48,260 nucleotides of DNA from Alphaproteobacteria bacterium. Lineage in GTDB: Bacteria > Pseudomonadota > Alphaproteobacteria > Caulobacterales > Aquidulcibacteraceae. The stretch lies in the NCBI GenBank assembly GCA_030430715.1, contig JAUIJZ010000013.1:1-48260 (forward strand), read 5' to 3'. The notes under the pieces are model-generated. The model did not search any database. It was not told the DNA's origin and was given only the letters and a program-made list of their open reading frames with translations. Below, piece after piece: positions 1 through 48,260 of the stretch (position 1 is the stretch's first letter; every line of letters starts with the position of its first letter). A program made the position numbers and the translations under genes.

Positions 1-197
1 GTCACCGATTTCTTCACCGAGACCGCTGGCTCTTGTGATTGATCAAGAAGCGCAGACGGCGCCTCAGAAACCTCTGAAAGAGCAAAGTAAATCGTCCGGA
101 TCAGCGCCGGCAATTCTTGAGGCGGAATTTGATTGGCCGATACATAGGCAGACACTATTTCAGCGGCCATATCGACGAGCTCGCTTTTGCTATCCAT
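1..197 (-). CDS. mucR: MucR/Ros-family transcriptional regulator, N-terminal part (cut by window edge)
   Basis: Reading the minus strand from the ATG at 195-197 gives 65 uninterrupted codons to the window edge. The peptide begins MDSKSELVDMAAEIVSAYVS, continues with a PPQELPALIRT segment and reaches PAVSVKKSVT. This is the N-terminal helical part of MucR/Ros proteins, which ends with the conserved V(K/R)KSVT just before the C2H2-type zinc-finger DNA-binding region; the finger lies outside the window. MucR proteins are alphaproteobacterial DNA-binding regulators that recognise AT-rich sites, often in their own promoters, and influence surface and cell-cycle genes. A good promoter lies 35-62 bases upstream of the start. 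The family call rests on the fragment only, so which paralogue this is cannot be told. Confidence 0.85.
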   Translation of the reverse strand, partial: MDSKSELVDMAAEIVSAYVSANQIPPQELPALIRTIYFALSEVSEAPSALLDQSQEPAVSVKKSV

Positions 198-231
198 TGC
201 TGATTGCCACGCCGATAACTAGGATTCCGGT

Positions 232-259
232 AGTATAGGCGGCAATACGGGTGTTTCAA
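232..259 (-). promoter_or_regulatory. Predicted mucR promoter
   Basis: On the minus strand TTGAAA (254-259) and TATACT (232-237) are separated by 16 bases, a good sigma-70-type match, with the mucR ATG about 35 bases downstream. Just upstream (about 260-320) is AT-rich DNA, the kind of sequence MucR proteins bind, so autoregulation is plausible but not shown. Confidence 0.5.
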
Positions 260-340
260 GCTTAATCGTTGGGCAAATAAATGTTGCCGAATAAAGGGTT
301 TGTTCTAAACCGAAGGGTGCGGGTGCTTAGACACATTTAG

Positions 341-2041
341 TCACAATTGAGCGCCGACAAGCATTATCAACAATAAACCTGCCACGGTCAGAAATTGAAG
401 CGCCGACCAACCCCGCGATGGATACGGCCAATCCCACCGCCGCATCCACGCCGACAGCCCTGCGCCCGTGCGCTCGGCGACAATTGCGAGCGCCGCCTGC
501 CAGGCGCCGTAGATGCGCAAGATGACAATGCCCGCCCAGCGCCCAGCGTCAGCAAGCGGGCCGCGATAAAGTGAATCGACATCGAGCAATTGCATCGGCC
601 GCTCTTTGGGCAGCGCGCCAAACACAAGAAGCAGAATGTACGTTACACCAGCGGCGCCGAGCAGCTCGAATTGCGGCGCAAGCCTGTCCCAGGCGAATGG
701 CGCGAACGCTATGTCAGCCGGCATCAAGCCATAGAGCCAATTTGGCGCCAGCCCCACGGACAGTCCGAAGAATGTCGCCATTCCAGCGCCCAGCAACATC
801 GAGAACGGCGCTTCGTTTATGACGCCGGCATCATCGCTGCGCCGGTGCGCCGCAATCGCCGGACGCAGCGTCAACGCAATAAACAAACCCGCCGGGCTCG
901 CAGCTATCAGCGTCCAGAGCCATTGCAATTCCCATTGCGCCGCCGCCTCAAGCCCAGCCGACAAAGTGACGTAGAGTGAAAAGCCTGGCATCGCTGCGAC
1001 GGTGATCCCGCCTATGAACAACAGCCAGCATGTAATCGGCATGGCCCGCGCCAGCCCGTGGAACCCTGAGATGCGCACGTCTCCGCGCCGCTCCAGCACG
1101 GCGCCGCAGGCCAATTGCAATGCGGTGAACGCGATCACCGAAGTAAAGGCGTGCCCCTCCGCGGCGGCCAGTGCGAGCGGAGACCCCAATCCGATCAGCG
1201 TGACGCACACGCCGACCTGACTGATCTGCCCATACGCACACGCCGCGCGCAAATCATCCGCCGCTGCCGCATACGCAATTCCGAGCACAACCATCGCCGC
1301 CCCGATCGGGCCCAAAAGCGGCTCGGATGGAAAAAAGCGCGCCAGCGCATACACGCCGACAATCGTCGCGAAAGCCGAAAGCGCTGCTCCGCCCAAGGGC
1401 GACGCGTGCGAGACCGTATCCTTCACCCACACATGCGCCAGCGGCGCGCCAGTGCGCATGAGAAACGCCGCCAGCAAAAAGGCGCCGCCCACCGTGCCCA
1501 CATCCATGCGCGAGAACACGGAACTGTCCGCGCCGGCGGAAAGATGAAACGCTACGCCGACAAGCAGCAGCAATCCCTCAAGACCATTCCAAACCAGCAA
1601 CCGCACGCCCGCGCGCTCGGCGCCTTCGCGTTGCGAACAAAACACCACCCACGCCGCGCCCAATCCCGAAAGCGCCGCGGCGGCCACGAAACTCACCAGA
1701 TCGCCGACAAACAAAGCCGAGACAGCGCCGCCCGCCATGATCATCGTCGCCGCATCCTCGACGCGGTTGCGCCGCGCATGCGCGAAAATGGCTAGCCCCA
1801 TAAGCGCGATCAGCAACGCGACGCCGAACAAGCGGTTCAGCACATCGAGATTGAGCAGCACCACGGGCAGGCCCATTTGCGCCACCGCCGCCGCCGCGCC
1901 GAAATCGTGCTCCAACAACAAGATCAAGCCGAGCAGCCCCGCCCCGGCCATGATCGGCGCGCGTGCAAAGCGCGGCGCCGCCAGCACGATGAAGCCGGCC
2001 AACACCAACACAAATCCAGGATTCAGCGGAATGCTAGGCAT
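341..2041 (-). CDS. Mrp-like antiporter subunit, NuoL/M/N-type (third copy)
   Basis: A 566-residue, almost entirely hydrophobic protein with about 14 predicted membrane helices, resembling the proton-channel subunits MrpD/NuoN. Recognisable are GDLVSF (residues 113-118), the HVW motif (203-205) and a following helix ending in GVYALARFF. The glutamate expected in helix 5 is Ala123 and the lysine expected in helix 7 is Arg196, so the usual proton path appears disabled. The C-terminus has an extra amphipathic stretch and a last helix. The start is the ATG at 2039-2041, which overlaps the end of the upstream gene by 8 bases and begins MPSIPLNPGF; a longer open frame upstream reads through the preceding gene and is not used. 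It is the last gene of the ten-gene operon. Function in transport is inferred only from family and context. Confidence 0.8.
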   Translation of the reverse strand: MPSIPLNPGFVLVLAGFIVLAAPRFARAPIMAGAGLLGLILLLEHDFGAAAAVAQMGLPVVLLNLDVLNRLFGVALLIALMGLAIFAHARRNRVEDAATMIMAGGAVSALFVGDLVSFVAAAALSGLGAAWVVFCSQREGAERAGVRLLVWNGLEGLLLLVGVAFHLSAGADSSVFSRMDVGTVGGAFLLAAFLMRTGAPLAHVWVKDTVSHASPLGGAALSAFATIVGVYALARFFPSEPLLGPIGAAMVVLGIAYAAAADDLRAACAYGQISQVGVCVTLIGLGSPLALAAAEGHAFTSVIAFTALQLACGAVLERRGDVRISGFHGLARAMPITCWLLFIGGITVAAMPGFSLYVTLSAGLEAAAQWELQWLWTLIAASPAGLFIALTLRPAIAAHRRSDDAGVINEAPFSMLLGAGMATFFGLSVGLAPNWLYGLMPADIAFAPFAWDRLAPQFELLGAAGVTYILLLVFGALPKERPMQLLDVDSLYRGPLADAGRWAGIVILRIYGAWQAALAIVAERTGAGLSAWMRRWDWPYPSRGWSALQFLTVAGLLLIMLVGAQL

Positions 2042-2291
2042 CGCGCTTCTCCACACGGTAGAGCGCGCGCCCAAGCAAGCGGCGCAACACATGCGCGGCA
2101 AGAACGAGCACCAACGCAACGCCGAGCCCGATCAGCGCCCGCCCCCCCGGCGCGCTGACAAGCATGCGCGGCGCGACGCCGCCGTTTAAGAGGAAGTCGA
2201 AAGCGAGCCCCGCCCCACCGGCGACGGCGCAAAACAGCAACGCCAAACCGGCGATGCCGCCGCGCTGCGGAGGCTGAAAGCTTGGCTTCAT
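2034..2291 (-). CDS. Small two-helix membrane protein of the Mrp-like operon, family unknown
   Basis: An 85-residue protein starting at the ATG 2289-2291, which overlaps the stop of the upstream subunit as ATGA. Two hydrophobic segments (about residues 12-36 and 48-66) are joined by a short polar loop, and the C-terminus is basic (LRRLLGRALYRVEKRDA). I do not recognise it as MrpB, C, E, F or G, all of which are separately present in the operon. Its stop overlaps the next gene by 8 bases, so it is translated within the same coupled series. It is probably an accessory subunit that packs between the second and third NuoL/M/N-like proteins; that role is inference from position and membrane topology only. 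Confidence 0.7.
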   Translation of the reverse strand: MKPSFQPPQRGGIAGLALLFCAVAGGAGLAFDFLLNGGVAPRMLVSAPGGRALIGLGVALVLVLAAHVLRRLLGRALYRVEKRDA

Positions 2292-3754
2292 GATGCAGGC
2301 GTCCAGATCGGCGCGAGAAACGACGCCAGAGGATCGGCAAGCAAAAGCAGCCACAATGTAGCCGCCGCACTAAAGATCACTGGCGCCGCCAACAGAATGG
2401 ATGCGCCATCGGGGCGTTTGAATGCATCGGTCGGCGCACGTCCCGCAAGCGCGTGCGCCGCCAGCGGTCCAAGATGCGCGAATGTGAGCACGGCAGCTAA
2501 CGCCGCAAGGCCCGCCGCCCAAGTTAAACCCGCGGCTGAAGCGGCCGTAATCAGCCATAGCTTTGCCCACGCGCCCGAAAATGGCGGCAAGCCGATCATG
2601 CTGGCCGAAGCCAGAGCAAATCCGGCGAACGTCCACGGCATGACACGCCCGAGCCCGGCATAATCGGCTACGCTTGTGCGCCCGGTCGCCGCCGCAACCG
2701 TGCCGACCGCCATCGTCAATGTCGCCGCCGCGCACGAGAGCGCCACCACTTGCAGCGCCGCCGCGAACAATCCGACCGGAAGCGCCAACAATCCGCCCAT
2801 CGCAACAGCTAACGATTGCGCCATGCACGAATAGGACAGCCGTTCGCGCAGATCCTGCTTCGACAAGGCGATCAGCGCCGCCACGCACATGCCCACGCCA
2901 ACCAAAACCAAAAGCGCGAAGCTGGCGATGCGCGCTTCGGCCAACGCACCGCCGAACACCAGCGCGAATACTTTCAGCAGACCGATGCCGCCCGCCGGCA
3001 GCACGGTGACGGCATGTATCGACACAACAGCGGGATTGGGTGCGTTGCTCGACGCCGCCAGCCAACGATGCAGCGGCGGCGTCGCCGCCATGCCAATGCC
3101 AAACACAAACAAGACAAGCAATGCATTGGCGGTGAACGTATCGACCCGCCCGGCAAGCATGCCGCCTGGCTGAAAATCGAGCGCGCCGGCAATCGCGTAG
3201 GTCCACACCAGCGCCGGCAACAGCAAGCCGATAGAGCCGGCCAACAAGGTCGCAAGATACGTGCGCGCGGCGCGGCGCGCGTCCTCGTCGCCGCGATGCG
3301 CCACCAGCGGGAAAGTCGCCAAGATCAGCGCCTGGTAAGAAACGAACAGGCTGAACAAATTGGCTGAAAACGCCACAGCCATCGCCGCAGCGAGCGCAAG
3401 CGAGAGGAACGCCATCAAACGCGCCGGCGCTTTTTCCTGCGTGGCGCGAACAATGCCGGCGGCATGCGCCGCATGCGCAAAGCCAAGCACAGAGATCAGC
3501 GCGCCCATGAGCGCGCCAAGCGGCTCAATCGAAAACGCCAGATCAACATTCGGCAACGGCCGCGCCAACACAATGCGCGCTGTTTCACCCTGCCCCGCCG
3601 CGCTCGCCACAAACAGCGCGGCGGCCGCAACCGCCAGCGCGCCGCCAATATGGACAACGTCGCGCAAACCCGGCGGACGCGACAGCGCCAACACCAGCAA
3701 TGCCGTTGCGGCTGGACCAATCAGCATAAACGCAAGCGCGAATTCCAAACTCAT
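2288..3754 (-). CDS. Mrp-like antiporter subunit, NuoL/M/N-type (second copy)
   Basis: A 488-residue polytopic membrane protein of the NuoL/M/N/MrpA/MrpD family. The start is the ATG 3752-3754, overlapping the previous stop as ATGA; the open frame continues upstream inside the previous gene and that part is not coding here. The helix-5 signature reads NLFSLFVSYQALIL with Gln141 where the family has the essential glutamate. The helix-7 signature reads GMAATPPLHRW with Met222 where the essential lysine should be, and the lysine of the next helix is also absent. The TPPLHRWL loop and the RERLSYSCMAQ segment after it still identify the fold. Neighbours on both sides are subunits of the same presumed complex in the inner membrane. 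Confidence 0.82.
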   Translation of the reverse strand: MSLEFALAFMLIGPAATALLVLALSRPPGLRDVVHIGGALAVAAAALFVASAAGQGETARIVLARPLPNVDLAFSIEPLGALMGALISVLGFAHAAHAAGIVRATQEKAPARLMAFLSLALAAAMAVAFSANLFSLFVSYQALILATFPLVAHRGDEDARRAARTYLATLLAGSIGLLLPALVWTYAIAGALDFQPGGMLAGRVDTFTANALLVLFVFGIGMAATPPLHRWLAASSNAPNPAVVSIHAVTVLPAGGIGLLKVFALVFGGALAEARIASFALLVLVGVGMCVAALIALSKQDLRERLSYSCMAQSLAVAMGGLLALPVGLFAAALQVVALSCAAATLTMAVGTVAAATGRTSVADYAGLGRVMPWTFAGFALASASMIGLPPFSGAWAKLWLITAASAAGLTWAAGLAALAAVLTFAHLGPLAAHALAGRAPTDAFKRPDGASILLAAPVIFSAAATLWLLLLADPLASFLAPIWTPAS

Positions 3755-5214
3755 GGGGCGCCCCCCATGATCATGGCGCCTGCGGCGCCGACCGCGCGCA
3801 GCAACAAGCTTGGCTCCACGCCCAGCAACGTAATGCAGATCGCCGCGATCAATGCCGGCGCGGCGCACCAATCCCCCGCCTGCGCATCGGCGACTGCGCT
3901 GGAGCGGCGGAAATACACACGCTCCACCAAACGGCCGCCATAAAAGACACCAGCCAGCAAGGCCGCGATGGCAATGCACGCCGCCCACCACCAGCCGACA
4001 CCAACCGCCGCTTCGATCATGCGCCAACGTCCAAGAAACGTGATCGTCAACGGCGCCCCCATCAAGCCGAGCGCACCGGCGGTGATGGCCGCGCCCGCGA
4101 GTGGTGCGCGCCGTCCCACGCCGTCAAGCGCGTGCAAGGATTGCGCGCCGCCCATAACCGCCGAGCCCACGAACAGCGCAATCGCGGACGAGATGATCGC
4201 CAGCGCCTGCACCAAGGCCGCCGCGATGCCGGCCTGCGAACCGAGCGCGGCGCTGATCAGCACACACCCGGCCTGCGCGGCGAAAGCATAAGCGGCCAAG
4301 CGCGGCAAACTGCGCGCGCCAATCGCCTGCATCGATCCAATCAATGCGCTTATCGCGCCAAGCGCGACCAATCCGGCCGCGACGCCGCTGGCGATCGCCG
4401 GCGCCGCCATCGCATGTGCGGCGACACGCACGATCACCGTCAACGCGCCGGCAATGCCGATGACGCCGGCCGTCAACATCATCCATGCGCCGCCCCTGCC
4501 GAACGCAGCCCCGCCCCACAAATGCAGCGGCGCGATCCCTGCTTGAATGGCAAGGCCGGCAAGGATCAGCCCGACCCCGGTCAAGGTCAGCCCCGGAGCA
4601 AAGATGCGCGCGCTTTCCAACGCCGCGATCTCCAGGGATCCGGCGCCGCGCCCAATCAAACCCGCGCCGAAAAACAAAAGTGCGCAAGCCACGCCGCCGG
4701 CGCCCAGCATACGCATGGCGCCGTTAAGCGCAGCGCGATCACGCTCGGCGCCAAAAGCAGCCAGCGCAACGCTCGCAATCCACGCAGTCGAGGCGGCGGC
4801 GATCAGGCCAAGCCAATCCTGCGCGTAAAGCGCGCCGATCCAGCCTCCGCCTGCGCAGAGCACTAAAGCTAATCCTAGCGGTGCAACACGCGGGTTCAGC
4901 TGCCGCAAAAACGCGCCCGCCGCGATTGTGGTCACGGCCAACGCGCCCGCGATCCACGCCGCTGCGAACAGCGCCACACCATCCGCGCGCAGTGCTATGC
5001 CTTCAACGCTGTCAGCTATCGGCGCGCCATTGATCAGCGCGCGCTGCCCCGCATCAATCGCCAGCACCGCCGAACATATCGCCGCCAACACGGAAATCGC
5101 CCAGCTTACGCGAGCATGGCCGGCCACCACCGCCAGCGCGGCGCCAATGAAGGGCGCAATCACGGCCAGCAACAGAGCGTGCTGCCGCGCGAGTTCAAGC
5201 AAAGACGCGTTCAC
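3751..5214 (-). CDS. Mrp-like antiporter subunit, NuoL/M/N-type (first copy)
   Basis: A 487-residue polytopic membrane protein related to MrpD/NuoN. Its start ATG (5212-5214) overlaps the stop of the MrpC-like gene as ATGA. The helix-7 signature is AIQAGIAPLHLW: the PLHLW part is well kept, but Gln224 replaces the lysine. The helix-5 region DWLGLIAAASTAW has Ser142 in place of the glutamate. A glycine-rich GRGGAW segment follows the PLHLW loop where other members have an acidic loop. With two further paralogues downstream it makes the antiporter-like part of the complex three-fold, whereas standard Mrp has two such subunits (MrpA and MrpD). Confidence 0.82.
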   Translation of the reverse strand: MNASLLELARQHALLLAVIAPFIGAALAVVAGHARVSWAISVLAAICSAVLAIDAGQRALINGAPIADSVEGIALRADGVALFAAAWIAGALAVTTIAAGAFLRQLNPRVAPLGLALVLCAGGGWIGALYAQDWLGLIAAASTAWIASVALAAFGAERDRAALNGAMRMLGAGGVACALLFFGAGLIGRGAGSLEIAALESARIFAPGLTLTGVGLILAGLAIQAGIAPLHLWGGAAFGRGGAWMMLTAGVIGIAGALTVIVRVAAHAMAAPAIASGVAAGLVALGAISALIGSMQAIGARSLPRLAAYAFAAQAGCVLISAALGSQAGIAAALVQALAIISSAIALFVGSAVMGGAQSLHALDGVGRRAPLAGAAITAGALGLMGAPLTITFLGRWRMIEAAVGVGWWWAACIAIAALLAGVFYGGRLVERVYFRRSSAVADAQAGDWCAAPALIAAICITLLGVEPSLLLRAVGAAGAMIMGGAP

Positions 5215-5531
5215 GAATCCGGCTCCACAGGCTCGGATTGCTTATCCGCACTATCGATGTCGGGCGCCTCGACGCCGCCATACGCTTCTTGCAGGCGCAC
5301 GATGATCGCTCCGCCCAGCGCAACATGCGCGAGCGCCACGGCAATCGCGATCAGCATCAATGTGCTTGGCGCCTCGATCACGGCAAGCGCGACACACCCG
5401 CCGAGCAATGCGATCTGCACCCCGGCCAGCCGCTTGGCCGCGTTGGCGGACGACCAAGCCATCACCGCCCCTAGCGCAAGCAAAGCCGCTGCAATCGCGA
5501 GTTCGGCCACCATGGTCCAGCCCGGCGCCAT
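5211..5531 (-). CDS. mrpC: MrpC/NuoK-like antiporter subunit
   Basis: A 106-residue protein with three predicted helices followed by an acidic hydrophilic tail (GGVEAPDIDSADKQSEPVEPDS region). Size, three-helix layout and the turn AAKRLAGVQIALL match MrpC/NuoK. The start at ATG 5529-5531 shares one base with the upstream stop (TGATG), and the ATG seven codons in is an alternative. MrpC is needed for assembly of the Mrp cation/proton antiporter. The segment that carries a glutamate in NuoK reads GVQ here; MrpC proteins often lack that acid, so this alone says little. The gene sits in the usual place just before the first MrpD-like gene, which supports the call. Confidence 0.75.
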   Translation of the reverse strand: MAPGWTMVAELAIAAALLALGAVMAWSSANAAKRLAGVQIALLGGCVALAVIEAPSTLMLIAIAVALAHVALGGAIIVRLQEAYGGVEAPDIDSADKQSEPVEPDS

Positions 5532-5917
5532 CACCAATCCTCGTCGCGCAAGCTCGGCGCCCGGCCAACCAACACTGCGAGCATAAGCGCCGACGACGAA
5601 GCAGACGTCACGAACAGCCCGCCCTCGATTAAGTGTCCGGCAAAAGGCCAAGCCGGCACGCCCGCACCGATCAACGCCGCAAGAAAACCCAGACACAAGA
5701 GCGAGCGCATCACCACCGGCGGCATGGCGGCGCGTGCGGCGGCGGCGCCGAACACCATCGCGTGCAGGGCCAGCATCAGCGCGAACGCCAGCCCAGCGAT
5801 CAAGCCCACGCCCGATCCAGCAGGCAGCATTGTCAGCAGCAAGCCCGCAAACAGCACGATCAGCGGCATGTAAAAACGCGACGCCGCCAGCAAAACGATT
5901 TGACTGGAACGCCTCAC
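5531..5917 (-). CDS. mrpB: MrpB-like (MnhB domain) antiporter subunit
   Basis: A 128-residue membrane protein with about four helices. The GTG start at 5915-5917 overlaps the previous stop as GTGA; a longer open frame runs back through the upstream gene and is ignored. The PAGSGVGLIAG segment corresponds to the glycine-rich turn of MnhB/MrpB (usually APGGGFQGG), and the C-terminal GHLIEGGLFVTSAS fits the last helix of the domain. The order MrpA C-terminal module, MrpB, MrpC, MrpD is the canonical Mrp order. Similarity is recognisable but the glycine motif is eroded, in line with the degenerate state of the channel subunits of this operon. Confidence 0.72.
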   Translation of the reverse strand: MRRSSQIVLLAASRFYMPLIVLFAGLLLTMLPAGSGVGLIAGLAFALMLALHAMVFGAAAARAAMPPVVMRSLLCLGFLAALIGAGVPAWPFAGHLIEGGLFVTSASSSALMLAVLVGRAPSLRDEDW

Positions 5918-6408
5918 GGTTTTCGCTCCGGCGGTTCGAAAGCGCCGCGCTCGCCATAGCCCAGCGCGCCTACGCAACCGATGGCGGCGACAAACAACAA
6001 CGCCGCGATCCAGGGCCCCGCCGCCCCGTGCGCAAACGCCGCCGGCGGCGCCGTCGCGCGAACTTCAGGCGCCGCCCACAAGATCGCCACACCAGCCGCC
6101 GCGGCGCTTGCGCCCGCCAGCCACACCGGGCCACGCTTGAATGCCTTCGTGGCGCGCGCGCTCAAGAGCAGCGCGGCAAGCATCAACACCGGCGCCAATC
6201 CCGCGCCGAACAGCGCCAAACTCAGCGCCGCATCGCTGGCGCCGCGCGCCAGCACAGCGACGGCCGCACACGCATGCGCGCTGGCCAGCGCCATGCACAT
6301 GGCGAACAGCGAGCGCGACATGGCGGCGGCGAGCGCGCAGGCCGCCGCGCCTGCGACGAAGCTCAGCGCAATAAAATTCTCGCCCCATTGCATGATAAGC
6401 GCGCTCAT
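5914..6408 (-). CDS. Stand-alone MrpA C-terminal module (DUF4040/MbhD-like)
   Basis: A 164-residue protein with about five helices. Residues 12-85 resemble the DUF4040/MbhD domain, which in ordinary Mrp systems is fused to the C-terminus of MrpA and in membrane-bound hydrogenases is the separate subunit MbhD. The matching parts are the small-residue-rich helix around SRSLFAMCMALASAH and the helix DAALSLALFGAGLAPVLML. Its ATG (6406-6408) overlaps the mrpG stop as ATGA, and its own stop overlaps the MrpB-like start. Splitting this module from MrpA is typical of MBH-like and some alphaproteobacterial Mrp-like loci. Pro- and Ala-rich residues near 116-130 form a loop before the last helix. Confidence 0.7.
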   Translation of the reverse strand: MSALIMQWGENFIALSFVAGAAACALAAAMSRSLFAMCMALASAHACAAVAVLARGASDAALSLALFGAGLAPVLMLAALLLSARATKAFKRGPVWLAGASAAAAGVAILWAAPEVRATAPPAAFAHGAAGPWIAALLFVAAIGCVGALGYGERGAFEPPERKP

Positions 6409-6761
6409 GGCGCCTCGCGCCGGGCGCCTGGTCGCGGCGCTGTATAGCGTCCCGCGAGCGGCGTGAGCCCGCCCGTGTGGGCGGCGTTCGCGGCCAAATG
6501 AGACAGAAGCGGCGCCGCCGCCGCCATCAGCACCGCGAGCAACAGCAGGCGCACCGTCATCGCGCCGTCATCCGAGAGGATGGCCAGCCCGACGAGCACA
6601 AGCGACGAGCCTAAACCATCGGCCAATTTGGCCCCATGCAAACGCGTATAGAGATCCGGGAAGCGCAACACGCCAATGGCGCCGCTCAACATCACGACAA
6701 TGCCGGCCAGCGCCAGCGCACCGCCAAACAACGCTTGTACAAAATTGGCGAACGCCTCCAT
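6405..6761 (-). CDS. mrpG: Antiporter subunit MrpG
   Basis: A 118-residue protein with three helices and the clear MrpG/MnhG signature GVLRFPDLYTRLHGAKLADGLG (residues about 30-51), which in the family reads LRLPDFYTRLHAATKADTLG. The ATG at 6759-6761 shares a base with the mrpF stop (TGATG). A longer open frame upstream runs antiparallel to nothing known and reads through mrpF, so it is rejected. MrpG is a required small membrane subunit of the Mrp cation/proton antiporter. Unlike the channel subunits of this operon its key motif is well conserved, which argues that the complex is still assembled. Confidence 0.88.
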   Translation of the reverse strand: MEAFANFVQALFGGALALAGIVVMLSGAIGVLRFPDLYTRLHGAKLADGLGSSLVLVGLAILSDDGAMTVRLLLLAVLMAAAAPLLSHLAANAAHTGGLTPLAGRYTAPRPGARREAP

Positions 6762-7048
6762 CAGCCGTCCTCCGCCGGCCGCACCAGCGGCGGCTGAAAC
6801 GAGCGTGCGCGGAAAAATTTCAACACCGCCGCGGCCAACGTCAACGCAGCGAGCACACAGGCGATGGCGACATCCACACCCGCCGCTTCCCCGGCGAACA
6901 CGGCGAAAGCCGCGCAAGCCAGCGCGGCGCGCAACACCACGGCGCTCGCCGCCAAGGCGCGGTCGTAAAGCGTCGGGCCGATCAGCAGCCGCGGCAACGC
7001 CAGCGCTAGCGTCAGCGCAATCGCGGCGGCTATGCCAAGCGCAATCAT
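6761..7048 (-). CDS. mrpF: Antiporter subunit MrpF
   Basis: A 95-residue protein of three helices with the MrpF/MnhF motif LPRLLIGPTLYDRALAAS (residues about 18-35), a DVAIACVLAALTL last helix and a short hydrophilic tail. The ATG at 7046-7048 overlaps the mrpE stop as ATGA. MrpF is one of the small essential subunits of Mrp antiporters in the inner membrane. The family usually has an aspartate shortly after the DR pair (often DRVVALD); here that position is in AASAVV, so it is missing. The order E-F-G is the standard one. Confidence 0.86.
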   Translation of the reverse strand: MIALGIAAAIALTLALALPRLLIGPTLYDRALAASAVVLRAALACAAFAVFAGEAAGVDVAIACVLAALTLAAAVLKFFRARSFQPPLVRPAEDG

Positions 7049-7524
7049 GGCGCGCGCTCCTCGCCGGAAAAGCCGAGCACGCGCGCCTCAAGACGGCCAA
7101 GGTCGGCGGCGTCCACGCCGTCTTCGTCGATCACATGCACAAGAAAACCGTCGCTATCGCATTCCACCACGACCATGCCGGGCGCGGCGCTCATCATATC
7201 GGCCAACGCGGCGCGCGTTTCCGCATTGCTTGCGCGCGTGCGCACGCGGACCAAAGCTGGCGTCAGCGTAATATCCGCGGCAATCGATGCGCGCATCGTC
7301 GCCAACGCGCCGCGCATGACGGCGCCGGCGCGCGCAAACCCCAACGCGATGCGCCCCGGCGCCTGCGCGAATGCGGCGCCAACGCCGCCAAATCGCAACG
7401 CGGCCAGCACGCATGCCGCCGCCGCGCCGAACGCAAGCGTCGCGGCGCTGGCGGCAATGCCAGTCTGTGAATAAAGCAGCCAGAGGACCGCCAATCCGGT
7501 CAACATCGCTGCGGCGTGAAGCAT
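7045..7524 (-). CDS. mrpE: Antiporter subunit MrpE
   Basis: A 159-residue protein of the MrpE/MnhE family. Two N-terminal helices (about residues 5-50) are followed by the cytosolic part with DITLTPALVRVRTRASN, corresponding to the family's SITLTPGT segment, and a C-terminal FLVHVIDEDGVDAAD stretch (family consensus LYVHALDV.D). The ATG at 7522-7524 is chosen because GGGAGAGG lies nine bases upstream; an open frame extends 13 codons further to a TTG. It is the first gene of the ten-gene operon. An 88-base gap separates it from the upstream DUF2336 gene, so a promoter may lie there or the two may be co-transcribed. Confidence 0.82.
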   Translation of the reverse strand: MLHAAAMLTGLAVLWLLYSQTGIAASAATLAFGAAAACVLAALRFGGVGAAFAQAPGRIALGFARAGAVMRGALATMRASIAADITLTPALVRVRTRASNAETRAALADMMSAAPGMVVVECDSDGFLVHVIDEDGVDAADLGRLEARVLGFSGEERAP

Positions 7525-7612
7525 ATGCAAAAGCCTCTCCCGGCGCCGCTGGCGCGTGGGCAAGGCTTAGCCTCATACCCTGGGATTCGCTATCTTGACG
7601 CCGGGATTTGTC

Positions 7613-8830
7613 TCAATTGTCCCGCCCAAACAATAGCGCCGCATTACGCCGAGCTAATGAGACATCCATATCCGCATCGTCGAGGACCACGCGGTCGAGC
7701 GCCACCGCGTCGGCCGTGAACGACCAGTTCCAATAGCGAAGCACGGTTTGCGCCTTGGCTGTCGCCAGCGTGTCAAACACGTAGACGCAACGTCCAAGCG
7801 AATTGTCGGTTGTGGTCGGGTCGCCATTAGGCCGTCTCAAGCCGCGCCACAATGCGAGCAGCGCCGGCCGTTTCAGACCTACAGCCTTACAAAATACGCC
7901 AATCGCTTCGCCGCCGGCATCGGTCAGAATCTGCGATGCCGTGGTTGGTTTGATTCCGGAAAGATGCGCGATTTCGCGGATCAAATTGCGATCGACGCCA
8001 TGCTCCATCGCCTGTAACGCGCCCTCCAAAGAACCATGCGGGCTTTGCGCGGCGGCGGCGCGATTGCGTTGGCGCCGCTCAATCACCTGCATGGCTTTGC
8101 GGGTATCGGCGTCCGACCACGCCTCCTTGGCCGCGAGCTTGAACACCTCCGCAAGCTCTTGAATGAGAATGCTCCGATCGACAGCGAAACGACGTAGGAT
8201 GTTCACCCGCGCCTCAAAATCCGCCCACCAAAACAAGACCAAAGCTTGTGTCGGGCGCATTTCCGAGCGCGCCGCCAACAGAGGCGGCAGACTTGGGGCC
8301 TGACGCGAACGCGCCACCACCAGATCGACGCCATAACTGGAAAGCCGCGCCGTTTGATTGCGCAGCACCGCCTCCATCACGCCGACATCGCCCGTTTGCA
8401 GCAGCGCGTCCGTTACCGGCTCGCTCAGACCGCGCCGGCGCGCAAGCGCCATCCAGTGCGCGGCGACGCTGACGCGCACGGCTGCGATCAAGTCAGAATC
8501 GTCAAAACCGACGCCCGCCTCCAGAAGCGGACCGGCGACGCTGATTTCATCCCGCGCCAAGTAGCGCAGCAGCGCCTTTGGAGCGTCCCGAATTCTAGTC
8601 ACCCCGGCTGCGCAACGTTGTCTGAGATCGACACTGGCGGTGCGTAGCAGGCCAACAAGAATATCGGCTGCAAGTTGGCGCTCATGGCCCGGAATACGGC
8701 TTTCCGGCCACGCAACGATCTCACACAATCGTTGAATCAGCGCCTCACGCGCCGCAGGCATGTGCGCCTCGCCGAGTTCAAGCGGCTCCGGCGTCAGGGG
8801 TTCGAGGCGAGACTGATTCGAAGCCGACAT
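7613..8830 (-). CDS. DUF2336 domain protein
   Basis: A 405-residue soluble protein rich in alpha-helical, Ala/Leu/Arg-rich repeats, typical of the DUF2336 family that is widespread in Alphaproteobacteria (Caulobacter, Rhizobiales). Recognisable parts are AADILVGLLRTASVDLRQRCAAG near the N-terminus, ETSVAGPLLEAG-like segments around residue 100, and a C-terminal third containing ALVGLKRPALLALWRG-type helices. No catalytic motif or membrane segment is visible. The ATG at 8828-8830 is preferred to a GTG four codons upstream; neither has a clear ribosome binding site. It is divergent from the MFS gene across about 98 bases. DUF2336 proteins have been linked to cell-envelope and stress phenotypes in some species but have no agreed biochemical role. 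Confidence 0.75.
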   Translation of the reverse strand: MSASNQSRLEPLTPEPLELGEAHMPAAREALIQRLCEIVAWPESRIPGHERQLAADILVGLLRTASVDLRQRCAAGVTRIRDAPKALLRYLARDEISVAGPLLEAGVGFDDSDLIAAVRVSVAAHWMALARRRGLSEPVTDALLQTGDVGVMEAVLRNQTARLSSYGVDLVVARSRQAPSLPPLLAARSEMRPTQALVLFWWADFEARVNILRRFAVDRSILIQELAEVFKLAAKEAWSDADTRKAMQVIERRQRNRAAAAQSPHGSLEGALQAMEHGVDRNLIREIAHLSGIKPTTASQILTDAGGEAIGVFCKAVGLKRPALLALWRGLRRPNGDPTTTDNSLGRCVYVFDTLATAKAQTVLRYWNWSFTADAVALDRVVLDDADMDVSLARRNAALLFGRDN

Positions 8831-8858
8831 AGCGATGACCACGTGAACACGCGTGGCG

Positions 8859-8880
8859 TTAATCTCTCGTCAACGACGAG
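8859..8880. promoter_or_regulatory. Possible regulatory site between divergent DUF2336 and MFS genes
   Basis: TTAA at 8859-8862 and TCAA at 8870-8873 are separated by seven bases, one mismatch from the CtrA box TTAA-N7-TTAA of Caulobacterales. Overlapping it is a perfect palindrome CTCGTC-AAC-GACGAG (8866-8880). CACGTG also occurs at 8840-8845. These are sequence matches only, and short motifs of this kind arise by chance. Confidence 0.2.
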
Positions 8881-8928
8881 GCGTGGGCGCTGGACGTTCT
8901 AGCCCGCCCGGCTCTAAGCAGATCGGCG

Positions 8929-10218
8929 ATGGACGTGAGGGACGACATCACAAAGCGCGAGGGGGAGCGACGCGGCATCGGCGCGGAGCTTGCCTTCTAC
9001 TACGCGTTAGTCGCCTGCTACTTTTTCGCGTTCGGCATGCAATTCGTGCTGTTCCCCTCGCTGGCCGCCTTCATCCTGCACGCCAGCCCGGAGGGTGTGG
9101 GCTGGGCGCAATCGGCGCTTTCAGCGCCGATGTTCTGTTTGCTGCTCTTCGGCGGCCTTGTGGCGGAGCGCGCGCGCGCCGGCCCGTTCATCGCCCAAAC
9201 CTATGTATTGATGGCCGCCGCCACGATGGCGCTTTATCTCGTCGTCACCGCTGGCTTGCTCACCTATCCCCTGCTGATCGCTTACGCCATCTTCGTCGGC
9301 GCGTGCGCGGCTTTAGCGATGCCGGTTCGCGACGCCGCGCTCAATGGCGTTGTGGCGCGCGCATTCGCGTCTGGCCGGCGCACCAATCTTGCCACGACGG
9401 CCGCCACCACCACCGCCGTACAGATTGCGGCGCAGATCGCCGGCATCGTCATCGCGCGCTCGGCCGGCGCCAATCCCAGCGCGTATCTGGCCATTCAAGC
9501 GATTGCGCTTCTGCTTGGCGCGGCGGTCGCGCTCATGTTGCGCGCCCCTAAACCCGTCGGCCATGAGCACACCGTAAGCGGCGCGTTTCGCGACATGCGC
9601 GATGGCCTGAGCTATTCGTTCCGCAACGCCATCATGTCGCCCATGCTGATTTCAGCGGCCTATGTCGGCGTCTTCATCGTCGGTTCGTTTCAAGTGTTGT
9701 TTCCGCTCATTGTCCGCGATGAATACGGGGGCGATGCCGCAACGCAGGCTGGCCGCCTGGCGACTTTGCTCGCATGCTTCTGGGGCGCCTCGTTCGTCTC
9801 TGCGGCGACGCTCAGTGCGCTAAAGCCGCTGCGCCGCCCCGGACGCGCACTCATCATCACCCACATGATCAGCGCAGCGGCGCTTTTGACCTTCTTCTGG
9901 CACAAGCCATTCTTGGTGTTCGCCGCGATCGTCGTCGCGTGGGGCCTCGCCGCGGGCGTGACCATTTCCATGAGCCGCACAATTGTACAAGGCGCCGCGA
10001 GCCACCGGTATCTCGGCCGCGTTCTTGCTGTCTATTCGATGGGGTTCATGGGCGGAGCGCCCATTGGTTCTGCCATCACCGGATATGCGGTGGCGCATAT
10101 GGGAACGCAAGCCGCCGCGCTGATCCCCAGCATCGGCCTTGCGCTTGCTTCAATCATCTTGGCGACGACGACTCCGCTGTGGCGCTTTACGCCGACAGCG
10201 GAGCATGCCGATGCCTAA
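8929..10218 (+). CDS. MFS transporter
   Basis: A 429-residue protein with about 12 hydrophobic helices and a short polar N-terminus, of the major facilitator superfamily. The layout, two halves of six helices with a central loop around residues 205-225 (KPVGHEHTVSGAFRDMRDG), resembles the EntS/MFS_3 group, whose N-terminal half has VGWAQSALSAP followed by the GGLVAERARAG loop, equivalent to the family's motif A region. The ATG at 8929 has only a weak ribosome binding site. Substrate is not predictable from sequence. The gene is transcribed away from the DUF2336 gene and ends six bases before the stop of the next, convergent gene. Confidence 0.85.
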   Translation: MDVRDDITKREGERRGIGAELAFYYALVACYFFAFGMQFVLFPSLAAFILHASPEGVGWAQSALSAPMFCLLLFGGLVAERARAGPFIAQTYVLMAAATMALYLVVTAGLLTYPLLIAYAIFVGACAALAMPVRDAALNGVVARAFASGRRTNLATTAATTTAVQIAAQIAGIVIARSAGANPSAYLAIQAIALLLGAAVALMLRAPKPVGHEHTVSGAFRDMRDGLSYSFRNAIMSPMLISAAYVGVFIVGSFQVLFPLIVRDEYGGDAATQAGRLATLLACFWGASFVSAATLSALKPLRRPGRALIITHMISAAALLTFFWHKPFLVFAAIVVAWGLAAGVTISMSRTIVQGAASHRYLGRVLAVYSMGFMGGAPIGSAITGYAVAHMGTQAAALIPSIGLALASIILATTTPLWRFTPTAEHADA

Positions 10219-10224
10219 AATTGT

Positions 10225-10608
10225 TTAGCGGCGTCCCTGCGGACGCGCGTTGAACTCTTCAACTTCAGCCACCCAACCATCGCGCGCGGCGGCGGCTGCT
10301 TGGTTGGCTTCATTGAATTGATCACGCAGCGAATTCGCGCGGTGGATCGCCGCCGCCGCTTCATTACGGCGGCACTCCAGCGCGGTATTGGTCGCTTCCA
10401 TCCAAGTGTTGAAAGCGGTGTTTCCGTCCGTCATTTGTTGCGCGTTGGCTTCGGCGCCATCGGGCAAATCAGTCGGGATCGCGGGAGGCGCCGCGCATGC
10501 GGACTCTGCTGGCGGCGCCGGCGGCGCGGCCGGCGTTTCTTCGGTTTGAGCGGCCGCAGTGCCGGCCATGATGAGCGCCGCTACCGCCGCGCCAAGTATC
10601 ATTCGCAT
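10225..10608 (-). CDS. Small exported protein of unknown function
   Basis: A 127-residue protein with a clear signal peptide (MRMILGAAVAALIMAGTAAAQ, cleavage expected after AAAQ near residue 21), then a Pro/Ala/Glu-rich stretch and a helical C-terminal half rich in Ala, Asn and Glu. Two cysteines (in SACAAPP and ALECRRN) could form a disulfide. The start ATG 10606-10608 is supported by GAGGAGCG upstream; the open frame extends further but without a signal sequence. It lies downstream of the TonB-like gene in the same direction with a 95-base gap, so it may belong to the envelope functions of that region. I do not recognise a family. Confidence 0.72.
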   Translation of the reverse strand: MRMILGAAVAALIMAGTAAAQTEETPAAPPAPPAESACAAPPAIPTDLPDGAEANAQQMTDGNTAFNTWMEATNTALECRRNEAAAAIHRANSLRDQFNEANQAAAAARDGWVAEVEEFNARPQGRR

Positions 10609-10703
10609 CAATCGCTCCTCGCCTTGTTTCGAAAAATCCATGGCCCTCTGCCCCCCGCATGTCGAGCCAAAACGCGGCCAAAATGCGGTGCTACACAAAG
10701 GTG

Positions 10704-11294
10704 TTATTGCAATTCGAACGGCACACGCATGCGATAACGCCCCTCGACCGCAACGCCGTCACGCATCGCTGGCGCCATTTGGTGTTCCGCCGCGATCCGC
10801 ATCGCCGCATCGCCAAAGTTCCAGCCGGCAGGGCTCTCTTGGGCGACGCCGCAATTCAACCGCCCGCTCACCGCGACCAGGCAATCCAGCACGACCTCGC
10901 CTTCAACGGCCCGCGCCAGCGCGCGGCGCGGGTAATAGCGCGCCAAATCGCTCGGAACATGCCGCCAATGCGGATTGGTGATGACCGGCGGCCCGATATC
11001 TGTCGCGACGGCGACATCGCCAAGACTGGAAAGCGTGTTCGCCGCAAAGCTCGCGGACGGCGCATCAATGGACGCAATTGTTAGCTCGCCAGTGCGTATT
11101 GGCGCAGGAGACGCTTCCGTTGGCGGCGCGGGTGGAAGCAGCGGCTCCACCACCTCGACAACCGGCCCCGACAAGACCGGTTCACTGCGCATTATTGTGA
11201 AGCTCATCGACATCGCAGCGATCACGGCCGCACCAAGCAAAGCCGCCGATGCCGCAAACGAGCTTGTCCGCACGCCTACATCAATCACGTTCAC
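10704..11294 (-). CDS. Second TonB-like energy transducer (C-terminal TonB domain)
   Basis: A protein of 196 residues if it starts at the GTG 11292-11294, chosen because AGGGAGG lies five bases upstream; ATG at 11318 and TTG at 11345 are in-frame alternatives with poor sites. It has one N-terminal membrane helix (about residues 12-32), a moderately Pro-rich linker (LLPPAPPTEASPAPI) and a C-terminal domain (about 115-196). That domain parallels the neighbouring TonB: ARYYPRRALARAVEGEVVLDCLV and GWNFGDAAMRIAAEHQMAPAMRDG, against RYYPDRALQRGQEGRVTLDCLV and GWGFGDAAIRISRSFRMAPATRDG. It therefore looks like a duplicate of tonB whose periplasmic spacer is much shorter. It lies behind a strong hairpin that follows tonB and may be expressed less or separately. 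Confidence 0.78.
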   Translation of the reverse strand: MNVIDVGVRTSSFAASAALLGAAVIAAMSMSFTIMRSEPVLSGPVVEVVEPLLPPAPPTEASPAPIRTGELTIASIDAPSASFAANTLSSLGDVAVATDIGPPVITNPHWRHVPSDLARYYPRRALARAVEGEVVLDCLVAVSGRLNCGVAQESPAGWNFGDAAMRIAAEHQMAPAMRDGVAVEGRYRMRVPFELQ

Positions 11295-11376
11295 ACTCAC
11301 CTCCCTTAGCGCTTGCATGCGCTTTTGGATGAGCGTGCGCTTCAATGCTGACGTGCGCTAATCACGCGCGCGCGAG

Positions 11377-11432
11377 GCAGATCACGTACGCGCGAAACCG
11401 CGAGGCTTTGAACCTCGCGGCTTCTGATCTGC
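11377..11432 (-). terminator. Two-tier hairpin after tonB, probable terminator or attenuator
   Basis: The inner stem is CCGCGAGG (11398-11405) with CCTCGCGG (11413-11420) around a seven-base loop, a perfect 8-bp stem. The outer arms GCAGATCA (11377-11384) and TGATCTGC (11425-11432) are also perfectly complementary. On the minus strand the inner stem is followed by TTTCGCG. It begins a few bases past the tonB stop codon and lies between tonB and the second TonB-like gene, so it may terminate the exb-tonB transcript or reduce read-through. Confidence 0.55.
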
Positions 11433-11435
11433 GTA

Positions 11436-12029
<594 letters not shown>

Positions 12030-12032
12030 GAT

Positions 12033-12491
<459 letters not shown>

Positions 12492-12494
12492 GGG

Positions 12495-12965
12495 CTACCT
12501 CCGCCGATCTTCGGCGACGAGGCCGATCTTGGTGAACCCGCGGTTTTGCAGCTGGTTCATCACCCGCACGACGTTGCGATAGGCGGTGTTGGCGTCGGCG
12601 CGGATGTAGATGCGCTGATCCTTCACCTCGAAATCGTCGTCACGAATGAGCGGTGTGTTGTCCTGCACCGCTTCGTATGTGCGCTGCCCGACATCGGCCA
12701 GCGCCACGGCGTCATTCATCACGTAGACTTCCATCCCAGCGCCGCTGTCGGTGATCGACACCCAAGTCGGACGTGGCGGCCGCTGTGACGGCTGAATCTT
12801 CGAAGTCGGCATATCGACCTCGATGTCCACGCTCGAAATGGGCGCGGCGATCATGAAGATGATCAGCAGCACGAGCATGATGTCGATGAACGGGATCACG
12901 TTTGGATCCGCGTTCACGTCCATACCGCGACCGCCGCCACCTCCACTGGATACTTTACCCGCCAT
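12495..12965 (-). CDS. exbD1: ExbD/TolR-type biopolymer transport protein (first copy)
   Basis: A 156-residue ExbD-family protein with a glycine-rich N-terminus (SSGGGGGRG), one membrane helix with the functional Asp28 in NVIPFIDIMLVLLIIFM, and a periplasmic domain ending in RIYIRADANTAYRNVVRVMNQLQNRGFTKIGL. It is clearly paralogous to the next gene. The 28-base gap after exbB contains a good ribosome binding site (GGAGG). The pair of exbD genes between exbB and tonB is a usual arrangement in Caulobacterales and Sphingomonadales, where large numbers of TonB-dependent receptors are served. Confidence 0.92.
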   Translation of the reverse strand: MAGKVSSGGGGGRGMDVNADPNVIPFIDIMLVLLIIFMIAAPISSVDIEVDMPTSKIQPSQRPPRPTWVSITDSGAGMEVYVMNDAVALADVGQRTYEAVQDNTPLIRDDDFEVKDQRIYIRADANTAYRNVVRVMNQLQNRGFTKIGLVAEDRRR

Positions 12966-12993
12966 TGGGGGTCCTCCAATGCTCGGTTAAAGC

Positions 12994-13842
12994 TCAGCCC
13001 GCGCGGCGGTCCATGTCGCGCGAAACCAGCGCGATGAACTCAGCGGCGAAGTCATCCAACTTGGTCGCCTGCTTCGAAATTTGCTTGGCGGCGAAGTTGT
13101 AGATGAGCACCGCCGGAATAGCGGCTGCGAGACCAGCGGCGGTGGCGAGCAGAGCGCCGGCGATACCCGGAGCAACAACGGCCAGCGACGTGGTTTGCGT
13201 TTTCGCGATGCCGACGAAGGCCACCATGATGCCCCAGACGGTGCCGAACAGACCGATAAACGGCGCGTTCGCGCCGATCGACGCAAGGAAGGTCATCGAG
13301 GAACCGAGATCGTCCAGGTGCTCGTTCTGACGGGTCGCCATGGCCGATTGCACGCGCTGCATCGTGTGATCGCGCGCATCGCGCATCGTGTAGAGGCCGA
13401 GATCCTGCGTGCGGCGCACTTCCGCCATGCCGGCGTCGAACATCGACTTGATGCCGGAGTTCGGCATCTTGCGAACGATGGCTTCAGCTTCTTCGACCGA
13501 GTTGGCCTTGCGGAATGCGGCAAGGAAGTTCTTCGTTTGCGAAGACGCTTTGCGCATCACGTAGATTTTTTCGAACAGCAGCGCGACGGCGTAAACGGCG
13601 CACAGGCCGAGAATGATCATAACGCCCATCTCAACGCCGTTGAGGTGGACGAACAGCTCGATCATGCTGACGTCTTGCTGACCGGAGGCCTCAGCGGCCG
13701 CGGCAGCGCCACGTTCCTTGGCGCTCGCCAGTTCTTCCGCGGAGGGCGCCGCCGCCGGCGTCGCTTCCGGCGCGGCGCCGGGTTCTGCGGCTGGCGCCGC
13801 GGCTTGCTGAGCAAACGTCAGCAGCGAATTCATCAACGTCAT
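12994..13842 (-). CDS. exbB: ExbB/TolQ-type proton channel protein
   Basis: A 282-residue ExbB protein. Residues 1-55 are an Ala/Pro/Glu-rich extension, partly like a signal or flexible region ([20 protein letters not shown]). Three membrane helices follow, at about 70-92, 175-200 and 215-240. The MotA/TolQ/ExbB domain is marked by [28 protein letters not shown] and [24 protein letters not shown]. It is the first gene of the exb-tonB operon and starts at the ATG 13840-13842. A plausible promoter with TTGACA lies about 200 bases upstream. Confidence 0.93.
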
Positions 13843-14278
13843 GGGTGTGTCCTTCTGCCTACCGTACTTCCTCTGAGGGCCGCTCGCGCCTCGGCGCTCG
13901 CGCGCGGCGGCGCCGCGAACTCATTCGTCTCAAGATGGAGTATGAGCGCCCGCCGAGGTTCGGCGAAGCTGAAGCATCCTCCCATATCTCCGTTTGGGCG
14001 GCCGCATATTGTGCGGTTCTCGTGTCCCAGACGGCTCTCGACGCGTCTAAATTTTCGGAAAACTTGCCGTTGTCAACGTCTCCCAAACAGCAGGCGATCT
14101 TGCGACCGCCGTCCCCTCAAGGAGGGGAAATGCCCTGCCGTCCCCCGAGCCGCAACCAAAACTTTCGTGAACGTCATGCATTCCGCTACTTAGGTCCCGT
14201 GCGCCGCATCCTTGAATTCCCCGTGCGGGCGCAAAATTGACGGTCGAACGGATCGATCACAAAAACAGGAGCAAGCTC
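13843..14278. other. 436-base intergenic region between exbB and bolA
   Basis: The longest non-coding stretch of the window, separating divergent exbB and bolA. Open frames cross it but none has a family match or a good ribosome binding site. I see a promoter candidate for exbB (14047-14076), a small perfect hairpin CCCCTC-AAG-GAGGGG (14113-14127) and a weak plus-strand promoter candidate near 14210-14240 for bolA. No tRNA-like or repeat structure is evident. Confidence 0.6.
14047..14076 (-). promoter_or_regulatory. Predicted promoter of the exbB operon
   Basis: On the minus strand TTGACA (14071-14076) is a perfect -35 match, followed after 17-18 bases by AATTTA/ATTTAG (14047-14053) as -10. 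Transcription would start near 14040, giving an untranslated leader of about 200 bases before exbB. Confidence 0.4.
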
Positions 14279-14509
14279 ATGGCCATGGCTGCGGACGAGT
14301 TGGAAGCATTGTTGCGCAGCGCCTTCGCGGACGCCGACATATCGATCATCGATCTGGCCGGGGATGGCGATCACTATCGCGCAATCATCCGCTCCAGCGC
14401 CTTCGCCGGCAAAAGCCGCGTTGCGCAACACCAGATGGTATATGCGGCGCTACAAGGCCGCATGGGCGGAGAATTGCATGCCCTGGCGCTCGACACTGGC
14501 GCAAAATAG
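14279..14509 (+). CDS. bolA: BolA-family protein
   Basis: A 76-residue BolA-like protein that begins MAMAADELEALLRSAFADAD. The start ATG 14279 has CAGGAG seven to eight bases upstream; the open frame extends 14 codons further to a TTG with no site. The fold signature is DGDHYRAIIRSSAFAGKSRVAQHQMVYAALQG, containing the family's DG-x-HF-like core (DGDHYRA) and the helix with the conserved histidine of the RVAQHQMVY segment. BolA proteins form [2Fe-2S]-bridged complexes with monothiol glutaredoxins in iron-sulfur trafficking and iron sensing. The next gene is exactly that glutaredoxin, 59 bases downstream. Confidence 0.9.
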   Translation: MAMAADELEALLRSAFADADISIIDLAGDGDHYRAIIRSSAFAGKSRVAQHQMVYAALQGRMGGELHALALDTGAK

Positions 14510-14568
14510 AGCCGCGCCATTGCCCATGCCGGGCAACGCCATTACCTCGCTCCCAGGAGCTTGAACGC

Positions 14569-14898
14569 ATGACCGTTACGCACGACCGCATCAAAGATAT
14601 CGTCGCAGCCCACGACGTCGTCCTTTTCATGAAGGGCACTGCCGACCAGCCGCGCTGCGGCTTCTCAGATCAGGTCGTGCGCATCCTCGATCATATCGGC
14701 GCCCCCTTCCACGACGTAAACGTGCTCGCGGATGAAGACATCCGCCAGGGCGTCAAGGATTTCGCCAATTGGCCGACAATCCCGCAGCTTTACATCAAAG
14801 GCGAGTTTGTCGGCGGCTGCGACATCGTCCGGGAAATGTTCCAGACCGGTGAGCTCAAGCAATTCCTGAGCGAAAAAGGCGTCTCACTCGCCGCCTGA
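14569..14898 (+). CDS. grxD: Monothiol glutaredoxin Grx4/GrxD
   Basis: A 109-residue monothiol glutaredoxin with the CGFS active-site motif at residues 30-33 (after MKGTADQPR), the WPTIPQLYIKGEFVGGCDIV segment that binds glutathione (cis-proline in TIPQ), and the usual length of the family. It ligates a [2Fe-2S] cluster with glutathione and passes it on, or shares it with BolA. The ATG at 14569 has CAGGAG eight bases upstream. The bolA-grxD pairing is found throughout Alphaproteobacteria. The gene converges on the HtrA-like gene with a 14-base gap. Confidence 0.95.
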   Translation: MTVTHDRIKDIVAAHDVVLFMKGTADQPRCGFSDQVVRILDHIGAPFHDVNVLADEDIRQGVKDFANWPTIPQLYIKGEFVGGCDIVREMFQTGELKQFLSEKGVSLAA

Positions 14899-14912
14899 TT
14901 GCCAACGGCCGG

Positions 14913-15899
14913 TCAAGCGCTATGGCGCAGCTCCGGCCGCTGTTTGACTTCAAGTCCAAGGCGCACCAGCAGACCATCGCGTAAGATTTCCAACGTCACC
15001 CGCTTGCCGATGCGCTCGCGCGTCAGCAGCTTGTGGATGTCGTCCACCGAGACTGTTTTTTCGCCATCCAGCTTCAGCACGACGTCGCCAACGCGTAGTC
15101 CAGCCTGATCGGCAGGGCCGCCATTCGAGACGGCGACAACAAGCACGCCGCTTTCGGCGCTCAAATCGAGCCGGCGCACCAACGCGCGTGAGAGGTCTTG
15201 AGTTTGGCCGGCGATACCGAACCACCCGCGCGCGACACGCCCATCCCGCATCAATTCAGGAATGATCCGCTTTGCTGTATTGATCGGCACGGCAAAGCAG
15301 AGCCCTTGCGCGCCGCCAATGATGGCCGTGTTCACGCCGATCACGCCGCCATGCGAATCCACCAGAGCGCCGCCAGAATTTCCCGGATTGAGCGCCGCAT
15401 CGGTCTGGATGACGTCTTCGATCAACCGCCCGCTTTCGCCACGCAGCGTGCGCCGCAATGCCGAGATCACGCCAACCGTGACCGTCGCCTGCAAGCCCAA
15501 CGGATTGCCGATGGCGATCGACAATTCGCCAACCTGCAAATCATCGGAATCGCCCAGCCCGGCGGCGCTGTGTCCGCGTCCGTCCAAGCGCAATAATGCG
15601 AGATCGGTATCCGGATCCGCGCCCACGATCTCCGCACCGACGACGCTACCGTCGTGCAACACGCCCTCAACCCTGCCCGCACCGCGCACGACATGGTTGT
15701 TGGTCAGCGCATAGCCGTCCGGAGAGATGATCACGCCGGACCCTGCGCCATCATAAAGCTCGCGCGCGCGGCTGGTGCGCCGCACGCCAATAACGGCCGG
15801 GCCCACGCTATCCACGACTTGAACCACAGTTTCAGAAAAGCCGTCTCGAGGGCCGCGCCGGCGCGGCGCCGAGACGAAAGTGCTCTTGCGACCGAACAT
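14913..15899 (-). CDS. HtrA-like trypsin-fold serine protease with PDZ domain, no signal peptide
   Basis: A 328-residue protein with a trypsin-like protease domain and one C-terminal PDZ domain. The catalytic triad is intact: His69 in LTNNHVV, Asp99 in DPDTDLALLRL and Ser175 in NPGNSGG. The PDZ domain spans about 235-315 (GGPADQAGLRVGDVVLKLDGE). The N-terminus (MFGRKSTFVSAPRRRGPRDG) is basic and hydrophilic, so no signal peptide or membrane anchor is seen and the protein may be cytoplasmic, unlike the DegP-type enzyme near the right end of the window. A GTG two codons upstream is an alternative start. It is divergent from the DUF502 gene. Confidence 0.85.
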   Translation of the reverse strand: MFGRKSTFVSAPRRRGPRDGFSETVVQVVDSVGPAVIGVRRTSRARELYDGAGSGVIISPDGYALTNNHVVRGAGRVEGVLHDGSVVGAEIVGADPDTDLALLRLDGRGHSAAGLGDSDDLQVGELSIAIGNPLGLQATVTVGVISALRRTLRGESGRLIEDVIQTDAALNPGNSGGALVDSHGGVIGVNTAIIGGAQGLCFAVPINTAKRIIPELMRDGRVARGWFGIAGQTQDLSRALVRRLDLSAESGVLVVAVSNGGPADQAGLRVGDVVLKLDGEKTVSVDDIHKLLTRERIGKRVTLEILRDGLLVRLGLEVKQRPELRHSA

Positions 15900-15979
15900 G
15901 CTCACAAAAGTAAGAATGCGTTCGCGGTTCCGCTAGGCCCACGCTTTGCGGAAGCCGCTTCTTAGCCTACATCCGACGC

Positions 15980-16633
15980 ATGGACTCCCCCCGCGCCGAT
16001 TTCAACTTCCTCGCCTGGCTGCGCAATTCGTTCCTGGCTGGAATTGCGGTCGTGTTGCCGTTCGTCGTCACCATCTGGCTGATCTGGATGGTGGTCACGT
16101 TCATCGACAACAATGTCGAGCCGCTCATTCCCGATCGGCTCGATTTCTTCAAAGAGTTCCCTGGCGGCGGGGTATTGATCGCCATTGCCGCTTTGACCTT
16201 GGTCGGCGCGCTGGCCGGTAATCTCATCGGGCGGTTGATCGTCGAAGCCGCAGACCGCGGCATCGCAAACTTGCCGCTGGTGCGCTCGATCTATGGCGGC
16301 GCCAAGCAGGTGTTCAAACAGGTCGCCGCGCCCGAGCGAACGTCTTTCAAGCAAGCCGTTCTGGTCGAGTTCCCGAAGCCCGGCGCTTGGGCCATCGGCT
16401 TCGTCACCAACGAAGACACCGCCGAAGTGGCGCACGATATCGGCGTGGACCTTGTGGCCGTTTACGTGCCCCAAGCCCCGATCCCGACATCAGGCTTCCT
16501 GCTCTATCTGCGCCGGGACGAGCTAAAACCGCTTGCGATCAGCCCCGAGGAAGCGCTGAAGCGCGTCATCTCGCTCGGCATCATTCGTGATGCGAGCAAT
16601 GGTCCACCCGGCCTGCCGCCTACTGAATCTTGA
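15980..16633 (+). CDS. DUF502 membrane protein
   Basis: A 217-residue protein of the DUF502 family. It has two membrane helices (about residues 17-40 and 63-85), then a soluble C-terminal part. Family hallmarks are NSFLAGIAVVLPFVVTIWLI, GNLIGRLIVE, LPLVRSIYGGAKQVFKQV and GFLLYLRRDELKPL. The last few residues before the stop (GPPGLPPTES) overlap the 3' end of the convergent ppk2 gene by 14 bases. Function is unknown. In many proteobacteria the gene is near membrane or envelope genes, but no partner is obvious here. Confidence 0.88.
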   Translation: MDSPRADFNFLAWLRNSFLAGIAVVLPFVVTIWLIWMVVTFIDNNVEPLIPDRLDFFKEFPGGGVLIAIAALTLVGALAGNLIGRLIVEAADRGIANLPLVRSIYGGAKQVFKQVAAPERTSFKQAVLVEFPKPGAWAIGFVTNEDTAEVAHDIGVDLVAVYVPQAPIPTSGFLLYLRRDELKPLAISPEEALKRVISLGIIRDASNGPPGLPPTES

Positions 16634-17441
16634 AATCGTCCGGATTCCAGTCCGCCTTCGGATAATCAGGCGCCATGTCTTCGAGCGTCCCGCGAACGAC
16701 GCTCGAGATGATCGCATTGCGCCGCCACTTTTTATCCGCCGGAACGACACGCCAAGGCGCATGCTTGGTTGAGCAGCGTTCCAGCATTGTCTCATACGCC
16801 TTCTGGAAATCGTCCCAGAGCTTGCGGTCCTCGAGATCGCCGGCATTGAACTTCCAATGCTTGTGCGGCTTGTCCAATCGATCCTGCAAACGCTCGCGCT
16901 GCTCGTCCTTGGAGATATGCAGCATGAATTTGAGCACGACGACGCCGTTCTCGGTCAGATGCTGCTCGAATGAATTGATCTGCTCGTAACGCTGTTCGAC
17001 CGCATCCGCCGGCGCCAGCTCACGCACCTTCACCACCAGCACGTCCTCATAGTGCGAACGGTTGAAGACGCCGATCACGCCCTTCTTCGGCACGGCGCGA
17101 TGCACGCGCCACAGATAATCGTGCGCCAGTTCTTCTTCATTCGGCTTGCCGAACGCGGTGACATTCACGCCAAGCGGTCCGCACGCGTTGAACACGCCGC
17201 GCACGGTTCCGTCCTTGCCCGCCGTATCGATGCCTTGCAGCACCACCAGCAGCGCGCGGCGGCCTTCGGCCCAGAGTTTATCTTGAAGCGCATTGATCGC
17301 TTCCGCGTTCTCCTGCGTAAGCGCTTCCGCCTCGTCCCGATCGGAGAACAGGCCCGCACATTCGGTGTCACGGTCCTTCAGAGGGTTCTTATCCTTGGGT
17401 TTGATAAGAATGGCGTCATCGATGTCTTTGAGATCAGTCAT
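16620..17441 (-). CDS. ppk2: Polyphosphate kinase 2 family phosphotransferase
   Basis: A 273-residue PPK2 protein, which phosphorylates nucleoside mono- or diphosphates with polyphosphate. Walker A is GIDTAGKDGT (residues 70-79) and the Walker B/lid region is GVFNRSHYEDVLVVKV (124-139). The KFMLHISKDEQRERLQDRLD segment and the C-terminal WRVVPADKKWRRNAIIS fit the family. Length and the N-terminal KDKNPLKD region resemble the shorter, single-domain PPK2 classes; which nucleotides it uses cannot be decided here. The stop lies within the end of the convergent DUF502 gene. It follows purU on the same strand with a 26-base gap. Confidence 0.9.
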   Translation of the reverse strand: MTDLKDIDDAILIKPKDKNPLKDRDTECAGLFSDRDEAEALTQENAEAINALQDKLWAEGRRALLVVLQGIDTAGKDGTVRGVFNACGPLGVNVTAFGKPNEEELAHDYLWRVHRAVPKKGVIGVFNRSHYEDVLVVKVRELAPADAVEQRYEQINSFEQHLTENGVVVLKFMLHISKDEQRERLQDRLDKPHKHWKFNAGDLEDRKLWDDFQKAYETMLERCSTKHAPWRVVPADKKWRRNAIISSVVRGTLEDMAPDYPKADWNPDDFKIQ

Positions 17442-17467
17442 GCGCGCACCCTAGACCAAGCGCCGCC

Positions 17468-18313
17468 TCATGCGAACACAACCGTCCGCTGCCCGGTGAC
17501 CACCACCCGCCGCTCCAGATGCCATCGCACAGCGCGCGAGAGAACTTGGCTTTCGATGTCGCGGCCGATCTCGATCATGTCCTTGGGCGTATGATGATGC
17601 GCGACGCGGCTCACAGCCTGCTCGATGATCGGCCCTTCATCGAGGTCGGGCGTCACATAATGCGCGGTGGCGCCGATAATCTTCACCCCGCGCGCATGCG
17701 CCTGCGTGTAGGGCTGCGCGCCTTTGAAGCTCGGCAGAAAGGAATGATGGATATTGATGGCGCGGCCTTCGAGCTTGGCGCACGCATCGGCTGAGAGAAT
17801 TTGCATATAGCGCGCCAGCACCAGCAGCTCGGCGCCGGCCGTTTCCATCACCTCGAAGATTTTCGCTTCCGCCGCCGCCTTCTCACGCGGCAGCAAATGA
17901 TAAGGCGTTTTCCGCCACGCACAGAAGCTTTCCATGTCGGGATGGTTCGACACCACCGCGGCAATGTCGGCATCGAGCCAGCCCGTCTCCTGGCGATGAA
18001 ACAGATCGTAGAGGCAGTGCGGAATCTTCGACACCGCAAGCACGATCTTGGGCCGCACCTCGGTATCGTGGATGCGCCACTTCATGCCGAACCGGCGCCC
18101 GATCGGCGCAAATCCGGCTTCCAATTCCGCCAAGCTCGCCGCGCCCGGCGACGGTTTCGAAAACGCCGTCCGCATGAAGAAATGCGGCGCGTCGTGAAAC
18201 TGGTCGCTTTCTTCGATTGAAAGTCCGCGGTCGGCCAGGAACGTCGCCACCGCCGCCACGATGCCGATAGCATCGGGGCATTGCAGCGTGAGAATGTAGC
18301 GCCCGTGGCTCAT
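17468..18313 (-). CDS. purU: Formyltetrahydrofolate deformylase
   Basis: A 281-residue PurU enzyme that hydrolyses 10-formyl-THF to THF and formate, balancing one-carbon units. An N-terminal ACT-like domain (about residues 5-80; LTLQCPDAIGIVAAVATFLADRG) precedes the formyltransferase-fold domain. The catalytic residues are Asn187 and His189 in INIHHSFLPSF and Asp225 in PDLDEGPIIEQ. The ATG at 18311-18313 directly abuts a long inverted repeat, and no Shine-Dalgarno sequence is present, so translation initiation is unusual. The upstream gene is rpsD. Confidence 0.94.
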   Translation of the reverse strand: MSHGRYILTLQCPDAIGIVAAVATFLADRGLSIEESDQFHDAPHFFMRTAFSKPSPGAASLAELEAGFAPIGRRFGMKWRIHDTEVRPKIVLAVSKIPHCLYDLFHRQETGWLDADIAAVVSNHPDMESFCAWRKTPYHLLPREKAAAEAKIFEVMETAGAELLVLARYMQILSADACAKLEGRAINIHHSFLPSFKGAQPYTQAHARGVKIIGATAHYVTPDLDEGPIIEQAVSRVAHHHTPKDMIEIGRDIESQVLSRAVRWHLERRVVVTGQRTVVFA

Positions 18314-18314
18314 G

Positions 18315-18385
18315 GGGATTGGGTTTTAGGACTGGGGATTGAGAAAGCCCAGCGGGCCCAATCCCAAATCCCAAGCCCTAATCCC
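18315..18385. repeat. Long imperfect inverted repeat filling the rpsD-purU gap
   Basis: The arms 18315-18341 and 18359-18385 (27 bases each) pair at 20 of 27 positions, with several of the others G-U compatible, around a 17-base loop. Both arms are built from variants of GGGATTGGG. The structure begins two bases past the rpsD stop and ends one base before the purU start codon. It probably terminates or shields the rpsD message. There is no uridine run. Confidence 0.65.
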
Positions 18386-18387
18386 GA

Positions 18388-19005
18388 TTACGACGCGTAA
18401 TATTCGACGACCAGGTTCGGCTCCATCTGCACCGCATAGGGCACATCGGCGAGCGTCGGCACGCGCGCATAGCGGGCCGTCATCGCCTTGGGGTCGACAT
18501 CGATATAGTCCGGCGTTTCGCGTTCTTGGCTTTGCAGCGCTTCAAGCACGAGCGCCATGGTGCGCGCCTTCTCGCGGACTTCAACCAGATCGCCGGCCTT
18601 CACCTGATACGACGCGATGGTCACGCGGCGGCCATTCACCTTGACGTGGCCGTGATTGACGAACTGGCGCGCGGCGAACGGCGTCGGCGCGAACTTGGCG
18701 CGATAGACGACGGCGTCGAGACGGCTTTCGAGCAGACCGATCAGGTTCTCGGCGGTGTTGCCCTTGCGGCGGGCCGCTTCCTCATAGGTGCGGCGGAACT
18801 GCTTTTCGGTGATGTTGCCGTAGTAGAGGCGCAGCTTCTGCTTGGCGACGAGCTGCAGACCGAAATCCGAGGTCTTGCCCTTGCGGCGCTGACCGTGCTG
18901 GCCGGGGCCGTATTGGCGCTTGTTGACCGGCGACTTGGGACGGCCCCAGAGGTTCTGGCCGAAACGGCGGTCTGCTTTGTATTTGGCTTGAATACGCTTC
19001 GTCAT
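18388..19005 (-). CDS. rpsD: 30S ribosomal protein S4
   Basis: A 205-residue S4 protein, one of the two primary 16S rRNA-binding proteins starting 30S assembly. The N-terminal part [20 protein letters not shown] has no zinc-binding cysteines (C-minus form). The S4 RNA-binding domain follows at about 95-160 ([34 protein letters not shown]). The protein ends in the family's typical VVEYYAS. As in other Alphaproteobacteria it stands alone, not in the alpha operon. A promoter and a leader with two hairpins precede it. Confidence 0.97.
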
Positions 19006-19014
19006 GGGCGGCTC

Positions 19015-19061
19015 GGCCCCTTCTTCTCGTTGACGGGGCCCGGCGGCCTCACGATTGAGGC
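19015..19061 (-). promoter_or_regulatory. Two hairpins in the rpsD leader
   Basis: GGCCCC (19015-19020) pairs with GGGGCC (19035-19040), and GCCTCA (19046-19051) pairs with TGAGGC (19056-19061) around a four-base loop. The first stem starts ten bases before the rpsD ATG and could hide the initiation region. S4 represses its own message in several bacteria, so an autoregulatory leader is possible. Confidence 0.3.
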
Positions 19062-19137
19062 TGCGACTTCCCTGGCGGTATGCCCGTCATCCAGTATGCG
19101 CCCGCCCCCGGAACGAGCCGGTGCGGGAAAGCCGGGG

Positions 19138-19165
19138 GTTTTAGGGAGCCGCCCGACAAAGTCAA
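19138..19165 (-). promoter_or_regulatory. Predicted rpsD promoter
   Basis: On the minus strand TTGACT (19160-19165) and TAAAAC (19138-19143) are 16 bases apart, a reasonable sigma-70-type pair in the bfr-rpsD gap. It would give a leader of about 125 bases before rpsD. Confidence 0.45.
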
Positions 19166-19179
19166 CCTTGGCCGGGCTC

Positions 19180-19665
19180 TCAGTCCGGGCCGCTATCCAG
19201 CTCGTACTGGCTCTGCAGGTAGTTTTGCAGGCCAATTTCCTCCAGCACGGCAAGCTGGGTCTCCAGGAAGTCGATGTGCTCTTCGGTATCGTCGAGGATG
19301 CCGGTCAGCAGGTCACGCGAGACATAATCCTGCTTGGTTTCGCACAAGGCGATCGTCTCGACCAAAGCCGCACGGCCGGTGGTTTCCGCCGAAAGGTCGC
19401 CCTCCAGGCGCTCCTTCACGTTCTCGCCGATCTTCAGCTTGTTCAGGTTCTGCAGGTTCGGCAGGCCTTCAAGCATCAGAATGCGGTTCATCAGCTTGTC
19501 GGCGTGCTTCATCTCCTCGATGGATTCCTCGTACGTCTTCTTGCCCAGCTTTCCGTAGCCCTCATGCTGGTACATGCGGGCGTGCAGGAAATACTGGTTA
19601 ATCGACGTCAGTTCGTTGGTGAGGATCTGGTTCAGCTTCTTCAGGACGTCCGGATCACCCTTCAT
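19180..19665 (-). CDS. bfr: Bacterioferritin
   Basis: A 161-residue bacterioferritin that stores iron as a 24-mer with heme at the subunit interfaces. Ferroxidase ligands are visible: Glu18 in TNELTSINQ, the EEMKHADK motif (glutamate and histidine, with the heme-ligand methionine between them) and [11 protein letters not shown] near residues 124-135. The C-terminus [16 protein letters not shown] is of normal type. It lies six bases downstream of the ferredoxin gene bfd, and the pair forms an iron-storage and release operon with a possible Fur site upstream. Confidence 0.96.
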
Positions 19666-19671
19666 CGCGCT

Positions 19672-19863
19672 CTACTCCGTCGCGACGAGGCTCCGCCTGG
19701 CCATCCCGCCGCATGCAATCCCCTCGGCGATCTCCGTCAGGCACTGCCCGCAACACGGCTCACACCCATGATGGGCGAGCACCGCTTCGGGAGCCTGGGC
19801 GCCGGCAGTGATGGCTTCGTCCACCTCTGACCGACTCACGCCGTTACAATTGCACACGTACAT
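19672..19863 (-). CDS. bfd: Bacterioferritin-associated ferredoxin
   Basis: A 63-residue BFD-type [2Fe-2S] protein. Cysteines at positions 4, 6, 38 and 41 (MYVCNCNGVS and CEPCCGQC) match the CxC...CxxC cluster ligands of Bfd. The protein binds bacterioferritin and reduces its core through the heme, releasing Fe(II). An extra Cys34/Cys37 pair and a C-terminal Cys51 are not part of the standard set. The ATG at 19861-19863 begins the bfd-bfr operon. Its presence just upstream of bfr strongly supports both assignments. Confidence 0.93.
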   Translation of the reverse strand: MYVCNCNGVSRSEVDEAITAGAQAPEAVLAHHGCEPCCGQCLTEIAEGIACGGMARRSLVATE

Positions 19864-19921
19864 TCAGCATTGCCCTGAAAGCAAAGACGAAATGAGCGAC
19901 TGACTTGCAGCCGCAAAGATT

Positions 19922-19959
19922 CTTTAACTTGGCCGGACGGCTATTGCAAGTCATTCGCA
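19922..19959 (-). promoter_or_regulatory. Predicted bfd-bfr promoter with Fur-like site
   Basis: The minus-strand sequence TGCGAATGACTTGCAA (19944-19959) resembles alphaproteobacterial Fur-family boxes of the GCGAATGATTCGC type. It overlaps a possible -35 TTGCAA (19944-19949), with TTAAAG (19922-19927) 16 bases downstream. The nine bases TGCAAGTCA (19945-19953) recur as the inverted copy TGACTTGCA at 19901-19909, giving a paired arrangement. Iron control of bfd is usual in bacteria. The match is by eye and the regulator is not in the window. Confidence 0.4.
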
Positions 19960-20025
19960 GGCGCGAAAAGCAGCCGCGTCCACCCCTTGGGATAAGTCCC
20001 GTCCTAGGCTAGAAGCCCGGCCTTC

Positions 20026-21366
20026 ATGTCCAAAGCCCCTGCCATTGGCCCAACGGTCGGTATTGTCTCGCTCGGCTGCCCGAAGGCGCTCGTCGACAGC
20101 GAGCGCATCATTACGCGCTTGCGCAGCGAGGGCTATCAGCTCAGCGGCTCCTATGAGGGCGCCGATCTCGTGGTCGTGAATACGTGCGGCTTCCTCGACA
20201 GCGCCAAGGCCGAGAGCCTCGACGCCATCGGCGAAGCCATCAGCGAAAACGGCAAGGTCATCGTCACCGGCTGCCTCGGCAAAGAAGAAAGCCTGATCCG
20301 CGAAGCGCACCCCAAAGTGCTCGAGATCACCGGCCCCCACCAATACGAGGCGGTCGTCGGCGCCGTGCACACGCACCTGCCCCAAGCGCACGATCCGAAG
20401 ATCGACCTCGTGCCGGAAGGCGGCTTCCGCCTCACGCCGCGCCACTACGCCTATTTGAAGATTTCCGAAGGCTGCAACAATCGCTGCAGCTTCTGCATCA
20501 TCCCCTCCATTCGCGGCGATCTCGTCTCGCGCCCGGCCAATGCCGTTCTGAAGGAGGCCGAACAACTTGTGCGCGCCGGCGTCAAAGAGCTGCTCGTCAT
20601 CTCACAAGACACATCGGCCTATGGCATCGACGTGAAATACGCCGAGAGCAAATGGAAGGACCGCACCGTCCGCGCCAAATTCTACGATCTCTGCAAGGAA
20701 CTCGGCGAGCTCGGCGTGTGGACGCGGCTGCACTACGTCTATCCTTACCCGCACGTCGATGAGGTCGTCGGCCTGATGGCCGAAGGCAAAGTGCTGCCGT
20801 ATCTCGACATCCCCTTTCAGCATGCGTCGCCGAACGTGCTCAAAGCCATGCGCCGTCCCGCCAATCAGGACAAAGTGCTCGACCGCATCAAGGCGTGGCG
20901 CAAAATCTGCCCGGACCTCACCATCCGCTCATCCTTTATCGTCGGCTTTCCCGGCGAAACCGAAGACGATTTCGAAACCCTGCTCGACTTCATCGAGGAA
21001 GCGGAAATCGATCGCGCCGGCTGCTTCAAATACGAAAACGTCGACGGCGCGCCGTCGCGCGACCTGCCCGACCATGTCGAGCAGGACGAAGTCAACGAAC
21101 GCCACGACCGTTTCATGGAAGTGCAGACCACCCTCGCCCATGCGCGCGGCCAGGCCATGATCGGCAAAACCCTCGACGCCATTTGCGACGGTTGGGACGA
21201 AGATGCTGAAGCCTACGCCTTCCGCACCAAAGCCGACGCGCCCGAAATCGACGGCGTCGTTTACGTCGATAGCGAAACCGAAATCGCCGCGGGCACAATC
21301 ACCCAGCTCGAAATCCTCGGCGGCGAAGGTCATGAATTGGTCGGACAGATCGTAGCGCCGAGCTGA
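20026..21366 (+). CDS. rimO: Ribosomal protein S12 methylthiotransferase
   Basis: A 446-residue radical-SAM methylthiotransferase that adds a methylthio group to an aspartate of ribosomal protein S12. The N-terminal cluster-binding cysteines are Cys18, Cys54 and Cys83 ([27 protein letters not shown]). The radical-SAM motif is Cys150-x3-Cys154-x2-Cys157 (CNNRCSFC) followed by IIPSIRG. The C-terminus carries a TRAM domain (about residues 375-440). The LGCPKN-like and NTCGFL motifs are those of RimO rather than MiaB. It is divergent from bfd-bfr. Confidence 0.95.
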
Positions 21367-21374
21367 GTGGCGCC

Positions 21375-22490
21375 ATGTTGTCACCGCTTCTCCGCAGCCT
21401 CCGCGGCCGCAATCCCATCCGCGCCAGCGAGGCGCTGCGTTCCGGCGTAGGCGCGCTGCTCGGCATTGGCGTAACCGGCCTAGCCGCGCACTTCATCGTC
21501 ACTGGCGACGCCTCCGCCGCACCGCTGCTCGCCGCGCCCATGGGCGCGTCGGCGGTTCTCGCTTTCGCGGTACCGGCCAGTCCTCTCGCGCAGCCGCGCG
21601 CCGTCATTGGCGGCAATATCCTCTCGGCCATTGTTGGCGTGACGTGCGCGCTCCTCTTTCATCAACAGCCAGCGCTCGCCGCTGCCTGCGCCGTGGGCGG
21701 CGCCATTATCGTCATGGCGCTGCTTGGCTGCCTACATCCGCCTGGCGGCGCTGTAGCGCTCGGCGCAACGCTCGCCACCGCGCCGCTCGACGCGGCGGCT
21801 TACATCTATGTGCTGACGCCGATTGGCCTCTGCTCGGTTTTGCTTGTCGGCTCCGCCATGGCCTACGCGCATGCCACCGGCCACACCTATCCGCACCGCG
21901 TTGCAAAACGCGCCAATCCCCACGCCACCCAAGACCCGCCGCCCTCGCATCGCGTCGGCTTTACCCAAGCCGACATCGACAATGCGCTGAAGCGTTATGG
22001 CGACCTGCTCGATGTCGATCGCGACGATCTCGACGCCCTGTTTCGCGAGGTTGAGTTGCAAGCGCATCGCCGCATCCACGCGCATATTCTCTGCGGCGAT
22101 ATCATGTCACGCGACGTGCTCACGGTCGATCTGCATCAATCCGCCGAAAGCGCGCTCACCTATATGCGCAATCACGATCTGCGCACCGCGCCAGTTCTGG
22201 ATGCGGAGGGCAAGATCGTCGGCATGGCGCGGCGCGCCGAACTTCTCGCCAACCGCAACAAGCTGGTGGACGCCGCGCTCGATCCGTTCGCGCATAAGGT
22301 GCGCCCGTTCACGCCCATTGAGGCGTTGCTGCCAATTCTTTCGAGCGGCGCGGTTCATGAAGCCATGGTGGTGGACGAAAATCGCACGCTGCTGGGCGTC
22401 ATCACCCAAACCGACTTGCTCGCCGTTCTCTACCGCGCACACATTGTCGAAGCCCTGGCTTTGCAGCGACGCCCCCCCGTCACGGCCTGA
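21375..22490 (+). CDS. HPP-family membrane protein with C-terminal CBS pair
   Basis: A 371-residue protein with two parts. Residues about 1-165 are an HPP-family membrane domain of five or six helices with the signature LHPPGGAVALGATL (residues about 120-133) and SPLAQPRAVIGGNILSA. Residues about 230-360 form two CBS motifs (IMSRDVLTVDLHQSAESALTYM...HDLRTAPVLDAEGKIVGM and AMVVDENRTLLGVITQTDLL). CBS pairs often sense adenine nucleotides. HPP proteins have been implicated in nitrite transport in chloroplasts and cyanobacteria, but for this fused bacterial form the substrate is unknown. It follows rimO by eight bases and is probably co-transcribed with it. Confidence 0.86.
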   Translation: MLSPLLRSLRGRNPIRASEALRSGVGALLGIGVTGLAAHFIVTGDASAAPLLAAPMGASAVLAFAVPASPLAQPRAVIGGNILSAIVGVTCALLFHQQPALAAACAVGGAIIVMALLGCLHPPGGAVALGATLATAPLDAAAYIYVLTPIGLCSVLLVGSAMAYAHATGHTYPHRVAKRANPHATQDPPPSHRVGFTQADIDNALKRYGDLLDVDRDDLDALFREVELQAHRRIHAHILCGDIMSRDVLTVDLHQSAESALTYMRNHDLRTAPVLDAEGKIVGMARRAELLANRNKLVDAALDPFAHKVRPFTPIEALLPILSSGAVHEAMVVDENRTLLGVITQTDLLAVLYRAHIVEALALQRRPPVTA

Positions 22491-22501
22491 AGGAGAAACG
22501 C

Positions 22502-22858
22502 GTGGGTCCATTCGCTGACGGATGGGACGAAGCACAAGTTGAAGCCGTGCTCGCGCGCGGCGATCCGGACGAAGTGCTCTATGTTCCCATCCTCGTCTCG
22601 CTCGATCCGCCCGATTGCGCTTGGTCATTCGGCATCTGCAAGCAGCTTGCGGCGCATGCCGACGCACGTGTGCGCGCAAACGCCATGCTCGGCTTTGGCC
22701 ATCTTGCGCGCACCTGCGCCGCGCTTGACCGCGACATCGCCCCTCTGATCGAAGCCGCGCTTACGGACGTTTCCGAAGAGGTGCGTTTCAAAGCCAATGA
22801 CGCCGCGCACGACATCAATCATTTCCTTGGCTGGCGTTTGCCCACGCTGGACGACTAA
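22502..22858 (+). CDS. Small HEAT-like repeat protein
   Basis: A 118-residue soluble protein with alpha-helical pairs resembling HEAT repeats: DCAWSFGICKQLAAHADARVRANAMLGFGHLARTC and DVSEEVRFKANDAAHDINHFLG, each with the Val-Arg-x-x-Ala pattern of HEAT B-helices. The GTG start at 22502 has AAGGAGA eight bases upstream. It follows the HPP-CBS gene by 11 bases in the same direction and may be its partner. No catalytic residues are seen; it is probably a protein-binding module or immunity-like small protein of unknown role. Confidence 0.65.
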   Translation: MGPFADGWDEAQVEAVLARGDPDEVLYVPILVSLDPPDCAWSFGICKQLAAHADARVRANAMLGFGHLARTCAALDRDIAPLIEAALTDVSEEVRFKANDAAHDINHFLGWRLPTLDD

Positions 22859-22869
22859 ATGCCGTCAAC

Positions 22870-23340
22870 TTATGGGCCGCAATTCCACTCGCCTTCATAA
22901 ACGCGCACCGCATCATCCGCGCGCGCGGTAAGCGTTGCGCTGTGGCGCACTTCCTCCGTGCGCGTTGCGATCTCAGCCGCCGTCGCGACCTCAATTGTCA
23001 GCCCGCCGCCCACGAACGTCTCGCCATCGTCCAGTGTATTGAAGCCTCCCGGCGCCGTCGCTTCCAAGTCCGCCAGCACGCCGTCTCGCTTCACTAAAGC
23101 ATCGCTTGGCGTTTGAGATACGACCACGCCCATCGCTATCAGCAGCACATCCTCGCCAGCGCGGAACGAGCAGCCCAGCTCACCCGAAAGGCGTCCTTCG
23201 GTCTGCGCCCCAATCAGCGTTTCCAGCACCAATTCCGAACCCGCGCGCACATCCGGCGGGATCACGGCCTTTTCAGGCGGCGGGGCCGGTTCGGAACACG
23301 CCGCCATCGCGGCCAGAACGATCAGGGCAAATTTCTTCAT
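22870..23340 (-). CDS. Putative lipoprotein of unknown function
   Basis: A 156-residue protein with a lipoprotein-like signal: MKKFALIVLAAMAACSEP, in which AAC fits a lipobox with Cys15 as the lipidated residue. A Pro-rich linker and a domain of about 120 residues follow, with paired cysteines (GELGCSFRAGEDVLLIA and the final EGEWNCGP) that could form a disulfide. The ATG 23338-23340 follows GGAGGC; the longer upstream open frame is not used. Its 3' end faces the HEAT-like gene. No family is recognised, though the GCSFRAGEDVLL pattern recurs in alphaproteobacterial lipoproteins of unknown role. Confidence 0.72.
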   Translation of the reverse strand: MKKFALIVLAAMAACSEPAPPPEKAVIPPDVRAGSELVLETLIGAQTEGRLSGELGCSFRAGEDVLLIAMGVVVSQTPSDALVKRDGVLADLEATAPGGFNTLDDGETFVGGGLTIEVATAAEIATRTEEVRHSATLTARADDAVRVYEGEWNCGP

Positions 23341-23539
23341 GAGGCCTCCAACGCCTCCATTTAAAAGCAGCGTCAGCCCGTAGGTTCCAGATCGCACCGC
23401 ACCCGCGATCAGTGCCGCCGCCAACTCCCCTTTCCCGACCGTCACCTTGACCGCGACGCGCCCGCTCCCGATACCAGCACAAGAAACGCTGAAATCAGAC
23501 GCGGCCTCGCATATTGGCCGCCGCAGGGAGATCGCGCTC

Positions 23540-24730
23540 GTGACCGACAAGACCTTGGATTGCTCCGATCTCGACCAGCACATGGGCAAGCCCATCCAAG
23601 AGGCGAAGCAGAAGGAAAAGCTGCACAACAACGAATTCCGCCGTTGGGCGCAGGCGATGCACTATCCGAACCTGCTGCACTACGATCACGATTACTCCAA
23701 GGCGAGCCGCTTCCGGAAATTGGTCGCGCCGCAATCCTTCGCCGTCGCCACCGATGACGGCCACGGCGCCGGGCCCGCATGCGTGGGCCGGATTCCCAAT
23801 TCGCACCTCATCTTCGGCGGCGACGAATGGTGGTTCTATGGTCCGCGCATTGTCGCCGGCGATCTCATCACCAACGAAAAGATCCCGCTCGATTACGTCG
23901 TCAAGGAAACCAAGTTTGCCGGTCCGACCTGCTTCCAGCGCGGCGACAACAATTATCAAAATCAAAAAGGCGAATTGATCGCCAAGCAACGCTCGACCGC
24001 CATTCGCTATCGCCACGATCTGGCGCTGGAGAAAGGGGCGCTCACCAATACCGAAGACCCTGAATGGACCGACGAAGCGCTCGAGCAACTCGAAGAACAG
24101 AAGCTCGAATTCATCAATTACATGCACGACCTCGGCCATAAGAAAAAATACTTCGAGGATGTGAAGGTCGGCGACAAGCTGCCGACGCGCGTGTTCGGCG
24201 TGCACTCGATCGCCAGCTTCGCCACTGAATGGCGCGCTTACCTCTTCACCAATTGGGGCAGCACGCATCGTCCCGTCATCGACATGGAAGCGCTCGGCTA
24301 CGACCCGAAAATGGCCGGTCACGAGAATGACGGCGTGATGGAGCGCATCAATCCTGAACTCACCGACGGCGCCTATATCGGCCCTTCGCGCGGCCACCTC
24401 TTCCCACGCTGGGCGCGCTATATCGGCATGCCGCGCGGCTACGGCTATGGCGCCTCGATGGGCGCGTGGATCCTCGACTATCTCGCCGGCTGGGCGGGCG
24501 AATGGGGCATGGTCACGCACGTCAATTCCGCCTATCGCGGCCCGGCCTTCACCGGCGAAGCCACCATCATGACAGGCAGCGTGGTCGATAAGATCGTCGA
24601 TGAGGAAGGCCGCGACGTTGTGCAGATCGACGTCAAAATGGCGAGCCATCTCGGCGTGACCATGGCCACCGCCAAGGGCGAAGTGCTGCTGCCGAAAAAG
24701 AAGAAGCCCGCAGCGAAAAAGACCGCCTAA
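23540..24730 (+). CDS. Two-domain MaoC-type acyl dehydratase-like protein
   Basis: A 396-residue protein built of two hot-dog-like halves, of the kind annotated FAS1-like dehydratase plus MaoC-like. The N-terminal half contains SFAVATDDGHGAGP and FGGDEWWFYGPRIVAGD, typical of the PF13452-like domain. The C-terminal half has GPSRGHLFPRWARYIGMPRGYGYGASMGAWILDYLAG and VTHVNSAYRGPAFTGEA, the fatty-acyl hydratase fold. The tail is Lys-rich (KKKKPAAKK). The GTG start at 23540 has GGGAG nine bases upstream. Proteins of this type hydrate enoyl-CoA-like or polyketide and steroid side-chain intermediates. The P450 and ferredoxin downstream suggest a shared catabolic or modification pathway. Confidence 0.72.
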   Translation: MTDKTLDCSDLDQHMGKPIQEAKQKEKLHNNEFRRWAQAMHYPNLLHYDHDYSKASRFRKLVAPQSFAVATDDGHGAGPACVGRIPNSHLIFGGDEWWFYGPRIVAGDLITNEKIPLDYVVKETKFAGPTCFQRGDNNYQNQKGELIAKQRSTAIRYRHDLALEKGALTNTEDPEWTDEALEQLEEQKLEFINYMHDLGHKKKYFEDVKVGDKLPTRVFGVHSIASFATEWRAYLFTNWGSTHRPVIDMEALGYDPKMAGHENDGVMERINPELTDGAYIGPSRGHLFPRWARYIGMPRGYGYGASMGAWILDYLAGWAGEWGMVTHVNSAYRGPAFTGEATIMTGSVVDKIVDEEGRDVVQIDVKMASHLGVTMATAKGEVLLPKKKKPAAKKTA

Positions 24731-24777
24731 ACGCAGGATCCGGCTGCGCGCGAGCCCGCCTAGGTTGACGCGCGCCG

Positions 24778-24806
24778 TTGACTGAGCGACCGCCCAGTTT
24801 TATGAG
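24778..24806 (+). promoter_or_regulatory. Promoter of the P450 operon with embedded palindromic operator
   Basis: TTGACT (24778-24783) and TATGAG (24801-24806) are exactly 17 bases apart. Between them lies a palindrome, ACTGAGCG-AC-CGCCCAGT (24781-24798), with 7 of 8 arm positions paired around a two-base centre. A palindrome of this size sitting between -35 and -10 is typical of a TetR-family operator, so repression released by a ligand is likely. No tetR gene is present in the window. Confidence 0.55.
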
Positions 24807-24868
24807 CCACAGCATATCATTTAACGGCGCCACACTGCGATAACGTGCGCCGCCAGGGAGGCGTGCAC

Positions 24869-26131
24869 ATGACGAACTACGACAGCGTCGACATTTTCAC
24901 CGATGTGGGCGTGGCCACGCGCCCCGACCCATTCATCGAGCATTTGCGCAGCAAAGGGCCGGCCACTTGGCTGCGGCCCGACGTCGTGGCCGTCACCGAT
25001 TACGCCACCGGCCTCGCCATCTTCCGCGACGAAGAACATTATTCCACGGTCAATTGCACGTTCGGCCCGATGGAATTGCCCTTCAAGGTCGAAGGCGATG
25101 ACATCACCGACCTGATTGAAGCGCACCGCGACCAGATCCCCTACGGCAATCTCATCCTCAATCAGGATCCGCCGCATCACGCCAAATCCAAGGGCGTGCT
25201 GATGGGCATCATCACGCCAAAGCGGCTGAAGGAGAATGAGGAATTCCTCGTCACCCTCGCCGACCGTCAGATCGATGAATTCTTCAAGGACGGAAAATTC
25301 GAAGTCATCACCCAGTACAGCCAGCCGTTCGCCACGCTGGCGATCGCCGACCTGCTGGGCGTGCCGGAAGAAGACCGGCCTACCTTCAAGACGCTGACCG
25401 GCTCATTGCCGGGCGAAATCGGCGGCGTCGCCCCCGAAGACGTTTCGTCCAATCCGCTGGCGCAAATCGGCATCTTCTTCTTCAAATATATCGAAGACCG
25501 CCGCGCCAATCCGCAAAAGGACGTGCTGACCGATCTCGCGCTCCAGAAATATCCTGACGGCACGCTGCCTTCGACGGTCGACATCGTCACCGCCGCGACC
25601 TTCCTGTTCGGCGCCGGCCAGGACACCAGCGTCCGCTTGATCGCCGCTATGTTGCGCTACCTCGCTGAGGATCAGGAACTGCAACAGCGCCTGCGCGCCG
25701 ATTACAGCCTCATTCCCAAATTCACCGAGGAAGTCCTGCGTCTCGAAGGCACGGCCAAGGCCACCTTCCGGCTGGTCAAGAAGAAGGTGAAAATTGGCGA
25801 CATCGAAGTGAAGCCTGGCACGAGCGTCATGCTCATGATCCGCGCCATGAACCGCGACGGCAAACGCTTCGAAAACCCGGCCGATCTCGATATCGCGCGA
25901 CGCAATTCGCAAGAGCATGTCGCGTTCGGGCGCGGCATTCACGCCTGCGCCGGCGCCCCGCTCGCGCGCGCCGAAGCCCGCGTCACCTTGGAGCGCTTGT
26001 TCGACCGCACCAAGAACATCCGCATCAACGAAGCCAAGCACGGCCCGGCCAATGCGCGCGAGTATAATTACTGGAAGAATTATCTGCTGCGCGGCATCAC
26101 CGAGCTGCACCTCGAATTCGATCCCGCGTGA
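24869..26131 (+). CDS. Cytochrome P450
   Basis: A 420-residue soluble bacterial cytochrome P450. The heme-binding motif is FGRGIHACAGAPLARAE with the axial Cys360. The I-helix oxygen-binding motif is FGAGQDTS (residues 247-254) and the K-helix ExxR is Glu288-Val-Leu-Arg291. The C-terminal YNYWKNYLLRGITELHLEF segment fits the group of P450s found beside ferredoxins in Alphaproteobacteria. The ATG at 24869 has AGGGAGG seven bases upstream, deciding the start. It likely hydroxylates a hydrophobic substrate with electrons from the ferredoxin encoded next. Substrate is unknown; a terpenoid, steroid or fatty-acid derivative is possible. Confidence 0.93.
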   Translation: MTNYDSVDIFTDVGVATRPDPFIEHLRSKGPATWLRPDVVAVTDYATGLAIFRDEEHYSTVNCTFGPMELPFKVEGDDITDLIEAHRDQIPYGNLILNQDPPHHAKSKGVLMGIITPKRLKENEEFLVTLADRQIDEFFKDGKFEVITQYSQPFATLAIADLLGVPEEDRPTFKTLTGSLPGEIGGVAPEDVSSNPLAQIGIFFFKYIEDRRANPQKDVLTDLALQKYPDGTLPSTVDIVTAATFLFGAGQDTSVRLIAAMLRYLAEDQELQQRLRADYSLIPKFTEEVLRLEGTAKATFRLVKKKVKIGDIEVKPGTSVMLMIRAMNRDGKRFENPADLDIARRNSQEHVAFGRGIHACAGAPLARAEARVTLERLFDRTKNIRINEAKHGPANAREYNYWKNYLLRGITELHLEFDPA

Positions 26132-26139
26132 GCAGAACC

Positions 26140-26466
26140 ATGGTGAAGATTACTTACATCGAAGCCAATGGCGACAAGCAGATCGTCGATGCAACGCCCG
26201 GCCAATCGCTGATGCAGGCGGCAACGCGGGCCGCCGTGCCCGGCATTCTCGCCGATTGCGGCGGCGCGGCTGCGTGCGGCACCTGCCGCATCTATGTGGA
26301 CGACGCCAATTATCGCGCCAAGATGCCGCCGCGCAGCGAGATGGAAGACGCGATGATCGAATTCCACGACGATTCCGAGCCGCACGTGCGGCTCGCCTGC
26401 CAGATTCAGGTGGTCGAGGAATTTGACGGCATGGTTCTCCGCATGCCGGAAAGTCAGCACTCCTAA
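26140..26466 (+). CDS. [2Fe-2S] ferredoxin (P450 redox partner)
   Basis: A 108-residue plant/adrenodoxin-type ferredoxin. Cysteines at 40, 46, 49 and 87 (ADCGGAAACGTCRIYV and RLACQIQV) match the C-x5-C-x2-C...C cluster pattern of P450-partner ferredoxins such as putidaredoxin. The start MVKITYIEANG is that of the family; a GTG 12 bases earlier overlaps the P450 stop as GTGA and may instead be used. No ferredoxin reductase is encoded nearby, so electrons must come from a reductase elsewhere in the genome. The gene ends the P450 operon, followed by a strong hairpin. Confidence 0.93.
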   Translation: MVKITYIEANGDKQIVDATPGQSLMQAATRAAVPGILADCGGAAACGTCRIYVDDANYRAKMPPRSEMEDAMIEFHDDSEPHVRLACQIQVVEEFDGMVLRMPESQHS

Positions 26467-26494
26467 CGCGCACAACACATCTGACGGTACAAAA

Positions 26495-26520
26495 AACAAC
26501 CCGCCGTGAGGCGGGTTGTT
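26495..26520. terminator. Bidirectional intrinsic terminator
   Basis: A perfect 11-bp stem: AACAACCCGCC (26495-26505) with GGCGGGTTGTT (26510-26520) and a GTGA loop. Read on the minus strand it is followed by six thymines, terminating the exported-protein gene whose stop is at 26543. On the plus strand it is followed by TCGTTTCG and can also end the ferredoxin transcript. Confidence 0.85.
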
Positions 26521-26542
26521 TCGTTTCGCTATGCGTGAGCGC

Positions 26543-27757
26543 TTATTCGATCACGAAGGCCGGCGTCGCACGCAGCCAATATTGCGTCGAAAGCGAGGTG
26601 CAGCGCCCCGTCTCCGGATCGAAATCACCATCGGCGAGATCATACATCGCGCGATAGGCGCCCTGGCAGGTACGGCCCATCACCGAATTCGATCCAACGC
26701 GCGTGCCGTTCATGCGGTCGCCGACCAGCTCGCCATTGTCGTCCCTGACATTCCGCATGCCATAATTGATGTCGTACATATCTTCGACGAGCGTGTAGCC
26801 CGCCAGATAGCCTTCCATCAGACCGTCGGAGGTGAAGCGCACATTCAAACGCGCCCGGTTGAGCGGACGTTCGGAAACGCGGCCCGCGGGAAACCAATGA
26901 AAACGCACGTCCACCGGTTCGGTGGTCAACACGCCATTGCGGATGCGCCCCGTTGTTTCCGCGCGGAAGCGCTGATCGGAATCGGCGGCATAAGTCACAT
27001 TCGGCACGGCCGCGTCACGTGAGGGCGTCAGCTGAATGGGGTCAGCGTTGGAATAAATGCCGACCCGGACGCTGTCATCGTTCTCCAGGCTCTCGACATC
27101 ATGGAGCGAGATCAAGATGCCCCATGCGCCCTGCAGCATGATGTCGGAAAGACCTGTCACGCCGCGCGGAATGTCGCCGGTTTGATCTTCCGCTTCATAT
27201 TGCTCGCCGGCGCCTTCGCAGCCGACGACGCGCGCCATCTGATTGTCAACGCCGCGCTGACCACTGACGCCGATGAAATCGTCATGCGCGCAGGTTCCCG
27301 GCGCGGGGCGCGAATTGCTGGTTGAGTTCTGGCCATCCAGATCGATGCCGAAAGCGACGATATTTGTCGCCGTCATCTGGCGATGATGCGGATCGGGCGG
27401 ACCGATTTCCGGATGCATGCACAGATTCATGCCATCCTGCGTCGCAAGTTCCATCGCGCCGCCGAATACCCGCCGCTCATACGTTTGCGTATCCTCGCCC
27501 TCGCGCAACTGGCCTTCGGGGCTTTCCGCGTAAATCTGGCGATAGCCCATGGAGCGGCCATCCGGACACATCGCTTCGATCTGGCCTGGACGCGCATACG
27601 CATTGCCAAAGCCGTGCACGACGAAACCCGCGCGGCCATCTTGAATGAAGTTGGTTTGGCTTTGCGCTTCCGGCACGAAATGATTGGCTGCAAGCACGCC
27701 AATAGATCCCAAAGCCAACGCCGTCACAGCATATCGCAACGTCTCGCGTAAGCGCAT
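26543..27757 (-). CDS. Exported protein of unknown function
   Basis: A 404-residue protein with an N-terminal signal or anchor (MRLRETLRYAVTALALGSIGVLAANHFVP). The rest is hydrophilic and rich in Asp, Asn, Gly and Arg, with at least six cysteines in the mature part (for example EAMCPDGR, NLCMHPEI, PGTCAHDD, VVGCEGAG, GRTCQGAY, GRCTSLS), suggesting disulfides in the periplasm or outside. FGIDLDGQNST and VRVGIYSNADPIQLTP point to a beta-rich fold. The ATG at 27755-27757 has AGGGAGAGG upstream. I do not recognise a family. It could be a secreted or envelope-located structural or binding protein; no catalytic motif is evident. Confidence 0.7.
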   Translation of the reverse strand: MRLRETLRYAVTALALGSIGVLAANHFVPEAQSQTNFIQDGRAGFVVHGFGNAYARPGQIEAMCPDGRSMGYRQIYAESPEGQLREGEDTQTYERRVFGGAMELATQDGMNLCMHPEIGPPDPHHRQMTATNIVAFGIDLDGQNSTSNSRPAPGTCAHDDFIGVSGQRGVDNQMARVVGCEGAGEQYEAEDQTGDIPRGVTGLSDIMLQGAWGILISLHDVESLENDDSVRVGIYSNADPIQLTPSRDAAVPNVTYAADSDQRFRAETTGRIRNGVLTTEPVDVRFHWFPAGRVSERPLNRARLNVRFTSDGLMEGYLAGYTLVEDMYDINYGMRNVRDDNGELVGDRMNGTRVGSNSVMGRTCQGAYRAMYDLADGDFDPETGRCTSLSTQYWLRATPAFVIE

Positions 27758-27826
27758 TTACCTCTCCCTAGCCTCTAAAACGGGCGCACCGTATAGGCGC
27801 ATTGTGTCATGCGAATATAGGCAATG

Positions 27827-27856
27827 GGCCACGTCAAATTATGTCAAGACGTGGCC
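27827..27856. repeat. Perfect 9-bp palindrome upstream of the exported-protein gene
   Basis: GGCCACGTC (27827-27835) and GACGTGGCC (27848-27856) are perfectly complementary around 12 AT-richer bases that contain TTGACA on the minus strand. A second small pair, GTCAC (27857-27861) with GTGAC (27868-27872), lies beside it. It is 70 bases upstream of the 27757 start, so it may be an operator; alternatively it helps terminate the DUF6882-like gene. Confidence 0.45.
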
Positions 27857-27886
27857 GTCACGGACGTGTGACGCGCGAAGGACGCG

Positions 27887-28429
27887 TTATTTCCGCACCT
27901 TCGGCTGGCCGAGCGTCATGAAAATCACCGGCCCTTCGGTTGGCGCGCGATAAACGCCGTGACTGGCGTTCACCTTCATCGCCAACGCCGTCATCTGCCA
28001 CGCTTCCTGCTCGCTCATCTTGAGCGCGCTCTCCGTGAGTTCTTCGAGTTCGTGTTTTTCACCGAACCAACGCGTGCGCTCGGCGTCATTGCGCAAGCGC
28101 TGCACCACCATCGGATTATCCCAGCCCCAGCGGAACATGCTGGTGCGCGGATTCCAGGCGCCGACAATCTGCACAGGCGCGGTCACCAGCGCGCCGTCCT
28201 TGCGCTCGAACTGGATGATCCCCGCATTTTGATCGACCATCCAGGGCGCAGTTTGCAGCTTCAGCTTCTTGGCGAGCCAGCGCTGCCGGTTCAGCAGATC
28301 AATCCAGGATTCCGCCCAGAAGCGATCCACATCCACTGTCTCCCCGCCCCACGGCACCAGCGCGCGCGACGGCCCAATGGCCGTATCGGTCCTAGCGGCG
28401 GTCTTGGCGCGGCGTTTCGCGGCGGGCAT
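27887..28429 (-). CDS. DUF6882-like protein
   Basis: A soluble protein of 180 residues from the ATG 28427-28429, preceded by GGGGAAG; ATGs at 28441 and 28462 are in-frame alternatives. The centre reads APWMVDQNAGIIQFE, then PVQIVGAWNPRTSMFRWGWDN, the DUF6882-type pattern in which a tryptophan-rich strand pair (W.W.N) follows a short linker. The C-terminal part has NASHGVYRAPTEGPVIFMTLGQ, also typical. The N-terminus is Lys/Arg/Ala-rich. Proteins of this group are uncharacterised. The gene is transcribed toward the exported-protein gene with 129 bases between, containing a palindrome. Confidence 0.55.
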   Translation of the reverse strand: MPAAKRRAKTAARTDTAIGPSRALVPWGGETVDVDRFWAESWIDLLNRQRWLAKKLKLQTAPWMVDQNAGIIQFERKDGALVTAPVQIVGAWNPRTSMFRWGWDNPMVVQRLRNDAERTRWFGEKHELEELTESALKMSEQEAWQMTALAMKVNASHGVYRAPTEGPVIFMTLGQPKVRK

Positions 28430-28517
28430 TCGCTTCCCCATCGGCGGTATGTGGATAACCATTTTCGATCAGAGCAGGTAGAGCAATTTCCGATGCGCTG
28501 CTGAAAAGTGTCGCGCG

Positions 28518-28546
28518 AGGTGGCCGAATGTGCCGTTCGGCGACCT
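28518..28546. repeat. Small hairpin upstream of an orphan gene
   Basis: AGGTGGCCGAA (28518-28528) pairs with TTCGGCGACCT (28536-28546) at 10 of 11 positions around a seven-base loop. It lies in the gap between divergent genes, about 60 bases before the chosen start of the next plus-strand gene. It may be an operator or a transcript structure. Confidence 0.35.
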
Positions 28547-28603
28547 AAGGTTGACTTCGCGGCACTGCATTGCGCAAACTTCACAAAACTCCTGGAGCGC
28601 TTG

Positions 28604-29305
28604 ATGAAGTTCGACCCGCCTTTCCCGCACCAAGGAGAACCGCATGCCGGAATGAGCGAACACAATCGTCAGATCGTAAACCTCCGGAAAAGGGACGCAG
28701 CGGGCAACCGAGAAAAGCTCCTGGAAATGGCGATTGCGGAGCGGGCAGCAGGCATTCGGATGGAATTGGTCAATGCGGCTCTCGAGCCGTCAGGCGCGTC
28801 GTGGACAAGCGCTCAAATCGCCCTCATTCGCCAACTTATCGAAACTGACGACAGCGAGCATATTTATTATCGCGCTATGGAATACGTGAAACAGCTAGAA
28901 GGACCGACGCGCACAGAAGGGATCAACCACCTCTGGCGCATCGCCACTGCGGATCCGCATCCTTATCGACGCCTCTACACGATTTACGTGTTCCGCGATT
29001 ATCAGAAGATTCCCAAAATCTCCGAGTTCATAAGAAACCGCGCGCTCTCAGACGAAAGCAACTATGTGCGCCAGAGCATCTGTCACGCGTGCCTAAACAT
29101 CTATGATTACGAGCATTTACAACCGATCAGTGAGTTTGCTGAGCAATGGTTTGCGCATACGGGCATTGTTGACTCTTCGCACCCCAAGCTGGCTTCACAG
29201 AAGGCGCTTCGCCAGACCATTATTCCTGGATACTTCGCATCCGAAAGGCGCCCACTGCTCTCCCAGCACGATCCCTATTCTCAAACTGGATCGCGTCGCG
29301 CCTAA
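28604..29305 (+). CDS. Orphan protein of unknown function, possibly HEAT-like, atypical base composition
   Basis: A soluble, strongly helical protein of 233 residues from the ATG at 28604 (GGAG seven bases upstream), or 217 residues from the ATG at 28652. The centre (YYRAMEYVKQLEG, RTEGINHLWRIATADPHPYRRLYTIYVFRDYQKI, NYVRQSICHACLNIYDYEHLQP) has the helix pattern of HEAT or ARM repeats, but no match is certain. The gene has visibly more A/T in third codon positions (for example runs such as ATTTATTATCGC) than its neighbours, suggesting recent acquisition. It stands alone between divergent and convergent genes. Function unknown. Confidence 0.6.
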   Translation: MKFDPPFPHQGEPHAGMSEHNRQIVNLRKRDAAGNREKLLEMAIAERAAGIRMELVNAALEPSGASWTSAQIALIRQLIETDDSEHIYYRAMEYVKQLEGPTRTEGINHLWRIATADPHPYRRLYTIYVFRDYQKIPKISEFIRNRALSDESNYVRQSICHACLNIYDYEHLQPISEFAEQWFAHTGIVDSSHPKLASQKALRQTIIPGYFASERRPLLSQHDPYSQTGSRRA

Positions 29306-29317
29306 CGACATCACGGG

Positions 29318-30106
29318 TCAATACGGATCACCCAGCTTGCGCCCGCCGCGCCCAATCGTCAGCGCCTTGATCACGCCGCGCAGGGTTTTCACCTCCTGAT
29401 CGGTGAAGCGCGCACGCAGAAGCGCTGTACGGATATTGCGCTTCATCACCGGCGCCTTGTCCGGCGGATGATAAAAACGCCCACGCTCAAGCTCGCCCTC
29501 CAGGTGCGCCATCAGCGCCTCGAACTCGGCTTGCGTCGCCGGCGGGTCCTGCAAATCGAGGAACCAAGGCGGCAGATCTTTCTCCTGCCGCGCCTCGGCA
29601 TAGGCGTAGGCGAAGATCGACACCGCATTGGCCAAATTGAGCGAGGCAAAGCCTGGATTGACCGGCAGCGTCATGATCGCGTCGGCGCGCGCCACCTCAT
29701 CGGTCTCAAGCCCAGCCGCCTCCGGCCCGAACATCACCACCGGTTTTTCACCCGCCGCGATTGCGCTGCGCAGTTTCAGCGCGGTTTCGCGCGCGCCCCA
29801 GACCGGCTTTTCCAGGCCGCGCGGCCGCGCCGTCGCCGCCACCACCAGGGTTGCATCGCTGAGCGCATCCTCAATACGCCATTCGACCCGCGCCGGCCCC
29901 AGCACCTTGTCGGCGCCGACCGCCACGATCTCCGCTTTCGGATTGGGCCAGCGGTCGCGCGGCGCCACCAGGCGCATCGACACCAGCCCGAAATTCAGCA
30001 TCGCGCGCGCCGCCGCGCCGATATTCTCGCCCATTTGCGGGCGCACCAGGCATATGGCCGGCCACGCCTCTTCGATGGGCGGGGGCATATTGGGCGCGCG
30101 GGTCAT
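29318..30106 (-). CDS. TrmJ/TrmH-family RNA 2'-O-methyltransferase
   Basis: A 262-residue SPOUT-class RNA methyltransferase. Motif 2 is [15 protein letters not shown] (the family's FGxExxGL) and motif 3 is [16 protein letters not shown] (SLNLSNAV). These, with the N-terminal [24 protein letters not shown], identify TrmJ, which 2'-O-methylates the nucleotide at position 32 of tRNA, or a close TrmH relative. The ATG at 30104-30106 follows AAAGGGG; an open frame extends 21 codons further without support. The C-terminal part ([17 protein letters not shown]) is helical. It is divergent from icd. Confidence 0.88.
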
Positions 30107-30251
30107 GCCCCTTTTTGTGGCGAAGTCCGCCTCCGCCGCAAGCCGCCAGTCGCGGGCGCTGCGCCGCACCGGGCAAACTTGCGCCCACGCCCCAAGCTGC
30201 TACCAAGCCGCCAGAAAAACGCACAACGAATTCAGGCTTAGGAACGCATTC

Positions 30252-31463
30252 ATGGCTAAGATCAAGGTGGACAACCCCGTCGTCGAGATGGACGGCGATG
30301 AGATGACGCGCATCATCTGGGCGCTGATCAAGGAACGCCTGATCCACCCCTATCTCGATATCGACCTCAAATATTACGATTTGAGCGTCGAAAGCCGTGA
30401 CGCCACCGACGATCAGATCACCATCGACGCCGCCAACGCCACCAAGCAGTACGGCGTCGCCGTCAAATGCGCCACCATCACGCCCGACGAAGCGCGGGTC
30501 GAGGAATTCAAGCTCAAGCAAATGTGGCGTTCGCCGAACGGCACGATCCGCAACATTCTCGGCGGCGTGATCTTCCGTGAGCCGATCATCTGCAAAAACG
30601 TGCCGCGCCTCGTGCCGGGCTGGACCCAGCCCATCGTCGTCGGCCGTCACGCCTTCGGCGACCAATACCGCGCCACCGATTTCAAATTCCCGAGCGCGGG
30701 CACGCTCACCATCAAATTCGTCGGCGACGATGGCAAGGTGATCGAAAAGGAAGTCTTCAAGGCGCCGGGCTCGGGCGTCACCATGGCGATGTACAACCTC
30801 GATGAGAGCATCAAGGATTTCGCCCGCGCCTCGATGAATTACGGCCTCATGAAGGGCTGGCCGGTTTATCTCTCCACGAAGAACACGATCCTCAAAGCCT
30901 ATGACGGCCGCTTCAAGGACATCTTCCAGGAAGTGTTCGACACCGAGTTCAAGGACAAGTTCGCCGCCGCAAAGATCACCTATGAGCACCGCCTGATCGA
31001 CGACATGGTCGCCGCCGCCCTGAAATGGTCGGGCGGCTATGTGTGGGCCTGTAAGAATTATGATGGCGACGTGCAGTCAGACACCGTCGCGCAAGGCTTC
31101 GGCTCGCTCGGCCTCATGACGTCGGTGCTGATCACGCCGGACGGCAAGACGATGGAAGCGGAAGCCGCGCACGGCACGGTGACGCGCCATTATCGCGAGC
31201 ACCAGAAGGGCAACCCCACCTCCACCAACTCGATCGCCTCGATCTTCGCCTGGACGCGCGGCCTCGCCCATCGCGGCAAGCTCGACAACAATCAAAAGCT
31301 GATCGATTTCGCGCTGAAGCTGGAAAAGATCACGGTCGACACCGTCGAAGCCGGCGACATGACCAAGGATCTCGCCCTGCTCGTTGGCGAAAACCAGAAA
31401 TGGCTCACCACCGAAGGCTTCCTCAACAAGGTCGGCGACAATCTCGATAAGGCGATGGCGTAA
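30252..31463 (+). CDS. icd: NADP-dependent isocitrate dehydrogenase
   Basis: A 403-residue NADP-type isocitrate dehydrogenase of the eukaryotic-like homodimeric class. It oxidatively decarboxylates isocitrate to 2-oxoglutarate in the TCA cycle. Typical segments are [16 protein letters not shown] at the N-terminus, [34 protein letters not shown], and [30 protein letters not shown] with the metal-binding aspartates. [35 protein letters not shown] carries the NADP-binding loop. The ATG is chosen at 30252 and a long upstream extension of the open frame, overlapping the divergent gene, is rejected. A strong hairpin follows 24 bases after the stop. Confidence 0.97.
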
Positions 31464-31486
31464 GCGCCATCCGCACGTGCGCTTGA

Positions 31487-31509
31487 GGGTCCAGGCTCAG
31501 CCTGGACCC
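31487..31509 (+). terminator. icd terminator
   Basis: GGGTCCAGG (31487-31495) pairs perfectly with CCTGGACCC (31501-31509) around CTCAG, followed by ATTTCATTG. It lies 24 bases beyond the icd stop. The trailing thymine run is weak. Confidence 0.7.
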
Positions 31510-31519
31510 ATTTCATTGA

Positions 31520-32101
31520 CCTGATCGCAGCAAGCAGCTTGCTTTTGCCTCCAACGACCGTTTCGAACTGGGCGTCGGCCTGAGTTGGCAAGAGGCCGAG
31601 TACCGCGCGCTCGGCCACAATTTCCGCGAACGCGGCCGGCGCATGAGCGAACAATTGGAGGTGATCCGGCGGCTTTGGACAGAGCCCTACCTCACCTACA
31701 AAGGCGAATTCCACGATTTCAACGATCTCGGCTTTGGCCGGCTTCCGAACAAACCGATCCCGCTTTGGGTCGGGACATCGACATCTGAAAAAGCGCTGCA
31801 GCGCGCGGCTAATTTCGCTGACGGCTGGATGTGCACGTCAGACATCGCAGAGCAACTGCCGCAATTTCGTGACTACCTCATTGCAGCGGGACGTGACCCG
31901 GCGTCGATCAACATCATGTTTCGCATCGTCCCCAAGCAAACGGATGGACCGGATGAATGGGTCGCCGAAGCGCGCCGCCTGCAAAAGCTCGGCGTCAGCC
32001 ACATCAATATCTGGCCCAATGCTGAGATCGAGGCTCCTGAAGGCGAGAGCGTTCAGCACGTGCTGAATATTTTGAGCGTGCTGAAACGCGAGGTCGGATA
32101 A
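31520..32101 (+). pseudogene. 5'-truncated luciferase-like flavin/F420-dependent oxidoreductase
   Basis: The frame is open from just after a stop at 31517 to the TAA at 32101 (193 codons). It translates as the C-terminal two thirds of a luciferase-like monooxygenase (LLM class; F420/FMN-dependent): FASNDRFELGVGLSWQEAEYRALGHNFRERGRRMSEQLEVIRRLW, then RLPNKPIPLWVGTST and ADGWMCTS. Complete members have roughly 80-100 more residues at the N-terminus, including the start of the barrel. Between 31464 and 31520 there is only the icd terminator, with no start codon or N-terminal homology. A start at ATG 31643 would give a fragment too small for the fold. The gene is therefore best read as a decayed remnant, though the open part has no internal stops and may be a recent truncation. 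Confidence 0.8.
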
Positions 32102-32165
32102 TTGCCGGCGCGCCCTCAAACATGACCATTTGTGCGGTTCGCGCGCTGCAATTCGCCGATCAACA

Positions 32166-32750
32166 TCAATCGCCGCTAAGCGCGCGCCGCCGCATCAGCA
32201 CCATGACGATGAAGGGTATGCCCGCCACGCCGGTGACCGCAGGCCACAGCACGGTCGTCAGCGAATAGGCTTCAAGCGCCGCGATCGCCACGCCGTTGCG
32301 CAGCGTGATGACGGCGTAGAAAGTCAAACTCTCTTCGAATGGCCGCGCATAGCCTTTGCGTATTGTCGGCGCGAACCCAAGCAGGTCGGCAATGGTGAGA
32401 ATGATCACCGCCGCGAGCGGATCGTCCGTCGCCCACCAGGCCGGCAAAGACAAAAGTCCCAGCACCAGGAACGACCAATCGAGCCGCGTGACCGAATAAT
32501 CGCCGCGCTTCAAATAGGCGAGCACAGCCAGGCCAATCGAGACGATCCCGGAAACGCCGATTGGCCATGCGCCGGCGCCCGCGCCATCGGCCGATTGCGC
32601 CAGAAAAACGATGAACGTGGTCGAGCCCCACACCACCCAGGAAAAGACGTGCGGCTTGGCGCGCCCGCTTAAGATGGCGAGCACGTACGGCAAAAACGCG
32701 CCGAGCGTGAGCACAATCGCCAGCGCGCTGAGGCCGTCCTTCACGCTCAC
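32166..32750 (-). CDS. Conserved six-helix membrane protein
   Basis: A 194-residue integral membrane protein with six or seven predicted helices. The N-terminal half has AIVLTLGAFLPYVLAILSGRAKPHVFSWVVWGSTTFIVFLAQ, a pattern reminiscent of the PQ-loop or SWEET-like proteins, in which a proline-containing helix is followed by FSWxxWG. In the C-terminal half NGVAIAALEAYSLTTVLWPAV is repeated in style, suggesting an internal duplication of three helices. The short C-terminus is basic. No substrate can be named. It lies on the minus strand behind the alaS-acetyltransferase-hypothetical series and may be co-transcribed with the 32772 gene, 21 bases upstream. Confidence 0.72.
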   Translation of the reverse strand: MSVKDGLSALAIVLTLGAFLPYVLAILSGRAKPHVFSWVVWGSTTFIVFLAQSADGAGAGAWPIGVSGIVSIGLAVLAYLKRGDYSVTRLDWSFLVLGLLSLPAWWATDDPLAAVIILTIADLLGFAPTIRKGYARPFEESLTFYAVITLRNGVAIAALEAYSLTTVLWPAVTGVAGIPFIVMVLMRRRALSGD

Positions 32751-32771
32751 ACAGATGACTTTCCGGCGCGG

Positions 32772-33113
32772 TTAGAGTTTCAGCAGATCGACTTCCGCCG
32801 CTTGATAGGGGTCCAGCCGGTACACCAATTGGCGATGGATCGCGACCAGCGCACCCTCGCCCCAATCGTCGATCAATTCAGCGTCGTCGCTCTCGCGCGC
32901 CGCCCAATGCGAACCGTCTTCACAAATCAACACACGACCGCCGCCCATCACCGCATCGATCATCGACACCGAGCCCGATTGGGCGCCAGCGCCAAGTCCG
33001 ACTCGGAACACCGACAGAATCGCTTCACGCTGTCCCTGCGTGAGTCGATGCCAATCGAGTCGCTGAAAAAGCTCTGGCCCTAAAAATGCGGCCAGCGCGT
33101 CGTTGTGCGTCAT
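32772..33113 (-). CDS. Small soluble protein of unknown function
   Basis: A 113-residue hydrophilic protein from the ATG 33111-33113; a longer start 11 codons upstream (ATG 33144-33146) is possible. It has a helical N-terminal part (ALAAFLGPELFQRLDWHRLTQGQREAILSVFRVG) and an acidic C-terminal part with ESDDAELIDDWGEGALVAIHRQLVYRLDPYQAAEVDLLKL. No motif or family is recognised. It lies between the GNAT gene and the membrane-protein gene on the minus strand. Confidence 0.6.
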   Translation of the reverse strand: MTHNDALAAFLGPELFQRLDWHRLTQGQREAILSVFRVGLGAGAQSGSVSMIDAVMGGGRVLICEDGSHWAARESDDAELIDDWGEGALVAIHRQLVYRLDPYQAAEVDLLKL

Positions 33114-33196
33114 CCCGTCCCCCGTCACCCGAATCGAGTCGTCCAAAAACGATTGATTTGGTTTCCGAGACGTTACCCGTTACACGCGCGGCGAAA

Positions 33197-33709
33197 TCAG
33201 AGCGGAAGCTTCCAGATGAGATCGCGGTCGGCGGTATCGCCCACCATGAATTTCCACTCGCCATGATGCGTCAGCCCATGCCGGCGATAAAAGCGTTGCG
33301 CGCGTTCGTTGTTTTCCCAGACGCTGAGATAGATCGCCGATGCGCCGCGCGTGTGCGCCCAGGCGATGCAATCCTTCATCAAGGCATCGCTCACGCCAGC
33401 CCCTTTCACGCTGTCATCGAGATAGAGCCGGCGAAGCTCGACGCCCTCTGGATCATCGACAGGCAAATGCAGCGGCCCCATCTTGCAATAGCCGACGATC
33501 TCGCCGTCACGCAGCGCAAGCCGATAGCGCAGCGACGGATCGGCAAGCTCGGCACGCTGAATCGGCGCGCCATAATTGGCGTCGAGATAAGCCTTCAAAT
33601 CTTTCGGAGGATGGCCGGCATGCGCGAAGGTCACTTCCCAAGCGCGCCGGCCAAACAGTGCAAGCGCCTTCGCGTCGCTGGGCGCGCCATCGCGATAAAT
33701 GATGGTCAC
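33197..33709 (-). CDS. GNAT-family N-acetyltransferase
   Basis: A 170-residue GNAT protein. The acetyl-CoA-binding motif A is [21 protein letters not shown] (RxxG/A type; the usual Q/RxxGxG/A loop is seen as VKGAGVS), followed by [23 protein letters not shown], the conserved asparagine and tyrosine region. The protein begins [19 protein letters not shown], and the GTG start overlaps the alaS stop as GTGA, coupling the two genes. GNAT enzymes next to alaS are common, but the acceptor (small molecule, aminoglycoside-like or a protein N-terminus) cannot be inferred. RimI-like function is less likely because motif B is loose. Confidence 0.85.
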
Positions 33710-36375
33710 GCCGCGAGCGCGCCTTCCAGTGCGGCGCGAATAGCCTCCAAGGCTTTCGGCGCGGCTGCCGCGTCGGGGCCGCCGCCTTGCGCCATGTCGG
33801 GCCTTCCGCCGCCGCCTTGGCCGCCAACCGCCGCCACGCCTGCTTTCACAAGATCGACCGCGTTCACTTTGCCTTTGAGATCGTCGGTCACGCCAACGGC
33901 CAAGGCCGCCTTGCCGCCTTCGACACCCACATAAGCGATCACGCCCGAACCGATCGATTTCTTGCCTTCATCGACAAGCCCGCGCAGCTCCTTCGCCGGC
34001 ACGCCTTCAAGCACGCGCGCCAGCACGGAAACGCCGGCGATTTGCTCGGGCCCAGCCGGTGCGGCTTGCCCTCCGCCCCCCGCCATGGCGAGCTTCTTTT
34101 TTGTATCCGCGAGTTCGCGCTCAAGCTTTTTGCGTTCGTCCTGCAATTGCGCGACGCGGTCGGTCACTTCGCTCAGCGGCGATTTCAAATTCGCGGCGAT
34201 GGCTTTCGCCAGCGCGGCTTGCGCTTTCATATGCGCGAGCGCCGCGGCGCCCGTCGTTCCTTCAATGCGGCGTACGCCGGCGGCGACGCCGCCTTCGGAG
34301 AGCACCGCGAACACAGCGATGTCGCCCGTGCGCTTCACGTGCGTGCCGCCGCACAGCTCGACCGAATAGGCCTTGGCGCCGCCATCGAGCGCATCGCCGA
34401 GACGCAGCACGCGCACGCTGTCGCCGTACTTTTCTCCGAACAGCGCCAACGCGCCCTCTTCGATCGCTTGCGCCGGCGCCATCTCCTTGACCACGCCTTC
34501 CGCGTTCTGCCGGATCACAGCGTTCACCTGATCCTCGACGCGCGCGATCTCCTCGGCGCTCAGCGCTTGGCCGTGACTGAAGTCGAAACGGAAATAATCC
34601 GCCTCCACCAGCGAGCCCTTCTGCGTCACGTGCGGGCCCAGCACATTACGCAGCGCCGCATGCAGCAAGTGCGTGGCCGAGTGATTGGAGCGGATTTGCG
34701 CGCGCCGCGCATGATCGATCTCAAGCTGCGCCTTGTCGCCAACCTTGATCGCGCCTTTGCTCAAGCGCCCAAGATGCACATGCAACGCGCCGGCCTGCTT
34801 TTGCGTGTCTTCCACCGCGAACACGGCGCCATTGGCGAAATGGATCATGCCATGATCGCCGCTTTGCCCGCCGCTTTCCGCGTAGAATGGCGTGCGGTCG
34901 AATACGAGCGCGCCGGCTTGGCCCTCGCGCAATTCATGCTGCTCGGCGCCGCCCGCAACGATGGCGGCAAGCTTGCCGTCGCCATCCTCGGCGCCATAGC
35001 CCAGAAATTCATTGCCGCGCGTGCGTTCCAGAATGGAATGCCAAATGGCGGGATTGTCGCCCCCCTCGGCGCCGGTCCAGCTCTCGCGGCCTTTCTCGCG
35101 CTGGCGTTCCATCGCCGCGTCGAAACCGGCGGCGTCCACCTCAAGGCCCCGCCCGCGCAGAATGTCCTGCGTGAGATCGAGCGGAAAGCCGAACGTGTCG
35201 TACAGCTTGAACGCGGTGTCGCCGGCCAGCTTCTCGCCCTTTTTGAGGCCGGCCAGTTCGTCCTCGAGCAAACGCAAACCATTGCCGAGCGTGCGGCGGA
35301 AGCGTTCTTCCTCTTCGAACAATTGCGCCTCGATCACCGGGCGCGCGCGCTGCAATTCCGGGAACGCCTCGCCCATTTCGCCGATCAGGGTCGGCGCCAG
35401 GCGATGCATCAGCGGCTCTTTCGCGCCGAGGATGTGCGCATGGCGCATGGCGCGGCGCATGATCCGGCGCAGCACATAGCCACGTCCCTCATTCGATGGC
35501 GAAACGCCGTCGGCGATCAAAAACGACGATGCGCGCAAATGGTCGGCGATGACGCGATGGCTGGCCGCCTTCTCGCCCTCCGCTTTCACGCCCGTGAGTT
35601 CGGCCGACGCCGCGATCAGGTTTTGGAACAGGTCGATTTCGTAATTGGAGTGGACGCCCTGGAGAACGGCCGAAACACGCTCCAGCCCCATGCCGGTATC
35701 GATCGACGGTTTGGGCAGATTGCTGCGCCGCCCGTCCGCGAATTGCTCGAACTGCATGAAGACGAGATTCCAGATCTCGATGAAGCGATCGCCATCCTCT
35801 TCGGGGCTGCCGGGCGGGCCGCCTGGGATCGACGGGCCGTGATCGTAGAAAATCTCCGAGCACGGGCCGCACGGGCCGGTGTCGCCCATCGACCAGAAAT
35901 TGTCGCTGGTGGCGATGCGGATGATTCTCTCGTCGGGCAGGCCCGCGATCTTTTTCCAGAGCGCCGCCGCGTCCTCGTCATCGTGATAGATGGTGACGAG
36001 CAGCTTCTCTTTCGGCAGCGCGAAATCCTTGGTCAGCAGCGACCATGCCGCGTCGATCGCCTCTTCCTTGAAATAATCCCCAAAGGAAAAATTGCCGAGC
36101 ATCTCGAAGAAGGTGTGGTGGCGCGCCGTGTAGCCGACATTGTCGAGATCGTTGTGCTTGCCTCCGGCGCGCACGCATTTCTGGCTGGTGGCGGCGCGCG
36201 GGTGCGGCGGCGTGGCGGCGCCGGTAAAATAGTTCTTGAACGGCACCATGCCGGCATTGACGAACAAAAGTGTCGGATCGTCCTGCGGAATCAAAGGCGC
36301 CGCCGGCGGCGTTTCGTGTCCGCGGCCCGCGAAAAAGGACAAAAATTGCCGCCTGATGTCGTTGACGCTCGCCAT
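33706..36375 (-). CDS. alaS: Alanyl-tRNA synthetase
   Basis: An 889-residue AlaRS of normal length and domain order: catalytic class II core ([20 protein letters not shown], then [20 protein letters not shown] with motif 1/2 residues, and [12 protein letters not shown]), then the tRNA-recognition domain. The editing domain has the zinc ligands HSATH ([14 protein letters not shown]) and CGGTH ([15 protein letters not shown]), and the C-Ala/oligomerisation region follows. It attaches alanine to tRNA-Ala and hydrolyses misacylated Ser- and Gly-tRNA-Ala. Codon usage and GC are of the host type. The opposite strand is open for about 1000 codons across this gene (see the rejected list). Confidence 0.97.
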
Positions 36376-36484
36376 GTGAACCTAAAACCAGCCGCAAATC
36401 AGTATCCGGCTTGGTATAGGGAGGCGCGCGGCGAGCGCCAAGCGTGCGCGCGGATTGGAAGCGACGCTGCCTGTGACGAGACAG

Positions 36485-36910
36485 CTATTCAGGCAGCTTC
36501 AGCGCACCGTCTTCAGCCAGGGCGAAGCCCGGATTCCAGGCCACTTCCCATAGATGGCCATCCGGATCGGCGAAATACCCGGAATGCCCTCCCCAAAACA
36601 CGTCCTCGGCGGGCTTCACGATACGGCCACCGGCCGCCTCAGCTTCCGCCAGCACCGCAGCCACATCCTCCTTGCGGCGCACATTCTGGGCAACGCTCAC
36701 ACCGCGAAAGCCCGCACCGGCGCTCGCGACTTGCGCATCCTCGGCAAGCGCATCCCAACCATAAAGGCCTAAAGCCATGCCGCCCGCTTGGAAGAAAGCC
36801 ACCTGCTCGTTGCTGGACGACGAAGCGCGGAAACCAAGCCGCTCATAGAACCTGCGAGCCCGCGCCACATCCTTCACGCCCAACGTGACCAATGAGATGC
36901 GCGGCTCCAT
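36485..36910 (-). CDS. VOC/glyoxalase-like protein
   Basis: A 141-residue VOC-superfamily protein of two beta-alpha-beta-beta-beta modules: PRISLVTLGVKDVARARRFYERLGF and HSGYFADPDGHLWEVAWNPGF, the latter with the DPDGH-x-WE metal-binding pattern. The start ATG 36908-36910 has GGAGAG six bases upstream; a GTG two codons earlier is less likely. Proteins of this type include glyoxalases and fosfomycin/bleomycin-binding proteins, but without the second metal ligand triad in view no activity can be named. It lies between recA and alaS on the minus strand. Confidence 0.85.
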   Translation of the reverse strand: MEPRISLVTLGVKDVARARRFYERLGFRASSSSNEQVAFFQAGGMALGLYGWDALAEDAQVASAGAGFRGVSVAQNVRRKEDVAAVLAEAEAAGGRIVKPAEDVFWGGHSGYFADPDGHLWEVAWNPGFALAEDGALKLPE

Positions 36911-36943
36911 GAGCACTCTCCAGCTTGAGACAATCCGCCGGCC

Positions 36944-36958
36944 GGCCCGAGACGGGCC
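36944..36958. terminator. Possible weak terminator after recA
   Basis: GGCCCG (36944-36949) pairs with CGGGCC (36953-36958) around AGA in the gap between recA and the VOC gene. There is no thymine run after it on either strand, so termination here is uncertain. Confidence 0.3.
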
Positions 36959-37015
36959 AGGGCATGGGGTCGGGTCGGCTTAACGCCCCGGAGCCAGCCG
37001 GCGAAACGGGTAGGA

Positions 37016-38095
37016 TCAGCCGCCCTCGGCGGCGTCCTTTTCCTCATCGCCCTCGGGCGGCGAATACATAGCGTCGGACACCATTCCAGATTTCATCCGG
37101 ATCGCGTCTTCGACCTCATGCGCGGCCTCCGGATGCTCCTTCAAGAACCGGCGCACCGCTTCCTTGCCTTGGCCGAGCTTTTGACCGCCATAAGAATACC
37201 AGGCGCCCGACTTATCGATGATCCCAGCTTTCACGCCGAGTTCGATCAACTCGCCCATTTTCGAAACGCCTTCGCCATAGATGATGTCGAACTGCACCTG
37301 CTTGAATGGCGGCGCCACCTTGTTCTTCACCACCTTCACGCGCGTCTCGGAACCGATCACCTCGTCGCGTTCCTTGATCTGACCGGTGCGGCGAATATCG
37401 AGACGCACTGACGAATAGAATTTCAGCGCATTGCCGCCCGTCGTGGTTTCTGGATTTCCGTACATCACGCCGATCTTCATACGGATCTGGTTGATGAAAA
37501 TGACCAGCGTCTTCGACTTGTTGATCGAACCGGTGAGCTTGCGCAGCGCCTGGCTCATCAGACGTGCCTGCAGGCCGGGCAACTGATCGCCCATCTCGCC
37601 TTCGATTTCAGCGCGCGGCGTCAGCGCCGCCACCGAGTCCACGACAAGCACGTCAACCGCACCCGAGCGCACCAGCGTATCGGCGATCTCCAGCGCCTGT
37701 TCGCCATGGTCGGGCTGCGACACCAAAAGGTCGTCGAGATCGACGCCAAGCTTGCGCGCATAAATCGGATCGAGTGCGTGTTCGGCGTCGACAAATGCGC
37801 ATACGCCGCCGTTCTTTTGCGCCTCGGCGACGCAATGGAGCGCCAGGGTCGTCTTGCCGGAACTTTCCGGCCCGTAAATCTCCACGATCCGGCCTTTGGG
37901 CAGTCCGCCAATGCCGAGCGCGATGTCGAGCCCTAGCGAGCCTGTTGAGATCGATTCAATCTCCACCACCGGCTTCTCGCCGAGGCGCATCACCGAGCCT
38001 TTACCGAAGGCGCGGTCAATTTGGCTGAGCGCTGCGGCCAAAGCCTTCTGCTTGTCCGTTTCCATGTCTTTCTCAACAAGCTTTAGGTTAGCCAT
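37016..38095 (-). CDS. recA: RecA recombinase
   Basis: A 359-residue RecA. Walker A is [13 protein letters not shown] (residues about 75-87), Walker B is in [12 protein letters not shown], and the L2 loop and C-terminal acidic tail ([12 protein letters not shown]) are present. It forms filaments on single-stranded DNA, drives homologous recombination and triggers LexA self-cleavage. The ATG at 38093-38095 follows GAGGGAG by seven bases. The promoter contains an alphaproteobacterial SOS box, so the gene is self-induced after DNA damage. A small gene diverges from it. Confidence 0.98.
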
Positions 38096-38154
38096 CGATA
38101 TGCTCCCTCTAGGTCGAGTCCATGCCAGGGACCACCCGCCCCGCTAGGATTCGA

Positions 38155-38190
38155 TTTGTACCGCGTTTGTTCTAAGAACACAAGCGGAAC
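38155..38190 (-). promoter_or_regulatory. recA promoter with LexA SOS box
   Basis: On the minus strand GTTC-CGCTTGT-GTTC (38176-38190) is exactly the alphaproteobacterial LexA consensus GTTC-N7-GTTC. It overlaps a possible -35 TTGTGT (38178-38183), followed after 17 bases by TACAAA (38155-38160) as -10. LexA bound here would block the promoter, giving damage-inducible recA. Confidence 0.85.
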
Positions 38191-38332
38191 ATCCGATAAA
38201 ATGAGGATCGCCTAGGTTCGGCGGCTGGAGCGCCCACATCTGGTGGGCGCATGCATTCCCGATACGATCTCTATTCAAGCGAACGTTCCCTCGTTAAACA
38301 TTTCGACGGGGGAACAAGAGAGGATTGAACGC

Positions 38333-38581
38333 ATGGCTTCATCCTTAGCGCCCTTGCCGCCGCGCGGCGGCTCGCCCGCCACCCTGGAAGGGATGGCGAC
38401 GTTCCGTATGAAGACGGCGGCGCTGTCGCGTCCGGCGGCGCCGATGCGCGGCGATCCCAGCATGGTTTTGGTTACGGGCGCCGATGGCGGCGTGGTGGTC
38501 TATCCGCCGAGCGACAAGCTGATCATCCTCGCCGCGCGCCGCGCGGAACTCGAAACGCCAACGCTTCAGATCGATTGCTGA
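38333..38581 (+). CDS. Small basic protein of unknown function, divergent from recA
   Basis: An 82-residue protein from the ATG 38333, with AGAGG nine bases upstream. It is Pro/Arg/Ala-rich in its N-terminal half (MASSLAPLPPRGGSPATLEG, ALSRPAAPMRGD) and ends in a short beta-like segment (MVLVTGADGGVVVYPPSDKLIILAARRAELE). Its last 16 bases overlap the end of convergent bioD. I do not recognise a family. It shares the intergenic region containing the recA SOS box, so it might also be damage-inducible; that is inference. Confidence 0.5.
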   Translation: MASSLAPLPPRGGSPATLEGMATFRMKTAALSRPAAPMRGDPSMVLVTGADGGVVVYPPSDKLIILAARRAELETPTLQIDC

Positions 38582-39249
38582 ACAGCGAGACGCTGCGCTA
38601 GCGCGGCGCACCAATCACGCGAAACATGACGCGGCGCGGGTGTGATCATATCGTCCGGCCGCAGGCGCGCGATCATCGCGCAGGTTTCTTCGAGGCCGAC
38701 CGAATCCTCGCTCTCACTGACAATCACGGCGCCGATTGAAACACCACGCGCGTCGAGCACGGCCAAGCCGCTCAGCGCATGACTGACCGCGCCAAGGTAT
38801 GATCCCGCCACAAACACGACCGGCGCGCGCAACGCCGCAATAAGATCGAGACAGGTGTGAGACTCCGTCAGCGGCGCCATCACACCGCCCGCCCCTTCAA
38901 TCAGCACAAGCCGATCAGCTTGGGCATCAATGTGCGCGCGGCAAGCGCGTTCGATTGCAGCGAAATCGAGTTCTACACCCTCGGCCTGTGCCGCAAGCGG
39001 CGGCGCCAACGGCGCTTTGAAGCGCCACGGAGAAATGCGCGCCAGCGTAGTTTCGGACAGCGCTTCGCCCAACGCGCTCAACAACAAACCGCAATCGGAG
39101 CCCGCGGCCGCGCCCGGCTCGTAGCCGGAAACCACCGGTTTGAACGCATCGCACGCTACGCCGCTTTCGCGCCACGCCCGGAGCAACGCACACGACACGT
39201 AGGTTTTGCCGATTTCGGTGCCGGCGCCGGTCACGAAAAGCACGCTCAC
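38566..39249 (-). CDS. bioD: Dethiobiotin synthetase
   Basis: A 227-residue BioD: Walker A GAGTEIGKTYVS (residues 8-19), the FKPVVSGYE nucleotide loop and the IEGAGGVMAPL segment. It closes the ureido ring of dethiobiotin from 7,8-diaminopelargonate, CO2 and ATP. The GTG start (39247-39249) overlaps the bioF stop as GTGA, so bioF and bioD are translationally coupled. Its 3' end overlaps the small gene divergent from recA. Confidence 0.93.
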   Translation of the reverse strand: MSVLFVTGAGTEIGKTYVSCALLRAWRESGVACDAFKPVVSGYEPGAAAGSDCGLLLSALGEALSETTLARISPWRFKAPLAPPLAAQAEGVELDFAAIERACRAHIDAQADRLVLIEGAGGVMAPLTESHTCLDLIAALRAPVVFVAGSYLGAVSHALSGLAVLDARGVSIGAVIVSESEDSVGLEETCAMIARLRPDDMITPAPRHVSRDWCAALAQRLAVQQSI

Positions 39250-40391
39250 GGCAGGAACTCACGCACAGCTTCCGCCGCCGCGTCGATCTGCGCCTCAGTA
39301 TGCAGGGCGCTGAACGCAAAGCGCAGCAAGGCTTGGCCAGCGGGTACGGTGGGCGGACGGATCGGCACCACCAAAAAGCCCGCGCGCTCCATCGCTGCGC
39401 CCGCCTCCAACACGCGTTCAGGCGAATCGAGCACGACCGGCACAATAGCGCTTTGCGCTTCGGGCAAATTCAGCGCGCGCGAGAACCGGCGCGCAAGCGC
39501 AACAGGTTTGGCGACCAGATCAGGCTCGCCCGCGATGATTTCCAACGCTTTCAGCGCCGCGCCCGCACAGGCTGGCGGTAAGCCGGTGGAATAGATGAAG
39601 GTGCGCGCGCGCGTTTTGATAAGGTCGATCACCGGCGCGGACGCACACAAATAGCCGCCGAACGAACCCGCCGCCTTCGACAGCGTGCCCATTTGCAGCG
39701 GAGGCGCAACACCGGCAAAGACATGGCTGGCGCCGCGACCACCGCCAATCACACCAAGCCCGTGCGCGTCATCCGTCAGCAGCCACGCATCATACGCTTC
39801 GCACAGCGGAACCATGCGATCGAGCGGCGCAAGATCGCCGCCCATGGAGAACACGCCGTCCGTCAACACCAGCGCGTGCCGATGCTTGGGCCGCTCTTGG
39901 CGCAACAATTCTTCCAATTGCGCGATGTCGTTATGGCGAAAAGCGATCACCTCGGCGCCGGAAAGACGCGCGCCCGTCCACAGGCATGAATGCGCCAATT
40001 CATCGATGAGAACGATATCGCCTGCCTTGACCAGGCACGGCGCGATCCCGGCATTGGCGAGATAACCGGCGCCAAAAACAATCGCGGCTTCCGTGCGTTT
40101 GAACCGCGCCAGCGCCGCTTCCAAATCGCGCAGCAAAGGGTGGTTGCCCGTCACCAGCCGCGACGCGCCAGCACCCGCGCCGTAAGACAGCGCCGCATCC
40201 GCCGCCGCGCGCGTAACACGCTCATCCTGCGACAAGCCCAGATAATCGTTGCAGGAGAAAGAGACGAGACGCTTTCCCTTACGCTCGACATAGATGCCAT
40301 CGGTGCGCAGGTCTTCATGCAGGCGGCGGCGCAGCAGCTTTCCTTCCAGCTCATCGAGCTTGTCGGCGGCGAACCTATCGAGACTGTTCAT
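39246..40391 (-). CDS. bioF: 8-amino-7-oxononanoate synthase
   Basis: A 381-residue PLP enzyme of the alpha-oxoamine synthase family (BioF): SFSCNDYLGLSQD at the start, VLTDGVFSMGGDLAPL, the aspartate/histidine DDAHGLGVIGG and the PLP lysine in MGTLSKAAGSFGGY. It condenses pimeloyl-ACP/CoA with alanine. ATG start at 40389-40391. It leads the bioF-bioD pair and diverges from bioA across 47 bases, so one control region can regulate the pathway. Confidence 0.94.
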   Translation of the reverse strand: MNSLDRFAADKLDELEGKLLRRRLHEDLRTDGIYVERKGKRLVSFSCNDYLGLSQDERVTRAAADAALSYGAGAGASRLVTGNHPLLRDLEAALARFKRTEAAIVFGAGYLANAGIAPCLVKAGDIVLIDELAHSCLWTGARLSGAEVIAFRHNDIAQLEELLRQERPKHRHALVLTDGVFSMGGDLAPLDRMVPLCEAYDAWLLTDDAHGLGVIGGGRGASHVFAGVAPPLQMGTLSKAAGSFGGYLCASAPVIDLIKTRARTFIYSTGLPPACAGAALKALEIIAGEPDLVAKPVALARRFSRALNLPEAQSAIVPVVLDSPERVLEAGAAMERAGFLVVPIRPPTVPAGQALLRFAFSALHTEAQIDAAAEAVREFLP

Positions 40392-40438
40392 GCCGAACTT
40401 CTAGACACCGCCCTTCCCGGCGCCTAGCAGGGTGCATC

Positions 40439-41707
40439 ATGCCGCAACCGACTTGGCTCACCGAAAACGCGCGCAACGTCTGGCGCCCTTACACGCAAAT
40501 GAAGACGGCCGCGCCCGCCTTGCCGGCTGTGCGCACCGAAGGCGCACACATTCACCTTGCGGATGGGCGTGTGCTGCTCGACGGCGTCGCGTCCTGGTGG
40601 ACCGCCGCGCACGGCTACAACCACCCGCACATCCTGGCGGCGATGCGCGCCCAGCTCGATACGATGCCGCATGTGATGTTTGGCGGCTTCGCGCATGAGC
40701 AAGCCTACCGCCTTGCCGGCCGCTTGGCGCGCTTGCTGCCAGGCGATCTCGATCATGCGTTTTTCGCGGAATCGGGTTCAGTTTCTGTTGAGATCGCCAT
40801 GAAGATGGCGGTGCAATATTGGCTCAATCGCGGCGAGCGCGGACGCACGCGCTTCTTATCGTTTCGCGGCGGCTATCACGGCGACACGCTGACGACGATG
40901 AGCGTGTGCGATCCCGATGAGGGCATGCACGCGCACTTTTCGGGCGTCGTGCCGCCGCAGCATGTCGTCGATCTACCGCGCGATGACGCTGGTGAAGCTT
41001 CGCTTGACGCTTATCTTGCGCAACATAGCGGCGAAATCGCCGCGATCCTGGTTGAGCCGCTCGTACAAGGCGCCGGCGGCATGATCTTCCATCCGCCGGA
41101 AACGCTGCGCCGCTTGCGCCGCCTCGCCGATAAGCACGGCGCGCTGCTGATCTTCGATGAAATCTTTACCGGCTTTGGCCGCACCGGCTCGCTGTTCGCC
41201 ATGCAGCAGGCGGATGTATTGCCCGACATCGTCACGCTCTCCAAGGCGCTGACGGGCGGCGCCGCGCCGCTCTCGGCCGCCGTCGCGCGCACGCATGTGT
41301 TTGACGCGTTTTGGAGCGACGACCCACAGCACGCCTTGATGCATGGGCCGACCTATATGGCGCACGCGCTGGGCTGCGCGGCGGCAAATGCCTCGCTCGA
41401 TCTCATCGAAGCCGGCGCTTGGCGCGAAGATGTTCCGCGTATTTCAGCAGGGCTAGAAGCCGGGCTCGCGCCCTGCCGCGCCCTTGGCGGCGTTGCGGAT
41501 GTGCGTGTGATGGGGGCCATCGGCGTGGTGGAGCTGAAACAGGCGCCCGACATAAACGCGCTGATCGCCCGCTTCGTCGGCGAAGGCGTATGGATCAAAC
41601 CGTTCGGGCGCGTCGTTTACCTCACACCGGCGCTGATCGCGGGCGACGATGACATTGCCCGTCTAACCGGCGCTATCGTTCGCGTACTCAACGAGGCCGC
41701 GCCATGA
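40439..41707 (+). CDS. bioA: Adenosylmethionine-8-amino-7-oxononanoate aminotransferase
   Basis: A 422-residue class III aminotransferase (BioA) using SAM as amino donor. The N-terminus NVWRPYTQMK is diagnostic for BioA, and LLDGVASWWTAAHGYNHPHI, FRGGYHGDTLTTMSVCDP, LLIFDEIFTGFGRTG and the PLP lysine in VTLSKALTGG follow. It makes 7,8-diaminopelargonate, the substrate of BioD encoded on the other strand. Its stop overlaps the next gene as ATGA. Confidence 0.96.
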   Translation: MPQPTWLTENARNVWRPYTQMKTAAPALPAVRTEGAHIHLADGRVLLDGVASWWTAAHGYNHPHILAAMRAQLDTMPHVMFGGFAHEQAYRLAGRLARLLPGDLDHAFFAESGSVSVEIAMKMAVQYWLNRGERGRTRFLSFRGGYHGDTLTTMSVCDPDEGMHAHFSGVVPPQHVVDLPRDDAGEASLDAYLAQHSGEIAAILVEPLVQGAGGMIFHPPETLRRLRRLADKHGALLIFDEIFTGFGRTGSLFAMQQADVLPDIVTLSKALTGGAAPLSAAVARTHVFDAFWSDDPQHALMHGPTYMAHALGCAAANASLDLIEAGAWREDVPRISAGLEAGLAPCRALGGVADVRVMGAIGVVELKQAPDINALIARFVGEGVWIKPFGRVVYLTPALIAGDDDIARLTGAIVRVLNEAAP

Positions 41708-42240
41708 ACCCAGAAACGCTCGTGAAATTCTGGGCCGATGCCGGGCCTGAAAAATGGTTCGCCAAGGACGATGCGTTCGATGCCGATCTGCGCACCGAAT
41801 TTGAAGCGATGCACCATTTGGCCTCGCGCGGTGCCTTGCACGCTTGGGAAGAGCGCCCAGAAGGCGCGCTGGCGCTCCTGCTGCTGCTCGATCAGATTCC
41901 GCGCAACATCTATCGCGGCTCGGCGCATGCCTTCGCCACCGACGCGCAAGCGCGCGAAGTGGCCGCGCGCGTCTGCGCCAAGGGCTTCGATCAGAAATTC
42001 GATGCCGGGCTGCGTTGCTTCTTCTATTTGCCGTTCGAACATTCCGAGGACGCCGCCGATCAAGCGCGTTCGGTGGCACTCTATGAAGCGTTGGGCGATG
42101 CGGAGTTTCTAAAATTCGCGCAGCTGCACAGCGATATCATCGCGCGCTTCGGACGTTTCCCGCACCGCAACGCCGTGATGGGCCGCATCAGCACGCCGGA
42201 AGAGCAAGCCTTCCTCGATAGCGGCGGCTTCGCCGGCTGA
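41704..42240 (+). CDS. DUF924 family protein
   Basis: A 178-residue helical protein of the DUF924 family: LVKFWADAGPEKWFAKDDAFD, LALLLLLDQIPRNIYRGSAHAFATDAQAR, RCFFYLPFEHSED and FGRFPHRNAVMGR. Start ATG 41704 overlaps the bioA stop as ATGA, so the two are translated together. The family is widespread in proteobacteria and has no confirmed function. Its placement here with biotin genes is probably only positional. Confidence 0.88.
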   Translation: MNPETLVKFWADAGPEKWFAKDDAFDADLRTEFEAMHHLASRGALHAWEERPEGALALLLLLDQIPRNIYRGSAHAFATDAQAREVAARVCAKGFDQKFDAGLRCFFYLPFEHSEDAADQARSVALYEALGDAEFLKFAQLHSDIIARFGRFPHRNAVMGRISTPEEQAFLDSGGFAG

Positions 42241-42243
42241 GAT

Positions 42244-43179
42244 TTAGCGCACCGGCGCGTCGAACGCGTAGCGCCACGCGCCTTCATAATCGCGCGTCCA
42301 TATCGAAACGTAGCGGCCATTGGAGCGCGTACCGTCCGGCGCGACCTCCACCGAGGCGCCATAAGTCCAGCCCATATCGCCGCGCGCGGAAACGCGCGCG
42401 CTTTCCGGGGAGCGTTCGATGCGCGCGCCCTCTGGCCAATCGGCGAAGCGTTGCGTCACGCCCGCATGCCCCGTCGCCAGCGAACCGTTCGCCAGCGTTA
42501 CCGCATCGCTCGCCGCATAGTGCGCGAAGGCTTCCGGCGCACCATCGGCGCGCACCGCCGCCGCGAACGCCGCATCCGCTTCCAGCAGCTCATCGGCCGC
42601 CGCCGCCGCCAATTCCTCTTCCGTGCGCGAACCCGCTAACTCGGAAAGCCGTAAGGCAAGACGCCCAGCCGGATCGTTCGCCTGCACGCACGGACGCGAA
42701 ATGCTGGTAGCGCGGCCGCCCATGGCCAATTCGATGAAGGCTTGTTCACCGCCGGCGCACGAGGAAATCTCGCCGCCCACGCCGCCGGCGACGCCCAGCA
42801 GCGTGCGCGCCAAAGATGTGATCTCTTGTCCAGCCGAGGCAGGCGCCGGCGTCACGCGCGGCGCGTCCGAACCCCAGAGCCACCAGCCGGTCGAGGGATG
42901 GCCGGTGAAGCGCCGCACTGCCAAAATTGCCTGCCCATCCGCAGGCGCGTCGTAGCGGATCACCCGCGCGACACCGCCGCTAAGCGGCGCGATGGTGACG
43001 CGGACAGACGTAGCTATGCTATCAGTGGCGAGCACGGCCCGGCCGCCCGTGGTGGGGATGATGTCCGTCGCCAGCATGGGTTGAGCCCAAGCCGGCGCGC
43101 GCAAGCTCAGATTTTGCGCCAAGGCCGGCGCACTCCATGCAAGCACCAGCGCAGCAGCCACAACACTCAGAAGACGCAT
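42244..43179 (-). CDS. Exported protein with C-terminal SnoaL/NTF2-like domain
   Basis: A 311-residue protein with a clear signal peptide (MRLLSVVAAALVLAWSAPALAQ, cleavage after ALAQ near residue 22). The N-terminal half is beta-rich and has two cysteines (EISSCAGG and SRPCVQA). The C-terminal part (about residues 195-311) resembles an NTF2/SnoaL/DUF4440 fold: LLEADAAFAAAVRADGAPEAFAHYAASDAVTLANGSLATGHAGVTQRFADW, ending in YVSIWTRDYEGAWRYAFDAPVR. It probably acts in the periplasm; whether it is an enzyme or a binding protein is not known. It converges on the DUF924 gene with three bases between. Confidence 0.75.
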   Translation of the reverse strand: MRLLSVVAAALVLAWSAPALAQNLSLRAPAWAQPMLATDIIPTTGGRAVLATDSIATSVRVTIAPLSGGVARVIRYDAPADGQAILAVRRFTGHPSTGWWLWGSDAPRVTPAPASAGQEITSLARTLLGVAGGVGGEISSCAGGEQAFIELAMGGRATSISRPCVQANDPAGRLALRLSELAGSRTEEELAAAAADELLEADAAFAAAVRADGAPEAFAHYAASDAVTLANGSLATGHAGVTQRFADWPEGARIERSPESARVSARGDMGWTYGASVEVAPDGTRSNGRYVSIWTRDYEGAWRYAFDAPVR

Positions 43180-43273
43180 CGGAAATTACCCCACCTGGCG
43201 GCGCGCCCCCACGCCGCGCCACACCCCGTCTCCCAATTCAGGCCGAGCGGGTCAATGCGCGGCGTCAGCGCCC

Positions 43274-43957
43274 TTACACCGCGCGGCGCGCCATGGCTTC
43301 GCGCTCGGCCACCCAGGCCGGTCCGCGCGGACGATCAAGATAACCCGGATAAAGCGCCTCCATGGCCAGCCCGAGATCGGACGCCATGGCGAACGCGGAA
43401 ACCTTGTCGTCCTTCCGGCCAATAGCCAAACGCTTCAGCATTTGCTTGCGCCGCCTCGGATCGATCGCGTTCTGCGCTTCCGATACCAATAAGCGGCGGC
43501 ATTTCACCAGAAACTCTGCGGCTTCTTTGTCGGCGCCGCCTTCCGCTTCCATGCGCCCGAGGCGCCCGCAGGCGAAAATGATCGCATCGAGGATGGGCGG
43601 CCGATAACCCTGGAACGCCGCCTCCTTGTGCTGACCATGGCGATCCGGTTCTTCATTGGCGAAGAAGAGACGTCCGCGATCCGCTACCGAGGAAAGCTTC
43701 TGCGAGGTCTCCAGCGCGTGGCGGGCAAATTCCGCGGCGGGATAAGTGGCGCCCCGCCCCTCCGCGAGCGTGATGGCGTCTGACACGCAATCGATCGCGT
43801 CCTGGGCCCAAGCAACGACTTCCGCATCCATTTCCGCGCGCAGCGTTTCGTATTGCAGCTCAGTCTGACGGCGCACCACGATCCAGTTCAACGCCAAAGA
43901 GATAAGCGCCAGCGCCGCCGACCCAACCGCGACCCATTCATTGACACCCCAATCCAT
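43274..43957 (-). CDS. Membrane-anchored protein of unknown function
   Basis: A 227-residue protein with one N-terminal membrane helix (WVAVGSAALALISLALNWIVV, about residues 8-28) and a helical, charged cytoplasmic-type remainder with AAEFLVKCRRLLVSEAQNAIDPRRRKQMLKRLA. It has no obvious catalytic motif. The ATG at 43955-43957 is used. It lies between the exported NTF2-like gene and miaA, all on the minus strand with short gaps. Family not recognised. Confidence 0.65.
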   Translation of the reverse strand: MDWGVNEWVAVGSAALALISLALNWIVVRRQTELQYETLRAEMDAEVVAWAQDAIDCVSDAITLAEGRGATYPAAEFARHALETSQKLSSVADRGRLFFANEEPDRHGQHKEAAFQGYRPPILDAIIFACGRLGRMEAEGGADKEAAEFLVKCRRLLVSEAQNAIDPRRRKQMLKRLAIGRKDDKVSAFAMASDLGLAMEALYPGYLDRPRGPAWVAEREAMARRAV

Positions 43958-44017
43958 GATCCCTCCGTTCGTCGCCCCACATATGAGAATGACGCACGCA
44001 ACGCCGCGTGCCCGGCG

Positions 44018-44932
44018 TCACGGCATCGTAGCGAACACCGCCTCAATGCGTTCGGGAAGCGCTTCCACGGCGATGCGCGGCCAATCGGGCATCTGCCCGC
44101 CAATCCAGGTGAATTGACGCTTAGCGTAGCGGCGCGTGTCGCGCCTGCCGATCTCCGCCGCCTCATCGAGGGAGAGTTCGCCGCGAAGATGCGCCATCAG
44201 CGCTGGAGCGCCATGCGCTTTCATCGCCGGCAGCGCCGGATCGAGCCCCCGCCCCGCGAACGCGCGCACCTCATCCAACGCGCCCGCCTCGAGCATCTTC
44301 TCGAAACGTGCATTGATGCTGGCATAGAGCGCGTCACGTTCCGGCGTTAGCGCGACGCCAGCCCACGCACCGCGCGCCAGCGCCGGTTTGGTCGCGGCAT
44401 GCAGCGCGCTGATGCTTTCGCCGGTCGTTTCAAGCACCTCCAGCGCGCGCAAAATACGCGGCGCGTCGTTCGGCTCAAGCCGCGCCGCCGTCACTGGATC
44501 GCGCGCCGCGAGTTCCGCATGGAGCGCCGCCGCGCCCTCACGTTCGGCCCGCGCCCGGAGTTCCGCCCGCGTTTCGGGATCGGCGGCGGGAATGTCGGCG
44601 AGGCCTTCGGTCAGCGCCTTGAAATAGAGCCCCGTGCCGCCGGCGAGGATCGGCATGCGCCCCCGCGCCTGGATGTCCGCAATCGCCACTAACGCATCGC
44701 TCAGCCAGCGGCCTGTGGAGTAAAGCGCGCCGGCATCCACATGACCGTAAAGATGGTGCGGCGCCTGCGCCTCCTCCTCCAGCGAGGGCCGCGCGGTGAG
44801 GATGCGGAAATCCCGATAGACTTGCATGGAATCGGCATTGACGATCTCGCCGCCCAGCCGTTCGGCCAGCGCCAGAGCCAGCGCGGATTTTCCGCTGGCG
44901 GTCGGGCCCATGATGAGAAGCGCGCGCGTCAC
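44018..44932 (-). CDS. miaA: tRNA dimethylallyltransferase
   Basis: A 304-residue MiaA that adds a dimethylallyl group to A37 of tRNAs reading UNN codons. Walker A is [18 protein letters not shown] (residues 9-26), followed by [34 protein letters not shown] and the C-terminal [14 protein letters not shown]. The start is a GTG (44930-44932). The normal length and all family motifs are present. Confidence 0.96.
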
Positions 44933-44982
44933 AGGGGCTCAGTAGCGCAAAGCGGCAAACCGCCCTAGATGCTAGGTCATCC

Positions 44983-45876
44983 ATGACCCAACATGCCCTT
45001 GTTTTCGTCGCCCGCAGGGACGACAAGCCCGCCTACCGCGAAGCGTTGCTGATGCTTGGACGCGTGGCGCTGTCGCGCAAGCTGCCGCCGCCGGAGGTGC
45101 TCTCGGGATGGGAAAGCGCACAATGGATCTATGACAGCGTCGACGGCGAACTCCGGCACGAAGCCGCCGCCGCAGTCGCGGAGCTCCCGGTGGATTGGGC
45201 GCTGGTTCCGGTCGAGGGCCGCAGCAAGAAGCTACTGGTCGCCGACATGGATTCCACCATCATCAATGTGGAATGCCTGGATGAGCTGGCGGACTTCGCC
45301 GGCATCAAGGCCGAGATCGCCGCCATCACCGAACGCGCCATGCGCGGCGAGTTGGAATTTGAGCCGGCCCTGCGCGAGCGCGTCAGCAAGCTGAAAGGCC
45401 TCGCGCTCGGCGCGCTGCAGCAAGCTTATGATGAGCGCGTCAAACTCAATCCCGGCGCGCGCACCTTGGTGACGACCATGGCCAAGCACGGCGCGCGCTG
45501 CGTGCTCGTCTCAGGCGGCTTCACCTTCTTTACCGCGCGCGTCGCCGAAGCGGCGGGCTTTCACGCCAATCGCGCCAATGTGCTGCTCGATGACGGCGCG
45601 GCGCTTACAGGGGCCGTGCAGGAGCCCATCCTTGGCCGCGCGGCGAAGCTGGAAGCGCTACAACAGGAAGCAAAGGCGATAGGCGCTACCCAAGCCGATG
45701 CACTCGCCATTGGCGATGGCGCCAATGATCTCGACATGATCAAGGCTTCGGGCCTCGGCGTGGCCTATCGCGCCAAGCCGCTTGTCGCCGCCGAGGCCCA
45801 CGCAAAAATCGACTTCGCTTCGCTTGAGGCGGCTCTGTTCTTCCAAGGCTATCGCCGCGAAGAGTTCGCCGATTGA
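44983..45876 (+). CDS. serB: Phosphoserine phosphatase
   Basis: A 297-residue SerB of the HAD superfamily. The catalytic motif is DMDST (residues 88-92), with the later motifs LVSGGFTFFTARVAEAAGF and AIGDGANDLDMIKASGLGVAYRAKP. Residues 1-80 are an ACT-like N-terminal region. It makes serine from phosphoserine, the last step of serine biosynthesis. Its stop overlaps the start of the next gene as TTGA, giving a coupled pair of HAD phosphatases. Confidence 0.94.
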   Translation: MTQHALVFVARRDDKPAYREALLMLGRVALSRKLPPPEVLSGWESAQWIYDSVDGELRHEAAAAVAELPVDWALVPVEGRSKKLLVADMDSTIINVECLDELADFAGIKAEIAAITERAMRGELEFEPALRERVSKLKGLALGALQQAYDERVKLNPGARTLVTTMAKHGARCVLVSGGFTFFTARVAEAAGFHANRANVLLDDGAALTGAVQEPILGRAAKLEALQQEAKAIGATQADALAIGDGANDLDMIKASGLGVAYRAKPLVAAEAHAKIDFASLEAALFFQGYRREEFAD

Positions 45877-46517
45877 CCTTGCCGCGCAAACCACGCGCCG
45901 TCGTATTCGACCTCGACGGCACGCTGATCGATTCCGAAGCGCTGGTGAAGGAAGCGTGGCTGACCACGTGCGGCAAACTCGGGCTCACGCTGACGGAGGC
46001 GCAATTCCTCAGCTGCGTGGGCATGCACCGCGAACATAACGAAGTTCAGTTGCGCACCTTCTTCGGCGCGGATTTTCCTACCGATACCTTCTACGCCATG
46101 ACCAGCGCGCATGTCGGCGACGGGGTCGCGCCGCTCAAACCCGGCGCGCTAGAGCTGATGCGCGCACTGGACGACATGCAAGCGCCGTTTGCGCTGGCCA
46201 CATCCTCGCGCAAGCTGTGGGTGGAGCGCCATTTTAGCGCGCATGATCTCGCCCGGCGTTTCCACGCTGTCGTGACACGCGATGACGTGACCAACGGCAA
46301 GCCCGATCCCGAACCATATTTGAAAGCTACGCAAATGCTTGGGTACGCCCCCGGCGACGTGCTTGCGATCGAGGATTCCCATGCGGGCGTGCGTTCCGCG
46401 AGCGCGGCCGGCTGCATGACGGTGATGATCCCCGATCTGCTTGCCGCCAATGATGAGATGCGCGCCAAGGCGCTCGTGCTCGCTTGCCTGGACGACGTGC
46501 GCAAGCTGCTGGCTTAG
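45873..46517 (+). CDS. HAD-family phosphatase (beta-phosphoglucomutase/phosphatase-like)
   Basis: A 214-residue HAD hydrolase of subfamily IA. Motif I is VVFDLDGTLIDSE (residues about 10-22), motif II is in ALATSSRKLWVERHF, motif III is the lysine of NGKPDPEPYLKA, and motif IV is AIEDSHAGVRSA. The TTG start (45873) overlaps the serB stop as TTGA, so the gene is translated by coupling rather than by a strong ribosome binding site. It could be a phosphoglycolate or sugar phosphatase; the substrate is undetermined. Its stop overlaps the convergent degP gene by four bases. Confidence 0.9.
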   Translation: MTLPRKPRAVVFDLDGTLIDSEALVKEAWLTTCGKLGLTLTEAQFLSCVGMHREHNEVQLRTFFGADFPTDTFYAMTSAHVGDGVAPLKPGALELMRALDDMQAPFALATSSRKLWVERHFSAHDLARRFHAVVTRDDVTNGKPDPEPYLKATQMLGYAPGDVLAIEDSHAGVRSASAAGCMTVMIPDLLAANDEMRAKALVLACLDDVRKLLA

Positions 46518-47932
46518 CTGCGCGCGCGCAAACGCCGGTACGTCACCGCCCCGTCGCGATTGATGCGTACGATCATCGCATGTTCGCCAATCGCCGCCCG
46601 CCCGGCGATCGCACGGGCAACGGCAATGGAATCCACCGTTTCAAACGCCATCGCCTCGATCACATCGCCGGCGCGAACAACGCCTTCATTCTCGCCGCCG
46701 ACATCGACGCCCAGCACAACCAGCCCCGCTATGCTTGGCTCGATCTGGAATTCCTCGCGTAGGCTGGCGTCGAGTTCGCTCAGCGCCACACCGAAAATGC
46801 GTCCGCCGCGCGGACCGCCGTCGCGGCGCGGAACGCCGCCCTCTTCGCCGCCGGCGATGGCGCGCGCGCCGCTATCGCTTTCCTGCAAACGCTGAATAGT
46901 CGCGCGCAACGTCATGCGCTGCCCGTCGCGCAAAACCTCGATCTCCACCTCATCGCCCACGCCGCTTTCGCCGACCATGCGCGTGAGCGTGCGGCTATCA
47001 GCGGCGTCGCGGCCGCCATAACGCAGCACAACATCTCCCGGCCGCAAACCAGCCCGCGCCGCCGGACCGTTGGGCGTCACACGCGTAATGACAGCGCCGG
47101 ACGCCCCGCTCAGCCCCGCACGTTGCGCCACTGCCGGCGTGAGATTGGCAAGGCGCACGCCAAGCCAGCCGCGCCGGGTTTCGCCATAGCGAAGCAATTG
47201 CTGCACGACAGGCCGCACGATGGAGGTCGGCGTAGCGAAACCGACGCCCACCGAGCCGCCCGTCGGCGACACGATGGCCGTGTTCACACCAATCACTTCG
47301 CCATCGGTGTTGAACAGCGGCCCGCCCGAATTGCCGCGATTGATGGCGGCGTCGGTTTGAATGAAATCGTCGTAGCGGCCGGCGTCGATATTGCGATTGC
47401 GCGCCGAAACCACGCCCACGGAAAGCGAACCGCCCAGGCCGAACGGATTGCCGATCGCCATCACCACATCGCCGACGCGGGCTGAATCGCTGTCGCCAAG
47501 ATTGACGTAAGGCAACGGCGCGCCCGCCTGCACGCGCAACACCGCGACGTCCGTGGCTGGGTCCCGCCCAATCACAGTGGCTTCCAGCGTCGCCCCGTCC
47601 TGCAAGATGACATCGATGGCGTCCGCAGCCTCGATGACATGGTTGTTGGTGATGATCACCCCATCGGGCGAAATGATGAACCCCGAGCCAAGCGAGGTAA
47701 TCTGCGCCTCGCCTTCATCCAGCCCCTCATTGAAACGCTCCAGCGGCGAGCCCGGCGGAAAGCGCGGCAATTCCTCCACGCCGCGCACGCGCTGCCGGGT
47801 GGCGATATTCACAACCGCCGGCGCCAAACGCTCCACAATATCGGCATAGCCCTCGGTAGGCAGGCGCACCTGCCCCGCCGCAGGCATGGCGGCGAGCACG
47901 AACACGGCGAGAGCTGCAAACAAAAAGCGCAT
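46514..47932 (-). CDS. degP: Periplasmic serine endoprotease DegP/HtrA type
   Basis: A 472-residue Do-family protease. A signal peptide (MRFLFAALAVFVLAAMPAAG) precedes the protease domain, with His98 in IITNNHVI, Asp128 in DPATDVAVLRV and Ser202 in NRGNSGG. There are two PDZ domains (about residues 260-355, NGPAARAGLRPGDVV, and 380-465, VDVGGENEGVVRAGDVI). It degrades or refolds misfolded periplasmic proteins. The ATG at 47930-47932 is used because it begins the signal peptide; the longer frame upstream is rejected. A second HtrA-like gene without signal peptide is present earlier in the window (14913-15899). Confidence 0.93.
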   Translation of the reverse strand: MRFLFAALAVFVLAAMPAAGQVRLPTEGYADIVERLAPAVVNIATRQRVRGVEELPRFPPGSPLERFNEGLDEGEAQITSLGSGFIISPDGVIITNNHVIEAADAIDVILQDGATLEATVIGRDPATDVAVLRVQAGAPLPYVNLGDSDSARVGDVVMAIGNPFGLGGSLSVGVVSARNRNIDAGRYDDFIQTDAAINRGNSGGPLFNTDGEVIGVNTAIVSPTGGSVGVGFATPTSIVRPVVQQLLRYGETRRGWLGVRLANLTPAVAQRAGLSGASGAVITRVTPNGPAARAGLRPGDVVLRYGGRDAADSRTLTRMVGESGVGDEVEIEVLRDGQRMTLRATIQRLQESDSGARAIAGGEEGGVPRRDGGPRGGRIFGVALSELDASLREEFQIEPSIAGLVVLGVDVGGENEGVVRAGDVIEAMAFETVDSIAVARAIAGRAAIGEHAMIVRINRDGAVTYRRLRARS

Positions 47933-47996
47933 GGAAATCGGCCTCAGCCTAGCGGCGGCGGCGGCGGGCGCAATCCCAGATGGACAGCCTTGCGAC

Positions 47997-48260
47997 TTAA
48001 AGCACGTCAGGGGTCCAAAGCAGAACCGCCAACCCAATCGAAATCAGCGAAAGCACAAGCGACAGCGCCGCGATCCGCGTTGACACCTCATAGCGCCGCC
48101 GATCCTCGCGCAGATCGGCAAGCACCGACGCGAGAAATGGGAAATTGACGCAATGGCGATCCCGGCCGACCCGCAGTTGAAAAAATTCTATCGCTTCGTT
48201 TTCACCGAGCGACTGCCGGTACTTGCCGTTGAGATGATAGTAGAGTCGGCCGAAAATGAG
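47997..48260 (-). CDS. C-terminal part of an unrecognised protein with a tail helix (cut by window edge)
   Basis: Reading the minus strand into the window edge gives 87 codons ending in TAA at 47997-47999. The peptide has a hydrophilic part (IFGRLYYHLNGKYRQSLGEN, VGRDRHCVNFPFLASVLADLRED) and a single hydrophobic segment near its end (ALSLVLSLISIGLAVLLW), then TPDVL. It appears to be a membrane protein anchored by its C-terminus. No family is recognised from this fragment. The open reading continues past the window, so its start is unknown. Confidence 0.65.
   Translation of the reverse strand, partial: LIFGRLYYHLNGKYRQSLGENEAIEFFQLRVGRDRHCVNFPFLASVLADLREDRRRYEVSTRIAALSLVLSLISIGLAVLLWTPDVL

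Follow-up and report, generated by a model that had tools for sequence, protein, structure and literature searches.

A palindrome across the candidate promoter of a CYP150-like cytochrome P450 gene as the putative operator of a TetR-family repressor encoded on another contig

The palindrome that lies across the spacer of the candidate promoter of a cytochrome P450 gene, in a 48,260-nucleotide stretch of DNA from an alphaproteobacterium (the window, which is the whole of contig C124 of a 3.24-Mb genome), is probably the operator of a TetR-family repressor. The TetR protein encoded on contig C123 is its candidate cognate regulator, and would control the P450 gene in trans within a dispersed regulon. 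The comparison of loci linked both a TetR subfamily and related P450 genes to the motif, and showed that one gene for a regulator with the matching recognition helix is present in the genome. From these sequence comparisons we infer the binding, the repression, the ligand, the promoter itself and the role of the C123 protein as cognate regulator.

In the proposed mechanism a dimer of the C123 TetR would sit on positions 24781-24798, where it would cover the spacer together with a portion of the -35 element, and when bound would bar RNA polymerase by occlusion from the -35 and -10 elements of the transcript that presumably carries the P450 and the ferredoxin together. A small molecule, perhaps the substrate of the P450, would then release the repressor, ligand release being the habit of the TetR family. 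Two further targets are predicted for this protein, namely the PQQ-dehydrogenase-tetR pair to which its own gene belongs and a second P450 gene, located on contig C154. The features concerned are collected in Table 1.

Table 1. Features around the P450 promoter region and the gene of the candidate regulator (positions are those of the window unless a locus is named).
Feature	Position	Strand	Basis or remark
FAS1-like dehydratase/MaoC-type hydratase	23540-24730	+	Pfam PF13452; GTG start 23540 by eye
-35-like hexamer TTGACT	24778-24783	+	5/6 match; read from sequence
18-base palindrome ACTGAGCGACCGCCCAGT, proposed TetR-family operator	24781-24798	+	sequence, shared motif, matrix score
16-base palindrome core CTGAGCGACCGCCCAG	24782-24797	+	motif common to TetR-P450 intergenic regions
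-10-like hexamer TATGAG	24801-24806	+	4/6 match, position 6 not T
probable ribosome-binding site AGGGAGG	24855-24861	+	by eye
cytochrome P450, CYP150-like	24869-26131	+	Pfam PF00067; PDB 6dcd; ATG start by eye
2Fe-2S ferredoxin, probable redox partner	26140-26466	+	Pfam Fer2
C123 TetR gene	L058:4389-5030	minus	TetR with subfamily recognition helix

The first-pass annotation had placed TTGACT and TATGAG 17 bases apart, with an 18-base palindrome of seven paired arm positions out of eight exactly between them. The letters and the spacing are exact, and the palindrome is found as described, seven of its eight arm positions pairing around a two-base centre. It does span the spacer, but it is not exactly between the two hexamers: it begins inside the -35 element, which it overlaps by three bases (24781-24783), ends two bases short of the -10 element and is therefore off-centre. 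The -35 hexamer follows the end of the hydratase gene after 47 bases, and the P450 gene starts 72 positions on from position 24797, where the 16-base core ends. The sequence TTGAC is present twice at a distance of 13 bases, at 24765-24769 and 24778-24782, that is, just before and in the -35 element. The pair TTGACT/TATGAG is absent from the list given by a sigma-70 scan of the window because the scan demands T at position 6 of the -10 element. When promoter-like pairs (at least 5/6 and at least 4/6 matches) were counted with no rule for position 6, 12 were obtained on both strands of the window versus 10.4 in shuffles, and TTGACT/TATGAG is accordingly considered here as no more than a candidate promoter of the P450 gene.

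The shape of the palindrome, taken alone, is weak evidence. Palindromes with at least seven of eight arm pairs and a two-base centre number 51 in the window, compared with 41.5 +/- 7.3 in 30 first-order shuffles, and a fraction of 0.108 of 2000 shuffled 138-base regions holds one; being so common, palindromes of this quality were rejected as evidence on their own, and their frequency is one argument for a chance palindrome devoid of function. Against chance stands the joint placement: one promoter-like pair in the window has such a palindrome near the centre of its spacer, and 2 of 100 shuffled windows contain one. Against it stands also the fact that the site precedes the kind of gene that bears such an operator in another phylum.

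The latter point comes from the actinobacteria. In Williamsia limnetica a TetR gene precedes the P450 gene, and the gap between them holds CTAAGCATATGCACAG and CTGAGCGTGTGCACAG. The Williamsia TetR was used as query against 181 genomes of the Williamsia family, Williamsia included, at E<=1e-20, and matches were found in 34 of them when up to 16 best candidates per genome were scored, with 65 matches listed. From the top 31 of these, 30 loci were assembled as set A, in which the genes L148, L149 and L151, with a stop inside the TetR match, were counted. The pattern CTRRGCRNNYGCYYAG was found at no more than one mismatch in 28 of the 30 loci and exactly in 17, the corresponding means over 20 rounds of shuffling being 1.1 and 0.05 loci and the maxima 3 and 1; the other two loci, L157 and L130, contain a two-mismatch and a three-mismatch version, respectively. 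A P450 gene is adjacent in 23 of the 30 loci, its product being 44-51% identical to the P450 of the window, and the TetR and P450 genes are divergent in 21 cases and tandem in two. In all of these 23 loci, which were chosen for comparison by TetR-P450 adjacency, the TetR and P450 genes flank the site, whose distance from the start of the P450 gene ranges from 23 to 182 bases. L155 has two sites, one of them at 72 bases, equal to the distance in the window; the L155 sequence CTGAGCGACCGCTCAG and the window core are identical but for one base.

A matrix was built from the 17 unique sites of set A (34 sites in 27 loci), the window being left out. The 16-base core of the window scored 17.5, within the range of the training sites (15.1-22.8); when the 138-base region was shuffled 3000 times, 2 shuffles reached this score. 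The outer bases, in contrast, do not fit the actinobacterial matrix, and this mismatch favours chance. With 20 columns, i.e., two outer bases added on each side, the window scored 8.2, below all of the training sites (16.7-29.2); 53 of 3000 shuffles did as well, as did 29 sites in 206 kb of sequence of the same genome, which consisted in part of stretches chosen because they held the motif. A G precedes the core in 17/17 unique sites and a C follows it in 14/17, positions at which the window has A and T. The outer TG...CA on both sides, present in 8/17 unique sites, is usual rather than defining, and it is lacking in the window; the right half CTGGGC of the window occurs in none of the 17. Among 11 regions of the genome lying before P450, tetR or related genes, the core matrix gave high scores to three, namely those before the window P450 (17.5), the C154 P450 (19.3) and the C123 pair (22.5), the other eight ranging from -5.4 to 1.1. 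The site is absent upstream of the P450 paralogues on C112 and C133.

Further copies of the palindrome in the genome had been proposed as a sign of a regulon. Exact matches to CTRRGCRNNYGCYYAG, the looser of two patterns employed, are four in 3.24 Mb, one of them inside a GSDH gene on C78, and those to CTNAGCRNNYGCTNAG are found only at C123:11199 and C154:26777, the window core being one mismatch from this pattern. Both exact copies of CTNAGCRNNYGCTNAG are intergenic, with open reading frames judged by eye: the former stands before the PQQ-tetR pair; the latter has a helicase gene on one side and, after a gap of 27 bases, a P450 gene on the other, and no T run follows it. The objection that the palindrome might occur at random throughout the genome holds for general palindromes and for one-mismatch sites, which stayed at background, but not for exact CTRRGCRNNYGCYYAG. 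Sites one mismatch away numbered 27 versus 24 for the reversed control, with no clear excess, and near-matches of the looser pattern 40 versus 48, with no excess. The full 18-mer with up to three mismatches (64 versus 51 in the control) was dropped as evidence. In eight of a further nine genomes or plasmids the reversed pattern was the commoner; among the matches listed for the nine, the exact motif occurs in Williamsia (1) and Actinomadura (2), with none from a plasmid. Two of these three are intergenic by eye, and they were not used as evidence. Shuffles matching CTNAGCRNNYGCTNAG as well as the original were 35/20000 for the window region, 1/20000 for C123 and 8/20000 for C154. The window sequence was already known when the two patterns were drawn up, and for CTNAGCRNNYGCTNAG in particular the matrix figure is therefore the fairer one. 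With near-match counts at background and ill-fitting outer bases on one side, and the core-matrix and pattern shuffles, the joint placement and the kind of gene on the other, a functionless chance palindrome appears improbable.

Alternatively, transcription of the upstream hydratase gene might end at the palindrome, which would act as a weak intrinsic terminator whose hairpin has GACC as its loop and TTTTAT after the stem; such a function could coexist with that of an operator. For the 29-base RNA the folding energy is -6.7 kcal/mol (z -3.07; 3/200 shuffles as stable); the hairpin lies 50 bases past the stop codon of the hydratase gene, with TTTT after it. The copy on C123 lies after the stop of a PEP carboxylase gene, and has a better stem (-9.3) followed by ATTTTCTT; it could therefore also terminate, and may serve both ends, as terminator and as operator. 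The stem of the window hairpin, however, contains an internal A-C mismatch and its T run is of four bases only, it is absent from a terminator scan of the window, and it does not appear in the minimum-energy structure of longer stretches of 56 and 138 bases. Moreover, termination leaves unexplained both the match to the TetR-P450 intergenic sites and the C154 copy with its missing T run, and it is an improbable explanation of the palindrome.

Turning to the putative operator and its regulator, the first-pass annotation had suggested a TetR-family repressor encoded outside the window and an orphan tetR gene to be sought in the genome. The comparative data support the TetR-family reading, with a regulator encoded elsewhere: the genome gives 17 TetR_N matches at E<=0.001, of which 16 exceed the cut-off, and C124 has none of the 17. 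Four of these proteins, encoded on C123, C25, C151 and C18, are members of the wider subfamily. The recognition helix in the 30 rows of set A reads AGLKPQLVHYYF or AGLKPQLVYYYF, and among the 17 TetR loci of the genome the element GLKPQL was found only in C123, which reads AGLKPQLVHYYF; the C123 protein is thus the TetR of this genome with the AGLKPQLV[H/Y]YYF recognition helix, as found in the P450-linked repressors of actinobacteria. Its mean identity to set A is 47%, compared with 38-40% for the C25, C151 and C18 proteins, and exceeds its mean identity to set B (42%), the control group described below. In the tree the P450-linked TetRs of set A form an open fork with the four of the genome and with most of set B, and the tree gives no support for deriving C123 from the P450-linked group. 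The C123 tetR gene follows a gene for a PQQ-dependent alcohol dehydrogenase, and the intergenic region before the pair holds CTGAGCAATCGCTCAG. The subfamily was found in 0/149 other relatives at 1e-10, where up to 20 best candidates per genome were scored, and in 0/384 other genomes of the class at 1e-15, where up to eight were scored and members may be missed.

The existence of four related TetRs, among which the tree does not single out C123, is also a reason to consider that the palindrome could be the operator of another protein, either the C25, C151 or C18 TetR or an unrelated regulator. The helices of these three TetRs differ from that of C123, and the motif was not found upstream of their genes. 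A further argument for another regulator is provided by set B, which comprises 20 of the other 34 listed TetR matches, less similar to the query. A promoter-side site was found in two of the 20 loci, L167 (1387) and L168 (1379), in which the exact 16-mer of the window stands just before an SDR gene, between the SDR and TetR genes. The TetR recognition helix of both reads AGVKPALVHYYF, and the relation between helix and motif is therefore not one to one. Other sites in set B lie inside the tetR coding sequence (L158, L162, L169, L173) or downstream (L165); in two of the 20 loci (L171, L174) the helix was not found by pattern, and neither has a site. The loci L170, L173 and L175 encode a P450 46-49% identical to that of the window beside a TetR with another helix, and lack a promoter-side site. 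It follows from these controls that the motif tracks the helix more than the P450, L167 and L168 being the exceptions.

The sphingomonad plasmids, in which P450 genes stand beside other palindromes, equally speak for another regulator. In S. yanoikuyae pKN1 (L068 7809-7969) a related P450 gene comes after a different TetR and two TATGCGA...TCGCATA palindromes, and in Novosphingobium RL4 (L070) a related P450 gene is preceded by ATACCAACTGGTTGGTA; the regulators of related P450s seem to have changed. Taking the differing helices and the missing motif together with these points, control of the palindrome by a protein other than the C123 TetR is considered rather unlikely, and the operator of the C123 TetR is retained as the preferred reading.

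The plasmids also hold candidate operators of the subfamily itself. On a plasmid of Sphingobium sp. V4 (L097 5661-5678) a perfect 18-base palindrome, GCTAAGCACGTGCTTAGC, occurs 33 bases past the tetR stop and 16 bases past TTGACC, and the gene after it looks similar, by eye, to the one for a TauD/TfdA dioxygenase that adjoins the RAC03 TetR gene in the annotation; the palindrome is a strong candidate for an operator of the same TetR subfamily. In RAC03 and N. resinovorum (L096 6600-6613, L098 4944-4957) the palindromes TGAACATGTGTTCA and TGAACACGTGTTTA lie near TetR genes of the wider subfamily, and may be variants of the operator in which AC stands in place of GC. No such site was found near the TetR gene in M. 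madagascariense or on C25, C151 and C18, so that the motif or a variant stands beside 5/9 of the TetRs compared. The sphingomonad plasmid P450s and a 65% hydratase were also tried as a comparison for the window and rejected, as they had other palindromes or no adjacent P450.

As for the P450 itself, its best solved relative is CYP150A6 (PDB 6dcd; E 6e-127, 420 residues aligned). Members of a CYP family share more than 40% identity with one another by the naming rule, and the 23 set A neighbours that lie above this value are themselves not named CYP150 members. Better matches come from actinobacteria, among them those of Williamsia limnetica (49%), Actinomadura rifamycini (46%) and a Mycobacterium branderi plasmid (49%), while the sphingomonad plasmid P450s are 43-45% identical and the paralogues within the genome 46% (C112) and 39% (C133). 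Among 150 genomes, the own one included, the best-scoring P450 outside the genome itself was 34% identical; in 384 other genomes of the class none was obtained at E<=1e-60 with up to four best candidates per genome scored, and no orthologous P450 promoter was found in the relatives searched, a point that counts against the operator reading. Besides the four related TetRs the genome encodes several P450s, with 12 matches in the P450 search; some of these TetRs and P450s were not found in the sampled relatives, and hydratases and other probable catabolic genes occur near its TetR or P450 loci on C123, C25, C151, C18, C112, C133 and C154. These TetRs and P450s with their catabolic neighbours are perhaps an acquired catabolic set.

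It is tempting to speculate, although this is a tentative and on balance doubtful scenario, that this lineage acquired a P450 of actinobacterial type and its repressor, which then separated, the detached TetR now governing a small dispersed regulon in trans. If this were true, the regulon would consist of the CYP150-like P450-ferredoxin genes, the C154 P450 and the operon of the PQQ-alcohol dehydrogenase to which the regulator itself belongs, and operator and helix would have stayed matched across phyla while the gene order was lost. The relatives on sphingomonad plasmids display shifted palindromes of the TGAACA...TGTTCA types (RAC03, N. resinovorum), through which a joint change of helix and operator could be traced, and the loci as a whole constitute a natural series for the helix-operator specificity of TetR proteins across phyla. 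The analysis turns an isolated palindrome into a testable set of one candidate regulator, three predicted promoters in one genome and some 30 loci from actinobacteria that share the operator core.

With regard to known systems, CYP150A6 is the closest solved P450 to that of the window, and beta-ionone oxidation is reported for CYP150A5 (PMC6237146). The partner of the latter is a 3/4Fe-4S ferredoxin, whereas the P450 gene of the window is followed by that of a 2Fe-2S ferredoxin, and the words 'TetR' and 'regulator' are absent from the main text of that paper (PMC6237146). For isolates without nid genes, a role of cyp150 genes in pyrene degradation has been suggested (PMC10301208). The organism of CYP150A5, with its Mmar gene tags, is presumably Mycobacterium marinum. 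A literature search on CYP150 and TetR, including the accessible parts of PMC6237146, PMC9148083 and PMC10301208, named neither an operator nor a TetR regulator of CYP150, and since nothing relevant on CYP150 with TetR was found, the operator offers a route to the inducers.

Repressors of the TetR family acting on P450 genes are themselves of an already known kind. EdcR of Caenibius tardaugens has been described as a TetR-family, estrogen-dependent repressor; the edc cluster includes a P450 hydroxylase gene, and a palindrome lies in the core promoter (PMC8700777). The EdcR operator TnnCnnTACnAnTnGTAnnGnnA overlaps the -10 element, and the gene of EdcR lies inside the edc cluster (PMC8700777). 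The candidate regulator of the window is encoded on another contig, and the palindrome of the window is unrelated in sequence to the EdcR operator. PheR was rejected as a comparison, being described as a member of the IclR family (PMC13273656). A survey of mycobacterial TetRs gives its motifs as logos, which its text does not spell out (PMC4482099), and the putative operator of the window could overlap one of the motifs predicted there. The closest comparison is that with Williamsia limnetica (L035, L128) and its relatives. In the loci of the Williamsia family the TetR gene adjoins the P450 gene and a G precedes the core, whereas in the window the candidate TetR is encoded on a different contig and the flanking bases differ. 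The two systems are alike in the core CTRAGCR-NN-YGCTYAG, the recognition helix, the related P450 and the distance from site to gene.
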